A stretch of DNA of 42,374 bases from Candidatus Zixiibacteriota bacterium. Its GTDB lineage: Bacteria > Zixibacteria > MSB-5A5 > GN15 > FEB-12. Made by a program: the position numbers and the translations under genes. The notes beneath the pieces are model-generated. The model saw only the letters and a list, made by a program, of their open reading frames with translations, was not told the origin of the DNA and made no database searches. Below are positions 1-42,374 of this stretch, one piece after another. Positions within the stretch are counted from its first letter, which is position 1. Each line of letters begins with the position of its first letter. The stretch lies in assembly GCA_028715215.1 (NCBI GenBank), contig JAQUSF010000017.1, positions 1-42,374 of the forward strand, in the 5' to 3' direction.

Positions 1-663
1 GATCAGGCTGATGGTGACAGTGATGGTATAGGTGATGTCTGTGATAACTGCCCTTCGCTGGCTAACGCCGACCAGGCTGATGGTGACGGTGACGGTATCG
101 GCGATGTCTGTGATAATTGCCCTTCGCTGGCCAACGCTGATCAGGCTGATGGTGACAGTGATGGTATAGGTGATGTCTGTGATAACTGCCCTTCGCTGGC
201 TAACGCCGACCAGGCAGATGGTGACAGTGACGGTATTGGAGATGCCTGCGATAATTGTCCTTCGCTGGCTAATGCTGACCAGGCGGATGGTGACAGTGAC
301 GGTATTGGAGATGCCTGTGACAACTGTCCTTCACTGGCTAACGCCGACCAGGTGGATGGCGATAGTGATGGCATAGGCGATGCCTGTGACAACTGTCCAT
401 CACTGGCCAACGCTGATCAGGCAGATGGTGACAGTGATAGTATTGGTGATGCCTGTGACAACTGTCCATCACTGGCAAACGTCGACCAGGCTGATGGTGA
501 CAGTGATGGTATAGGTGATGTCTGTGATAACTGTTCGTCGCTGGCTAATGCTGACCAGGCGGATGGCGATAGTGATGGCATAGGCGATGCCTGTGACAAC
601 TGTCCATCGCTGGCCAATGCCGACCAGGCTGATAGTGATAATGATGGTATTGGTGATGCCTGT
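1..663 (+). repeat. Tandem 69-bp repeats encoding TSP3 units (9 full plus 1 partial)
   Basis: Units begin at 1, 70, 139, 208, 277, 346, 415, 484, 553 and 622 (the last partial). The units at 1-69 and 139-207 are identical base for base, with a different unit between them, which suggests recent duplication of a two-unit block. The unit at 484-552 carries NCSS instead of NCPS. The array continues upstream of the window, so copy number is unknown. Confidence 0.95.
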
Positions 664-1776
664 GAAGAAACCGGCAACTCCATTTATGGCTATGTGACTG
701 ATTCCTTGGGAGCTGTTGAAGGTGTTTTCATTGACCTCCTCGATTCCCTGGGGAAAGTAATTGACTCGGCCTCAACGGACGGTACCGGTCGTTATGAATT
801 TACCGGGCTGGTAGCAGGTGCCTACTATATTTATATATGGCTTCCGTTTGGTTATTCTGTTGCTCAGGATACCATACCGGTTACATTTAATGCCCAGGAT
901 GTCCGGGTGGATATTTATCTTGATGAAGCTCAGGGCAACAGACACTGGCGGGGCCGTGGTTATTGGTGGCATCAGATTCGCTGTCTTCTTACTGGACGCG
1001 GACGTGTACATGAATCATATGAAGTGATGTGTATTTACCTGGAAAGAATCAGGCTTTATTTTAACAGCCACCCGTGGTATCCTGTCAGAAGTGTTATAAT
1101 CAGGGCTGATGCCGGTTGTGAACAACGGCTGAGAGATTTGTACGACATTCTGAAACCGCGTTGGCGCTCGCGGTTCTTCTATCGCGCGCAGGCTGATTTT
1201 GTTGTCCTGCTGCTGAATCTGGTATCCGGTTATATTAGGCCGGGAACTGATATTGGCCTTGCCCGCCCGATGGGTGTTCCCGGTAATAACGGCTTCATCG
1301 CTTCGGGTGCTTCTCCGGTCACGGTTGCTCAGGCGGTGGTTTACAGTGACCGCCTGTTAACCGATAACGACCCGGCCAACGATGAAACAGTGTATCTGAT
1401 AGACAGCCTGATTAATACCGGCGAACCGGTACCGGCGGGCCTGGTTGACCCGGCGACTCCTCATGTCGATTTCTTCAGTCCGCTGGCGGTGGAGGAGGAA
1501 GTTCTGGTGCCGGAAGATTACGTGCTGGAGCAGAATTATCCGAACCCGTTCAATCCGCGGACTAATATTGACTTTGCCATACCTCGCAGCGGCCGGGTCA
1601 GCCTGCGGATATACAACGCCGTGGGACAGCTAATCGACGTTCTGGTCGATGAGTATATTGAAAGCGGTTATCATACTTATAGCTGGGATGCCGCCTCTTA
1701 TGCCAGCGGGGTTTATTTTTACCGTCTTGAGGTCGAGGACCTGGTTGAAACCAAAAAAATGCTGTTGTTAAAATAA
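1..1776 (+). CDS. Secreted TSP3-repeat protein with C-terminal sorting domain (5' partial)
   Basis: The frame is open from base 1, so the protein starts outside the window; the ORF-track start at 352 is only an internal Met. Residues 1-221 are tandem 23-residue thrombospondin-type-3-like repeats (DGDSDGIGDACDNCPSLANADQA), Asp-rich with paired Cys and expected to bind calcium. A carboxypeptidase-regulatory/SdrD-B-like beta domain follows (about 226-300, GYVTDSLGAVEGVFIDLLDS). The middle, about 310-500, I do not recognise. The last 80 residues begin EQNYPNPFNP and end VETKKMLLLK, the FlgD-Ig-like/type A sorting domain that in Bacteroidetes-like phyla directs proteins to a type IX-like secretion route. 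Extracellular or surface location is inferred. The gene ends just before a strong terminator. Biological role unknown. Confidence 0.85.
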   Translation, partial: DQADGDSDGIGDVCDNCPSLANADQADGDGDGIGDVCDNCPSLANADQADGDSDGIGDVCDNCPSLANADQADGDSDGIGDACDNCPSLANADQADGDSDGIGDACDNCPSLANADQVDGDSDGIGDACDNCPSLANADQADGDSDSIGDACDNCPSLANVDQADGDSDGIGDVCDNCSSLANADQADGDSDGIGDACDNCPSLANADQADSDNDGIGDACEETGNSIYGYVTDSLGAVEGVFIDLLDSLGKVIDSASTDGTGRYEFTGLVAGAYYIYIWLPFGYSVAQDTIPVTFNAQDVRVDIYLDEAQGNRHWRGRGYWWHQIRCLLTGRGRVHESYEVMCIYLERIRLYFNSHPWYPVRSVIIRADAGCEQRLRDLYDILKPRWRSRFFYRAQADFVVLLLNLVSGYIRPGTDIGLARPMGVPGNNGFIASGASPVTVAQAVVYSDRLLTDNDPANDETVYLIDSLINTGEPVPAGLVDPATPHVDFFSPLAVEEEVLVPEDYVLEQNYPNPFNPRTNIDFAIPRSGRVSLRIYNAVGQLIDVLVDEYIESGYHTYSWDAASYASGVYFYRLEVEDLVETKKMLLLK

Positions 1777-1818
1777 CTTGAATATCGGGGGTGTAATTCG
1801 GTGTCAAACGACCTCAGG

Positions 1819-1855
1819 AAAAAGGCACAGCCCGAAAGGGTTGTGCCTTTTTTTA
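1819..1855 (+). terminator. Rho-independent terminator, probably bidirectional
   Basis: The arms AAAAAGGCACAGCCC and GGGTTGTGCCTTTTT pair over 15 bp with one G-T wobble around a GAAA tetraloop, followed by a T run. The opposite strand also ends in Ts, so it can stop both the secreted-protein gene and the minus-strand exporter operon that ends at 1887. Confidence 0.9.
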
Positions 1856-1886
1856 TAGCCGCATTATCTTCGAACGCTCTATTTCA

Positions 1887-2039
1887 TCAGACTTCGAAAA
1901 AGGTATGACTGACCCATACCAGGATGCCTATCAGGACAATACCCAGGACGATACTCCAGGTTATCAGTTTCTTTTCAATCGGCAGCAGCGGTTCAACCGC
2001 CATCTTCTGTAATTCTTCATGTATTTTTGGTTCTTCCAT
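1887..2039 (-). CDS. Small single-span membrane protein (50 aa) coupled to the YeiH-like exporter
   Basis: This gene is too short for the ORF track. The minus strand reads MEEPKIHEELQKMAVEPLLP, then a charged turn and one hydrophobic segment (about residues 26-43, ITWSIVLGIVLIGILVWV), ending SHTFFEV. Its ribosome site TAAGGAGCC starts with the stop codon of the exporter gene, 10 nt upstream, so translational coupling is likely. The cytoplasmic acidic N-terminus and single helix resemble accessory subunits of transporters. I do not recognise a family. A role with the exporter is inferred from position only. Confidence 0.72.
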   Translation of the reverse strand: MEEPKIHEELQKMAVEPLLPIEKKLITWSIVLGIVLIGILVWVSHTFFEV

Positions 2040-2049
2040 TATTGGCTCC

Positions 2050-3507
2050 TTATAAAACCGGCGGTTTGACGCCGTTAAAAAATAACCAGGATATCAGCAA
2101 GCCTATCCAGATTATGAATCCGAATAAGCAGATAACATAAACCAGGGCCAGCCGGCCGATACCTTCCTGCCAGAGTTTACGGAAATTAGACACCACGCCG
2201 ATTGTGAAGAATGTCATGACGAAGAAAATACTGCGAAAGACATTACCCTGTCCCATCGCGGTCTTAGCCTGACTTACCCAGTTCGGTAGAAGAATGCCAA
2301 TGAGGATAATGACAAAGAACGTGAACATGTAACCGAGGATGAATTTGGGGAACCGGTCCCACATCTGGCGGGCTTTGATTTTTTCGCCGGGAAGGCGTTG
2401 AATTTTAGCCGACCAGATCCAGGCCAGGATGAATGCCCAGACAGCGATAAAGACGTCAATGAATACTTTCACGGTCGTAGTCGTGGCCATGATCCAGCCC
2501 TGCTGGTATTGAATGCCCTGTTCGGCCAGGGCTTTTGTGAGGATCAGTGATTCCGTGATTGCCCCGCTGGCGACTGCAGCACCGTCGGTTTTGACAGCCA
2601 GGCCCATCCAGGCACCGGCCACCAGGGGCTCGTTGTACAAAAAATTCTGAGCGATAAAGGGAAGGAGTATCAGCTCAACCACGGCGAAAATGACTACCAG
2701 GGAGGAAACCATAATAGGGACTACCGGCCGGGCTTTAATTGCCGAACCGGTAGCAATGGCGGCGGAAACACCGCAAATGGAAATCCCGCTGGCCAGCGGA
2801 ACCGCCCATTCCCGGCTGAATTTAAAATATTTCCGGGCGATAAAATATACCAGCGCCCAGTAAATAAGGTAGGCTTCCACGATGGCGCACAAGCCGCGAA
2901 ACATCACTGACGTAGCCAGGCCCAGCTGTTCCGCGGCGGTGATACCGAGGAAACCGCCCAGGATAACAATAGCCGTTTTTATATATAGTTCCGGGCGGAT
3001 AGCTTCGCCCATCACCCGGGAAAATCCGGGCGCAAAATTACCGATGAATAAGCCCGCCAGAAGAGCGATTATATAACCGGCTTCAAGAGTCAAATTTAAC
3101 GACCAGGATATCCCGTAATTATCCAACTGGTTGGGAGTGGCCGCGATGTAAGCCCAGCCGCCGATTATCCAGCAGATATAACTTATGAAAAATACCAGGG
3201 TGAATCCGAGTACGAATTTTTTCAAATTGGCTTTGAGCCAGTATGCCCCGACCATGAAAATAACCAGAAGAAAAAGATAGGTGATGAGCAGGGAAAGTAA
3301 TCCCGGAAGATTGGCATAGTTGCCGGAGGTGGGTTTAAGGGCCATTGCCAGATTAGTCCATACTTTGGTCGTTATTACCCAGCCTAAAATATCCCAATTT
3401 ATAAAAGCAGTTAAAGACAAAAGGAAGATGAATAAACCGATCACGACCGCCAGCCAGTCTTCACTGATTTTTGCTTCTCCTGTTTTTAAGGAAACTTTTG
3501 TGTCCAA
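2050..3507 (-). CDS. YeiH/UPF0324-family putative sulfate or sulfite exporter
   Basis: Polytopic inner-membrane protein of 485 aa with roughly 11-12 hydrophobic helices. The family glycine/alanine-rich stretches are visible: GGFLGITAAEQLG (about 185), SGISICGVSAAIATGSAI (about 240) and AGAWMGLAVKTDGAAVASGAI (about 295). These match the putative sulfate exporter family (Cons_hypoth698). Typical YeiH is about 350 aa, so this is a long form with extra helices at both ends. The start is TTG at 3507 behind AAAGGAGGG with 7-nt spacing. A perfect palindrome lies about 75-90 bases upstream. Substrate is not proven by sequence; members are linked to sulfite, sulfate or taurine metabolism. Confidence 0.85.
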   Translation of the reverse strand: MDTKVSLKTGEAKISEDWLAVVIGLFIFLLSLTAFINWDILGWVITTKVWTNLAMALKPTSGNYANLPGLLSLLITYLFLLVIFMVGAYWLKANLKKFVLGFTLVFFISYICWIIGGWAYIAATPNQLDNYGISWSLNLTLEAGYIIALLAGLFIGNFAPGFSRVMGEAIRPELYIKTAIVILGGFLGITAAEQLGLATSVMFRGLCAIVEAYLIYWALVYFIARKYFKFSREWAVPLASGISICGVSAAIATGSAIKARPVVPIMVSSLVVIFAVVELILLPFIAQNFLYNEPLVAGAWMGLAVKTDGAAVASGAITESLILTKALAEQGIQYQQGWIMATTTTVKVFIDVFIAVWAFILAWIWSAKIQRLPGEKIKARQMWDRFPKFILGYMFTFFVIILIGILLPNWVSQAKTAMGQGNVFRSIFFVMTFFTIGVVSNFRKLWQEGIGRLALVYVICLFGFIIWIGLLISWLFFNGVKPPVL

Positions 3508-3579
3508 TTATGCCCTCCTTTAACTTGCCCTCAATGGTTTTTATTCTAATTTGTTAATAGTATGGCATTTCTTTAAAAA

Positions 3580-3597
3580 TAGTGAATTTATTCACTA
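3580..3597. promoter_or_regulatory. Perfect palindromic operator upstream of the exporter
   Basis: TAGTGAAT-TT-ATTCACTA is an 18-bp perfect inverted repeat. Read as GTGA-N6-TCAC it has the geometry of Crp/Fnr-superfamily sites. It lies 73-90 bases upstream of the exporter start codon. A possible minus-strand -10 (TAGAAT, 3548-3543) sits between the two, with no good -35, which would fit an activated promoter. Which regulator binds is unknown. Confidence 0.55.
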
Positions 3598-3610
3598 AGA
3601 TTACAGCTCG

Positions 3611-3646
3611 TTATTTTATTAGTCAAGATTTATAATTGTAAAATAA
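3611..3646. repeat. Inverted repeat TTATTTTA/TAAAATAA in the exporter upstream region
   Basis: Two perfect 8-bp AT-only arms are separated by 20 bases, between the response-regulator stop and the exporter operator. It could be a weak hairpin or a second protein site. Its AT-only composition means chance is a real alternative. Confidence 0.25.
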
Positions 3647-3764
3647 TCAGGTCGGGAAGTACCCGGTTTAGTCGGTCATGAATTAATTTCTTTTAAGCAA
3701 ATTTAATAAACCCGGGAGAATTTTAGTAATATCCGCCAGACAAGGAGCCTTCTCGAAGACAGGT

Positions 3765-4466
3765 TTATTCTTCGACCAGGATGTAACCTTCACTGCGTAC
3801 GGATTTGATCAATTGAGGATTTATACTGTTATCCTGAAGTTTTCTTTTGAGGCGCGATATCCGGTTATCGATACAGCGGTCAAGGCCGTCGTACTCGGTT
3901 TTTAACAGTACCTGGTAAAGGGACTCCCGGGAAACTATGCGGTTTTTGTTTGAAGCCAGAAGCCATAGTAAATCAAACTCGGAAGCGGTCAGATTTATTT
4001 CCCGGTTATCGATCGAGACCACCCGTTTGGTTTTATCGAGCAGGATATTTCCGATTTGCAGGTTAGGCTTTTGGTTATCGGGCGGAATAGCGACTTTGGA
4101 AACATTGGTTTTCATCGAGAAGTGTTTTATCCGGTCAGTCATGATTTGTCCGGTTACCGGAGCCGTTAGGAAATCGTCTGCCCCGCAATCCAGAAGGGCT
4201 TTTTTATATTCGGTATTGTTGTGGGGAGCGATGACAAGAATCGAACCTTCAAAATATCGGCGAATTTTCGAGCATAGTGAAAGCGTCTTTAAAGAAGAGC
4301 CGTCAGTGTTGACTATTAAAACCTGTGGTTTTTCAGTCATTAAAAGGGGCAATATTTTATGGTGTGAGAGCTCCATTGTTGTTTTGATTTCACACTCGTC
4401 CAACCAGTCACCCTCGATATCCGGCAATGAGGGGTCGGTCTTAAGAATTAAGAGTTTAGGTTTCAT
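3765..4466 (-). CDS. OmpR/PhoB-type response regulator with degenerate receiver
   Basis: I start the protein at MKPKLLILKTD (4466), where a receiver domain normally begins. The longer ORF from 4619 adds 51 residues with no receiver match and no ribosome site. The N-terminal ~115 residues have the receiver pattern, but the phospho-accepting Asp position reads VLIVN and the conserved Lys of the 'KP' motif is Ala (LTAPV). The C-terminal ~100 residues are a clear winged-helix DNA-binding domain (INLTASEFDLLWLLASNKNRIVSRESLYQ, then IDNRISRLKRKL and SVRSEGYIL). It is probably phosphorylation-independent. No histidine kinase is adjacent. It is divergent from the permease at 4818 and upstream of the exporter, so it may control one or both. 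Confidence 0.83.
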   Translation of the reverse strand: MKPKLLILKTDPSLPDIEGDWLDECEIKTTMELSHHKILPLLMTEKPQVLIVNTDGSSLKTLSLCSKIRRYFEGSILVIAPHNNTEYKKALLDCGADDFLTAPVTGQIMTDRIKHFSMKTNVSKVAIPPDNQKPNLQIGNILLDKTKRVVSIDNREINLTASEFDLLWLLASNKNRIVSRESLYQVLLKTEYDGLDRCIDNRISRLKRKLQDNSINPQLIKSVRSEGYILVEE

Positions 4467-4817
4467 ACTTTTCAATAATCCCTGACCTTGGCATATTTTT
4501 CCTAATAAGACAGGCAGCCTGTAAAAAAAGATTAATAGGCGGATAAAAAAAGTGGATTCCGCCAGGTCGAACAGACCTTTGCCATATTGAATAATTGTGA
4601 CAAACAATTTCTTCCGCATCGGCGGTAAAGTGTCACAGGACAGGTTTATATTATCCTGAATTAAACTAATCTATTTACTTTCTGCTGGTTCGGACTGGAA
4701 AACAAAATGCGGGAAACGAACCGCGGTTTTTATAAATCTTGACTTTTCTGATTCCGTATTGTTTGATTTCCTGACTATTAAGGTTTGGAAACCCCGGGAA
4801 GAACGGTTATAGAGGTT
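4467..4817. other. Divergent intergenic region between response regulator and permease
   Basis: These 351 bases separate two divergent genes if the starts chosen here are right. They hold a possible plus-strand promoter (4739-4767) and the open but unconvincing 51-codon extension of the response regulator. I see no other structure. Confidence 0.5.
4739..4767 (+). promoter_or_regulatory. Candidate sigma-70 promoter for the permease
   Basis: TTGACT, 17 bases, then TTTGAT: 5/6 and 4/6 matches to the -35 and -10 consensus with ideal spacing. It would start transcription near 4774, leaving a normal leader before ATG 4818 but only about 11 nt before the TTG at 4785. Confidence 0.4.
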
Positions 4818-6032
4818 ATGAATTCAATTGTGCTGGTTGTTTTTATAGTTGTTTATCTGGGGATGATACTGGGACGCCTTCCCTGGCTGGCACTGGACCG
4901 AACCGGGGTAGCTCTTCTGGGCGCTATCCTTCTGATAGTTACCGGGGTGGTGAGCGACCAGCAGCTAATCTCTGCGGTGGATGTACCCACGATTGTTCTC
5001 CTTTTTGGCTTGATGGTTCTTTCCGGGCAGTTTCGTCTGAGTGGCTTTTATTCCAAGCTTGTTCGTCAAATTGGCTGGCTGGATATAACTCCCGGCCAGT
5101 TACTGGCTTTGTTTATTGCCGTGGTTGGGGTGCTTTCGGCGGTTCTGGCTAACGATATTGTCTGTCTGGCCATGACACCGGTGATAATCGAAGTCTGTAT
5201 CAAGCGGCGGCTCGACCCCAAGCCTTTTTTGCTGGCGTTGGCCTGTGCCGCTAATGTCGGCTCGGCAGCCACTCTCATCGGCAACCCGCAGAATATTCTC
5301 ATCGGCCAGGTTCTGAACCTGTCCTTCAGCGGGTATATGCTCGATGCCGTCTTACCCTCGGCGGTCGGCCTGGTCATCACCGGGGCAGTAATTGCCCGCC
5401 TGACAGAGGGAAAATGGAAACGGGAGACAAAAATGCCCCGGATTCAGGCTCCCGCTTTTAACCGGTGGCAGACTTACAAGGGGATGTTTCTGCTGGTCGG
5501 CATCCTGGTCATTTTTTTGGCTAACATCTGGCCTCGTGATATAGTCGCCCTGGCGGTTGCGGCGGTATTGCTCTGTTCCCGAAAAATGCGTTCCCGCGAC
5601 ATGCTGGGTCTTATCGACTGGCAGTTATTAGTGCTGTTTATTTCGCTTTTTGTCGTCAATTATGCCGTTAATGAAACCGGCTATCTGCAGAAATTACAGG
5701 CCGACCTGAGCGGAATGGGGGTGGATATCGGCCTTCCGGCCCCGCTTTTTATAGTATCCGTTTTCTTAAGCAACCTGGTATCGAACGTCCCGGCGGTGAT
5801 GCTGTTGTTGAAGGCTTCGAATCATCCCGCCGCCGGTTCCATACTGGCGCTATCATCTACTTTGGCGGGCAATCTGCTGGTGGTCGGCTCCATCGCCAAT
5901 ATTATCGTCATTGACCAGGCTGCCCGGCTGGGTATCAGGATATCCTGGCGGGAACATGCCCGTATCGGAGTTCCCGTCACTCTTCTGACTCTGGGAGTGG
6001 CCGCTCTCTGGCTGTGGTTTAGGTCATTTTAA
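4818..6032 (+). CDS. ArsB/NhaD/SLC13-type anion permease
   Basis: Hydrophobic 404-aa inner-membrane transporter of the ion transporter superfamily. It has two helical halves, each with a signature: ANVGSAATLIGNPQNILIG in the first (about residue 147) and SNLVSNVPAVMLLL in the second (about 315). ANDIVCLAMTPVIIE also fits the ArsB/citrate-type fold. Such proteins move dicarboxylates, sulfate, arsenite or Na+/H+, and the sequence alone does not choose. The ORF track begins at TTG 4785. I prefer ATG 4818 (MNSIVLVVFIVVYL) because the first membrane helix begins at once and the candidate promoter fits. Divergent from the response regulator. Confidence 0.8.
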   Translation: MNSIVLVVFIVVYLGMILGRLPWLALDRTGVALLGAILLIVTGVVSDQQLISAVDVPTIVLLFGLMVLSGQFRLSGFYSKLVRQIGWLDITPGQLLALFIAVVGVLSAVLANDIVCLAMTPVIIEVCIKRRLDPKPFLLALACAANVGSAATLIGNPQNILIGQVLNLSFSGYMLDAVLPSAVGLVITGAVIARLTEGKWKRETKMPRIQAPAFNRWQTYKGMFLLVGILVIFLANIWPRDIVALAVAAVLLCSRKMRSRDMLGLIDWQLLVLFISLFVVNYAVNETGYLQKLQADLSGMGVDIGLPAPLFIVSVFLSNLVSNVPAVMLLLKASNHPAAGSILALSSTLAGNLLVVGSIANIIVIDQAARLGIRISWREHARIGVPVTLLTLGVAALWLWFRSF

Positions 6033-6192
6033 AATAAATCGTTTTAAAGGAGCACTTTTTTTTACAACTTTGGGGAAATTATACGAATTCCACTTATATA
6101 TTCCGTTTAAATACCAGAAGGTGCTTTAAAGCTGGAATCGGCAATTACCAGCCGTAATTAAAAAAAGCTGACCCGGAAAGGAGAAATTTAAT

Positions 6193-6540
6193 ATGGCCAG
6201 ACCATTTGATTTTGACGAGAACATTAAACAAAAAGCTTTTTTCCGTCAATGGAATAAATGCGCCCATTGTGGTCGAAGTCTTATTGATGTTTATGATCAT
6301 GCTCATCATATAGTGCCGAATCAACTGGGAAAGCCAGGCAATCCCGACGACTGCTGGATGTGTGGTTCCGATAACTGTGTTGTGTTGTGTGACACTTGTC
6401 ATAATCGTATTCATGAAAATGGTAATTTTCGCTCCGGGGCAGTGGCTTCTCCCGACGATTTTCCTTATTCTCACGGTCGTCAAAAAGTGGAACATCAAGT
6501 CTGGGTGTCAAGGATGAGAGCTCGCTTTTGGAAAAAGTGA
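6193..6540 (+). CDS. Small HNH-family nuclease-like protein
   Basis: 115 aa, started by ATG behind AAAGGAG. The zinc and HNH motif is laid out as CAHCG (residues 24-28), DHAHHIVPNQ (36-45), then NCVVLCDTCHNRIHENG. The paired HH, the NxxxLC and the CHxxxH spacing fit a His-Me-finger HNH endonuclease with two CxxC zinc knuckles. Stand-alone domains of this kind occur as toxin tips, mobile-element nucleases or repair enzymes. No immunity gene, toxin scaffold or intron is visible beside it. The downstream gene is on the other strand and unrelated. Activity is inferred from the motifs. Confidence 0.7.
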   Translation: MARPFDFDENIKQKAFFRQWNKCAHCGRSLIDVYDHAHHIVPNQLGKPGNPDDCWMCGSDNCVVLCDTCHNRIHENGNFRSGAVASPDDFPYSHGRQKVEHQVWVSRMRARFWKK

Positions 6541-6672
6541 CTTTGCTGGCATTTCTTAATGCTGCTGTTATTATTCTTCTTATGACGATTATAGAATTGT
6601 CAAGAGATATAGCCAGGGTAAATTAGGAGTTGAGGCGCTCATGTTTTTCATCTCGTCCAGTAAAACAAGCCA

Positions 6673-7869
6673 CTATTTCAACTGGTTCAGGATCTCGGCA
6701 TTTATCCAGTAGTATTTAGGATTGGCGGTAATATATATGGTGCCTACAGCTCTTATGAAAAACAGATGTAAACCATCCGGAGATATGGATGGGAATCGTT
6801 CAAAATGCTTGGTATTTATGGCAATTCCGAGATTAATCGGCTCTCCCCAGGTACTGTCTGGTTTAAGGTAACTTATATAAAGGTCGGAATTACCTACATA
6901 ACCGGGAACTGACATTGATTGGAAAAGAATGTATTTTTCATCAGGGTCAACGCAGGCATCCATCAAATCCGGTGTTATATTGATCATGCCCGGTATTATT
7001 TCCGGTTCGGAATATTCGCCATTGACATATTTACAACAATAAATTCTGGGATAAAAGCCTCCCCGCTGGACTGCCGAAAAGTACAGGTTGCCATTTCGGC
7101 TTACGGACGGATTCATGACATACCAGAGGGTATCTAAAGTCACTTCGATTGGTATGGGGTCTGACCAGCCGGAATCGGTCCGTACTACGTACCAGACGCC
7201 TTCAGGATTCCCCGGATACCCCGGGGTTGGTCTGATGGATGTAAAAAAAATTTTGGTCCCATCACAGGAAAACGATGGTCCATGGTCATCGCCATCGGGT
7301 AAGGCGAACGAGGCTATTTCAGGAGTTGTGAAATTTACACCGTTAAAATAGGTGAAATAAATAGTTTCCCAGGGGCCACCATTGACTATACCCGACCAAA
7401 AAATTTCAGAACAGTCGGGGGAAATTGCCAACTGGCCATGAGGTACTTTATTTAAAGATAGTATTTCCTCATAAAAAATCCTGGCGGTCAAACCCGGTGA
7501 CCGCTGTCCGAAACAACATTTGTCAATGATAGATGAACAGTCGCCTGGTTCTTTATGGGAAAGGTACAAATGATCGATTATCGCGGTAATGTCGCTGATA
7601 TCAGGGTAATCGCCGCTGCCGTTAACATCAGCCTCCTCAAGGCAGCAAAGCTCCTCATGGCTGATATATAAATTATCAATTAAACGGGTAATATCAGATA
7701 TATCCGGTTCCTCGATTTCGGAACAGTCAACATTGCCTGCTTTATCGAGACAGCAACAGCTGCTGCCAGTATTTATAGAGATTGTTTTGAAATCTGATTT
7801 TTCGCGTGCAGATGATGAGGATAATAAAAGAAGAAGGATAACCATAACTCCAATTGTTTTATAAAACAT
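6673..7869 (-). CDS. Exported dockerin-like plus beta-propeller (PD40/TolB-like) protein
   Basis: The start at 7869 (MFYKTIGVMVILLLLL) is 8 nt after AAGGAA, 10 codons inside the ORF-track start, and gives a clean signal peptide of about 22 residues. Residues ~45-111 hold two dockerin-type units (NVDCSEIEEPDISDITRLID and EADVNGSGDYPDISDITAIIDHLYLSHKE), with Asp-rich calcium loops and flanking Cys. The rest (about 125-398) carries repeated blades such as ISPDCSEIFWSG, FSCDGTKIFFTS, VSRNGNLYFSA, VDPDEKYILFQS and ISPDGLHLFFIRA, typical of WD40-like PD40 propellers. The dockerin sits directly after the signal peptide, which is an unusual order. Monocistronic. Probably an extracellular or surface protein of unknown binding function. 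Confidence 0.82.
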   Translation of the reverse strand: MFYKTIGVMVILLLLLSSSSAREKSDFKTISINTGSSCCCLDKAGNVDCSEIEEPDISDITRLIDNLYISHEELCCLEEADVNGSGDYPDISDITAIIDHLYLSHKEPGDCSSIIDKCCFGQRSPGLTARIFYEEILSLNKVPHGQLAISPDCSEIFWSGIVNGGPWETIYFTYFNGVNFTTPEIASFALPDGDDHGPSFSCDGTKIFFTSIRPTPGYPGNPEGVWYVVRTDSGWSDPIPIEVTLDTLWYVMNPSVSRNGNLYFSAVQRGGFYPRIYCCKYVNGEYSEPEIIPGMINITPDLMDACVDPDEKYILFQSMSVPGYVGNSDLYISYLKPDSTWGEPINLGIAINTKHFERFPSISPDGLHLFFIRAVGTIYITANPKYYWINAEILNQLK

Positions 7870-8087
7870 CGTTAGATTCCTTTTTTTTCGTTTATACAAG
7901 TTTTTGCCCTACATTATAAGTGCTTAAAAGGATGATTTTCTTGCATTTTTTTTTCTATAGGTGCTTTTTTTTGAGAGTTGCAATCGGGAAAGGTAATAGT
8001 GTCACCAGAAGCTTTTCATAGGTGAGTTTAAAAGAATTTGCCAATTAACTCCCTTTTATAAACTGTTAATTCATCTAAACATAAGCC

Positions 8088-8429
8088 TTGAAATTTTTTG
8101 GAAAATTGGTTTATATTCCCTTTGCCACCCTTGTTTTACCTCGTGATTGGTGGCAGTGGGCAACCGGTTTAACCGGTGATGAACCGGGGGTCATTAAAGA
8201 CAGCGTTCTCTCCTGGGGGAAGTATGTTAACATCGGGAACGCTCCCGCTCTTTATGACATGACTTTTGGCAGGGTTCGGATAAAAACCCCCACCGTAACA
8301 TATGTGGACTGGCCTGACCCGACTCTGGCAACAGCCAAATTACTGGGTAATGTTCCTTTCTGTGATAATTACATGGTTATCGTGGACTGTATCAGGGGAA
8401 AATTTGGCGTTAGCCAGGCATTGAAATAA
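8088..8429 (+). CDS. Hypothetical protein or gene remnant
   Basis: The frame opens at TTG 8088 directly after an in-frame TAA, with no convincing ribosome site. The 113-residue product (LPRDWWQWATGLTGDEPGVIKD, then KTPTVTYVDWPDPTLATAKLLG) has protein-like composition and host-like codons, so it may be the surviving 3' part of an older gene. I do not recognise a family. The alternatives are a real small protein with a weak TTG start, or a chance ORF. Confidence 0.4.
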   Translation: MKFFGKLVYIPFATLVLPRDWWQWATGLTGDEPGVIKDSVLSWGKYVNIGNAPALYDMTFGRVRIKTPTVTYVDWPDPTLATAKLLGNVPFCDNYMVIVDCIRGKFGVSQALK

Positions 8430-8576
8430 CGAGCAAGGTTATATTTGATCAATCAATTATTTTCAGTAATAAATTATGAAGTGAGAAGAATAAGTTTATT
8501 ACACTATTTCAGAGTCATCCAACTTATCACTTGAATTTCTGAATTAAATTGATTTATATACCTTCAGGATATTTTT

Positions 8577-9452
8577 ATGCCTAAACAGATATTGGTCAAA
8601 GCCGAAGAAATAAAACAGGTTATCTCGCTTGCGCCGGGAAGACAGTTGACTCTTACCCGGCCTCTGGTGATGGGAATTTTAAATGTTACTCCGGATTCCT
8701 TCTCCGATGGCGGTAAATATACCTCAACCGATAAGGCGGTAAAACGGGCGCTTGAAATGGAAACCGAGGGGGCGGATATAATCGATATTGGTGGTGAATC
8801 GAGCCGCCCGGGTTCCGAGCCGGTCAGTGAAAAACAAGAACTGGAGCGGCTTATTCCGGTCATGAAAATCCTTAAAAAACATCTTAAAATCCCGATCTCG
8901 GTGGACACCTATAAGGCAAATGTGGCGAAAGCTTCGCTTGAGGAGGGAGCTGAAATAATTAACGATATTTCAGCCCTGCGCTTTGACCAGCAGATGGCGC
9001 CCCTGGCGGCGGAGAAAAAAGTCCCGGTGATTCTTATGCATATGCTGGGAACACCCCGGGATATGCAGAAAAATCCGTCTTATCGGGATTGTGTGGCTGA
9101 AATCAGCCTTTTTTTTACTGAACGGGTGGCTTTTGCCGTAAAAATGGGGATAGATAAATCTAAAATTATACTCGACCCGGGAATCGGTTTTGGCAAGCGC
9201 CTGGTGGATAATATTGAAATTATAGCGAATTTTAAAGAATTCAAAAAGTTATCCCGACCCTTGATGGTCGGGGTCTCGCGCAAGTCTTTTATCGGCATGC
9301 TTAACCCTGACGGCAGCTTTCCCGACCGTCGCCTTGGGGGGTCCATTGCCGCGGCGGTGGCGGCTGTGCTCAATGGTGCCGATATAATCAGGGTACACGA
9401 TGTTGCCGAGACTGTCGAGGCGCTGAAAGTAATTCAGGCGGTGAAGGAATAG
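8577..9452 (+). CDS. folP: Dihydropteroate synthase
   Basis: Condenses 6-hydroxymethyl-7,8-dihydropterin pyrophosphate with p-aminobenzoate to dihydropteroate in cytosolic folate synthesis. The 291-aa TIM barrel shows both family signatures: MGILNVTPDSFSDGG (about 32-46) and DIGGESSRPG (about 71-80). Further matches are PISVDTYKANVA, INDISALRFD, LMHMLGTPRDMQ, LDPGIGFGK, GVSRKSFIG and the final RVHDVAE. The ~28-residue N-terminal lead resembles longer Bacillus-type enzymes. The ribosome site AGGAT precedes ATG 8577. The stop is 2 nt before cdaA, so the two form an operon, a pairing seen in several phyla. Confidence 0.96.
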   Translation: MPKQILVKAEEIKQVISLAPGRQLTLTRPLVMGILNVTPDSFSDGGKYTSTDKAVKRALEMETEGADIIDIGGESSRPGSEPVSEKQELERLIPVMKILKKHLKIPISVDTYKANVAKASLEEGAEIINDISALRFDQQMAPLAAEKKVPVILMHMLGTPRDMQKNPSYRDCVAEISLFFTERVAFAVKMGIDKSKIILDPGIGFGKRLVDNIEIIANFKEFKKLSRPLMVGVSRKSFIGMLNPDGSFPDRRLGGSIAAAVAAVLNGADIIRVHDVAETVEALKVIQAVKE

Positions 9453-9454
9453 CC

Positions 9455-10216
9455 ATGACCTTTATTAAATACGGCTTTATCCAGGTGGGTCTTAAAGATA
9501 TTATCGATATCGTGATAGTCTCATTCATTATTTTCCAGATTCTGAAACTCACCAAGGGCACCCGTTCGGCGCAGATTATTATCGGAATGACTTTGATTAT
9601 GATTGTGGCGTTTTTTTCCTACTGGTTTCAGCTGGAAGGTCTGACATGGTTGTTTTCCAATTTAGCCACGGTTGGTTTTATAGTGCTGGTAATCGTTTTC
9701 CAGCCGGAATTACGCGGCGCTCTGGCGCATATCGGGCAGACGAAATTGTTTCGGATGTTCGTAACGCTGGAGCAGAAGAAAACCCTTGAGGAGGTTTCCC
9801 GGGCGGCGGTCAGGCTGGCCGAGCTTAACTATGGCGGGCTTATCGTAATAGAACGCCGAACCGGCCTTCGCAATTTCGCCGAAACCGGTAAAATGCTCAA
9901 TTCCGAGCTCTCCTCGGAGCTTCTGATAACCCTCTTCACGCCTTATACGCCGCTTCACGATGGCGCGGTAATTGTTTCCGGGGAATTTGTTATTGCCGCC
10001 GCGGCCTCACTGCCGTTGACGGATAATCTTCGCTACCGCAAGTTGTTCGGTATGCGTCATAAAGCAGCTATTGGCGTTTCCGAAGTATCCGACGCCGTGG
10101 TGGTGGTGGTCTCCGAAGAAACCAGCAACCTGTCGATTGCCTTTAACGGCATCCTCGACACTAATATCAAAAAATCCGAATTCAAAGACCGGCTGGCCAA
10201 GTATCTGAAAAAATAG
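9455..10216 (+). CDS. cdaA: Diadenylate cyclase CdaA/DacA
   Basis: Membrane-bound enzyme that makes c-di-AMP from two ATP. The 253 aa comprise three N-terminal membrane helices (about 13-32, 38-57 and 64-83) and a DisA_N catalytic domain. The active-site DGA is present at 169-171 (LHDGAVIV). The second motif, normally RHR, reads RHK at 201-203 (GMRHKAAIGVSEVSDAVVVVVSEE), a conservative change. Length is normal for CdaA. It lies 2 nt after folP. The usual CdaR partner is not in the window. The 3' end is followed by a spacer and then lepA. Confidence 0.94.
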   Translation: MTFIKYGFIQVGLKDIIDIVIVSFIIFQILKLTKGTRSAQIIIGMTLIMIVAFFSYWFQLEGLTWLFSNLATVGFIVLVIVFQPELRGALAHIGQTKLFRMFVTLEQKKTLEEVSRAAVRLAELNYGGLIVIERRTGLRNFAETGKMLNSELSSELLITLFTPYTPLHDGAVIVSGEFVIAAAASLPLTDNLRYRKLFGMRHKAAIGVSEVSDAVVVVVSEETSNLSIAFNGILDTNIKKSEFKDRLAKYLKK

Positions 10217-10321
10217 CCTTTTTATCCGGTTTGACATTTCCGATAAATATATTTACCTTTGCCCGCCGACAGTGTATATCTGTCGTTAAAATTTAAACGG
10301 ATACGGGGTTTATTTATACCG

Positions 10322-12124
10322 ATGCATGACCTTTCAAAAATACGGAATTTTTCCATTATTGCCCATATCGACCATGGTAAATCCACCCTCGCTGACCGGC
10401 TTTTGCAGAATACCCGGACCCTTTCGGAAAGGCAGATGCATGACCAGGTGCTCGACTCGATGGACCTGGAGCAGGAGCGGGGGATAACCATCAAGGCTCA
10501 CGCCATAAGGATGAACTACCGGGCTAACGACGGCCGGGAATATACATTCAATCTGATTGACACTCCCGGTCATGTCGATTTCACGTACGAAGTCAGCCGT
10601 TCGCTGGCAGCCTGCGAGGGAGCAATCCTGGTGGTCGATGCCGCCCAGGGTATTGAAGCCCAGACCCTGTCGAACCTTTATCTGGCTATTGATAATAATC
10701 TTGAAATTATACCGGTGGTCAATAAAATCGACCTTCCGGCCGCCAATCCCAACCAGGTGGCCAAAGAAATAGTCGATTTACTGGGGTGCAGACCGGAGGA
10801 TATTATCCCGGTGTCAGCCAAGCTGGGGATAGGTATTGACGAAGTGCTGGAGGCGATTATTAAAGTTGTACCGCCCCCCAAAGGCGATCCCGGGGCGCCG
10901 CTTCAGGCGATGGTCTTCGACTCGGTGTTTGACAGTTACCGTGGCGCCATGCCGCTTATCCGGATGGTCAACGGCCGGATTAGAAAAAACGATAAGATTC
11001 GTTTTTTTTCTCATAACAAGGTTTTCGAAGTCGACGAGGTGGGTATATTAAGGCTGGCACCGGTTCCGGTAGAGGAGCTGGCCGCCGGTGATGTCGGCTA
11101 TGTGTTTGCGTCGATACGCGAGGTGACCGATACTAAAATCGGCGACACGATTACGACCGCGGTGAACCCGGCTGAAAAACCGCTGAGCGGATTTGTCAAT
11201 GTCAAGCCGATGGTTTTCTCCGGCCTGTATCCCTCGGTGGCTGAGGATTTCACGGCTTTGCGCGAAGCCCTCGAAAAAATCAAACTGAACGATTCCTCGT
11301 TGTGGTTTGTGCCGGAGTCTTCCAAAGCGCTGGGATTCGGTTTCCGGGTCGGGTTCCTGGGGCTGTTGCACATGGAGATAGTCACCGAGCGTCTTTCGCG
11401 CGAATACGGCCAGACTATCATCAACACCGTTCCCAACGTTGAATACCATGTTTACACCACCCGGCATGACATGGTGGTGGTGGACAACCCGGCCAATATG
11501 CCGCCGCCAGCGGAGGTGGATTATATCGAGGAACCGTATGTCGATTCCCAGATAATTGCGCCGGCCGAATACATCGGGGCCATTATGCGCCTGGCCACCG
11601 ACCGCCGCGGAGAATACAAGACGACCGAGTACCTGTCGGTCAGCCGGGTGAGCCTCTCGTTCGCCTTCCCGCTTTCGGAAATAATCTTTGATTTTTACGA
11701 TAAACTCAAATCATTCACCCGCGGTTATGCCTCGTTCGATTACGGCGTACCGTACTATAAACGTTCCAACCTGGTCAAACTGGATATTTTAATCAACGGT
11801 GAGGCGGTGGACGCCCTGTCGGTCGTTATTCACCGCGAAAAAGCATATAACTGGGGCGTGAATCTCAACGAGAAACTTCGCACCCTGATACCCCGGCAGA
11901 TGTTCGAGGTGGTCATCCAGGCGGCGATCGGCAACAAGATTATCAGCCGGGCGACCGTGCGTCCTCTGCGCAAGAACGTAACGGCCAAATGTTACGGGGG
12001 CGATATCACCCGCAAACGCAAACTTCTGGAGCGGCAGAAGGAGGGCAAGAGGCGGATGAAAAGCATTGGCCGGGTGGAAATCCCCCAGGAAGCCTTTCTA
12101 GCGGCTTTACAGATCGAGCGGTAA
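10322..12124 (+). CDS. lepA: Elongation factor 4 (LepA), ribosome back-translocase GTPase
   Basis: Translational GTPase that acts on the 70S ribosome. I start at ATG 10322 ([22 protein letters not shown]), the universal LepA N-terminus; the ORF-track start at 10259 adds 21 residues with no match. Motifs are G1 [10 protein letters not shown]2/G3 [13 protein letters not shown] and DTPGHVDF, G4 NKIDLP, then the EF-G-like domains and the LepA-specific C-terminal domain ending [12 protein letters not shown]. At 600 aa it has the family's usual length. In many bacteria lepA is followed directly by lepB or hemW; here about 3.4 kb of AT-rich DNA lies between. Confidence 0.97.
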
Positions 12125-12178
12125 GTTGTTAATTTCCAATTAATAGTTAGAATGTGATATAAATGTGCTTGTTAATTA

Positions 12179-12207
12179 TTGCACCGGTTTTGAATAATTA
12201 ATATATT
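12179..12207 (+). promoter_or_regulatory. Candidate sigma-70 promoter of the island
   Basis: TTGCAC, 17 bases, then TATATT (3/6 and 5/6 consensus). The predicted transcript start falls at or just before the first methylase codon. That fits the absence of a ribosome site and suggests a leaderless or near-leaderless message. Confidence 0.4.
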
Positions 12208-12213
12208 AAAATT

Positions 12214-13161
12214 ATGGTTATCTCAATGAAAAATAAAATAACTACTAAAAATAATTTGGCGAAACCATTCCTGAAATGGGCTGGCGGTAAAACACAACTA
12301 TTGGAGCAATTCGAGAATTTTTATCCACATGAATTGAAAAATGGAAAAATAAAAAATTATTTTGAGCCGTTTGTTGGTAGCGGGGCAGTATTTTTTGAAA
12401 TAATTCAAAGGTACAACGGCATTGAGAAAGTTTATTTAAATGATATTAATAAAGAATTAATTATCGTTTACAAGGTCATTCAAAAAAATGTTTATGAACT
12501 AATAGAGTATTTGGGAAAATTATCTAAAAATTATTTTAGTTTTAATGAACAGAAAAGGCATGAGTTTTACTACTATTCAAGAGAAGCCTATAACAAACAA
12601 AATTATAATAAAAGAAAATACTGCGACGATTGGATTGCAAGAGCATCACAAACGATTTTTCTAAATAAAACCTGTTTTAATGGTTTGTATAGGATAAATG
12701 GAGGAGGTAAATTTAATGTCCCCTCTGGCAGATATAAAAATCCAAAAATAGTTGATAAAGAAAATTTGCTGTTGGTATCTAACCTTTTACAAAATGTTAC
12801 TATAGAAGCCAAAGATTTCGAATCAATTCGAAAAAAAGTCACGCCCGACTCTTTTGTATATTTTGACCCACCTTATAGACCTATAAGTGAAACAGCATGC
12901 TTTACTTCTTATACTAAGACAAACTTCGGTGAAAATGACCAAAAAAGATTGGCTAATTTATTCAAGGAGCTGGATAATATAGGTGCTAAATTAATGCTTA
13001 GCAATTCAGATCCACAAAATCATAACAAAAATGATAATTTTTTTGAGGAGCACTATAAAGGTTTTAACATTAAGAGAGTAACTGCCAACCGGATGATAAA
13101 CTGTGATGCGACTAAACGAGGGAAGATTAAAGAAATAATAATAACAAATTATGAGGTATAA
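12214..13161 (+). CDS. DNA adenine methyltransferase, D12 class (Dam/DpnM-like)
   Basis: Transfers methyl from SAM to adenine N6 in DNA. 315 aa. Motif X is KPFLKWAGGKTQLL (17-30), motif I YFEPFVGSGAVFF (49-61), and the catalytic motif IV DPPY at 218-221. NKTCFNGLYRINGGGKFNVPSGRYKNP (151-177) and YTKTNFGENDQKRL are the stretches shared by the Dam/M.DpnII group, so GATC is the likeliest target, though D12 enzymes with other targets exist. A second ATG lies four codons in (12226); neither has a ribosome site. It heads the island and is 1 nt from the ParB-like gene. Probably the protective methylase for the MutH-like nuclease. Confidence 0.9.
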   Translation: MVISMKNKITTKNNLAKPFLKWAGGKTQLLEQFENFYPHELKNGKIKNYFEPFVGSGAVFFEIIQRYNGIEKVYLNDINKELIIVYKVIQKNVYELIEYLGKLSKNYFSFNEQKRHEFYYYSREAYNKQNYNKRKYCDDWIARASQTIFLNKTCFNGLYRINGGGKFNVPSGRYKNPKIVDKENLLLVSNLLQNVTIEAKDFESIRKKVTPDSFVYFDPPYRPISETACFTSYTKTNFGENDQKRLANLFKELDNIGAKLMLSNSDPQNHNKNDNFFEEHYKGFNIKRVTANRMINCDATKRGKIKEIIITNYEV

Positions 13162-13162
13162 T

Positions 13163-13477
13163 ATGGAGAAATATGTGGGTTACATACCAGTAAAAAAATT
13201 TCATGTTGACTCATATGAACATCAACCGTTATGTAATTCTTTTTATGTTATAAAAAAATATCCTATTAAACAAATAAAGATTAACAAAAAATATTTTGCA
13301 TTTCAAAATGAAGTTGATGAAGAAGAAGTGATTTATATGTTATTTAACTTTGATAGAAAAGCTTGGGAACCGATTATGATAAACGAAAAGGGATATCTTC
13401 TAGATGGTCAACATAGATTAAAGTTGGCAGAAAAGTTGGGATTGAATTATATTGATGTAGTTATTAGAAGATTTTAA
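13163..13477 (+). CDS. Small ParB-N-terminal-like protein
   Basis: 104 aa from ATG 13163, behind GAGG and one base after the methylase stop; the ORF-track start at 13151 lies inside the methylase gene. The C-terminal half has the ParB/sulfiredoxin-fold nuclease-domain hallmark: PIMINEKGYLLDGQHRLKLAEKLGLNYIDVVI (about 70-101), where DGQHR corresponds to the conserved D/N-GxxR loop that in ParB relatives binds nucleotide. There is no helix-turn-helix domain, so it is only the N-terminal fold. Such domains are often found next to phage or R-M methylases. Its exact role here is unknown: DNA binding, nucleotide use or regulation. Confidence 0.65.
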   Translation: MEKYVGYIPVKKFHVDSYEHQPLCNSFYVIKKYPIKQIKINKKYFAFQNEVDEEEVIYMLFNFDRKAWEPIMINEKGYLLDGQHRLKLAEKLGLNYIDVVIRRF

Positions 13478-13517
13478 AACAAGAGTATATACTTAATGTT
13501 TAGGGAGGAATATTACT

Positions 13518-14066
13518 ATGGTAAGAAGAAACTTTTATAAGCATGTGATTGATTTAAAAAAAATTGAAATTAAAAATGATACCAAAGATGAATTTGCTAA
13601 GAAAATAATAGCATTAAAGTATCGAGGGTATGAAGTTGAAGAAATTTCTGATGGAAGAAAAATAGTAATTACAAAACCGGGTGGTAAGAGAGTGCGGGGA
13701 AGTATAAAGAAGGAAGATATTATGGTTTTTATTTATAGCCCATCAGATGATACTTTGTGGCAAATATCACATAAAAATATTTTGGATGAATTAAAAGAAA
13801 AAGGAAAAGTAAATCCAAAAGAAACAATCAAAATATTAGATGTATTTGAAAAAGTCTACAATGGTGAAGAACCTGATAAAGTTCTTTTAGACATTGAATT
13901 TACTAATCCTATTGGTGAATTACCAGAAGCACTTATCAAGGCATATAAATGGATTTGGGGACAAGAAGATGTAAATTATCCACCTCCAAAATATGAAGGA
14001 CGGGCATTGTCGTTTAAGGAGATTGAAAAATTAAGAAATGAACTTAAAGCTAGTTTAGAGGTTTAA
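13518..14066 (+). CDS. Unrecognised 182-aa protein of the island
   Basis: ATG 13518 follows a strong GGGAGG at 9 nt, the best ribosome site in the island. The protein is soluble, Lys/Glu/Ile-rich and mostly alpha-beta in appearance. An N-terminal basic part (residues 1-65) includes ITKPGGKRVRGSIKKED. A middle segment reads FIYSPSDDTLWQISHKNILDEL, and the C-terminal helical part has KAYKWIWGQEDVNYPPPKYEGR. No catalytic motif, zinc site or membrane helix is evident. It is one base from the nuclease gene, whose own ribosome site lies in its last codons, so the two are probably co-translated. It could be a specificity, control or nuclease-partner subunit; I cannot assign a family. Confidence 0.7.
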   Translation: MVRRNFYKHVIDLKKIEIKNDTKDEFAKKIIALKYRGYEVEEISDGRKIVITKPGGKRVRGSIKKEDIMVFIYSPSDDTLWQISHKNILDELKEKGKVNPKETIKILDVFEKVYNGEEPDKVLLDIEFTNPIGELPEALIKAYKWIWGQEDVNYPPPKYEGRALSFKEIEKLRNELKASLEV

Positions 14067-14678
14067 TTGAATAGGGACGAAGCAAAAAGAAAAATTTCTG
14101 AATTGATTGGTAAAGATTTGCGTGTTTTGGCGGAAACATATGGAGTTACTGTATTCAAAGATAATAAAAAGAATAAGGGATGGGCTGGTCATGTAATAGA
14201 AAGGCATCTTAATCTTCCAATTAACTCAGCGCAAGCACCTAATTTTGGTTCATGGGAACTAAAAACAATTTCTTTGAAGTATTTGAAGAACCGAGAATTA
14301 ACAGTAAAAGAAACTATGGCTATAACAATGATTGATCCAGTTAATATTGAAAGAACGGATTTTTTGAATAGTCACTTAAAAAATAAACTCAATAAAATAC
14401 TCATTGCTGCTAGAATATGGACAAGTAAAAATGAAGATTCTTCTATTTTATATGCTGTGACGGAATTCGATTTGACGGACAGAATCATATATAACCAGAT
14501 TGAAGAAGATTATAATTTGGTAAGACAAACGCTTTTATCAAAAGGTTTTGAAGCATTAACTGGAAGGATGGGCATTTACATTCAACCAAGGACTAAAGGA
14601 GCTGGTCATGGGAGTACATCACGAGCTTTTTATGCAAGAGTCCCATTTTTAAAAAAGGTAATATTCCCAAATTTATAG
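14067..14678 (+). CDS. MutH/Sau3AI-family restriction endonuclease-like protein
   Basis: 203 aa, TTG start behind GAGG with 6-nt spacing. The N-terminus aligns with MutH: NKGWAGHVIERHLNL against the MutH KGWAGMLLEWHLG, then SWELKTISL against VELKTIPV. The catalytic residues map to E45, E64 and K66, but the position of the first Asp of D-x(n)-ExK is Asn59 (APNFGSWELK). The later HLKNKLNKILIAAR matches the MutH HxxxKLxRVLW region. The C-terminal IQPRTKGAGHGSTSRAFYARVPFLKKVI is well defined. MutH, Sau3AI and MvaI/BcnI share this fold; next to a Dam-like methylase a GATC-type restriction role is inferred. A mismatch-repair MutH role is unlikely without mutL or mutS nearby. Confidence 0.78.
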   Translation: MNRDEAKRKISELIGKDLRVLAETYGVTVFKDNKKNKGWAGHVIERHLNLPINSAQAPNFGSWELKTISLKYLKNRELTVKETMAITMIDPVNIERTDFLNSHLKNKLNKILIAARIWTSKNEDSSILYAVTEFDLTDRIIYNQIEEDYNLVRQTLLSKGFEALTGRMGIYIQPRTKGAGHGSTSRAFYARVPFLKKVIFPNL

Positions 14679-14694
14679 TTAACATTTTTATGAT

Positions 14695-15477
14695 ATGAAT
14701 AAAATACCTCTTGATTTTCATCCTGAAAATACAACCTGCTGGTCGTTTCCAGAGCGGGGTAGTTGGGCGACACATAACCCGAAATACAGGGGTAATTTTG
14801 CCCCTCAGATACCTCGCAATATTATCTTAAATTATTCTGATGAAGGCGATACTGTCTTAGACCCGATGGTTGGTTCTGGTACGACGTTAATTGAATGTAA
14901 ATTATTACATCGTGATGGAATTGGATTTGATATAAATCCTTCTGCTGTCAAATTAACAAAAGATGCTTTAGAATTTGAATTTGAAACAAAATCTAAACAA
15001 TATGTATCTGTTGGAGATGTTAGAACTTTAAAAGATATTAAAGATAATTCCATAGATTTAATATGTACTCATCCGCCATATTTAAATTTGGTTACTTATT
15101 CTAATGGAAAAATTGAAAAAGATTTGTCTAATATTTCAAGTCCCGCTAAATTCTGTGACGAATTCAGACCTGGTATTGAGGAAATGCACAGAGTTCTTAA
15201 ACCTGATCGGTATTGTGCCATTTTAATTGGTGATACCAGAAAAGGGCAACATTATGTCCCTCTGGCCTACTTTGTTCTTCAGGAGTTTTTAAAAGTTGGT
15301 TTTGCTCTAAAAGAAGATATAATAAAAGCACAACATAATTGTACTTACTCAAAGCATTGGACCGCGAGTGCAAAAAAATATAAATTTTACCTTATTATGC
15401 ATGAACATCTTTTTGTTTTCCGAAAGCCTAGAGCTGGCGAAGACCTGGCCCGGATTCGCTGGAGTGTAATAAGATAA
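14695..15477 (+). CDS. Second SAM-dependent DNA methyltransferase (N4/N6 class)
   Basis: 260 aa from ATG 14695 with a weak ribosome site. Motif I is VLDPMVGSGTTLIEC (54-68), followed by the acidic turn IGFDINPSAV. Motif IV is THPPY (125-129), within SIDLICTHPPYLNLVTYS. The N-terminal WSFPERGSWATHNPKYRGNFAPQIPRNII and the end MHEHLFVFRKP match a widespread group of amino-methyltransferases annotated as N4-cytosine or N6-adenine DNA methylases. The order is I then IV, with no evident long target-recognition domain. HPPY does not by itself decide m4C from m6A. As the last gene of the island it may protect a second site, a second strand or single-stranded DNA, as DpnA does in DpnII. Confidence 0.82.
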   Translation: MNKIPLDFHPENTTCWSFPERGSWATHNPKYRGNFAPQIPRNIILNYSDEGDTVLDPMVGSGTTLIECKLLHRDGIGFDINPSAVKLTKDALEFEFETKSKQYVSVGDVRTLKDIKDNSIDLICTHPPYLNLVTYSNGKIEKDLSNISSPAKFCDEFRPGIEEMHRVLKPDRYCAILIGDTRKGQHYVPLAYFVLQEFLKVGFALKEDIIKAQHNCTYSKHWTASAKKYKFYLIMHEHLFVFRKPRAGEDLARIRWSVIR

Positions 15478-15503
15478 AAAATCACTGAAATAACGGATTT
15501 TTT
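15476..15503 (+). terminator. Weak AT-rich hairpin at the end of the island
   Basis: AAAAAATC and GATTTTTT can pair over 8 bp around a 12-base loop, with the T-rich arm serving as the tail. It begins inside the stop codon of the last methyltransferase. There is only one G-C pair, so termination strength is doubtful. Confidence 0.35.
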
Positions 15504-15607
15504 ACCTCCTCTAAGCACTTGGCAGACAACCCGTTTTTACGTATATTTCTGTAAACTAACCCCCCTTTTCTCTAAAGAAATATGGGGATAAACCGATAAT
15601 TTCACGT

Positions 15608-16333
15608 ATGGATAGCGATTTCCTGATACAGGAACATAAACAGCTCGAGACTCAAAAAGAGGCTCGTAAATTCCTCAACCGTAAAGAACGCAAACCCCTC
15701 TGGCGGGAATATCTCGACACCGCCATTATCGCCCTGGTGGCGGCTTTGCTTTTACGCATTTTCGTCGTCTCCGCCTACCGGGTGAGTTCGGCTTCGATGG
15801 AGGACACCCTGTTCGAGGGCGACTATATCTTCGTCAACAAGCTGGCGTTCAAGTACGGTACCGACCCTAAAGTAGGCGACATTATCGTTTTCAAGTATCC
15901 CAATAATCCCAACAAGGATTATATCAAGCGGATAATGGCCGGTCCGGGACAGGTGGTCCAGATAGCCGACAAGGTTCTGTTTGTCGATGGCGAGGTCGCT
16001 CCGATTCCATTAAACACCAAGAACATCGACCAGCGGATTATCCCCGCCGACCTTTCGTTCCGGGATAATTTCGGGCCCTTCACCGTACCTTCGGGGGAAT
16101 ATTTCGTCATGGGCGACAACCGCGACGACAGCCGTGACAGCCGCTTCTGGGGTACTGTCCCGCTGGAAAATATCAAGGGTAAAGCTGTTTTCGTTTACTG
16201 GTCATGGGAGCCGGACCCCGACGCTCCGGGCTGGGGCTTTCCATACATACACAATGTCTTCCAGTGGATAGGCCACGGGTTGTATAACTTCCCGACTCAT
16301 ATCCGCTGGTCAAGACTTGGTACCGCGTTATAA
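15608..16333 (+). CDS. lepB: Signal peptidase I
   Basis: Inner-membrane serine protease that removes signal peptides from exported proteins. 241 aa. One N-terminal helix (about 38-56) precedes the catalytic Ser63 in SSASMEDTL. The catalytic Lys107 lies in [13 protein letters not shown], and box E is [15 protein letters not shown]. The periplasmic end [17 protein letters not shown] is lineage-like. The stop overlaps the hemW start (TAATG), so translation is coupled. It is separated from lepA by the AT-rich island. No strong ribosome site is seen before ATG 15608. Confidence 0.95.
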
Positions 16334-17472
16334 TGGCTTTTGGTCTTTACGTTCATTTTCCTTTCTGTAAAAACCGCTGTTCCTATTGCGATTTTTATAA
16401 AGAATTGCACAGTCCCGAGCTGGAAAAGGAATTTTATACCGCTCTGAAAATCGAAACAGAGCTGGTTGCCCGTAACCAGGCGGTGATTGACAATGAAATC
16501 GGCACCATCTTCATTGGCGGCGGTACGCCCACCCTGACCAGTATTAAAAGGTTGACCGACTGGCTGAAACTTCTTAAAAAACATTTCTCGCTGGCGCCGG
16601 ATATCGAGTTTTCCATCGAAAACAATCCCGAATTTGTGACGCCGGAGAAGCTTCAGGCTTTCAAAGACCTCGGTGTCACAAGGCCCGTTTACGGGGTGCA
16701 GTCCTTTAATGAAAAACTACTCAAGCTGCTTGACCGCAAGCATCAACCTTTCGCCGTTCACAAGGCGATATACCTTACCAATGTTATTGGTTTTAACAAT
16801 TTCGGTGTGGACCTGATATTCGGCCTGCCGGGACAGACTACCCGAATGCTTTCGGATGATATTGATCAGCTGGTTGACCTGGAACCGCCGCATATTTCGT
16901 TTTACCAGTTGACGGTTGAGCCGGGAACGATTCTGGCTGATAAAGTAACTTCCGGCAAGCTTAAGATGCCCGACCAGGAACTAAGCCTGGCGTTGTATAA
17001 GGGCGGCTGTCGTCAGCTGACCGACAGCGGTTATAAGCGATACGAGGTGTCCTCATTCGCTAAAGAAGGCTTTGAATGCCGGCATAATATGGGCTATTGG
17101 GAAGGCGGTGATTATATCGGCCTGGGACCCTCGGCGCACTCCTTTATACAGGGACAAAGATATGCCAATATTGCCGATATTCATATATATATTCAAAGCC
17201 TTAAACGGAAACAGCGTCCCCTGGTCAAAGAACGGATTTCTCACAGTGACCGCATGATGGAAGCCATCATGCTTGGCTTGCGGACTTCGCGGGGTATCGA
17301 CCGGCATCAGTTTGCTTCGCGTTTCGGGGTTTCGCTGGAGCAGAAACTGGACAAGGAGCAGTATCTTATTTTCCTGGAGTCGGGTCATCTGGTTTCCGAC
17401 CCCGATTCCCTCCGGCTGTCTGATGAAGGCATATTTTTAGCCGATGAAATTACCCGGCGGTTGATAAAGTAG
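16333..17472 (+). CDS. hemW: HemW-like radical SAM heme chaperone
   Basis: 379 aa. The [4Fe-4S]/SAM motif is CKNRCSYCDF (C12, C16, C19) with Phe rather than Cys after the last Cys-Asp. This CxxxCxxCxF form marks HemW rather than coproporphyrinogen dehydrogenase HemN. Other family stretches are IFIGGGTPTLT, ENNPEFVTPEKL, GVQSFNEKLLKLLDRKH, GVDLIFGLPGQT, the HemW HNxxYW motif in CRHNMGYWEGGDYIGLGPSAHSF, and a C-terminal HemN_C winged-helix part. It probably delivers heme to target proteins, fitting a genome rich in c-type cytochromes. It overlaps lepB by one base. Confidence 0.93.
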   Translation: MAFGLYVHFPFCKNRCSYCDFYKELHSPELEKEFYTALKIETELVARNQAVIDNEIGTIFIGGGTPTLTSIKRLTDWLKLLKKHFSLAPDIEFSIENNPEFVTPEKLQAFKDLGVTRPVYGVQSFNEKLLKLLDRKHQPFAVHKAIYLTNVIGFNNFGVDLIFGLPGQTTRMLSDDIDQLVDLEPPHISFYQLTVEPGTILADKVTSGKLKMPDQELSLALYKGGCRQLTDSGYKRYEVSSFAKEGFECRHNMGYWEGGDYIGLGPSAHSFIQGQRYANIADIHIYIQSLKRKQRPLVKERISHSDRMMEAIMLGLRTSRGIDRHQFASRFGVSLEQKLDKEQYLIFLESGHLVSDPDSLRLSDEGIFLADEITRRLIK

Positions 17473-17556
17473 GCTATTATCAGAGCCGGTTGAAATCTGC
17501 CGCGCACAATATTTTTTCACCTTAAATGTGTCGGGTTTCTTATACGGCTTTTGTTA

Positions 17557-17585
17557 TTGACAGATACCTGTTCATTTTATATAAT
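17557..17585 (+). promoter_or_regulatory. Consensus sigma-70 promoter
   Basis: TTGACA, exactly 17 bases, then TATAAT: both hexamers match the consensus perfectly. Transcription would start near 17592, leaving a leader of about 64 bases before the ATG at 17656. It indicates strong constitutive expression of the large secreted protein. Confidence 0.85.
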
Positions 17586-17655
17586 AAAGTACAATCGTTC
17601 ATCTTTATTTTACATCTCGAAAGCATACACATACAAACAATTCAAGGAGTGATGT

Positions 17656-20600
17656 ATGTTAAAGAAATTCGTTTCTTTACTAATCCTCACCTTATTTATG
17701 TTTTCTTTCATGGCCGTTACTGCCGGAGCGAAATCCAGGATTAAGGACGAACGCTCCGAAAAGCGGTCGCATTACGGCTTCATGTACGGTAAGAAGTTAA
17801 TGCCCATCCCCAGACAAAGTTCACCGGTTATGGTAAAGGATGATTATCGAGTCTCACTTGGCACTTCCGGTGACGGCAATTCCCCCGGCGCAATAGTTGC
17901 TCATACCTTGTACGAGATGCAACAGCCTTCATCGATGGGCCGCCAGATTGACTGGCGTAATCCCAATCCGCAAATTCATATGGCCTATACCCAGATGTTT
18001 GCGGTGGGTGGTCCCCGCTATGCGTCGTACAATGTTTATGACCCCGTTTCGGGTACCTGGCCTTTGACAGCCGATGTTGGCTGCCCTGTTGCGCCTTGGG
18101 GTTTAGGGATGGCAGGCGGTGCCAGTCTTGATGTAAGGCCTGATGGCGGGTCGGTTGTTGCCTGTCACTATCGGACAACCGAAGGTGAACTTGACGATTA
18201 TAACACGACGGTCTATATTGACCAAACCGCGGGCTCAGGTTTGTACTGCGGTTTTGGCAGTGGCAGTTCGGCTCCCAATGACTCGGCTTCCGCCGCCATG
18301 GAACCACCACCGGAATACATCTGGCCGAAACTTGAATACCATATAAACGGCTCTGACACCGTCATCTATGCCCTTTCATGGGAAATGGTGGAATATAATC
18401 TGGGGACACTGGTTCTTTTCAGAAATGTTGGTTCCAATTTACAGGGTTCGTGGGAGACCCATATTATTGATACAATTTTCTATCCTAATCATGCTATTGC
18501 CAGTTCCCGCGTTTCCACAAAAGTAGCCTGTTGCTGGCTGGAAGAAGCGGCTGAAGGTGTAGAGGGTAATAACGATGTCTGGTACTTGGTATCATACGAT
18601 ATGGGTGCCACCTGGAATCCATATTACAAAGTGAATGTCACTAATTACAACCCGTACGAACCGGGTTTTAGAGCCTGGATTGAGCTGTCCTGTTTATATG
18701 ATTCTAAAGACGATTTACACATTGTATGGAACGCCAGTGTATATAATGGGGATGGAACTGAAGCGGATTCAAGAAGTTGCCGACTATTTCACTGGACGGA
18801 GAATACCGATCTTATTAGCACCATTCACGATGCCACCTGGGATCCGATGTTAAATTGTGGTATGGGCGGGCCAAATGTTTTAAATATTGGTCATATAAGT
18901 ATTTCCGTATGCGACTCACTAGGGCTTGATGATCGATTATATGTTATCTGGTCTCAATGGGGCGATCCTGAAAAGGGTGATTCTACTGATTGCGCTGACC
19001 CCATTTTTGTAGGATTTGAGAAAGGTGCCAATGCTGATATTTATATGTCACAATCTAATTTGGATGGTCTTGCTTGGGAAGTCCCTTATAACCTGACCAA
19101 AACCAAAACACCAGGTTGTGACACGACAACAGGTAACGAGTGTGATAATGAAACCTGGTCGAGCATGTCACGTTATTGTATGGATAATAGAGACTGGTCC
19201 GGTTTGGACTGGTCAAGTGCCAGCGAGGCTTTAACTGTAAATCCACGACCCGATCAACCTGAAAAATGGCTTTTTCTAGATGTCTTTTATGTTAACGATG
19301 TTGCTCCCGGTTTATCCGAGCTTGTAGATTCCCGTTCTGAAAACGCAGTTAATTATAATGTTCCCTTAAAGTGGTTCCGATTACCATATGTTTATCGTAA
19401 AGTAGAGAGTAGAATGCATTTATCTCCACGTAAATTAAATTATCCATCCTATATTCGACATGGTGAACAAACTAAGTATTATGTAACTATAGAAAATATT
19501 GGTGATTCTGATTTAGTACTATCAGATATATATATTGAGAAGGTAACATATGAGGATGTTGATTGGCTGGGAATAGATCAAATAAATATGACCATATCTT
19601 GGGGTCCGCCTGATAATATTGATACATTAATCGTTACAGTAAATAAAGATGGTATAATTTATTCACCAGGGACTATTGTCAACCTTGTGGGCCGGGTTGC
19701 TCTTAAAAGAGTAATAGGGGACTATGGGTCATATGATACTACTTATCTGCCTGTAGATATCATGGTTGCTGATACTGTAGTTGATATTATATGGGATACT
19801 ATTTCTACCCTCAAAACGGATTTAGTTGTATCCAGCAACGGTAACATGGGTAAAAGCAATGATGGTTTTGTTAATATGGACTTTGCGAATAATTATTATT
19901 CCTTTGAATGTGACGATTCTTCCAATTATAATAATCGGTCATTAGACACAATCCCCGGGAATGCGGCGGTATATCTATATAGTGCCTCACCGGTTATATT
20001 ATCAGCTCAGATAGAAGGTCCTGATACTCATGTAACAGCCAGCTGGGCGATCTTTAACGAAGAACTGGAATCTCCCAACACATTCAAACCCGTTACCGGT
20101 GAAACACCAAGCGGGGTAAAATTATCTAAACCTGATGATTATTTTTTTCATCATGACTCACTTACCGGTCATTTAAGTTATGAAGCTTTTCATACCGGTT
20201 CTTTTGTTACGGTGGACTCTCACCTGGTGGTGGAGAAAACCTACTACGCTCCGATAGGAGAAACTTATAGCCAGCTTTATTCTTCCATTGTGTCCTTGAT
20301 GCGTATTTTTTCCTATGATGGACAGGCTCATAGTGGTTTAATAATTGGCGAAGCATTTGATTGGGATATACCATCCGACTCGGGTGTTTATAACTTTTCT
20401 GGAGTCATACCAAACTTAGACTTGATTTATATGCAAGGCGGTAATTGGACTGAACCACATGGTGACTCATTGCAATGTGTAAATAATTGTACTCGCACGG
20501 CGGGAGCGATTAGGGTTGGTTACTACACTCAAGCTGAATATAATGCAAATCCTGTCATGGCACATACCGAGCCCATCTGGGGAGGTTATGCAGAACTTAA

Positions 20601-21201
20601 TGAAACCTATGTCTATCCAAGGAAAGTACAAAGTGATTTTGAAGGTGACTATTATTACAAAAAAGAGGGCTTTTTACCCATTGAATTATACAGAAACATG
20701 GTGAATAATTCCGGTCTGAATGCACAACCTTCTTCAGTTATAAAAGACCAGCACATTGTATTAACCTATTTTAACAATTATACTCTCAAGGCTACTGATA
20801 GCTTATTAATCTGGACACTAATGGTGTCAAAACCCCCGATAATGAAGGATATTATTTATTCGACTGAAATTTATGATTCACTATTCTATGAAATCAATCG
20901 TGGTCGATCCTGGTTGATAGCTTCTTTGAGTTCATTGAAGACGAATTTCAAGAGTCACTACTGTATAGGCATGACGGGCAACGCTGATTGCTCGGCTTCC
21001 GAAGACCCGGATATTTCGGATATTACCCGTTTGATTTCGTTCCTGTATCTGCAGGGTGCCGAACTTTGCTGTGTGGCGGAAGCCGACGTTGACAATTCGG
21101 GCGGTAGCGTCCCAACGGTGGGTGATGTCGATATTTCCGACATTACCTATCTGATTGCGCACCTGTATCTTGACCATCGCGCTCTCAAACCCTGCCCGTA
21201 A
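17656..21201 (+). CDS. Large secreted protein with BNR-like region and C-terminal dockerin-like domain
   Basis: 1181 aa from ATG 17656, behind AAGGAGTG. A signal peptide is clear (MLKKFVSLLILTLFMFSFMAVTAGA). The N-terminal half has sialidase/BNR-like features: SYDMGATWNP is an Asp-box, and there are repeated WLEE, IVWNASVY and VIWSQWG strands, suggesting a beta-propeller, though no catalytic site is identified. Residues ~600-690 look like an Ig-type domain (TKYYVTIENIGDSDLVLSDIYIEKV). The last ~75 residues are a paired dockerin-like module: NADCSASEDPDISDITRLISFLYL and EADVDNSGG...DVDISDITYLIAHLYL. The gene is monocistronic with its own consensus promoter and terminator. Probably extracellular or cell-surface; substrate or partner unknown. 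Confidence 0.85.
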   Translation: MLKKFVSLLILTLFMFSFMAVTAGAKSRIKDERSEKRSHYGFMYGKKLMPIPRQSSPVMVKDDYRVSLGTSGDGNSPGAIVAHTLYEMQQPSSMGRQIDWRNPNPQIHMAYTQMFAVGGPRYASYNVYDPVSGTWPLTADVGCPVAPWGLGMAGGASLDVRPDGGSVVACHYRTTEGELDDYNTTVYIDQTAGSGLYCGFGSGSSAPNDSASAAMEPPPEYIWPKLEYHINGSDTVIYALSWEMVEYNLGTLVLFRNVGSNLQGSWETHIIDTIFYPNHAIASSRVSTKVACCWLEEAAEGVEGNNDVWYLVSYDMGATWNPYYKVNVTNYNPYEPGFRAWIELSCLYDSKDDLHIVWNASVYNGDGTEADSRSCRLFHWTENTDLISTIHDATWDPMLNCGMGGPNVLNIGHISISVCDSLGLDDRLYVIWSQWGDPEKGDSTDCADPIFVGFEKGANADIYMSQSNLDGLAWEVPYNLTKTKTPGCDTTTGNECDNETWSSMSRYCMDNRDWSGLDWSSASEALTVNPRPDQPEKWLFLDVFYVNDVAPGLSELVDSRSENAVNYNVPLKWFRLPYVYRKVESRMHLSPRKLNYPSYIRHGEQTKYYVTIENIGDSDLVLSDIYIEKVTYEDVDWLGIDQINMTISWGPPDNIDTLIVTVNKDGIIYSPGTIVNLVGRVALKRVIGDYGSYDTTYLPVDIMVADTVVDIIWDTISTLKTDLVVSSNGNMGKSNDGFVNMDFANNYYSFECDDSSNYNNRSLDTIPGNAAVYLYSASPVILSAQIEGPDTHVTASWAIFNEELESPNTFKPVTGETPSGVKLSKPDDYFFHHDSLTGHLSYEAFHTGSFVTVDSHLVVEKTYYAPIGETYSQLYSSIVSLMRIFSYDGQAHSGLIIGEAFDWDIPSDSGVYNFSGVIPNLDLIYMQGGNWTEPHGDSLQCVNNCTRTAGAIRVGYYTQAEYNANPVMAHTEPIWGGYAELNETYVYPRKVQSDFEGDYYYKKEGFLPIELYRNMVNNSGLNAQPSSVIKDQHIVLTYFNNYTLKATDSLLIWTLMVSKPPIMKDIIYSTEIYDSLFYEINRGRSWLIASLSSLKTNFKSHYCIGMTGNADCSASEDPDISDITRLISFLYLQGAELCCVAEADVDNSGGSVPTVGDVDISDITYLIAHLYLDHRALKPCP
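20973..21201 (+). other. Dockerin-like calcium-binding module (coding segment)
   Basis: Two ~30-residue units each have an Asp-rich loop and the DISDITxLIxxLYL helix, bracketed by Cys residues. The same module, with very similar wording, is N-terminal in the exported protein at 6673-7869. No cohesin domain is visible in the window. Confidence 0.75.
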
Positions 21202-21205
21202 GATG

Positions 21206-21566
21206 AAAAAAAGGAAGGAATAGCTCAGTTAAACCGGTTTAATTAATCGTCAAGAAATGGGAGCAATACAATTTATGAGTATTGCTCCTTTTTTAAAGTT
21301 ATTAAGCTGGACTTTTTAATAGTCAGGATTTGGCTTTTTTCATAACATGGCCACTACCCGACCTTAAAAGTCATACGAGTTTATCTCATAAACAGTATAT
21401 ACTTAAGCAGAATCAAAAATTAAAAAAATAACTTTTTCAAAATAATTTACGTAATGGATAGAGACCGGTTTGAAGGGTGGTCTGAAAGATTAAAAATCCG
21501 GCTATATACTGCGGATTATTTTGAATAAATTACCACTTGCGGGGTAACAGGTAAAAAGGAGATAAT
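21206..21566. other. Intergenic region downstream of the large secreted protein
   Basis: The region holds the terminator at 21260-21294. Beyond it, CAGTATATA (21393-21401) and TATATACTG (21503-21511) form a perfect but widely spaced inverted repeat. No gene or clear promoter was seen. Confidence 0.5.
21260..21294 (+). terminator. Rho-independent terminator
   Basis: GGAGCAATAC pairs perfectly with GTATTGCTCC (10 bp, 9-base loop), followed by TTTTTT. It ends the transcript of the 1181-aa secreted protein. Confidence 0.92.
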
Positions 21567-21956
21567 ATGTCTGGTGCAATTGTTCCATTAATCGCCGCAG
21601 CCGTCAAAAAGCGGCGGGAACGCGAGGAAGAAGATATGAGCCGTTACAGCAATGCTGATCTTGAGGGCTGGGAATTTAAAATTGTCCACTCTGCTTTTGG
21701 CAAGTTTAGTAATCCCGGAGCCATCCGGGAACTCTGTGAACAGGAAGCCAAAGCCGGGTGGGAAATGCTGGAAAAATTCGATAATTACCGGATTCGTTTT
21801 AAACGGCGGATTGAGAAACGCTCGATGGATCAGTTTCTTGAAAATGACCCATACCGCATCGAAACCAGAACGGCCGGTGTTTCGGTCATGCTGATATTGG
21901 GTGTGACCTTATTAATTGCCGGGATATTAATTACTTTAATTCTGGCAAATCATTAA
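21567..21956 (+). CDS. Small membrane-anchored protein of unknown function
   Basis: 129 aa from ATG 21567, behind AAAAAGGAG. The N-terminus is basic/acidic (AAVKKRREREEEDMSRY). A central conserved-looking segment reads LEGWEFKIVHSAFGKFSNPGAIRELCEQEAKAGWEMLEKFDNYRIRFKRR, resembling the DUF4177-like 'W-E-x-K-I-V ... G-W-x-L' fold. It ends in one membrane helix (about 104-126). It is 12 nt before the zinc-ribbon gene and likely in one operon with it. The DUF4177 resemblance is tentative and no function is known. Confidence 0.75.
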   Translation: MSGAIVPLIAAAVKKRREREEEDMSRYSNADLEGWEFKIVHSAFGKFSNPGAIRELCEQEAKAGWEMLEKFDNYRIRFKRRIEKRSMDQFLENDPYRIETRTAGVSVMLILGVTLLIAGILITLILANH

Positions 21957-21968
21957 GAGAATTGTTTT

Positions 21969-22370
21969 ATGCCGTTTTGTCCCAGATGCCGGTACGAATA
22001 TAAGCCGGGCGTAACTGTGTGCCCCGACTGCAATGAAAAGCTGGTCGATGCCCTGCCGGAAGAGGAAACTAAAGATGAGATAACGGAACACGATGACTGG
22101 ATAGAGCTGGCGCTGCTGACTTCTTTGCCTTCGGTGGAGATGCTTCTTGAAGTGTTGCGCGAGAAGAATATCCCGGCGGTTATTCAATCCGACACCGGGT
22201 ATTTCGGGACGACCGGCCAGATGGGACCTTCCTCATACCAGCCGGCTGGGGGAAAGTACTCGCTTTACGTGCCGGAGGCATTTGTCATCGATACCGACCG
22301 TGAAGCCGGACTCCTTCTGGGCAAGGAATGGGATGATGCGAAGCTTTATGATATTGAGGCGGAGGAGTAG
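21969..22370 (+). CDS. Zinc-ribbon plus DUF2007-like small protein
   Basis: 133 aa from ATG 21969. The N-terminus is a four-Cys zinc ribbon (CPRCRYEYKPGVTVCPDCNEKL, residues 4-25). After an acidic linker comes WIELALLTSLPSVEMLLEVLREKNIPAVIQSDTGYFG, then YSLYVPEAFVIDTDREAGLLL. This matches the DUF2007 'putative signal-transducing protein' pattern of a short ferredoxin-like fold. Second of three small genes transcribed together. Function is unknown; the zinc site is predicted from Cys spacing. Confidence 0.75.
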   Translation: MPFCPRCRYEYKPGVTVCPDCNEKLVDALPEEETKDEITEHDDWIELALLTSLPSVEMLLEVLREKNIPAVIQSDTGYFGTTGQMGPSSYQPAGGKYSLYVPEAFVIDTDREAGLLLGKEWDDAKLYDIEAEE

Positions 22371-22419
22371 CGTGTATTGTACTCGGTCTTAAGGTTTGAT
22401 AACTGAAAAAGGGAAAGCG

Positions 22420-22614
22420 ATGTTGAGTTTTATTTTATGGTTGATATTGCTGGCGCTGTGCTGGCCGCTGGCGCTTGTAGCTGTTATTCTTTTTCCGCTG
22501 GTCTGGCTTCTGGTGTTGCCTTTTCGCATTCTGGGAATGGCGGTAGAGGGGATACTGGAATTTTTAAGAGCCCTAATCATGCTGCCGTCGCGGGTGCTCG
22601 GAGGAAGAAGGTGA
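22420..22614 (+). CDS. Very hydrophobic small membrane protein (64 aa)
   Basis: The start at ATG 22420 (MLSFILWLILLALCWPLALV) lies 7 nt after AAGGGAA; the ORF-track TTG at 22396 is in the leader. There are two closely spaced hydrophobic helices (residues 3-34), then an amphipathic stretch and a basic tail SRVLGGRR. Unrecognised. It follows the zinc-ribbon gene by about 50 nt. Confidence 0.65.
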   Translation: MLSFILWLILLALCWPLALVAVILFPLVWLLVLPFRILGMAVEGILEFLRALIMLPSRVLGGRR

Positions 22615-22713
22615 CGTATTTGAATTTTTTATATTCAATCGTATTCCCCGGGTGGTAAAGGATATTTTATTTCACGCTTGCCTTGGTCAGTAAATTAATG
22701 TAGTCATACAACC

Positions 22714-23391
22714 GTGGGAAACCAGTCTTTTTTAAAAAACTGCTTTTTGTGTCATGGGCTGGATAAAAGTGAACTTGATACCCTGGCCCGTATCGCCATC
22801 GTCAGGAAGGTTGCATCCGGCGAGGTGCTTTTTTTAGAAGGCGACCCGGCGGCGGGCTTTTTTGTCCTATTGTCCGGCCGGGTGCGCATATATAAAGCCT
22901 CGCCCGAGGGCAAAGAGTTCACCCTGCACCATATTAGCCCGGGGCAGATGTTTGCCGAAGCGGTTCTTTTCCGAGGCAATACTTATCCAGCCAATGCCGC
23001 CGCCGTAGAAAATTCTCTGGTGGCATTCATTCCCAAAGACAAATTTATTTCCCTAATAACCACCTCGCCCCAGATATCCATGAAAATGCTCAGCTCCCTG
23101 TCCGGATTTATCCGCCAGTTCAACCAGCAGGTCGAGGACCTTTCCCTGAAGGAGGTTTCCGCCCGGCTGGCGTCGTATTTTTTGAAAAAAGCGGCCGGCA
23201 GCGGCAGTAATGTCTTTATACTGGATATCAGCAAGTCGGAGCTGGCGCGGATGCTGGGCACCATCAGCGCGACGCTGTCCCGCAACCTTAAGAAAATGAA
23301 AGAGTTAGGGATTGTCCGGGTTGACGGCCAGACCATCACTATACTTGATATGGACCGCCTGGCGACTCTCGCCGGGGACAATAAAATTTAA
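22714..23391 (+). CDS. Crp/Fnr-family transcriptional regulator
   Basis: 225 aa, GTG start. Residues ~18-120 form a cyclic-nucleotide-binding-type beta-roll (GEVLFLEGDPAAGFFVLLSGRVRIYKASPEGKEFTLHHISPGQMFAEAVLF). The C-terminal winged helix has the recognition region ISKSELARMLGTISATLSRNLKKMKELGIV. Two Cys sit near the N-terminus (NCFLCHGL), but FNR's four-Cys cluster pattern is incomplete, so it is closer to DNR/NNR-type or heme-sensing members. It lies directly upstream of the redox genes and of an FNR-like box at 23398, so it probably activates that operon in response to NO or low oxygen (inferred). Confidence 0.9.
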   Translation: MGNQSFLKNCFLCHGLDKSELDTLARIAIVRKVASGEVLFLEGDPAAGFFVLLSGRVRIYKASPEGKEFTLHHISPGQMFAEAVLFRGNTYPANAAAVENSLVAFIPKDKFISLITTSPQISMKMLSSLSGFIRQFNQQVEDLSLKEVSARLASYFLKKAAGSGSNVFILDISKSELARMLGTISATLSRNLKKMKELGIVRVDGQTITILDMDRLATLAGDNKI

Positions 23392-23397
23392 CCCCTT

Positions 23398-23411
23398 TTG
23401 ACTTAAATCAA
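23398..23411 (+). promoter_or_regulatory. FNR/DNR-type binding box
   Basis: TTGACTTAAATCAA differs by one base from TTGAT-N4-ATCAA. It lies 62 bases upstream of the ferredoxin start codon and 7 bases after the stop codon of the Crp/Fnr gene, the expected place for direct control by that regulator. Confidence 0.72.
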
Positions 23412-23412
23412 A

Positions 23413-23425
23413 GACTAATTTAGTC
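23413..23425. promoter_or_regulatory. Second small palindrome beside the FNR box
   Basis: GACTAA-T-TTAGTC is perfectly symmetric and starts one base after the FNR-like box. It may be a second operator half or part of the same regulatory site. It is short, so chance is possible. Confidence 0.35.
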
Positions 23426-23472
23426 CAATTTCCGATCTTTCTGACGTAATTATTTCTATGCAAGGAGATAAA

Positions 23473-24255
23473 ATGGCAGTCAGAAAGATTGTGAAGATAG
23501 ACGAAGAAAAATGTGACGGTTGCGGATTGTGCGTTCCGGCTTGCGCCGAGGGAGCGATACAGATAATCGAAGGTAAGGCAAAGATTGTCAATGAAAGGTA
23601 CTGTGATGGTCTGGGCGCCTGTCTCGGTGAATGTCCCCGGGGGGCGATTACGGTTGAAGAACGGGAAGCGATGGCTTATAACCAGGCCGCGGTCGAAAAA
23701 CACCTGGCTCTTTTGAAACGGAAACCTGTTCCTCTTCAAACTATTTCTGCCGGTTGCCCCGGTTCAACGGCACGTCAATTCAAGGCTTCGTCGACGGCGG
23801 CAGCAGAAAAATCATCTCCGGCAAGTGTCACCCGGTTGAGTCACTGGCCGGTTCAGTTAAGGCTTGTCCCGCCACAGGCTCCTTTTTTGAAAAAGGCCGA
23901 CATCCTGATCTGCGCTGACTGCGTACCTTTTGCCGTTCCCGATTTTCATGAACGGTATCTTGCCGGGCGGGCAGTGCTGGTTGGTTGTCCCAAGCTCGAC
24001 GATTTAAATTACTATTACGAAAAGCTGAAAGCTCTTTTTGCCGAGGCATCGCCAGGAAAAATAACGGTTTTGAAAATGGAAGTCCCCTGTTGCTCCGGTA
24101 TCGCCCAGGCGGTAATAAAGGCGCGTCATGAGGTCTGTGAACAGGTACCGGTGGACATATACACTATCGGGATTCAGGGCGGTTACCGCCGTGAATCCCT
24201 TTCTTCTAAACTCTCTATCAAGGAATTTAGTATCGATGACGGAAAGCGTTTATAA
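23473..24255 (+). CDS. 4Fe-4S ferredoxin-domain redox protein
   Basis: 260 aa. The start is ATG 23473 (MAVRKIVKIDEEKCDGCG) because AAGGAGATAAA precedes it; the ORF-track ATG at 23458 lies upstream of this ribosome site. Residues ~14-60 carry two [4Fe-4S] clusters: CDGCGLCVPACAEGAI and YCDGLGACLGECPRGAI. The C-terminal half (about 100-260) has further Cys in CADCVPFAVPDFHERYL, VGCPKLDD and VPCCSGIAQAV, a pattern common in small cytosolic ferredoxin-like proteins of anaerobes. It overlaps the next gene by 20 nt. Probably an electron carrier or redox sensor of the locus. Confidence 0.85.
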   Translation: MAVRKIVKIDEEKCDGCGLCVPACAEGAIQIIEGKAKIVNERYCDGLGACLGECPRGAITVEEREAMAYNQAAVEKHLALLKRKPVPLQTISAGCPGSTARQFKASSTAAAEKSSPASVTRLSHWPVQLRLVPPQAPFLKKADILICADCVPFAVPDFHERYLAGRAVLVGCPKLDDLNYYYEKLKALFAEASPGKITVLKMEVPCCSGIAQAVIKARHEVCEQVPVDIYTIGIQGGYRRESLSSKLSIKEFSIDDGKRL

Positions 24256-25399
24256 CAAGCGTGAATCGCGACCCGGAACTCGAAAAATCGATAGAACCAG
24301 GCTGAAACGAAATCATGATAAACCGGGTCAGCGCTACCGTTTTCTTATCCAGAGTGCCTTCAGCCTTTTATGCCTCTGGCTCGGAGTGGAATTTTATTTT
24401 TTTATCAGGTATCTTGAAACGAACGGCGCCTCCGGCTGGACCTACCGGCCGCCGGGAGTGGAAGGTTTTCTGCCCATAAGTTCCCTGATGAGCCTGTATC
24501 ATTTTTTTATCAGCGGTGAAATTCACCCGGCTCATCCGGCCGGGCTGGTTATTCTAGTAGCCATATTGCTTGTCTCGCTGTTATTCGGCAAGGCTTTTTG
24601 TTCCTGGTTATGTCCGGTGGGTTTTATCTCGGAGTTACTCGGCCATATCAGCCGGGTGGTGTTCAAACGGAACCTTAAACTGCCGGGGATCTTGGACTAT
24701 CCGTTGCGCGGTATTAAATACCTGCTTTTGGGCTTTTTTATCTATTCGATTTTCTTTTTAATGACGCCACCGGCTCTGGAGGCTTTTCTGGGAAGTCCCT
24801 ACAACCTCGTTGCCGACATCAAAATGTATTATTTCTTTGCGGAAATATCACAAACGGCGCTACTGGTAATCGGAGGTTTATTGTTACTTTCTTTAATATT
24901 CAGGAATTTCTGGTGTCGGTATCTGTGTCCATATGGAGCCCTGCTGGGGATATTGGCGCTTTTAAGCCCGAACAGGATAAAAAGAAATGCCCCCAACTGC
25001 ATCGACTGTGGCCGGTGTGCGCGCGTCTGCCCGTCGTTTATTAAAGTCGATAAGGTCAAAACGGTCATATCCGATGAATGTACGACCTGCCTGCAATGCG
25101 TCGAGGTGTGCCCGGTCAAAGAAACGCTTGAATACCAGTCGCTTCTGACCCGTCGCCCTTTCCCGGTTAAAAAGGTTGCCCTGGGCGTCGTTTTGCTTTT
25201 TATTGTTATAACGGGTATGGGGATGGTGACCGGTCTCTGGCGGAATAATATCACGACCGATGAATATCTCCATCACCAGAAATATTTAAAAAGTTACAGC
25301 CATCCCACCGGTACAGGGGAAATAATGGATTATAATCAACGGGCAGGTTCGGGGGAGGCGAAATCGAAGCCCTGGGAGAAGGAGACAGATAATGAGTGA
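24236..25399 (+). CDS. NapH/YccM-type membrane polyferredoxin
   Basis: 387 aa from ATG 24236 (MTESVYNKRESRPG). The ORF-track start at 24128 would overlap the ferredoxin gene by 128 nt, and its extra residues have no match. About five membrane helices carry the two CxxxCP motifs of the family (CSWLCPVGFISELLG and CRYLCPYGALLGILA). Two [4Fe-4S] clusters follow on the cytoplasmic side (CIDCGRCARVCPSF and CTTCLQCVEVCPVKET), then a final helix. Such proteins pass electrons across the membrane between quinol, ferredoxin and periplasmic partners. The 3' end overlaps the next gene by 8 nt, so they are co-transcribed. Confidence 0.87.
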   Translation: MTESVYNKRESRPGTRKIDRTRLKRNHDKPGQRYRFLIQSAFSLLCLWLGVEFYFFIRYLETNGASGWTYRPPGVEGFLPISSLMSLYHFFISGEIHPAHPAGLVILVAILLVSLLFGKAFCSWLCPVGFISELLGHISRVVFKRNLKLPGILDYPLRGIKYLLLGFFIYSIFFLMTPPALEAFLGSPYNLVADIKMYYFFAEISQTALLVIGGLLLLSLIFRNFWCRYLCPYGALLGILALLSPNRIKRNAPNCIDCGRCARVCPSFIKVDKVKTVISDECTTCLQCVEVCPVKETLEYQSLLTRRPFPVKKVALGVVLLFIVITGMGMVTGLWRNNITTDEYLHHQKYLKSYSHPTGTGEIMDYNQRAGSGEAKSKPWEKETDNE

Positions 25400-26636
25400 A
25401 CTTATCGATAACGTGCGGAGACGTCGGGACCTCCTGAAACACCTGATTTTACAGTTGCATAAGGGGGAAGCTCCGCAGGCGGTCAAGACCCAGTTGATCA
25501 GGCTGCTGGGGTCGGTGCCGTATGGCGAGGTGGTCCAGGTAGAGCAGGAACTGATCTCCGAAGGATTGCCGGAAGAAGAAGTGCTTCGTCTGTGCGATAT
25601 CCATTCCGCCGCCATGAAAGGTCAAATCAGCCAGGAAGGCGCTAAAGTGGCTCCTCCCGGCCACCCGGTTCATACCTTTAGAAAAGAGAACCAGGCTCTC
25701 ACCTGGGAAATCGAAGCCCTGAAAAAGATATTCGAATCCCTCGAAAAGCAGACCGACATCGGTGACATCAATGATTTGATACAACAGCTCCGGTTGCATT
25801 TTAATGCTTTAAGGGATGTCGAGAAACATTATCAGCGCAAAGAAAACCTTCTTTTTCCATATCTTGAGAAGCATGGTATAACGGGGCCGCCCAAGGTCAT
25901 GTGGGGTAAACACGACGAGGTCCGGGAATTATTAAAAGCCGCCGGGGAAGCTTTGCTCAATATCAACCGGCTGGACAGAGAAGAATTCAAATCGGTGACA
26001 GCGTTATTGCTGAAACCGGCGGTCGAGGCGGTTGAAGAAATGATTTTCAAGGAAGAAGAGATTCTTTTTCCGATGTCGCTGGATACTCTCGAAGAAAGGG
26101 AGTGGTACAGCATTTACCGGCAGAGTCTGGAAATAGGTTTCTGTCTTTATGACCCCGTAGATGAATGGCGACCCGAAACAGGGATTGATGAAGAACCGGA
26201 AACCGGGGATGCCCGGGTGCAGTTGCCCTCCGGCAGCTTCACCCCGGAGGAGCTGAATGCCATATTAAATACCATTCCCTTCGATTTGACATTCGTTGAC
26301 CGGGATGATACGGTACGTTATTTTACCCAGGGACGGGAACGCATTTTTGCCCGCAACCGGGCTATCCTGGGGCGCAAGGTCCAGCTCTGTCATCCCCCAG
26401 CCAGTGTCCATGTTGTTCAGAAGATAATCGATGATTTTCGTACCGGTCGCCAGGACCGGGCGCCGTTCTGGATAAATCTGAAAGGACATTTTATTCATAT
26501 AGAATATTTTGCCTTGCGCGACAGCGAGGGACGCTATCTGGGAACGCTCGAGGTCAGCCAGGATTTGACCGGGAAAAGGAGTCTTGAGGGTGAGCAGCGC
26601 CTGCTGGCTTACGGGACGAAAAAATCCGAAGGATAA
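25392..26636 (+). CDS. DUF438/hemerythrin/PAS sensor-like protein
   Basis: 414 aa. The N-terminal DUF438 domain covers about residues 5-75 (RRRDLLKHLILQLHKGEAPQAVKTQLIRLLGSVPYGEVVQVEQELI). A hemerythrin-like four-helix bundle follows (about 95-235), with candidate iron ligands in LHFNALRDVEKHYQRKENLLFPYLEKHG, MWGKHDEVREL and EEMIFKEEEILFP. A PAS domain closes the protein (about 290-400, LNTIPFDLTFVDRDDTVRYFTQGRERIFARN). This architecture is typical of DUF438 proteins of anaerobes, which are associated with oxygen or NO sensing or protection. No kinase or output domain is present. It overlaps the polyferredoxin gene. Confidence 0.87.
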   Translation: MSELIDNVRRRRDLLKHLILQLHKGEAPQAVKTQLIRLLGSVPYGEVVQVEQELISEGLPEEEVLRLCDIHSAAMKGQISQEGAKVAPPGHPVHTFRKENQALTWEIEALKKIFESLEKQTDIGDINDLIQQLRLHFNALRDVEKHYQRKENLLFPYLEKHGITGPPKVMWGKHDEVRELLKAAGEALLNINRLDREEFKSVTALLLKPAVEAVEEMIFKEEEILFPMSLDTLEEREWYSIYRQSLEIGFCLYDPVDEWRPETGIDEEPETGDARVQLPSGSFTPEELNAILNTIPFDLTFVDRDDTVRYFTQGRERIFARNRAILGRKVQLCHPPASVHVVQKIIDDFRTGRQDRAPFWINLKGHFIHIEYFALRDSEGRYLGTLEVSQDLTGKRSLEGEQRLLAYGTKKSEG

Positions 26637-26647
26637 AGGTTCAGGAT

Positions 26648-27160
26648 ATGATAATAACTCCGGAAACCCGTATCGGCGCCCTGCTGGATAATTACCCGCA
26701 ACTCGAGGAAGTACTAATCAAGGCGGCTCCGCCTTTTGCGAAACTTCGCAATCCCGTCCTCAGGAAAACTATCGCCCGGGTCACGACTCTTCGCCAGGCG
26801 GCCCTGGTCGGCGGCATAAGCCTGGCTGAGCTTATAAACACCCTGCGACGGGCGGCCGGTGAAGCAGGCATGGATACAGTATTTGAAGATACGCCCGTGC
26901 TTTACGGTAACACCCCGGTATGGTTAAAGAAAGAGCGGGTTGTTCGAAGTTTCGACGCCCGGCCGATGATTCAAAACGGGGAACAGCCCCTGGGACCGGT
27001 GATGCGGCAGCTTAACGACCTGAAGCCCGGTGAAATTTTAGAGCTGATAACACCGTTTGTCCCGGCTCCGCTTATTGACAAAGCCCGCCAAAAAGGTTTT
27101 GATATATGGTATAAGGAGGAAAAACCGCATCTTTTTAAAACCTATTTTTGTCGGCCATAA
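26648..27160 (+). CDS. DUF1858 plus DUF2249 domain protein
   Basis: 170 aa from ATG 26648. Residues 1-70 fit DUF1858 (ITPETRIGALLDNYPQLEEVLIKAAPPFAKLRNPVLRKTIARVTTLRQAALVGGI), and residues ~95-168 fit DUF2249 (RSFDARPMIQNGEQPLGPVMRQLNDLKPGEILELITPFVPAPLIDKARQKGFDIWY). Both small domains recur with DUF438 and hemerythrin proteins and nitrogen-oxide genes. The usual catalytic role is unproven. It lies 11 nt after the DUF438 gene. Confidence 0.85.
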   Translation: MIITPETRIGALLDNYPQLEEVLIKAAPPFAKLRNPVLRKTIARVTTLRQAALVGGISLAELINTLRRAAGEAGMDTVFEDTPVLYGNTPVWLKKERVVRSFDARPMIQNGEQPLGPVMRQLNDLKPGEILELITPFVPAPLIDKARQKGFDIWYKEEKPHLFKTYFCRP

Positions 27161-27244
27161 TTTTTCATGGTTGCTGTCGAATTATTGTAGTTTTTTCACT
27201 AAAAAATCGCATAGTCTTTAAAAAAATATAAGAGGAGAACGAAG

Positions 27245-28576
27245 ATGAATAACAAGGTGCGTTATATCGGCTGGTTGTTTACACTTATTATTTCTTTTTG
27301 TTCTAATATTTTTGGTGATGATTTAATTGCCGGGAAATGTCTGACCTGTCATAAGGAAATGTCGCCGGGACTTTATCAGCAATGGTACAATTCGGCTCAT
27401 GCCGCAATGGATATCAGCTGTATCGATTGCCACCAGGCTCAAAAGGGCGAGGCTGACGCCTTCATGCATGAGGGGGCTCTTATCGCCACCCTGGTAACGC
27501 CTCAAGACTGCGGGCAATGTCACAGCGATGAAGCCGAACAGGTCCAGATGTCCTACCATGCTACGGCCGGGGAAATCCTGGAATCTCAGGATGCCTATCT
27601 GGCGCATGTAGCCGGGGGCGAACCGGCGGCGATTCAGGGATGTGAAAGTTGTCACGGCGCCAAAGTTAAAATTGACCCCTCCTCACCCAATAAACTTTCG
27701 CCTAAAAGCTGGCCAAACTCCGGTATCGGGCGCATCAATCCCGACGGTTCCAAGGGTTCCTGTAACGCCTGTCATACCCGGCACACTTTTTCGGTAGCCC
27801 AGGCGCGCCAGCCCGAAGCCTGTTCGAAATGTCACCTCGGTCCGGACCATCCCCAGCGCGAAGTATATGAAGAATCCAAACACGGCAATGCCTACTACAC
27901 TCATATCAAAGATATGAACCTGGAAGCCGACCGCTGGATTGCGGGCATGGACTATTTCGAAGCGCCCACCTGCACCTCCTGTCATATGTCCGCCACCGTT
28001 TCATTGCCGGTGACCCACGATGTCGGGCAACGCCTGAGCTGGACCCTGCGACCGCCGATTTCGGTACATAAGGATAACTGGCAGCAGAAACGCGCGAATA
28101 TGCTGACTGTCTGCTCCGGCTGCCATAGTGCTTCTTTTGCAAACGGTCATTATTACCAGTTTGATGCCGTGGTGGAACTCTATAATGAAAAATTCGCCAA
28201 ACCCGCCACTGAAATCATGAACCTGGTCATCAAGAACAACCTCCTGGAAAACCCGGCATCATTCAGTAACGAAATCGAATGGGTTTACTGGGAATTGTGG
28301 CATCATGAGGGTCGGCGGATGCGGCACGGAGCCTCCATGATGGGTCCCGATTACACCTGGTGGCACGGCGCTTACGACGTCGCCCATAATTTTTATTTCA
28401 AGTTTATTCCCGAAGCCCAAAAATATGGTAATGCCGAAGTCAACACCTATATTGACAACCTGATAAAGAATGACCCGATGCATTCCTGGCTGGTTACCGC
28501 CACCGAGAATCTGAAAAAAGATATCCGTTCGGGAGAGATGCAGAAAATTTATCGTAAGATGTTCGAGCAGAGATAA
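27245..28576 (+). CDS. Octaheme cytochrome c of the hydroxylamine oxidoreductase (HAO) family
   Basis: 443 aa with an N-terminal signal peptide and ribosome site GAGGAG. Eight CxxCH heme motifs begin at residues 32, 59, 89, 133, 173, 193, 243 and 290: CLTCH, CIDCH, CGQCH, CESCH, CNACH, CSKCH, CTSCH and CSGCH. A helical C-terminal region includes MMGPDYTWWHGAYDVAHNFYFKF. Eight hemes followed by a three-helix tail is the HAO layout. Whether a tyrosine equivalent to the P460 cross-link Tyr is present needs alignment; without it the enzyme would be the reductive type that converts nitrite or hydroxylamine to ammonium. The adjacent NapC-like quinol dehydrogenase supports a reductive role in the periplasm. 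Confidence 0.9.
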   Translation: MNNKVRYIGWLFTLIISFCSNIFGDDLIAGKCLTCHKEMSPGLYQQWYNSAHAAMDISCIDCHQAQKGEADAFMHEGALIATLVTPQDCGQCHSDEAEQVQMSYHATAGEILESQDAYLAHVAGGEPAAIQGCESCHGAKVKIDPSSPNKLSPKSWPNSGIGRINPDGSKGSCNACHTRHTFSVAQARQPEACSKCHLGPDHPQREVYEESKHGNAYYTHIKDMNLEADRWIAGMDYFEAPTCTSCHMSATVSLPVTHDVGQRLSWTLRPPISVHKDNWQQKRANMLTVCSGCHSASFANGHYYQFDAVVELYNEKFAKPATEIMNLVIKNNLLENPASFSNEIEWVYWELWHHEGRRMRHGASMMGPDYTWWHGAYDVAHNFYFKFIPEAQKYGNAEVNTYIDNLIKNDPMHSWLVTATENLKKDIRSGEMQKIYRKMFEQR

Positions 28577-28587
28577 AAAAAACAGGC

Positions 28588-30081
28588 ATGTTTAACAAGT
28601 ATCTGTCATTCATCCGCCGGGTCTCGGTAACGGGTCTCGGCAAGGGGGGAGTAATTCTTACCACCTCCTCGTTCATCACCCTGGTGATACTGGAACTGGC
28701 CAGGATGCTGGGACTGGTTACCAATGCCTATGTCGGGCTGGTGACGTATCTGCTGTTTCCGTTCCTGTTTGTCGTGGGTTTGCTCTTAATTCCCCTGGGC
28801 TGGTACCAGCTCCGGAAGAAAACCGGTCTTTCAACTCGCCGGCTCCTGGAAGAAAAATTCGGTCCTGACGAAACCCGGGGTTCCTTAACCGGTTCCCGTC
28901 TTTTCAGGTTTATTACTTTGCTCACGGTCATCAATGTTTTTTTCCTGGTGGCAATCAGCACCCAAATGCTCGGATTTATGGATAGTGCGTATTTTTGCGG
29001 CACGGCCTGTCATTCGGTGATGAATCCGGAGTGGGTAACCTACCAACAGTCACCCCACGCCCGGGTCAGATGCGTACAATGCCATGTCGGCGAGGGCGCG
29101 GAAGCTTTGATAGACAGCAAACTTAATGGTCTCTGGCAGATTATCTCTGTAACTTTTAATCTTTATGAAAGACCGATACCCACCCCCGTCAGGCAGCTTC
29201 GCCCGGCCCGTGAAACCTGCGAAAAATGTCACTGGCCGGAAAAATTTTACGGCAGTCGCCTGATGACCCGTTATAACTATCAGAGCGATGAAGAATCGTC
29301 TCTCTTATATACGACACTGAATTTGAAAATTGACGCCGGTAAAGCCGGCGCGAAAGCCGGTATCCACTGGCATATCGGTCAGGAGAACGAGGTTCGCTAT
29401 ACCTCGGTGGGTGACCGGCGGGAGATGATGCTCCGGGTCGAAGCTCGTCGTCCCGATGGCCGTTATCATCGCTATTATAACCGGAACGCAACAGCTCACA
29501 GCGCCGAAGATGTTGTGGAACGGTCGATGGATTGCGTGGACTGTCATAACCGGGCTACCCACATATACGAAGAACCGGAACGGGCTGTTGATGACCGTAT
29601 TAAAAGGGGTCTTTTAGATTTGAGCTTGCCCTATTTGAAAAGGGAAGCCCTGGCGGCGATTACCCGCAATTATACCGACAGCACCGAGGCTTACGACGGC
29701 ATTGCACAATCTCTCCGTAATTTCTATATGCGTAACTACCCCGAACTGGAACGGGAAAAAACGACGATTATTGATTCGGCCGTAATGGTTCTGCGGGACA
29801 TTTACAGTCGCAATATTCATAGGTCTATGAATATCGGGTGGGATACTTACGCCAGCCATATTGGTCACAAGGGTAATACCGGTTGTTTCCGCTGTCACAA
29901 TCCGGCTCTGGTTGATTCCGCCGGCGCGGCAATATCTTATGATTGCACCCTTTGCCACTCAATTCTGGCCGACAACCATAAAGAGCCGTTCCAGTTTCTC
30001 GAGCCGGCTGAAACCGGGGACAGGGATTATCAGAGGCACCGTTACCTGAAAGATGAATTTTTGAATTCTTTTAAAAAGTAA
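28588..30081 (+). CDS. NapC/NirT-type membrane multiheme cytochrome c (quinol dehydrogenase)
   Basis: 497 aa. Three N-terminal membrane helices (about 22-40, 50-72 and 108-128) precede a periplasmic heme domain with six c-type sites: CGTACH (137), CVQCH (162), CEKCH (211), CVDCH (316), CFRCH (433) and CTLCH (453). The first is the CX3CH variant followed by SVM, as in NapC/NrfH-like proteins where Met is near heme 1. The protein is much longer than a ~200-aa NapC, with extra N-terminal helices and two C-terminal hemes. It should pass electrons from menaquinol to the octaheme protein, whose gene ends 11 nt upstream. No strong ribosome site is seen. Confidence 0.9.
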   Translation: MFNKYLSFIRRVSVTGLGKGGVILTTSSFITLVILELARMLGLVTNAYVGLVTYLLFPFLFVVGLLLIPLGWYQLRKKTGLSTRRLLEEKFGPDETRGSLTGSRLFRFITLLTVINVFFLVAISTQMLGFMDSAYFCGTACHSVMNPEWVTYQQSPHARVRCVQCHVGEGAEALIDSKLNGLWQIISVTFNLYERPIPTPVRQLRPARETCEKCHWPEKFYGSRLMTRYNYQSDEESSLLYTTLNLKIDAGKAGAKAGIHWHIGQENEVRYTSVGDRREMMLRVEARRPDGRYHRYYNRNATAHSAEDVVERSMDCVDCHNRATHIYEEPERAVDDRIKRGLLDLSLPYLKREALAAITRNYTDSTEAYDGIAQSLRNFYMRNYPELEREKTTIIDSAVMVLRDIYSRNIHRSMNIGWDTYASHIGHKGNTGCFRCHNPALVDSAGAAISYDCTLCHSILADNHKEPFQFLEPAETGDRDYQRHRYLKDEFLNSFKK

Positions 30082-30233
30082 ATGAAGGGCTCTGAAATAT
30101 GACAGTTTTTATCGTTTTTAACCGGTCGTTTTGCAGTTTTTCCTTTTGGTTTTTGGAACTCAGGCGGATTCTTTAAAATATCGGTTGACAGTTCGAGCCG
30201 GATAATATTAACTTCTCACTTTAAAATGTTAAT

Positions 30234-30258
30234 GGGCGGCACTTGATGGCCGCTTTTT
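30234..30258 (+). terminator. Hairpin with T run after the cytochrome operon
   Basis: GCGGC and GCCGC pair around an 8-base loop and are followed by TTTTT. Two extra G-T pairs extend the stem. It lies between the cytochrome operon and the true flotillin start, so it may end the former or attenuate read-through into the latter. Confidence 0.6.
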
Positions 30259-30284
30259 ACTTTTTTCTGAAGGAGTGTGTAATC

Positions 30285-31697
30285 GTGAGTCCCCTCGTCT
30301 ATATTTTTATTGCCGTTGTAGTCATTGTCGCGGCGGGTTTGTTCGTGTATTTCAAGAACTACCGTAAAGTCGGTCCCAATGAAGTCCTGATTATCTCCGG
30401 CGGCAAGAAACGTATGATAACCTTGCCTGACGGAACGCAGAAAGAAGTCGGTTATCGTATTCGTATCGGCGGCGGCACGTTTGTGAAACCGTTTATCGAG
30501 CAGGCCCAGGTTCTGCCCCTGGAAATTATCCCCATGAATTTTCAAATTGACGACGCTATTTCGACCAATGGTATTCGGTGTACGGTACGCGGCACGGCGG
30601 AAGTGAAAATTGCCGGTGATGATGCCTCGATTCATCTTGCTTCCGAGCAGTTTCTGGGTAAACCGCTGACGGATATTCGTGATGTGGCTCTGAGAACACT
30701 GGAAGGTTCTTCGCGGGCTTTGATTGGCACGATGAATCTGGAACTGATGAATAAAAACCGCAAGGAATTTGTGGCGAAGGTTTTTGACGATGTCAACACT
30801 TATTTTTCCAATATGGGACTCAGGTTGCTTTCTTATAACCTGAAAGAGATTACTGACCCTTCCGGTTACCTCGAAGCCCTGGGGAAACCGCGCATTGTCC
30901 AGGCCCGGCGGGATGCCGAGGTGGCCGAAGCTGAAGCCGCCCGTGATGCCATTATTAAGTCGGCGGATGCTAAAAAGGAAGGGGATATAGCCAAGATTCA
31001 TGCGGAGACCGAAGTTGCCCGGGTGAATCAGGATTTTGAACTGAAAAAAGCCGAGCTGGCGGCGACTCTTAACCGTAAAAAAGCCGATGCTGATTTCTCT
31101 TATGAACTGGAACGCCATAAACTTAATCAGGAACTGAAAAAAGAAGAAGGCAAAGTCAAATTAATCGAAAAAGATGCCGCGGTCGAACTGGAAAAGAAAG
31201 AAATCCTGCGGGTGGAGCAGGAATTGGAAGCCAGAGTACGTAAACCCGCCGTAGCCGAGCAGTTCCGCCTGGAAGCCGAGGCTCGCGGTATGGCTGAAGC
31301 CAAGCGCATCCAGGGTGAGGTTGAAGCTCAACTGGTCAAAGAGGTCGGAGCGGCGGAAGCTGAAATCATGCGTAAAAAAGCTGAATCATGGAATGCCTAT
31401 TCCCAGCCGGCACTGCTTCAGATGATGTATGAAAAACTGCCGGAACTGGCCCGGGAGATGGCGGCACCGGTTTCCAAAATCGATAAAATCGTCATGGTTT
31501 CCAACGATGGTAAACTGGGGACATCCAAAATTACCGGCGAGATGGCGGCCATGATGAGTCAGTTGCCTGAGGTGATTAAATCTCTGACCGGCTGCGACCT
31601 CGAGGAATGGCTCAAGAATTTAGTCAGTAAAAACAAAGGCGACAAGCCGGAAATATCATCAAAGCCGGGCAAGGTCGGCGGTTCGGACAAGGAATAG
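30285..31697 (+). CDS. Flotillin-like SPFH-domain membrane protein
   Basis: 470 aa. I start at GTG 30285 (MSPLVYIFIAVVVIVAAGLFVYF), 9 nt after AAGGAG; the ORF-track TTG at 30243 lies inside a hairpin. One N-terminal helix precedes an SPFH domain (about 25-185, RKVGPNEVLIISGGKKRM to YNLKEITDPSGYLEALGKPRIVQARRDAEVAEAEAARDA). A long Ala/Glu-rich coiled coil of about 140 residues and a flotillin-type C-terminus follow. Flotillins form membrane scaffolds in ordered lipid domains. The usual NfeD partner is absent. The gene is 6 nt before the aminotransferase fusion and is probably the first gene of that operon. Confidence 0.88.
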   Translation: MSPLVYIFIAVVVIVAAGLFVYFKNYRKVGPNEVLIISGGKKRMITLPDGTQKEVGYRIRIGGGTFVKPFIEQAQVLPLEIIPMNFQIDDAISTNGIRCTVRGTAEVKIAGDDASIHLASEQFLGKPLTDIRDVALRTLEGSSRALIGTMNLELMNKNRKEFVAKVFDDVNTYFSNMGLRLLSYNLKEITDPSGYLEALGKPRIVQARRDAEVAEAEAARDAIIKSADAKKEGDIAKIHAETEVARVNQDFELKKAELAATLNRKKADADFSYELERHKLNQELKKEEGKVKLIEKDAAVELEKKEILRVEQELEARVRKPAVAEQFRLEAEARGMAEAKRIQGEVEAQLVKEVGAAEAEIMRKKAESWNAYSQPALLQMMYEKLPELAREMAAPVSKIDKIVMVSNDGKLGTSKITGEMAAMMSQLPEVIKSLTGCDLEEWLKNLVSKNKGDKPEISSKPGKVGGSDKE

Positions 31698-31703
31698 TTA
31701 GCT

Positions 31704-34049
31704 ATGATTTCCAACAGGATTGGCCGCCTGGAGCTCTCACCGACCTTGCGCATAACCGCCAAGGCCAAAGCCATGAAAGCCGAGGGGATTGATGTTATCG
31801 ATTTCTCGGTCGGGGAACCGGATTTTCCCACCCCTCATGATATCAAAGAAGCGGCCAAGAAAGCCCTCGACGATAATTTTACCGGCTATACGGCTAACGA
31901 CGGTATTCCGGAATTAAAAGATGCCATCCACCTTCGCTTCAAGGAAGACCATGGCCTGCAGTATTCCCGTAATGAAATAATCGTCTCCAGCGGGGCGAAG
32001 CAATGTTTGTATAACCTTTTCGTTTCCATTCTCAACCGCGACGAGGAAGTAATAATCCCGGCGCCGTACTGGGTATCCTATCCCCAGCAGGTTTTGCTGG
32101 TCAAGGGTAAGCCGGTTATCGTCCCCACCCGCGAGGAGAACGGGTTCCGCCTTACACCGGCGGAATTAAAAGCCCATATAAATTTCAATACCAAGGCGCT
32201 GGTTATCAACAATCCCTCCAATCCCACCGGCAGTGCCTACACCCGTGACCAGCTTCAGGAATTGTGCGAGCTGGCCGTTAATGAAGGGCTGTTGATTGTT
32301 GCCGACGAAATATATGAAAAAATTATCTATGGCGATTACCGCTTTACATCGGTGGCGTCTCTCAGCGATAAAATAAAACAGCGGACGGTCATAATAAATG
32401 GTGTTTCCAAAGCTTATTCCATGACCGGCTGGCGGATTGGTTATGCGGCGGGTCCCCGGGAACTGATTTCCGCCATGAATATCGTTCAGTCACATACGAC
32501 CTCTAACGCCAACTCCATTGCCCAGAAAGCCGCCGCGGAAGCCCTGAGCGGTCACCGGGATGAAATCAACCGCATGGTCGCCGAGTTCCAGGCCCGGCGT
32601 AACTACATGCTCAGCAAACTTCGGCGCATCCCCGGTATTTCCTGTTATGAACCGCAGGGGGCGTTTTATCTTTTCCCCAACGCCGCCAATTATTACAATA
32701 CCGAATACGCCGGGATGAAAATCCGGAACTCGTACGGTTTGTCTTATTATCTACTCAAGGAAGCGGCGGTGGCGGTCGTGCCGGGCAGTGCTTTTGGCGC
32801 CGAAGAAAACATTCGCCTTTCGTATTCAACCTCGATGGAAAAGATAGAGACCGGCACCGACCGCATTATCGAAGCGATGGCCCGTTTGAAGGAATCGCCG
32901 AAATACAAGCGCATCGCCTTGCAGAATTTCATGACACATCCCCGTGGTACGACCGAGGCCAACACCGCCATTTCGGTCGAGGAGCGCGATGCCCTGGTGC
33001 AGGAAGCAGAAGCGGCGTTGCCCTTCGACCAGTATTTCGAATGGAATGCCAATATCAACGGTATCATCATCCAGTTACGCACCAACGTGCCGCACCTTTA
33101 TGATTTCTGGGTGGAAAACTGGTATCCGGCGCAACTCGAATCCGACCTTGAACCGCACGGTATCATTTATGCCGTCGACGGCGTTCCCGGGCGTAAACCG
33201 TATGCCTATTACAACCCGGATATGAAAACGGCGATTCTTTTCAATACGACCTATTACGGCCAGGTTCGGAACTGGGCGCTGGGGATGGTAGCCCATATCA
33301 GTGAACGTCTTCTTGATGTTCACGGTTTGCGTGCCGCCTGTCTTGACTACAACGGCAAGGGTCTGGCGTTGATTGGACCCAAAGGGTTGAAACGGGGCTC
33401 CATATTCTTCCGCCTTCTGGAAAACGAAAAAGCCCGTTTCCTCAGCAATGACTGGGTTTTTGTCCGTTACCGCGGTCAGGAAGCGGTAGCCGATGCCCCC
33501 GAAAGAAAATTCTACATCAAAACCGACATTACCCGGCAGTTGCCCCGCTATGAGCGGATATTTGACCGCAGTAAATGTGAAAATGTCGTTACCTCGCGTT
33601 CTGACTGGACTAATATGAAGGAGCTCGAGGATGAATGTCCGCTCGATTTGGGCGAACCTTATTGTTACTGGGGGTCCAGTGAATCCCGGGCGCTGGTTGA
33701 CCCGGCCTGGATTGGCGGACCACAGCGTTGTATCAAACGGACCCGGTTGAAAACCGTGGTTTTCTTGACCTGTGAACCCAACGCCCCGGTAGTGGAAAAA
33801 ATGAAAGATAACGAGGCATTGGATTTTGTCACCGCCGGCAAATACCGGGTACCGGACGGTGTGGGTATGGGACCTTTTAAAACCCAGCCTTTCTTTAATC
33901 CTTATATGCTGGTCTCAAGCGTTGACCAGGAAGATTTACAACGGCGGAATTTCCACCAGCTTTTCCGGGTTGCCGCCGCTTATAAGGTTAATATTGCCCC
34001 CGTACCGCCGGAGGTGCTTAAAACCCGTATTCTTGAATTGATAGGGTAG
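31704..34049 (+). CDS. Aspartate aminotransferase fused to a PEPCK-like domain
   Basis: 781 aa, start behind AAGGAATAG. Residues 1-395 are a complete class I/II aminotransferase close to aspartate aminotransferase: VGEPDFPTP, GYTANDGIPELKDAI, NNPSNPTGSAYT, VADEIYEKIIY, the PLP-binding Lys236 in NGVSKAYSMTGWRIGY, and IRLSYSTSMEKI. The remaining ~385 residues resemble the PEP carboxykinase/HPr kinase fold. GLALIGPKGLKRGSIFF sits where a P-loop belongs but lacks GxGK[ST], and FYIKTDI parallels YFVKTDV of the PEPCK two genes downstream. The C-terminal half is thus probably a non-catalytic or altered PEPCK relative. No frameshift is evident. In one operon with ndk and that PEPCK. Confidence 0.83.
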   Translation: MISNRIGRLELSPTLRITAKAKAMKAEGIDVIDFSVGEPDFPTPHDIKEAAKKALDDNFTGYTANDGIPELKDAIHLRFKEDHGLQYSRNEIIVSSGAKQCLYNLFVSILNRDEEVIIPAPYWVSYPQQVLLVKGKPVIVPTREENGFRLTPAELKAHINFNTKALVINNPSNPTGSAYTRDQLQELCELAVNEGLLIVADEIYEKIIYGDYRFTSVASLSDKIKQRTVIINGVSKAYSMTGWRIGYAAGPRELISAMNIVQSHTTSNANSIAQKAAAEALSGHRDEINRMVAEFQARRNYMLSKLRRIPGISCYEPQGAFYLFPNAANYYNTEYAGMKIRNSYGLSYYLLKEAAVAVVPGSAFGAEENIRLSYSTSMEKIETGTDRIIEAMARLKESPKYKRIALQNFMTHPRGTTEANTAISVEERDALVQEAEAALPFDQYFEWNANINGIIIQLRTNVPHLYDFWVENWYPAQLESDLEPHGIIYAVDGVPGRKPYAYYNPDMKTAILFNTTYYGQVRNWALGMVAHISERLLDVHGLRAACLDYNGKGLALIGPKGLKRGSIFFRLLENEKARFLSNDWVFVRYRGQEAVADAPERKFYIKTDITRQLPRYERIFDRSKCENVVTSRSDWTNMKELEDECPLDLGEPYCYWGSSESRALVDPAWIGGPQRCIKRTRLKTVVFLTCEPNAPVVEKMKDNEALDFVTAGKYRVPDGVGMGPFKTQPFFNPYMLVSSVDQEDLQRRNFHQLFRVAAAYKVNIAPVPPEVLKTRILELIG

Positions 34050-34057
34050 GAGAGATT

Positions 34058-34480
34058 ATGGCCAATACTCTTGGAATAATAAAACCGGATGGTGTTCGAC
34101 GCAAACTGGTCGGGAAAATTATCAGCCGTATTGAGACTGCCGGCTTGATTATTCGTGGTCTGAGAGTCCTGAAACTCTCCCGTTCCGAAGCCGAGAAATT
34201 CTACGCCGTACACGAAGGTAAACCGTTTTTTAATTCCCTGGTGGATTTTATGACCTCCGGACCCATAGTGGTCATGGTCATCGGCGGGCATGGGGCTGTC
34301 GAACGCTGGCGCGATTTGATGGGTGCTACTGACCCGGCCAAGTCCCGCTACAATACCCTCCGGCGGGAATTCGGTACCTCGGTGGAAAAAAATGTCGTCC
34401 ACGGTTCGGACGCCGAGGATACGGCCAAAGTTGAAATTTCTTTTTTCTTTAAAGAGAAGGATATTCTGCCCAAGGAATGA
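34058..34480 (+). CDS. ndk: Nucleoside diphosphate kinase
   Basis: Transfers gamma-phosphate between NTPs and NDPs through a phospho-His. 140 aa, normal length. It starts NTLGIIKPDGVRRKLVG, with the family IISRIETAGLIIRGLRVLKLS. The catalytic His115 is in the signature NVVHGSDA, preceded by GATDPAKS. Ribosome site GGAG; 8 nt after the aminotransferase fusion and 6 nt before the PEPCK-like gene, so clearly co-transcribed. In this setting it may balance ATP and GTP around the PEPCK step (inferred). Confidence 0.96.
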   Translation: MANTLGIIKPDGVRRKLVGKIISRIETAGLIIRGLRVLKLSRSEAEKFYAVHEGKPFFNSLVDFMTSGPIVVMVIGGHGAVERWRDLMGATDPAKSRYNTLRREFGTSVEKNVVHGSDAEDTAKVEISFFFKEKDILPKE

Positions 34481-34486
34481 AGTGAC

Positions 34487-36334
34487 ATGTCGGACGCCCT
34501 GTATGATACCCAGTTATATGCCCGGTTCTACCGGGATTTGCAAAGACGCCTGAACGGCCCCAATATAAAGGATGTTTCGCTGGAAGAACTTCGCGAACCC
34601 TCCTGTCAGACGGGAACGCAGACCAGATTCGGTTCCTGGGGCTGGCGGTCGGCGGTATCCAGCCGTATCGCCGAAAAAACCTGTAATCTTGGTTCTGAAG
34701 CGGTGCGGGAATTCAACCTGACCGATGTCAAAAAGGCCATTATTGCCAAAGCCCCTGAGGAACTCGACAAGGTTCTGCATCTTATGGAAACTCTGCCGAT
34801 CGTTCGCCTGCGGCGGCAGATGGGTGATAATCCCGAGTATAATCCCAAGTGTAACCTTTACATATCGGTGGCGGATTTAAAAAATTACCGCCTGGCTTAC
34901 ATGTGGGGGCATACGATGGGACCGGTTACCAAAGCTCCCGGACCGGAGTTCATTCTAATTCATATTCCCGAGGAACATCAAATCCGTCAACAGGCTCTTA
35001 TCCTGCCCGATTATAATGTGACCATCGTGCTGGGGTCGGACTATATGGGCGAAGACAAGAAGGGTTTTCTGCGTAACGGCATGCACGCTGCGGGAGCTCT
35101 TAATATGCTGGGTCTGCATGCCGGTACCAAAGTGGTTATTATTCGCGATGTCAAAACCGGCAAGCTTAAAAAATACGGCGTTTTCCTGTTCGGACTTTCA
35201 GCGACCGGCAAAAGTACCTGGTCGTGTCATCAACTGGGCCTGGACTGGTCGAAAGGCGAACGAACTCTCGTCTGCCAGGATGATATCTGCTTTTTGAAAA
35301 GCGACGGCTCCGCGTACGGTTCGGAACAGAATTATTTTGTCAAGACCGATGTGGACAGTAAGCTCCAGGAAGCGATGTACAACGCCCTGATACACAAGAG
35401 CGCTCTTTACGAAAACGTCATGATAAATGCCAATGGTCAGCCGGATTTTCTCGACGAGAATCTGTGCGGCAACGGCCGGGCTATCATCATGCGCAAGCAG
35501 TTGAAAATAAAACGGGGCCGCTGGCCGATGGCCATGAAAAATATCTGGTATCCCTCGATTAATCTGCCACCGGCGGATGACCTTGACGGCCTGGTGTTTG
35601 CCTTTATCACCCGGCGTAACACCATCATGACTTTTTCCCAGCAGTTGACGCCCATTCAGGGAGTGCTGGCTTATCTCTGGGGGGAATCGAGTCACAGTTA
35701 CGCCTCCAATCCCGCTAAAGCCGGGGAGTCGGTTCGCACGGTCGGTACGGATCCGTTTATTGTCGGTTCCCGGGGGGCCAAGGTCAATCATTTTTACCGG
35801 ATTGTTATGGACCTGGCGGCTAATTACCCGGACAAAATACATTTCTTCCAGTACAACACCGGCGGGATGGGGGAAATTATCGAAAACCGCGACGGAGTTA
35901 AAAAAATTATTCGCAAAACCGAACGGGTACCTATTGCCACCATGGCGGCGATTCAAAGAGGCGACCTGCGCGGCACCAATAAATACCAGCAGAGTATTTT
36001 CGGTACGGAAACTATTTATCATGCCGAAGGCGCCGACCTCAGTGAATACCGTCCGGAAAAATATTATTCCCAGGAAGAAATCAACAGATATCTGCGCGAC
36101 CTGGTCGACGGACGCCGTAAATTTACCGAAAAAGTAGCTGAGGAAGGCCTCATGCCGGAGATTTTAAAAGCGGCCGAGGATTCCTATCGTATTGCCGGGG
36201 AAAAAGAATCCCGGGTTTTTATTCCCTCGAAAAAAACCGAGCCGCCGCCCCCCAGGGAAAAACCCGTGACTCGTTTGACCGACTGGAAACCCAATCCCCG
36301 TCTGAACCGTGACCGCGGTTGGCGTTATGGTTGA
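34487..36334 (+). CDS. Divergent ATP-type phosphoenolpyruvate carboxykinase
   Basis: 615 aa, behind AAGGAATGA. The P-loop FGLSATGKST lies at 235-244 (E. coli PckA has GLSGTGKTT). An acidic kinase-2-like CQDDICFLKSDGSAYGSEQNYFVKTD follows, and FQYNTGGMGEI parallels the PEPCK NTGW-G motif. Flanks differ clearly from textbook PckA, and the N-terminal 130 residues are unusual, so this is a divergent subfamily. Expected reaction: oxaloacetate plus ATP to PEP, CO2 and ADP, in the cytosol. It ends with a Pro-rich basic tail (EPPPPREKP). Oxaloacetate could come from the aminotransferase encoded two genes upstream. A related kinase with another substrate remains possible. Confidence 0.78.
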   Translation: MSDALYDTQLYARFYRDLQRRLNGPNIKDVSLEELREPSCQTGTQTRFGSWGWRSAVSSRIAEKTCNLGSEAVREFNLTDVKKAIIAKAPEELDKVLHLMETLPIVRLRRQMGDNPEYNPKCNLYISVADLKNYRLAYMWGHTMGPVTKAPGPEFILIHIPEEHQIRQQALILPDYNVTIVLGSDYMGEDKKGFLRNGMHAAGALNMLGLHAGTKVVIIRDVKTGKLKKYGVFLFGLSATGKSTWSCHQLGLDWSKGERTLVCQDDICFLKSDGSAYGSEQNYFVKTDVDSKLQEAMYNALIHKSALYENVMINANGQPDFLDENLCGNGRAIIMRKQLKIKRGRWPMAMKNIWYPSINLPPADDLDGLVFAFITRRNTIMTFSQQLTPIQGVLAYLWGESSHSYASNPAKAGESVRTVGTDPFIVGSRGAKVNHFYRIVMDLAANYPDKIHFFQYNTGGMGEIIENRDGVKKIIRKTERVPIATMAAIQRGDLRGTNKYQQSIFGTETIYHAEGADLSEYRPEKYYSQEEINRYLRDLVDGRRKFTEKVAEEGLMPEILKAAEDSYRIAGEKESRVFIPSKKTEPPPPREKPVTRLTDWKPNPRLNRDRGWRYG

Positions 36335-36361
36335 TTAAAAATAGAAACATGATTTTTTAAT
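36331..36361 (+). terminator. Possible AT-rich hairpin after the PEPCK gene
   Basis: GATTAAAAA and TTTTTAATC pair perfectly around a loop of about 12 bases, with the T-rich arm forming the tail. It begins at the stop codon. Being almost all A-T, it is weak evidence for termination. Confidence 0.35.
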
Positions 36362-36596
36362 CCTAAAAGGTGGGAAATTTACTGATACTTTTCGATGATT
36401 ACTTGTTTAATATTTGTCTGCTTTTATCAAAAAAGGTTTTGATTTTTATTGAGTCAAAGTAAGGTACGAGGGAAAAGGAATTTTTATTGCTCAAAACTCC
36501 TTTCGTATGTTTATTATTACTTATAAATAAATATATTTTAAAAGATTTCAGAAAACTTGCTTTTATCGTTGTCGATAAGTTTGAAAGGTTGATGTT

Positions 36597-37865
36597 ATGT
36601 CACATTTTGGGAAAATAAGCCTGCTTGTAATAAGCATTGTGTTTATCTCGGTCATGTCACCGGTCGCGGACGACAGCGAGACTTATTTTGATTTTCTAAA
36701 AGCCACCTATAACCGGCATGACAGGCAACTGAATGATTTTCTGAAGGCTGAGTTTGAGCTTTTTATCGCATTCTACCCGGAAAGCGAGTTTGTTCCGGAA
36801 GCTTCGTATCTTTTGGCTCAGACCTTTCTGGAGCGAAAGGCTGAACACGAAGGTTTTGCCCTTTTGATGAAAGCTCTCTATTTGTACCCCGACAATCCGG
36901 TGAGAACCTCGGTGGTGGCTGAAGCCCAGCGTATTGTGGCTACCAATTCATCTTACAAGCGGCAACAGGGTGAGCTTCGGAAGATAATCGATGGTGAGTT
37001 CCCGGGAGGCGAGATGGCGGAGAGATTTTACCGTTATCTGAAGTTCCTGAGGGAACTCGATGACCGTAAACTGTACGGCTGGACGCTGGGTGAGTATTAC
37101 GAATTCATCGAGCGCTTCAGGGATGACAGCCGGGTGGAACAGATACATCGCTGGCTGGGTGATATTTATGCTTCGATGGGTGAAGCCCAGGCGGCGGTAG
37201 CCGCATATCAGAAATATGAGAAACTTTTTCCTGTCAATAAGAACCTGCCCTACGTGATTATTAATCGCGCTAATGTTCTAAATGAAGACCTTAAGGATTA
37301 CGCCCTGGCCAACTCCCTTTTGACTCAGGTGATTGAAAACTACCCGGAGACCAAGTATGCCAGTACGGCCATGTTCTCCCGGGCGAAAATAAAGGCGGAA
37401 CGGTTTCGCGACTACGACGGCGCCATTGCCGATTACCGGCAATTGATTAAACAAGACCCCCAGCATGAAAAAGCGGTTGAAGCGCTGTTCGAAATAGCTT
37501 CCATAAACGTAAATCGTCTTCGAGCGTTGCGGTCGGCGATTGACACTTATAACGAAGTGGTTCAGAAATATCCGGAAAGCCCGCGCGGGGTCGAGGCGCT
37601 GAAAGAATCGGCCGCTCTTTACCAGAAAATGAAAGACCCTTATTCCGCCGCCAAACAATATGCCCGGATTGCCGAATTATACCCGGACCATGCCGAAGCC
37701 CCCGCCATGCTTTTCGAGGCTGGCGAACAGGCTCTGGGGAAAATTAAGGATTTTCAACTGGCCAGAGAATATTATAATTTGCTGATTGAAAAGTATCCTG
37801 GAAATGTTTATGCCGATAAAGCACAACAGCGAATTATCCGGATTAATGAAAAGCAGGGGCCATAA
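36597..37865 (+). CDS. Exported TPR-repeat protein (YbgF/BamD-like repeats)
   Basis: 422 aa with a hydrophobic N-terminal export signal (KISLLVISIVFISVMSPVAD). The rest is a helical solenoid of tetratricopeptide repeats: EFELFIAFYPESEFVPEASYLLAQTFLE, QAAVAAYQKYEKLFPVNKNLPYVIINRA, ALANSLLTQVIENYPETKYASTAMFSRA, GAIADYRQLIKQDPQHEKAVEALFEIA, AIDTYNEVVQKYPESPRGVEALKESA and so on. The 'YPES..A..AL..A' wording is typical of Tol-Pal/BamD-type periplasmic TPR proteins. No enzymatic domain. It stands alone, convergent with cysK. Probably a periplasmic scaffold; partner unknown. Confidence 0.82.
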   Translation: MSHFGKISLLVISIVFISVMSPVADDSETYFDFLKATYNRHDRQLNDFLKAEFELFIAFYPESEFVPEASYLLAQTFLERKAEHEGFALLMKALYLYPDNPVRTSVVAEAQRIVATNSSYKRQQGELRKIIDGEFPGGEMAERFYRYLKFLRELDDRKLYGWTLGEYYEFIERFRDDSRVEQIHRWLGDIYASMGEAQAAVAAYQKYEKLFPVNKNLPYVIINRANVLNEDLKDYALANSLLTQVIENYPETKYASTAMFSRAKIKAERFRDYDGAIADYRQLIKQDPQHEKAVEALFEIASINVNRLRALRSAIDTYNEVVQKYPESPRGVEALKESAALYQKMKDPYSAAKQYARIAELYPDHAEAPAMLFEAGEQALGKIKDFQLAREYYNLLIEKYPGNVYADKAQQRIIRINEKQGP

Positions 37866-37886
37866 AACGAGAGAAATCCGATTATT

Positions 37887-38882
37887 CTATTCAAGAAACC
37901 CTTTTTCGCGCAGCCAGTCGTCGTTATAAAATTTACTGATATATTTCAAGCCGCTGTCGGGCAGAATAACCAGCACTGTCTTACCGGGGTTTAGGTTTTC
38001 GGCATGTTTCAATGCGGCTTCAAGCGCCGCGCCCGATGAACCGCCTGCAAAAATACCCTCGGTGCGGGCCAGCTTGCGGGCGTTCATGAAACTCTCCCGA
38101 TCCGTAACCCGGTATATTTTATCTATCACCGAAATATCTATCGAGTCACAGAGCATGTCCTCACCGATGCCTTCAACCAGGTAGGGCTGAGCTTGCCCCA
38201 GGGAACGGTCTTTATGGTATTGGTAGAATATCGAGCCGACCGGGTCGGCGGCAATAACTTCGATATCCGGTTTCTTCTCTTTCAAAAATTTGCCCGTTCC
38301 GGAAAGGGTGCCGCCGGTACCGATACCGCCGACTAAAACATCGAACCGCCCACCCGTTTGCTCCCAGATTTCCGGGCCGGTGGTGCGGTAATGTGCTTCG
38401 ATATTATTTCTGTTAAAAAATTGTCCCAGTAAATAGGCGTTGGGAATTTCGCGTTGAAGGCGCAGGCTGATTTGATAATAATGTTCCGGGGTGCCGGGCG
38501 GGGCATCGGACGGACAGATATGTACTTCGGCGCCAAAAGCCCTGAGAGTATCGATTTTTTCTTTGGACATTTTATCGGGGATGATTATAACCGCTTTGTA
38601 TCCGTGAGCCGCGGCATACATGGCTACGGCCGCCCCGGTGTTGCCCGAAGTAGCTTCGATAATCGTCCCGCCGCTTGTCAGCTCCCCGGTTTTGACGGCT
38701 TCGTTCAAAACAAAGGTCGCCATCCGGTCTTTGATTGAACCCGTAGGATTGAAAAATTCCAGTTTGACCAGGATGGTCGCTTTGATGCCCCTTTCAGCCG
38801 GAAGCTTACGAAGTTTTACCAGTGGTGTCCGGCCCGAGGTTTCGGTAATATTGTCAAAAAAAGCTATTCTTTTGTCCGTCAT
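37887..38882 (-). CDS. Cysteine synthase family PLP enzyme (O-acetylserine sulfhydrylase-like)
   Basis: 331 aa fold-type II PLP enzyme. The PLP Lys51 is in NPTGSIKDRMA, the substrate loop is EATSGNTGAAVAMYAAAHGY, and the phosphate-binding GIGTGGTLSGTGKFL is present. The C-terminal GGSSGAALEAALKHAENL is also family-typical. Expected reaction: O-acetyl- or O-phosphoserine plus sulfide to cysteine; cystathionine beta-synthase or related activity cannot be excluded. Single gene, convergent with the TPR gene (21-nt gap). No clear ribosome site before ATG 38882. Confidence 0.9.
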   Translation of the reverse strand: MTDKRIAFFDNITETSGRTPLVKLRKLPAERGIKATILVKLEFFNPTGSIKDRMATFVLNEAVKTGELTSGGTIIEATSGNTGAAVAMYAAAHGYKAVIIIPDKMSKEKIDTLRAFGAEVHICPSDAPPGTPEHYYQISLRLQREIPNAYLLGQFFNRNNIEAHYRTTGPEIWEQTGGRFDVLVGGIGTGGTLSGTGKFLKEKKPDIEVIAADPVGSIFYQYHKDRSLGQAQPYLVEGIGEDMLCDSIDISVIDKIYRVTDRESFMNARKLARTEGIFAGGSSGAALEAALKHAENLNPGKTVLVILPDSGLKYISKFYNDDWLREKGFLE

Positions 38883-39016
38883 GGAGGTGTTTTACTCTTT
38901 CTTGTCTTGTCCTTGTTAAAAAAAAATGTTATGTATTAACAGTAAATTTAAGAAGAAGTTCAAATAAAAAAAATGACTGCTTTCAAGTAACGAAATTCAA
39001 GTTTTATCCGTTAATT

Positions 39017-40102
39017 TTAAATGTCAATTATCCGATTGTTTTTCTGAACTCTTTCATTAAGGTAAAATGATAAACCGGCGGTAAAATTAAATTTATGACC
39101 GGAGTTTTCCTCGAGGAAACTGAGATGGTGGTGAGTATAACTTATTTCGAGGTAAGTTTTAAAGATGTTATTGATAATGGTTTTATGTTTAAACAGGCCG
39201 AAAAAAGTACTGCTTTCTTCTCGGTTGGCTGATACCCCTAAAGTGTATTCCAGCTTAATGCCCGACAACAAACCGACATCGTAAATATCCGGATAACGGT
39301 AATTTTTAACCTGTAAATTACTCCACCTTATGCCAAGCATCGGCATTATCGAGAATCGGTTGTTTTCCTTAAAACAGTAATAAACTGCAAAACAGGGACT
39401 TAATATGGAATAACCATCGTTGCCGGTAACATAGGCATAATCAATTTTGACAGCTTCGTTTTCTTTTTTGAACTCGTCTGTTAATTTCCCGGAATGGTAT
39501 TTGAAAGAAAAGTTAAACAGCATTTTTCGGACTTTCAGCCCCATACCAATTTCCACAGCACCATGAGCGCCCATTGCTTTATCAATATCCCTGGTAAAAA
39601 AACCCCGCCCCAATCCCGCATTCATGGTAAGCTCAAACGTACTGACGGAGAAATAGTTATTGATTCTTGTCCTTAGCAAGCGGGTGTGGGAGGAGTGTGA
39701 ATATTTGCGATAAAGACTGTTTTCGGCGTAAAACAAATTTTTATCCGTGACTTTTTCCTTGATGACTAACAACAGCCAGTTGAAATAAGCCTGGAGATAC
39801 AGGCGGTCTCGTTCGTCGGAAACCGCCGACAGGGAATCGGCGATTATATTTTTTCTTTCGGCGGCTGATTTACGCGTCTCGCCATCCGGGGTATCGGTGA
39901 ATAAAAGGTGGCAATTGTCAATTTCCCGAAGGGGTTTTAAACCATGATAAAAAAGGACGGAATCGAATTGATAATTAACGAAAAGAGACAGGTCCTGTTG
40001 TAATGACCAGTCGTTAGGGGAAACGGGGTTGTCGGCACAAAGGGAACAGGCGTTAAAACCAGTCAACGTGTAAATCAGGATGGATAATAAGCGCCAACGC
40101 AA
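39017..40102 (-). CDS. Putative outer-membrane beta-barrel protein, lineage-specific
   Basis: 361 aa from TTG 40102, 8 nt after GGAGG; the ORF-track TTG at 40120 lies upstream of that site. A signal peptide precedes CSLCADNPVSPND. The N-terminal third is helical and charged (TRKSAAERKNIIADSLSAVSDERDRLYLQAYFNWL). From about residue 145 the sequence alternates like beta-barrel strands (FELTMNAGLGRGFFT, VEIGMGLKVRKMLFNFSFKYHSG, SIMPMLGIRWSNLQ, KTYLEISYTHHHLSFL, FNFTAGLSFYLNERV). Outer-membrane location is inferred. No family recognised. It stands upstream of cysK on the same strand, about 135 nt away. Confidence 0.7.
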   Translation of the reverse strand: MRWRLLSILIYTLTGFNACSLCADNPVSPNDWSLQQDLSLFVNYQFDSVLFYHGLKPLREIDNCHLLFTDTPDGETRKSAAERKNIIADSLSAVSDERDRLYLQAYFNWLLLVIKEKVTDKNLFYAENSLYRKYSHSSHTRLLRTRINNYFSVSTFELTMNAGLGRGFFTRDIDKAMGAHGAVEIGMGLKVRKMLFNFSFKYHSGKLTDEFKKENEAVKIDYAYVTGNDGYSILSPCFAVYYCFKENNRFSIMPMLGIRWSNLQVKNYRYPDIYDVGLLSGIKLEYTLGVSANREESSTFFGLFKHKTIINNIFKTYLEISYTHHHLSFLEENSGHKFNFTAGLSFYLNERVQKNNRIIDI

Positions 40103-40174
40103 TAAAAAGCCCTCCACCAAATAAATGCAGAATTAAGCTGTTATATAGATTCAATTGAATGAAAAAACAACAAA

Positions 40175-40936
40175 TTATTTTCTTTTAATCAGCACCAGGG
40201 GGCGTTTGACATCACTGTGGCCTTCGATGGGCTGGTTTAAATCCCAGTCGTGCCACCAGCCGACGAAATCGAAATCGGTGCGGCTTTCCAGGAAAAGAAG
40301 AAATTCCTGCGGGAAAATAGCTCGATTGCGTTCAATCATTTCAAACCGCTTGTGACGGCCGTGGTCGTCGATATTGACTGTCCAAACTTCTTCGTACATC
40401 TGCCGGGCGGAATCAATCAGACGGGTGTTGAAGCGGGATTCGACCATAATGCCGTTTTTTTCCATGACGATGTCGTTCCGGGCACGGGGCACCATCGGGT
40501 CATTGAACTGAATGCACCAGTCAAGAAAATACAGGCCCCCGGGATTGAGAATGCGGGCAATGGCGTTAAAATGGCGGGTCATGTCTTCAAGGCTGTTCAA
40601 ATAGAGGGAACCAAGCATGACAAAAGCAAAATCGACCTTCTTCGGATAAGTGAAATTGACCATATCGCCTTCGATAAACTCCGCCGGGGGAACCAGCGAC
40701 CGCCACTTGAAGGCGGCATAATCGAGCATATTACGGTTGATATCCAGGCCGACATAACGGTAACCGTGTTTAACCAGTTCGCCGGCGTGCGGGGCATGAC
40801 CGCAGGCCACTTCGAAAATCGATTTGACGGGGATATCGGAGAATTTTTCAAGGCAGGTTATTATAAATCCCGCTTCCTCTTCGATATTTCTGAAAGAAAA
40901 GGCGATTTCGTAATATTCGGGATAATCGTACAGCAT
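40175..40936 (-). CDS. Class I SAM-dependent methyltransferase
   Basis: 253 aa from ATG 40936, preceded by AAGGG. Motif I is SIFEVACGHAPHAGEL (about 38-53), then YVGLDINRNMLDYA (acidic end of strand 2), EFIEGDMVNF, and motif IV/post-I VDFAFVMLGSLYLNSLEDMTRHFNAIARILNPGGLYFLDW. This is a standard small-molecule methyltransferase core. The C-terminal part (FEMIERNRAIFPQEFLLFLESRTDFDFVGWWHDWDLNQP) is typical of uncharacterised members. Substrate unknown. Same strand as the outer-membrane-like gene, about 70 nt apart, without an obvious functional link. Confidence 0.87.
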   Translation of the reverse strand: MLYDYPEYYEIAFSFRNIEEEAGFIITCLEKFSDIPVKSIFEVACGHAPHAGELVKHGYRYVGLDINRNMLDYAAFKWRSLVPPAEFIEGDMVNFTYPKKVDFAFVMLGSLYLNSLEDMTRHFNAIARILNPGGLYFLDWCIQFNDPMVPRARNDIVMEKNGIMVESRFNTRLIDSARQMYEEVWTVNIDDHGRHKRFEMIERNRAIFPQEFLLFLESRTDFDFVGWWHDWDLNQPIEGHSDVKRPLVLIKRK

Positions 40937-41278
40937 GGTTCAACCCTTAATAATATATTATTAACGGCCGGAACGCCTTTTTCCATAAGACCCGAACACT
41001 CCGGTGGAGTCGGGGATATTTAAAATTGTATAAAAATTGACTCCCTGCCGGCAGAGACATTAATTGTCATGAATATATTATCGAACCGCGTCGATAATTC
41101 TTAACCGGGGTGGTTTCCAACCGGCTGATAACCCGCAAGGTTTTGCCTCGTAGAGACCCGGTTTTTGAAATATATTTATTGCAATAATTTAGTTTAAATC
41201 TTAGCTTGGTTTATTTATATTTCAGTTGCAATTTGAAACAGTAAGACAACGATAACCGTATGCAAATAAAGGCTGGTT
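40937..41278. other. Divergent intergenic region before the ECF sigma factor
   Basis: 342 bases between the methyltransferase and the sigma factor. The only clear structure is the inverted repeat at 41077-41098. I see no convincing sigma-70 promoter and no gene. Confidence 0.5.
41077..41098. repeat. Perfect 8-bp inverted repeat ATTATCGA/TCGATAAT
   Basis: The arms are separated by six bases (ACCGCG) and lie about 180 bases upstream of the sigma-factor start. No T run follows, so an operator or RNA hairpin is more likely than a terminator. Confidence 0.5.
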
Positions 41279-41842
41279 TTGCAGGACGATGAAGGCATAT
41301 TGATAGCCGGAGCCCTCGACGGTGACCAGAAAGCTTATACGCAACTGGTTACGAAACACCGGATAGCGGTCTTTCATATTATAAATAAAATCGTCAAAAA
41401 TGACGATGTCGCCCGGGATCTGGTTCAGGAAACGTTTATGAAGGCTTTTAACTCGCTGGCTACCTACCGTTCCGAGTATCGGTTTTCCACCTGGTTGTAT
41501 AAAATTGCAGCCAATGCCTCGATTGATTTTCTTCGAAAAAAGCGGATCCAGGCATTATCCCTTGACCAGCCGGTGGAAACCAGGGATGGTACGGTGGAGC
41601 TGGAAGTGGCTGATTATTCCTACAATCCCGAGCGGGACCTGGAACACAAGGAACAGCGTTTCAGTATCGAAGCCGCTATCGCTTCCCTTCCGACCAAATA
41701 TCGCGAAGTCATCGTTTATCGTCATAAAGAGGATAAATCTTACGAAGAAATAGCCGATTTACTGGGTATACCGGTGGGTACGGTAAAAGCCCGAATTTTT
41801 CGAGCCCGGGAGCTTCTTAAAAAGAAACTTAAAAATATTTGA
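41279..41842 (+). CDS. ECF-family RNA polymerase sigma factor
   Basis: 187 aa from TTG 41279, behind AAAGG. Sigma region 2 spans about residues 20-90 (AYTQLVTKHRIAVFHIINKIVKNDDVARDLVQETFMKAFNSLATYRSEYRFSTWLYKIAANASIDFLRKKR). A linker follows, and region 4 covers about 128-185 (SIEAAIASLPTKYREVIVYRHKEDKSYEEIADLLGIPVGTVKARIFRARELLKKKL). It would direct RNA polymerase to envelope or stress promoters. No anti-sigma gene follows directly; the next gene, 28 nt on, encodes an exported DUF4097-like protein, so cell-surface sensing is plausible. Confidence 0.92.
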   Translation: MQDDEGILIAGALDGDQKAYTQLVTKHRIAVFHIINKIVKNDDVARDLVQETFMKAFNSLATYRSEYRFSTWLYKIAANASIDFLRKKRIQALSLDQPVETRDGTVELEVADYSYNPERDLEHKEQRFSIEAAIASLPTKYREVIVYRHKEDKSYEEIADLLGIPVGTVKARIFRARELLKKKLKNI

Positions 41843-41870
41843 GCGCCGGGCGGTTGGTTGGAGTCTTGAC

Positions 41871-42374
41871 ATGTTAAGATTGCTGATAGAAAAAACATTG
41901 ATTTTATGCCTTTTTTTCCTTTTGGCGGTTTCTGGTTCCGCTAAGGAATACCGCTTTGATTTTCAAAGAATTATCGAGGTCGGCGACCGGCTGGAACTGG
42001 AGTTGAATTATGTTAACGGAAAAGTGGACATAATAGGCAGTGACACCAATCGCCTGATTATTGAGGCGGTAAAGAAAGTCCAAGCTACGGATATGGATGA
42101 AGCGGCTCAGGTGGCGGACCATATTGAACTGAAAATAAAACAAACGGGCGACCGGGTGACCGTTAATACCAACTACCTTCGCATGACCGACCGCAGCCCG
42201 TCGTTCTGGAAAAAAATCCTGGGAGCCGGCGGTTCCAATTCTTATGGCAGTGTCGATTTTGTCATCACCGTTCCGCATAATTGCCGGGTCTCGGTCAGTA
42301 ATACCTCCGGGAAGGTTAAAGCCGGCTATCTCCGGGGGGATATCAGTATTCACAGCTCGGCTGCGGATATAGAA
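41871..42374 (+). CDS. Exported DUF4097-like (adhesin-type beta) protein, 3' partial
   Basis: Not in the ORF track because it has no stop inside the window. ATG 41871 follows TTGGAG and opens 168 codons to the end. The protein begins with a signal peptide (MLRLLIEKTLILCLFFLLAVSGSA), then EYRFDFQRIIEVGDRLELELNYVNGKVDIIGSDTNRLIIEAVKKVQ, and later DFVITVPHNCRVSVSNTSGKVKAGYLRGDISIHSSAADIE. The 'V-x-N-x-x-G-x-V-x-I' repeating beta ladder is the DUF4097/DUF4098 putative-adhesin pattern. These often accompany ECF sigma/anti-sigma systems. Probably co-transcribed with the sigma factor (28-nt gap). Confidence 0.8.
   Translation, partial: MLRLLIEKTLILCLFFLLAVSGSAKEYRFDFQRIIEVGDRLELELNYVNGKVDIIGSDTNRLIIEAVKKVQATDMDEAAQVADHIELKIKQTGDRVTVNTNYLRMTDRSPSFWKKILGAGGSNSYGSVDFVITVPHNCRVSVSNTSGKVKAGYLRGDISIHSSAADIE

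What the first reader, a model, noticed from the sequence alone, without database searches (positions are those of the whole stretch)
3580..3597. Perfect GTGA-N6-TCAC palindrome upstream of the exporter
An 18-bp perfect palindrome with Crp/Fnr-superfamily geometry sits 73-90 bases before the exporter start. The only Crp/Fnr protein in the window is encoded about 19 kb away beside a differently shaped box (TTGAC-N4-ATCAA), so a second regulator is implied, perhaps a redox- or sulfur-responsive one.
Basis: partly seen in the sequence, partly recalled or inferred. Interest (0 to 1): 0.5.

Follow-up and report, generated by a model that had tools for sequence, protein, structure and literature searches.

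The report
Rex operator before sulfite/sulfate exporter-like gene
The palindrome is most likely the docking site of Rex, a well-known NADH-sensing repressor, placed on the start of a gene for a sulfite/sulfate exporter-like membrane protein; Rex sites are ordinary in bacteria, but Rex control of this exporter has not, as far as I could find, been reported.

Summary
The motif is real: TAGTGAA-TTTA-TTCACTA at 3580-3597, two 8-bp arms around an asymmetric TT, so not a strictly perfect 18-mer. Palindromicity alone is unremarkable (8 comparable inverted repeats in the window), but the sequence is specific. The genome (a Candidatus Zixiibacteriota MAG, ~94% complete) encodes a bona fide Rex and only one Crp/Fnr protein with a detectable Crp-type DNA-binding domain, the window's own, whose recognition helix is FNR-like. 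In 24 of 28 zixibacterial rex genes the same operator directly follows the -10 box of the rex promoter; the exporter site has this layout (TTGACT-N17-TAATCT-operator). The core is enriched genome-wide (8 vs 1 control) and in relatives (200 vs 47). Other sites precede redox and fermentation operons, and two are letter-perfect in the sister species. Best reading: NAD+-bound Rex represses the YeiH-like exporter; high NADH derepresses it. Weak point: six zixibacterial orthologues (75-81% identical) lack the box and the sister species lacks the gene, so this operator itself is not footprinted. New member of a known kind.

The parts
3580..3597 (-). Rex-type operator TAGTGAA-TAAA-TTCACTA (minus strand), directly after the predicted -10 box of the exporter promoter
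   Evidence: Sequence; 12 of 14 defined positions of TTGTGAA-N4-TTCACAA; top-scoring Rex site of the window with a matrix built without it, none as good in a random 3.2-Mb genome; unique in window
3621..3626 (-). predicted -35 box TTGACT
   Evidence: TTGAC starts 29 nt before the operator; in 25 zixibacterial rex promoters the nearest TTGAC starts 23-35 nt before the operator, mostly 29-35
3598..3603 (-). predicted -10 box TAATCT (weak, 3 of 6), 17 nt after the -35 box, abutting the operator
   Evidence: Sequence and comparison with rex promoters; not mapped experimentally
2050..3507 (-). YeiH-like (PF03601) membrane transporter, 485 aa, TTG start
   Evidence: PF03601 1.9e-19, above cut-off; TIGR00698 only weak, below cut-off
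3514..3521 (-). ribosome-binding site AAAGGAGG of the exporter gene
   Evidence: Sequence
3765..4619 (-). OmpR-type response regulator with degenerate receiver, upstream of the exporter on the same strand; probably its own transcription unit
   Evidence: PF00486 6.1e-21, PF00072 below cut-off
22714..23391 (+). the genome's only detected Crp/Fnr-type regulator; FNR-like recognition helix (ISATLSRNLKK), not the RETVGR of CRP; not the likely binder of the box
   Evidence: recognition-helix rule from general knowledge

Best explanation
The palindrome is an operator for the redox-sensing repressor Rex. The promoter of the YeiH-like exporter is TTGACT-N17-TAATCT and the operator follows immediately, so it covers the predicted start of transcription. 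A Rex dimer with NAD+ would sit there and block RNA polymerase; when NADH rises (electron-acceptor shortage, fermentative or sulfur-respiring conditions) Rex would bind NADH, leave, and the exporter would be made together with the genome's Hdr/hydrogenase, nuo, DsrK-like and fermentative genes. Shown here by computation: operator match, presence of Rex, the same operator and promoter layout at rex across the phylum, and a coherent set of other sites. Inferred: binding, the sign of regulation, and the exporter's substrate (sulfite or sulfate, from YeiH).
For: Genome has one Rex: C160 1484-2149, NF003995 265.9 bits vs cut-off 126; nearest solved structure is a Rex (5zz5, E 7.2e-46), with QVRKDLSFFG..G.RGLGY and GVGNIG motifs kept. 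An operator TTGTGAAGCTTTTCACAT lies in the rex promoter. In 24 of 28 zixibacterial rex genes located (own included) a site with at most 2 mismatches lies at the same place, reversed-pattern controls never below 4; TTGAC starts 23-35 nt before it, and 29 nt before at the exporter, where a TTGAC at 26-35 has about 1.4% chance. Core GTGAA-N4-TTCAC: 8 vs 1 control in this genome, 200 vs 47 in 20 relatives, above control in all but one (binomial 6e-24). Inner A/T of the motif, not part of Crp boxes, kept in 21 of 34 half-sites (p 4e-5). Sites precede aldehyde dehydrogenase, two HdrCB operons (one with NiFe hydrogenase), sulfhydrogenase beta, IorA, nuo, Rrf2-DsrK-like, thiolase/3HCDH/acyl-CoA dehydrogenase. 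The sites at the aldehyde dehydrogenase and DsrK-like operon are identical in the sister species at 71-78% DNA identity. S. aureus precedent: the TGTGA-N6-TCACA motif of anaerobic genes proved to be Rex, TTGTGAAW4TTCACAA, with A/T-rich spacer preferred (PMC2883068).
Against: The exporter's site differs from consensus at both position 2 and 17 (A/T instead of T/A), and scores weakly with a matrix made only from rex promoters (10.0; 68 random sites as good). None of six zixibacterial orthologues (75-81% identical) has the site, and the sister species lacks the gene. The -10 is weak. No expression or binding data. The own-genome matrix was built from sites I chose for resembling the consensus, though without this one.
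Confidence: 0.85

Rival explanations
1. A second Crp/Fnr-family regulator (HcpR- or CRP-like) binds GTGA-N6-TCAC and controls the exporter.
For: GTGA-N6-TCAC is the CRP/HcpR half-site pattern (general knowledge); yeiH orthologues of Solidesulfovibrio magneticus carry tandem TTGTGA-N6-TCAC-like boxes that fit a Crp/HcpR motif at least as well as Rex.
Against: Only one protein with a Crp-type HTH in the genome and its recognition helix is FNR-like; of the other cNMP-binding hits none has a PF13545 match. Conserved inner A/T and the rex promoter sites favour Rex.
Confidence: 0.06
2. Operator of some other dimeric regulator (MarR, TetR, GntR, LysR type) not encoded beside the exporter.
For: Such families bind 16-20 bp A/T-rich palindromes (general knowledge); the two outer mismatches leave room; the site is absent before orthologues whose genomes do have Rex.
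Against: Full fit to Rex core, spacer length and promoter position; the genes examined beside the exporter are an OmpR-type regulator and a CitMHS transporter.
Confidence: 0.06
3. Chance palindrome or a weak terminator/attenuator hairpin: the minus-strand RNA can form a 7-bp stem followed by UUUUU downstream of the response regulator.
For: Stem-loop plus U-run is present on the minus strand; palindromes of this size are not rare in the window.
Against: Only two G-C pairs, region folds no better than shuffles (z -0.9), not among terminator-like sites, no Rfam match; does not explain the fit to Rex.
Confidence: 0.03

Closest known systems
Rex operator (ROP), TTGTGAA-N4-TTCACAA, of Streptomyces/Staphylococcus/Bacillus Rex
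   Same: GTGAA core, 4-bp A/T spacer, 18-bp length, position on the promoter, cognate Rex encoded, operator also in the rex promoter
   Different: A/T at positions 2/17 instead of T/A; found before a YeiH-like exporter in Zixiibacteriota, where no paper on Rex was found
Rex repression of sat in Desulfovibrio vulgaris (Christensen 2015, as described in PMC7531388)
   Same: Rex acting on a sulfur-metabolism gene through a site in the promoter
   Different: Target there is sulfate adenylyltransferase, here a transporter; organism and pathway differ
YeiE-YeiH sulfite-resistance module of Salmonella (PMC12880088)
   Same: Regulated YeiH-family membrane protein
   Different: There a sulfite-binding regulator (YeiE) from a divergent gene; here a predicted NADH-sensing repressor encoded elsewhere; the protein here is a longer, distant member (TIGR00698 below cut-off)
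CRP/HcpR boxes (TGTGA-N6-TCACA)
   Same: GTGA-N6-TCAC half-sites
   Different: Inner positions of the genome's sites follow Rex; no second Crp/Fnr protein found

Membership tests
Rex operator / Rex regulon | 18-bp inverted repeat with GTGAA-N4-TTCAC core, mostly TT/AA outside | tested here: met
   Core exact, 12 of 14 positions; the outer pair deviates symmetrically
Rex operator / Rex regulon | Cognate Rex protein encoded in the genome | tested here: met
Rex operator / Rex regulon | Site on or next to the promoter of the controlled gene | tested here: met
   TTGACT-N17-TAATCT then site, as in rex promoters; the promoter itself is predicted only
Rex operator / Rex regulon | Other sites before rex and redox/fermentation/respiration genes | tested here: met
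Rex operator / Rex regulon | Conservation of this operator before orthologous genes | tested here: not met
   Absent from six zixibacterial orthologues; no orthologue in the sister species. Not a defining requirement of a Rex site, since regulon membership is often lineage-specific; it limits the claim
Rex operator / Rex regulon | NAD+-enhanced, NADH-reversed binding | not testable with these tools
   needs a gel shift
Crp/Fnr operator (second paralogue) | A further Crp/Fnr protein with a GTGA-reading helix | tested here: not met
   One PF13545 hit only, FNR-like helix; MAG ~94% complete
YeiH-like transporter (PF03601) | PF03601 domain above cut-off | tested here: met
   70.2 vs 24.5 bits
YeiH family proper (TIGR00698) | TIGR00698 above cut-off | tested here: not met
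   21.7 vs 232.6 bits: a distant, longer subfamily

The most novel reading that the evidence does not exclude
Rex, an NADH/NAD+ sensor, directly controls export of an oxidised sulfur anion in Zixiibacteriota, tying sulfur-anion efflux to the cell's reducing state as part of a Rex regulon with Hdr, hydrogenase and DsrK-like electron-transfer operons.
Probability: 0.45. Interest if true: 0.45.

Novelty: new member of a known kind. Interest (0 to 1): 0.3.

Why it matters
It corrects the regulator class, supplies a Rex regulon for a phylum where none was found in the papers searched, and gives a testable link between redox state and a poorly understood sulfite-resistance transporter family. It is also a caution that GTGA-N6-TCAC boxes cannot be assigned to Crp/Fnr without checking for Rex.

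Tried and rejected
Phylogenetic footprinting before yeiH: 6 zixibacterial and ~80 other orthologues, no shared box except tandem GTGA boxes in two Solidesulfovibrio magneticus assemblies. Rfam on 3300-4900: nothing. Terminator/attenuator: fold not better than shuffles. Response regulator linkage: not found beside yeiH in any orthologue locus examined except a weak 26% hit in L147; in the sister species its relative (44%) has no good Rex-like site nearby, and no close exporter orthologue was found there. A Rex matrix from rex promoters alone ranks the site only third in the window. An alignment call failed on wrong frames and was not needed.

Full report
Observation. The stretch 3580-3597 reads TAGTGAATTTATTCACTA: 8-bp arms around TT, so almost but not strictly a perfect palindrome. 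It lies 72 nt before the TTG start (3507, good ribosome-binding site) of a minus-strand PF03601 (YeiH-like) transporter. Inverted repeats of this size are common in the window (8) and GTGA-N6-TCAC within one mismatch is at chance; the exact string is not.

Where it is. Related genomes and records place the contig in Candidatus Zixiibacteriota; the own genome is a 3.2-Mb, 167-contig assembly, 93.9% complete.

Which regulator. Read as TAGTGAA-TTTA-TTCACTA the site fits the Rex operator TTGTGAA-N4-TTCACAA, with only the second base on each side deviating. The genome encodes one Rex and one Crp/Fnr protein with a Crp-type HTH, the one in the window, whose recognition helix ISATLSRNLKK has the S-R of FNR and not the RETVGR of CRP (rule from general knowledge). 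So a second Crp/Fnr regulator is not supported, within the limits of a 94% complete assembly.

Calibrating the motif without the exporter. All 28 relatives searched encode Rex. In 24 of the 28 rex genes I could place (own included) a site with at most two mismatches, typically TTGTGAA-N4-TTCACAT, lies just after the -10 box of the rex promoter; the best reversed-pattern match never had fewer than four mismatches. TTGAC starts 23-35 nt before these sites, and 29 nt before the exporter's, whose promoter reads TTGACT-N17-TAATCT-operator. The core GTGAA-N4-TTCAC is enriched 8:1 in this genome and 200:47 over 20 relatives (p 6e-24). Among the 17 sites within one mismatch of TTGTGA-N6-TCACAA, where positions 7 and 12 were free, 21 of 34 half-sites carry the Rex inner A/T (p 4e-5).

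The regulon. Other strong sites lie mostly between genes and precede rex; an aldehyde dehydrogenase; an HdrC-HdrB operon; an HdrCB-HdrA-like operon with NiFe hydrogenase; a sulfhydrogenase beta subunit/AsrA-like operon; indolepyruvate:ferredoxin oxidoreductase; the nuo operon (cut by the contig end); an Rrf2 regulator with a DsrK-like protein; and thiolase/3-hydroxyacyl-CoA dehydrogenase/acyl-CoA dehydrogenase. In the sister species the sites of the aldehyde dehydrogenase and the DsrK-like operon are letter-perfect while the surrounding DNA is 71-78% identical. This is the classic make-up of a Rex regulon (general knowledge). One of the eight core matches (C149) lies inside a gene and is probably chance; some sites with one mismatch (e.g. 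C83) also lie inside genes.

Precedents. In S. aureus the anaerobic motif first written TGTGA-N6-TCACA proved to be the Rex site TTGTGAAW4TTCACAA; positions 4 and 5 matter most and an A/T spacer is preferred (PMC2883068), all kept here. In D. vulgaris Rex represses sat, a sulfur gene (PMC7531388). YeiH confers sulfite resistance in Salmonella and is controlled there by YeiE (PMC12880088). No paper joining YeiH and Rex was found.

Limits. The site is not conserved before six zixibacterial orthologues (75-81% identity) and the sister species has no orthologue, so it may be a recent, lineage-specific regulon entry. The -10 is weak, and with a matrix made from rex promoters alone the site is only moderate. 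The substrate is inferred: TIGR00698 is far below cut-off. Binding and sign of regulation are untested.

Verdict. A new member of a known kind.

Noticed in passing
L080 3886-3932 and L084, upstream of the yeiH orthologue in Solidesulfovibrio magneticus: Two tandem TTGTGA-N6-TCAC-like boxes 29 nt apart (TTGTGAATTGCGGCACAA and TTGTGAACAAAATCACTT) before an exporter orthologue in a Desulfovibrio relative; could be HcpR or Rex sites.
   Followed up: partly
L127 1308-1775 (G000:C38): A stand-alone 155-aa cyclic-nucleotide-binding protein without HTH sits inside a sulfhydrogenase-type operon under a Rex-like site.
   Followed up: no
window 2050-3507: The 485-aa YeiH-like protein is 65-81% identical over its length across Zixiibacteriota, Acidobacteriota, Nitrospirota and other phyla, but scattered within its own phylum (full-length close orthologues in 6 of 132 other genomes), suggesting horizontal transfer.
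   Followed up: no
window 23398-23411: The TTGAC-N4-ATCAA box lies 7 nt after the Crp/Fnr gene and before the next gene (23458), so it more likely serves that gene than the regulator.
   Followed up: no
window 3765-4619: OmpR-type regulator whose receiver domain scores below the Pfam cut-off, with an N-terminal extension; probably an atypical response regulator.
   Followed up: no

Follow-up and report, generated by a model that had tools for sequence, protein, structure and literature searches.

The window, by which the whole analyzed stretch of 42,374 nucleotides is meant, encodes lepA, five small open reading frames (12214-15477), lepB, and hemW in that order; the features from lepA to lepB all lie on the forward strand:

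lepA, 10259..12124, + strand: PF06421 match at 6.5e-48; left flank, its 3' end being the insertion site
M1, 12214..13161, + strand: Dam/DpnM-type N6-adenine DNA methylase, 315 aa; DPPY motif; predicted GATC
P2, 13151..13477, + strand: small DGQHR/ParB-like accessory protein, 108 aa; 11-bp overlap with the end of M1
U3, 13518..14066, + strand: orphan-family protein, 182 aa; no family above any cut-off
R4, 14067..14678, + strand: MutH/Sau3AI-fold nuclease, 203 aa; predicted GATC endonuclease
M5, 14695..15477, + strand: second DNA methylase, 260 aa; PF01555; motif order X-I-IV with HPPY
Last 15 codons of M5, 15430..15477, + strand: host-like GC; homologous to a remnant in the congener G001
lepB, 15608..16333, + strand: PF10502 match at 7.9e-50; right flank

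The original prediction, made from this sequence, placed five same-strand genes between lepA and lepB, and the interval it gave deviates by no more than about 130 bases. The sharply different base composition that it described is also borne out, with GC contents of 0.297, 0.260, 0.293, 0.325, and 0.350 for M1, P2, U3, R4, and M5, compared to 0.532 for lepA and 0.500 for lepB-hemW. The genome, from a member of Zixibacteria, a candidate phylum, totals 3.2 Mb in 167 contigs. No tRNA was found in a scan of the window, and scans of the window for promoters and terminators gave scores no better than those of shuffled sequences. Downstream of the cassette, positions 17656-21201 encode a secreted protein of 1181 aa with C-terminal dockerin-like calcium-binding repeats (recognized by eye).

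M1, anticipated as a Dam-like methylase, belongs to the GATC-directed Dam/DpnM family (TIGR00571, 288 bits against a cut-off of 115; PF02086, 2.2e-62), and among structures it is closest to DpnM (2dpm, E 1.1e-57), followed by Escherichia coli Dam (4rtj, 4e-29). Likewise, R4 is the MutH-like nuclease that had been proposed: it matches MutH in Pfam (PF02976, 1.1e-13), its sequence shows weak similarity to MutH and the N-terminal half of Sau3AI, and its AlphaFold (AF2) model (pLDDT 91) matches both MutH (2aoq, TM 0.80) and Sau3AI (4pxg, TM 0.73). The best NCBIfam match of R4 is Sau3AI, at 61.4 bits against a cut-off of 300 for that family (NF040973) and over positions 5-189 of the 475 in the model; scores against the MutH equivalogs NF003458 and TIGR02248 are 51.7 and 36.3 bits, respectively, with cut-offs of 243 and 229.9.

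The active site of R4 carries the motif PN-x4-ELK (N59, E64, and K66), in which N59 aligns with the Asp of the MutH QDF segment, presumably D70 in E. coli MutH numbering. Asn is found at this position in 83 of 84 R4 homologues, a new feature of the family; the sole Asp-bearing homologue is the third tandem copy in the Poribacterium locus L055. The remainder of the active-site triad of the PD-(D/E)XK MutH group, Glu64 and Lys66, is invariant, as are E45 and K107, and R4 retains the R-x-K-G segment seen when it is aligned with MutH. It should be noted that the loop spanning residues 55-60 has a pLDDT below 50, so that no other part of R4 is modeled with less confidence. Loss of a metal-site acid usually kills a nuclease, and since Asn stands where MutH has its catalytic Asp, activity of R4 is not to be assumed. 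R4 is nevertheless taken here as a probable active nuclease because of its linkage to methylases and the GATC depletion described below, and this is the weakest step in the interpretation. Two or three tandem copies of R4 follow a single DpnA-like methylase in the poribacterial loci L035, L055, and L056.

A scan of GTDB genomes, from which the best 80 R4 homologues were kept (52-72% identical), recovered representatives from Ignavibacteria, Poribacteria, Planctomycetes, Chloroflexi, Deltaproteobacteria, Cyanobacteria, Aquificota, and other groups. Within the phylum, R4 is encoded by 2 of 133 genomes and is missing from 131, and the closest homologues of the R4 in the window belong to other phyla. 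No R4 was found on plasmids, and among phages it was detected in one unannotated 595-kb record. Clustering of the neighbors of R4 in 81 loci revealed a DpnA-like methylase in 60 and Dam in 21 plus the window; three loci carry both methylase families and two carry neither in the stretch that was counted. Across these loci, the linkage of the MutH/Sau3AI-fold nuclease to a preceding methylase is conserved almost without exception. The two partner families are unrelated and both of GATC type. The DpnA-like partner shares 55% identity with the second methylase in a Dam-methylase-nuclease operon on the Lactococcus plasmid pSRQ700, known as LlaDCHI, a DpnII-type system for GATC.

The five-gene order was sought elsewhere, and it recurs with one or two genes missing, as Dam-P2-R4-M5 (L039), Dam-P2-x-R4-M5 (L038), and Dam-U3-R4-M5 (L045); the exact set was not found outside of the window among the R4 loci examined. 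The methylase and R4 are non-adjacent in 9 of 21 Dam-type loci (window counted) versus 3 of 57 DpnA-type loci, and of the latter three, one has a tandem R4 copy alone in the intervening slot and another has no same-strand gene listed there. Across loci the slot contains U3, P2, a member of one of two further families (of 174 and 197 aa), a 385-aa protein that matches NucS_C weakly, or a 529-aa DGQHR/DndB-like protein, and in the window it contains both P2 and U3. Small proteins resembling ADP-ribosyltransferases (by eye) were also observed near or between the methylase and R4 (L031:5469-5993, L066:2302-2802, and L134:1974-2495).

P2 had been described as ParB-like. Residues 64-105, comprising a DGQHR segment, yield weak matches to ParB-like PHROG families (E about 2e-4), and P2 has no match in Pfam; because the DGQHR segment alone matches, and weakly, the description holds at the level of a motif and not beyond. 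P2 homologues are located between the methylase and R4 in L038, L039, and L074, with DGQHR invariant. A 111-aa protein with a DGQHR-like motif (DGANRT), comparable to P2, follows DpnI at the lepA-lepB junction of G019 (L115:3232-3567). U3, for its part, is the protein without known family of the original prediction, and it remains so: nothing scored above any cut-off in family searches, no match was found among PDB sequences, and a fold search with its fairly confident predicted model (pLDDT 84) returned no match at E <= 0.001. Of 40 R4-bearing genomes, eight encode U3, every time at the R4 locus; a questionable ninth match (G167, E 1e-3) lies outside of this count. Two of 61 relatives encode U3 and both also carry R4, the match in the same-order relative G041 being at C8:37758-38270. 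A pattern search of viral contigs for U3 found none, and on the viral contig L134 the genes for a DpnA-like methylase and R4 are preceded by one for a distant U3-like protein. U3 is thus an orphan family seen only beside R4, a further new feature of these loci.

The second methyltransferase is likewise confirmed, as M5 is an N6_N4 methylase (PF01555, 1.9e-28; PDLC03376, 248 bits) in which motif X is followed by motif I (DPMVGSGTT) and by HPPY as motif IV, an assignment made by eye. HPPY in place of D/N/SPPY is a new feature of this family, found in all 16 of the 16 homologues inspected. An identity of M5 with DpnA was considered and rejected, given the X-I-IV order, the HPPY motif, and matches to DpnA structures over 43-52 residues at motif I only. 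Among R4 loci, M5 was found only in those of Dam type (13 of 21 versus 0 of 59 others, P 6e-10). In Fusobacterium vincentii, Dam is followed by a DpnII-family nuclease (PF04556, 4.7e-109), an Mrr-type nuclease, and M5; since M5 occurs there with Dam and a nuclease of another family, it accompanies GATC systems and not R4 as such. This association with Dam suggests, by analogy, that M5 could be a second GATC methylase in a DpnA-like role. DpnA of pneumococcus methylates single-stranded DNA (PMC3573125). In a member of the same family, G014 (L228:1501-3123), DpnI is directly followed by an M5 homologue 67.6% identical to that of the window, R4 is absent, and the Dam-like match is weak. Because M5 adjoins DpnI without Dam in this genome, a role as a maker of ordinary m6A at GATC fits poorly: either its mark would be one that DpnI ignores (e.g., on cytosine) or the gene would be a relic of a replaced system.

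In 327 kb of this genome, 294 GATC sites were observed against 1291 expected (obs/exp 0.23), the lowest ratio of the 16 four-base palindromes. Among relatives the ratio is 0.28 in the congener G001, 0.61 in G019, 0.92 in G014, and 0.95 in G010, and pooled around 53 R4 loci it is 0.60, with some of these loci lacking depletion. Low GATC tracks the presence of a GATC- or GmATC-cutting system (12 of 18 versus 2 of 23, P 1.6e-4), in a hand-assembled table of 40 small relative samples plus this genome, with a threshold of 0.65 picked after viewing the data and relatedness left uncorrected. Depletion is not specific to R4, because it is also seen in genomes without R4, including the congener. GATC is the predicted target on indirect but concordant grounds: the two families of partner methylases, the MutH/Sau3AI fold, the R-x-K-G segment of R4, and the depletion.

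The lepA-lepB neighborhood, proposed to be common, is adjacent in only part of the lineage: lepA and lepB are direct neighbors in G010 and G017, 155 and 79 bp apart. Comparison of this junction among relatives indicates that the phylum as a whole does not share the cassette genes as an ancestral trait, and these empty junctions, together with the rarity of R4 in the phylum and its nearest homologues in other phyla, uphold the proposal of an imported restriction cassette. Directly 3' of lepA, other genomes carry DpnI (G019 and G030), a HARE-HTH protein (G001 and G013), a 766-aa methylase fusion (G045), or a fusion of a PLD (NgoFVII-like) nuclease with the C-terminal wHTH domain of DpnI (G035, L129:2304-3110; G024, L257:530-1324, assigned by the same layout as in G035). 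The last of these looks like a GmATC-directed nuclease of new build. Four of the ten DpnI_C genes in 61 genomes are located at this site. The DpnI proteins of G019 and G030 share 43% identity and are likely separate arrivals, because each is closer to a DpnI sited elsewhere (G056, G038) than to the other; moreover, G013 and G035 differ in their inserts while their lepA genes are 96% identical. On the basis of the differing inserts, the separate DpnI arrivals, and this last contrast, the 3' end of lepA is a site at which restriction cassettes are swapped in this order. By analogy, this swapping may resemble that of pneumococcus, where strains have either DpnI or DpnII (PMC3573125). At G004:C10 (L223/L250), a broken N-terminal dam fragment with stops directly precedes an intact DpnI, as in 'dam-replacing' genes. 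Literature searches found no paper on restriction in Zixibacteria and, by title and abstract, none on lepA as a defence hotspot.

In the congener G001, 15 codons resembling the end of M5 (11 of 15 residues) are found just upstream of lepB, continuous with shared intergenic DNA, and the last 15 codons of M5 in the window have a GC content of 0.56 versus 0.34 for the rest of the gene (P 0.002). Remnants of M5 or Dam were sought at the lepA 3' end of other relatives and none were found, the M5 tail of G001 being alone. This remnant, the GC content of the M5 tail, and the strong GATC depletion in both genomes suggest that an older GATC cassette was present in the genus, was replaced in G001, and was possibly overwritten here by an AT-rich allele, bearing in mind that a stretch of 15 codons is short.

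Very probably, then, the cassette is a type II restriction-modification system directed at GATC that was acquired by horizontal transfer. M1 would methylate the adenine of host GATC sites and R4 would cut unmethylated GATC in incoming DNA, with M5 as a second methylase in the place held by DpnA in DpnII systems, and P2 and U3 as accessory proteins in the variable methylase-nuclease slot that probably tune or guard the nuclease; the cassette lies at the 3' end of lepA, where such systems have been swapped repeatedly in this order. The earlier description of the set as not a standard type II system goes too far, since the core of GATC methylase and GATC-type nuclease is type II, while the MutH-type nuclease with its changed active-site residue, the HPPY methylase, and the variable Dam-nuclease slot are unusual. 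A more far-reaching combination, in which the lepA 3' end behaves like the pneumococcal dpn locus by interchanging GATC- and GmATC-cutting systems, R4 is a family of GATC nucleases that functions with Asn instead of the catalytic Asp, and M5, with its HPPY motif, is a second methylase of a new type leaving a mark that DpnI tolerates, is put forward tentatively.

Among the alternatives, the island could hold two systems, one directed at GATC and made up of Dam and R4, the other of different function and made up of M5 together with P2 and/or U3, as might be read from the pairing of M5 with DpnI in G014, from long M5 relatives beside a P2-like protein in G042, and from the distance of M5 from DpnA; the restriction of M5, after R4, to Dam-type loci and the failure to find U3 apart from R4 make this rather unlikely. 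Less probable still is that the R4 family binds or nicks GATC, for example in strand-directed repair or regulation, and does not cut it. The loss of the metal-binding Asp in nearly all homologues and the low-confidence loop would suit such a protein, and MutH itself is a nickase that depends on MutL, but compact methylase-nuclease pairs in many phyla, their patchy spread, and GATC depletion are the outcome expected of restriction, and E45, E64, K66, and K107 are invariant, with Asp present in one tandem paralogue. That the genes are domesticated Dam-MutH mismatch-repair or cell-cycle functions is hardly credible: Dam and MutH do work together in E. coli repair, but R4 falls far short of the cut-off for MutH equivalogs, nearly all relatives lack it, the GC content is low, and R4 is linked elsewhere to DpnA-like methylases, and a mismatch-repair role was rejected on scores and distribution. 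The preferred assignment would make GATC restriction the setting of a MutH-fold nuclease family that is widespread but scarcely described and has an altered catalytic residue, and it provides the orphan family U3 with a firm genomic context; it also suggests that GATC- and GmATC-cutting systems came to alternate at a single chromosomal site independently in an uncultured phylum, as they do in pneumococcus.

Compared to known systems, the cassette is like DpnII and LlaDCHI in combining a Dam-type methylase, a second methylase, and a GATC nuclease in one operon, but R4 has the MutH and not the DpnII fold (PF04556, the DpnII-family nuclease, was sought in genome G000 and is absent), M5 is not DpnA-like, and P2 and U3 are extra. 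Sau3AI is likewise a MutH-fold GATC nuclease, but it is about 475-490 aa long, whereas R4 has 203 aa and lacks the second MutH-like domain, and the Sau3AI partner is a cytosine-C5 methylase whereas the window encodes an adenine methylase. Mismatch-repair MutH shares its fold and recognition segment with R4 but is a repair nickase with the Asp conserved and no linked methylase. The Kat-MutH restriction-modification pair of katablepharid mitochondria similarly joins a MutH-like nuclease to a methylase in two genes with GATC as predicted target; its partner is instead a C5 methylase, and its authors detected neither methylation nor toxicity (PMC8099122). Finally, DpnI, of the Dam-replacing family, differs in being a single gene that needs no methylase and cuts GmATC, but it occupies the same genomic site in G019 and G030 and recognizes the same sequence when it is methylated.
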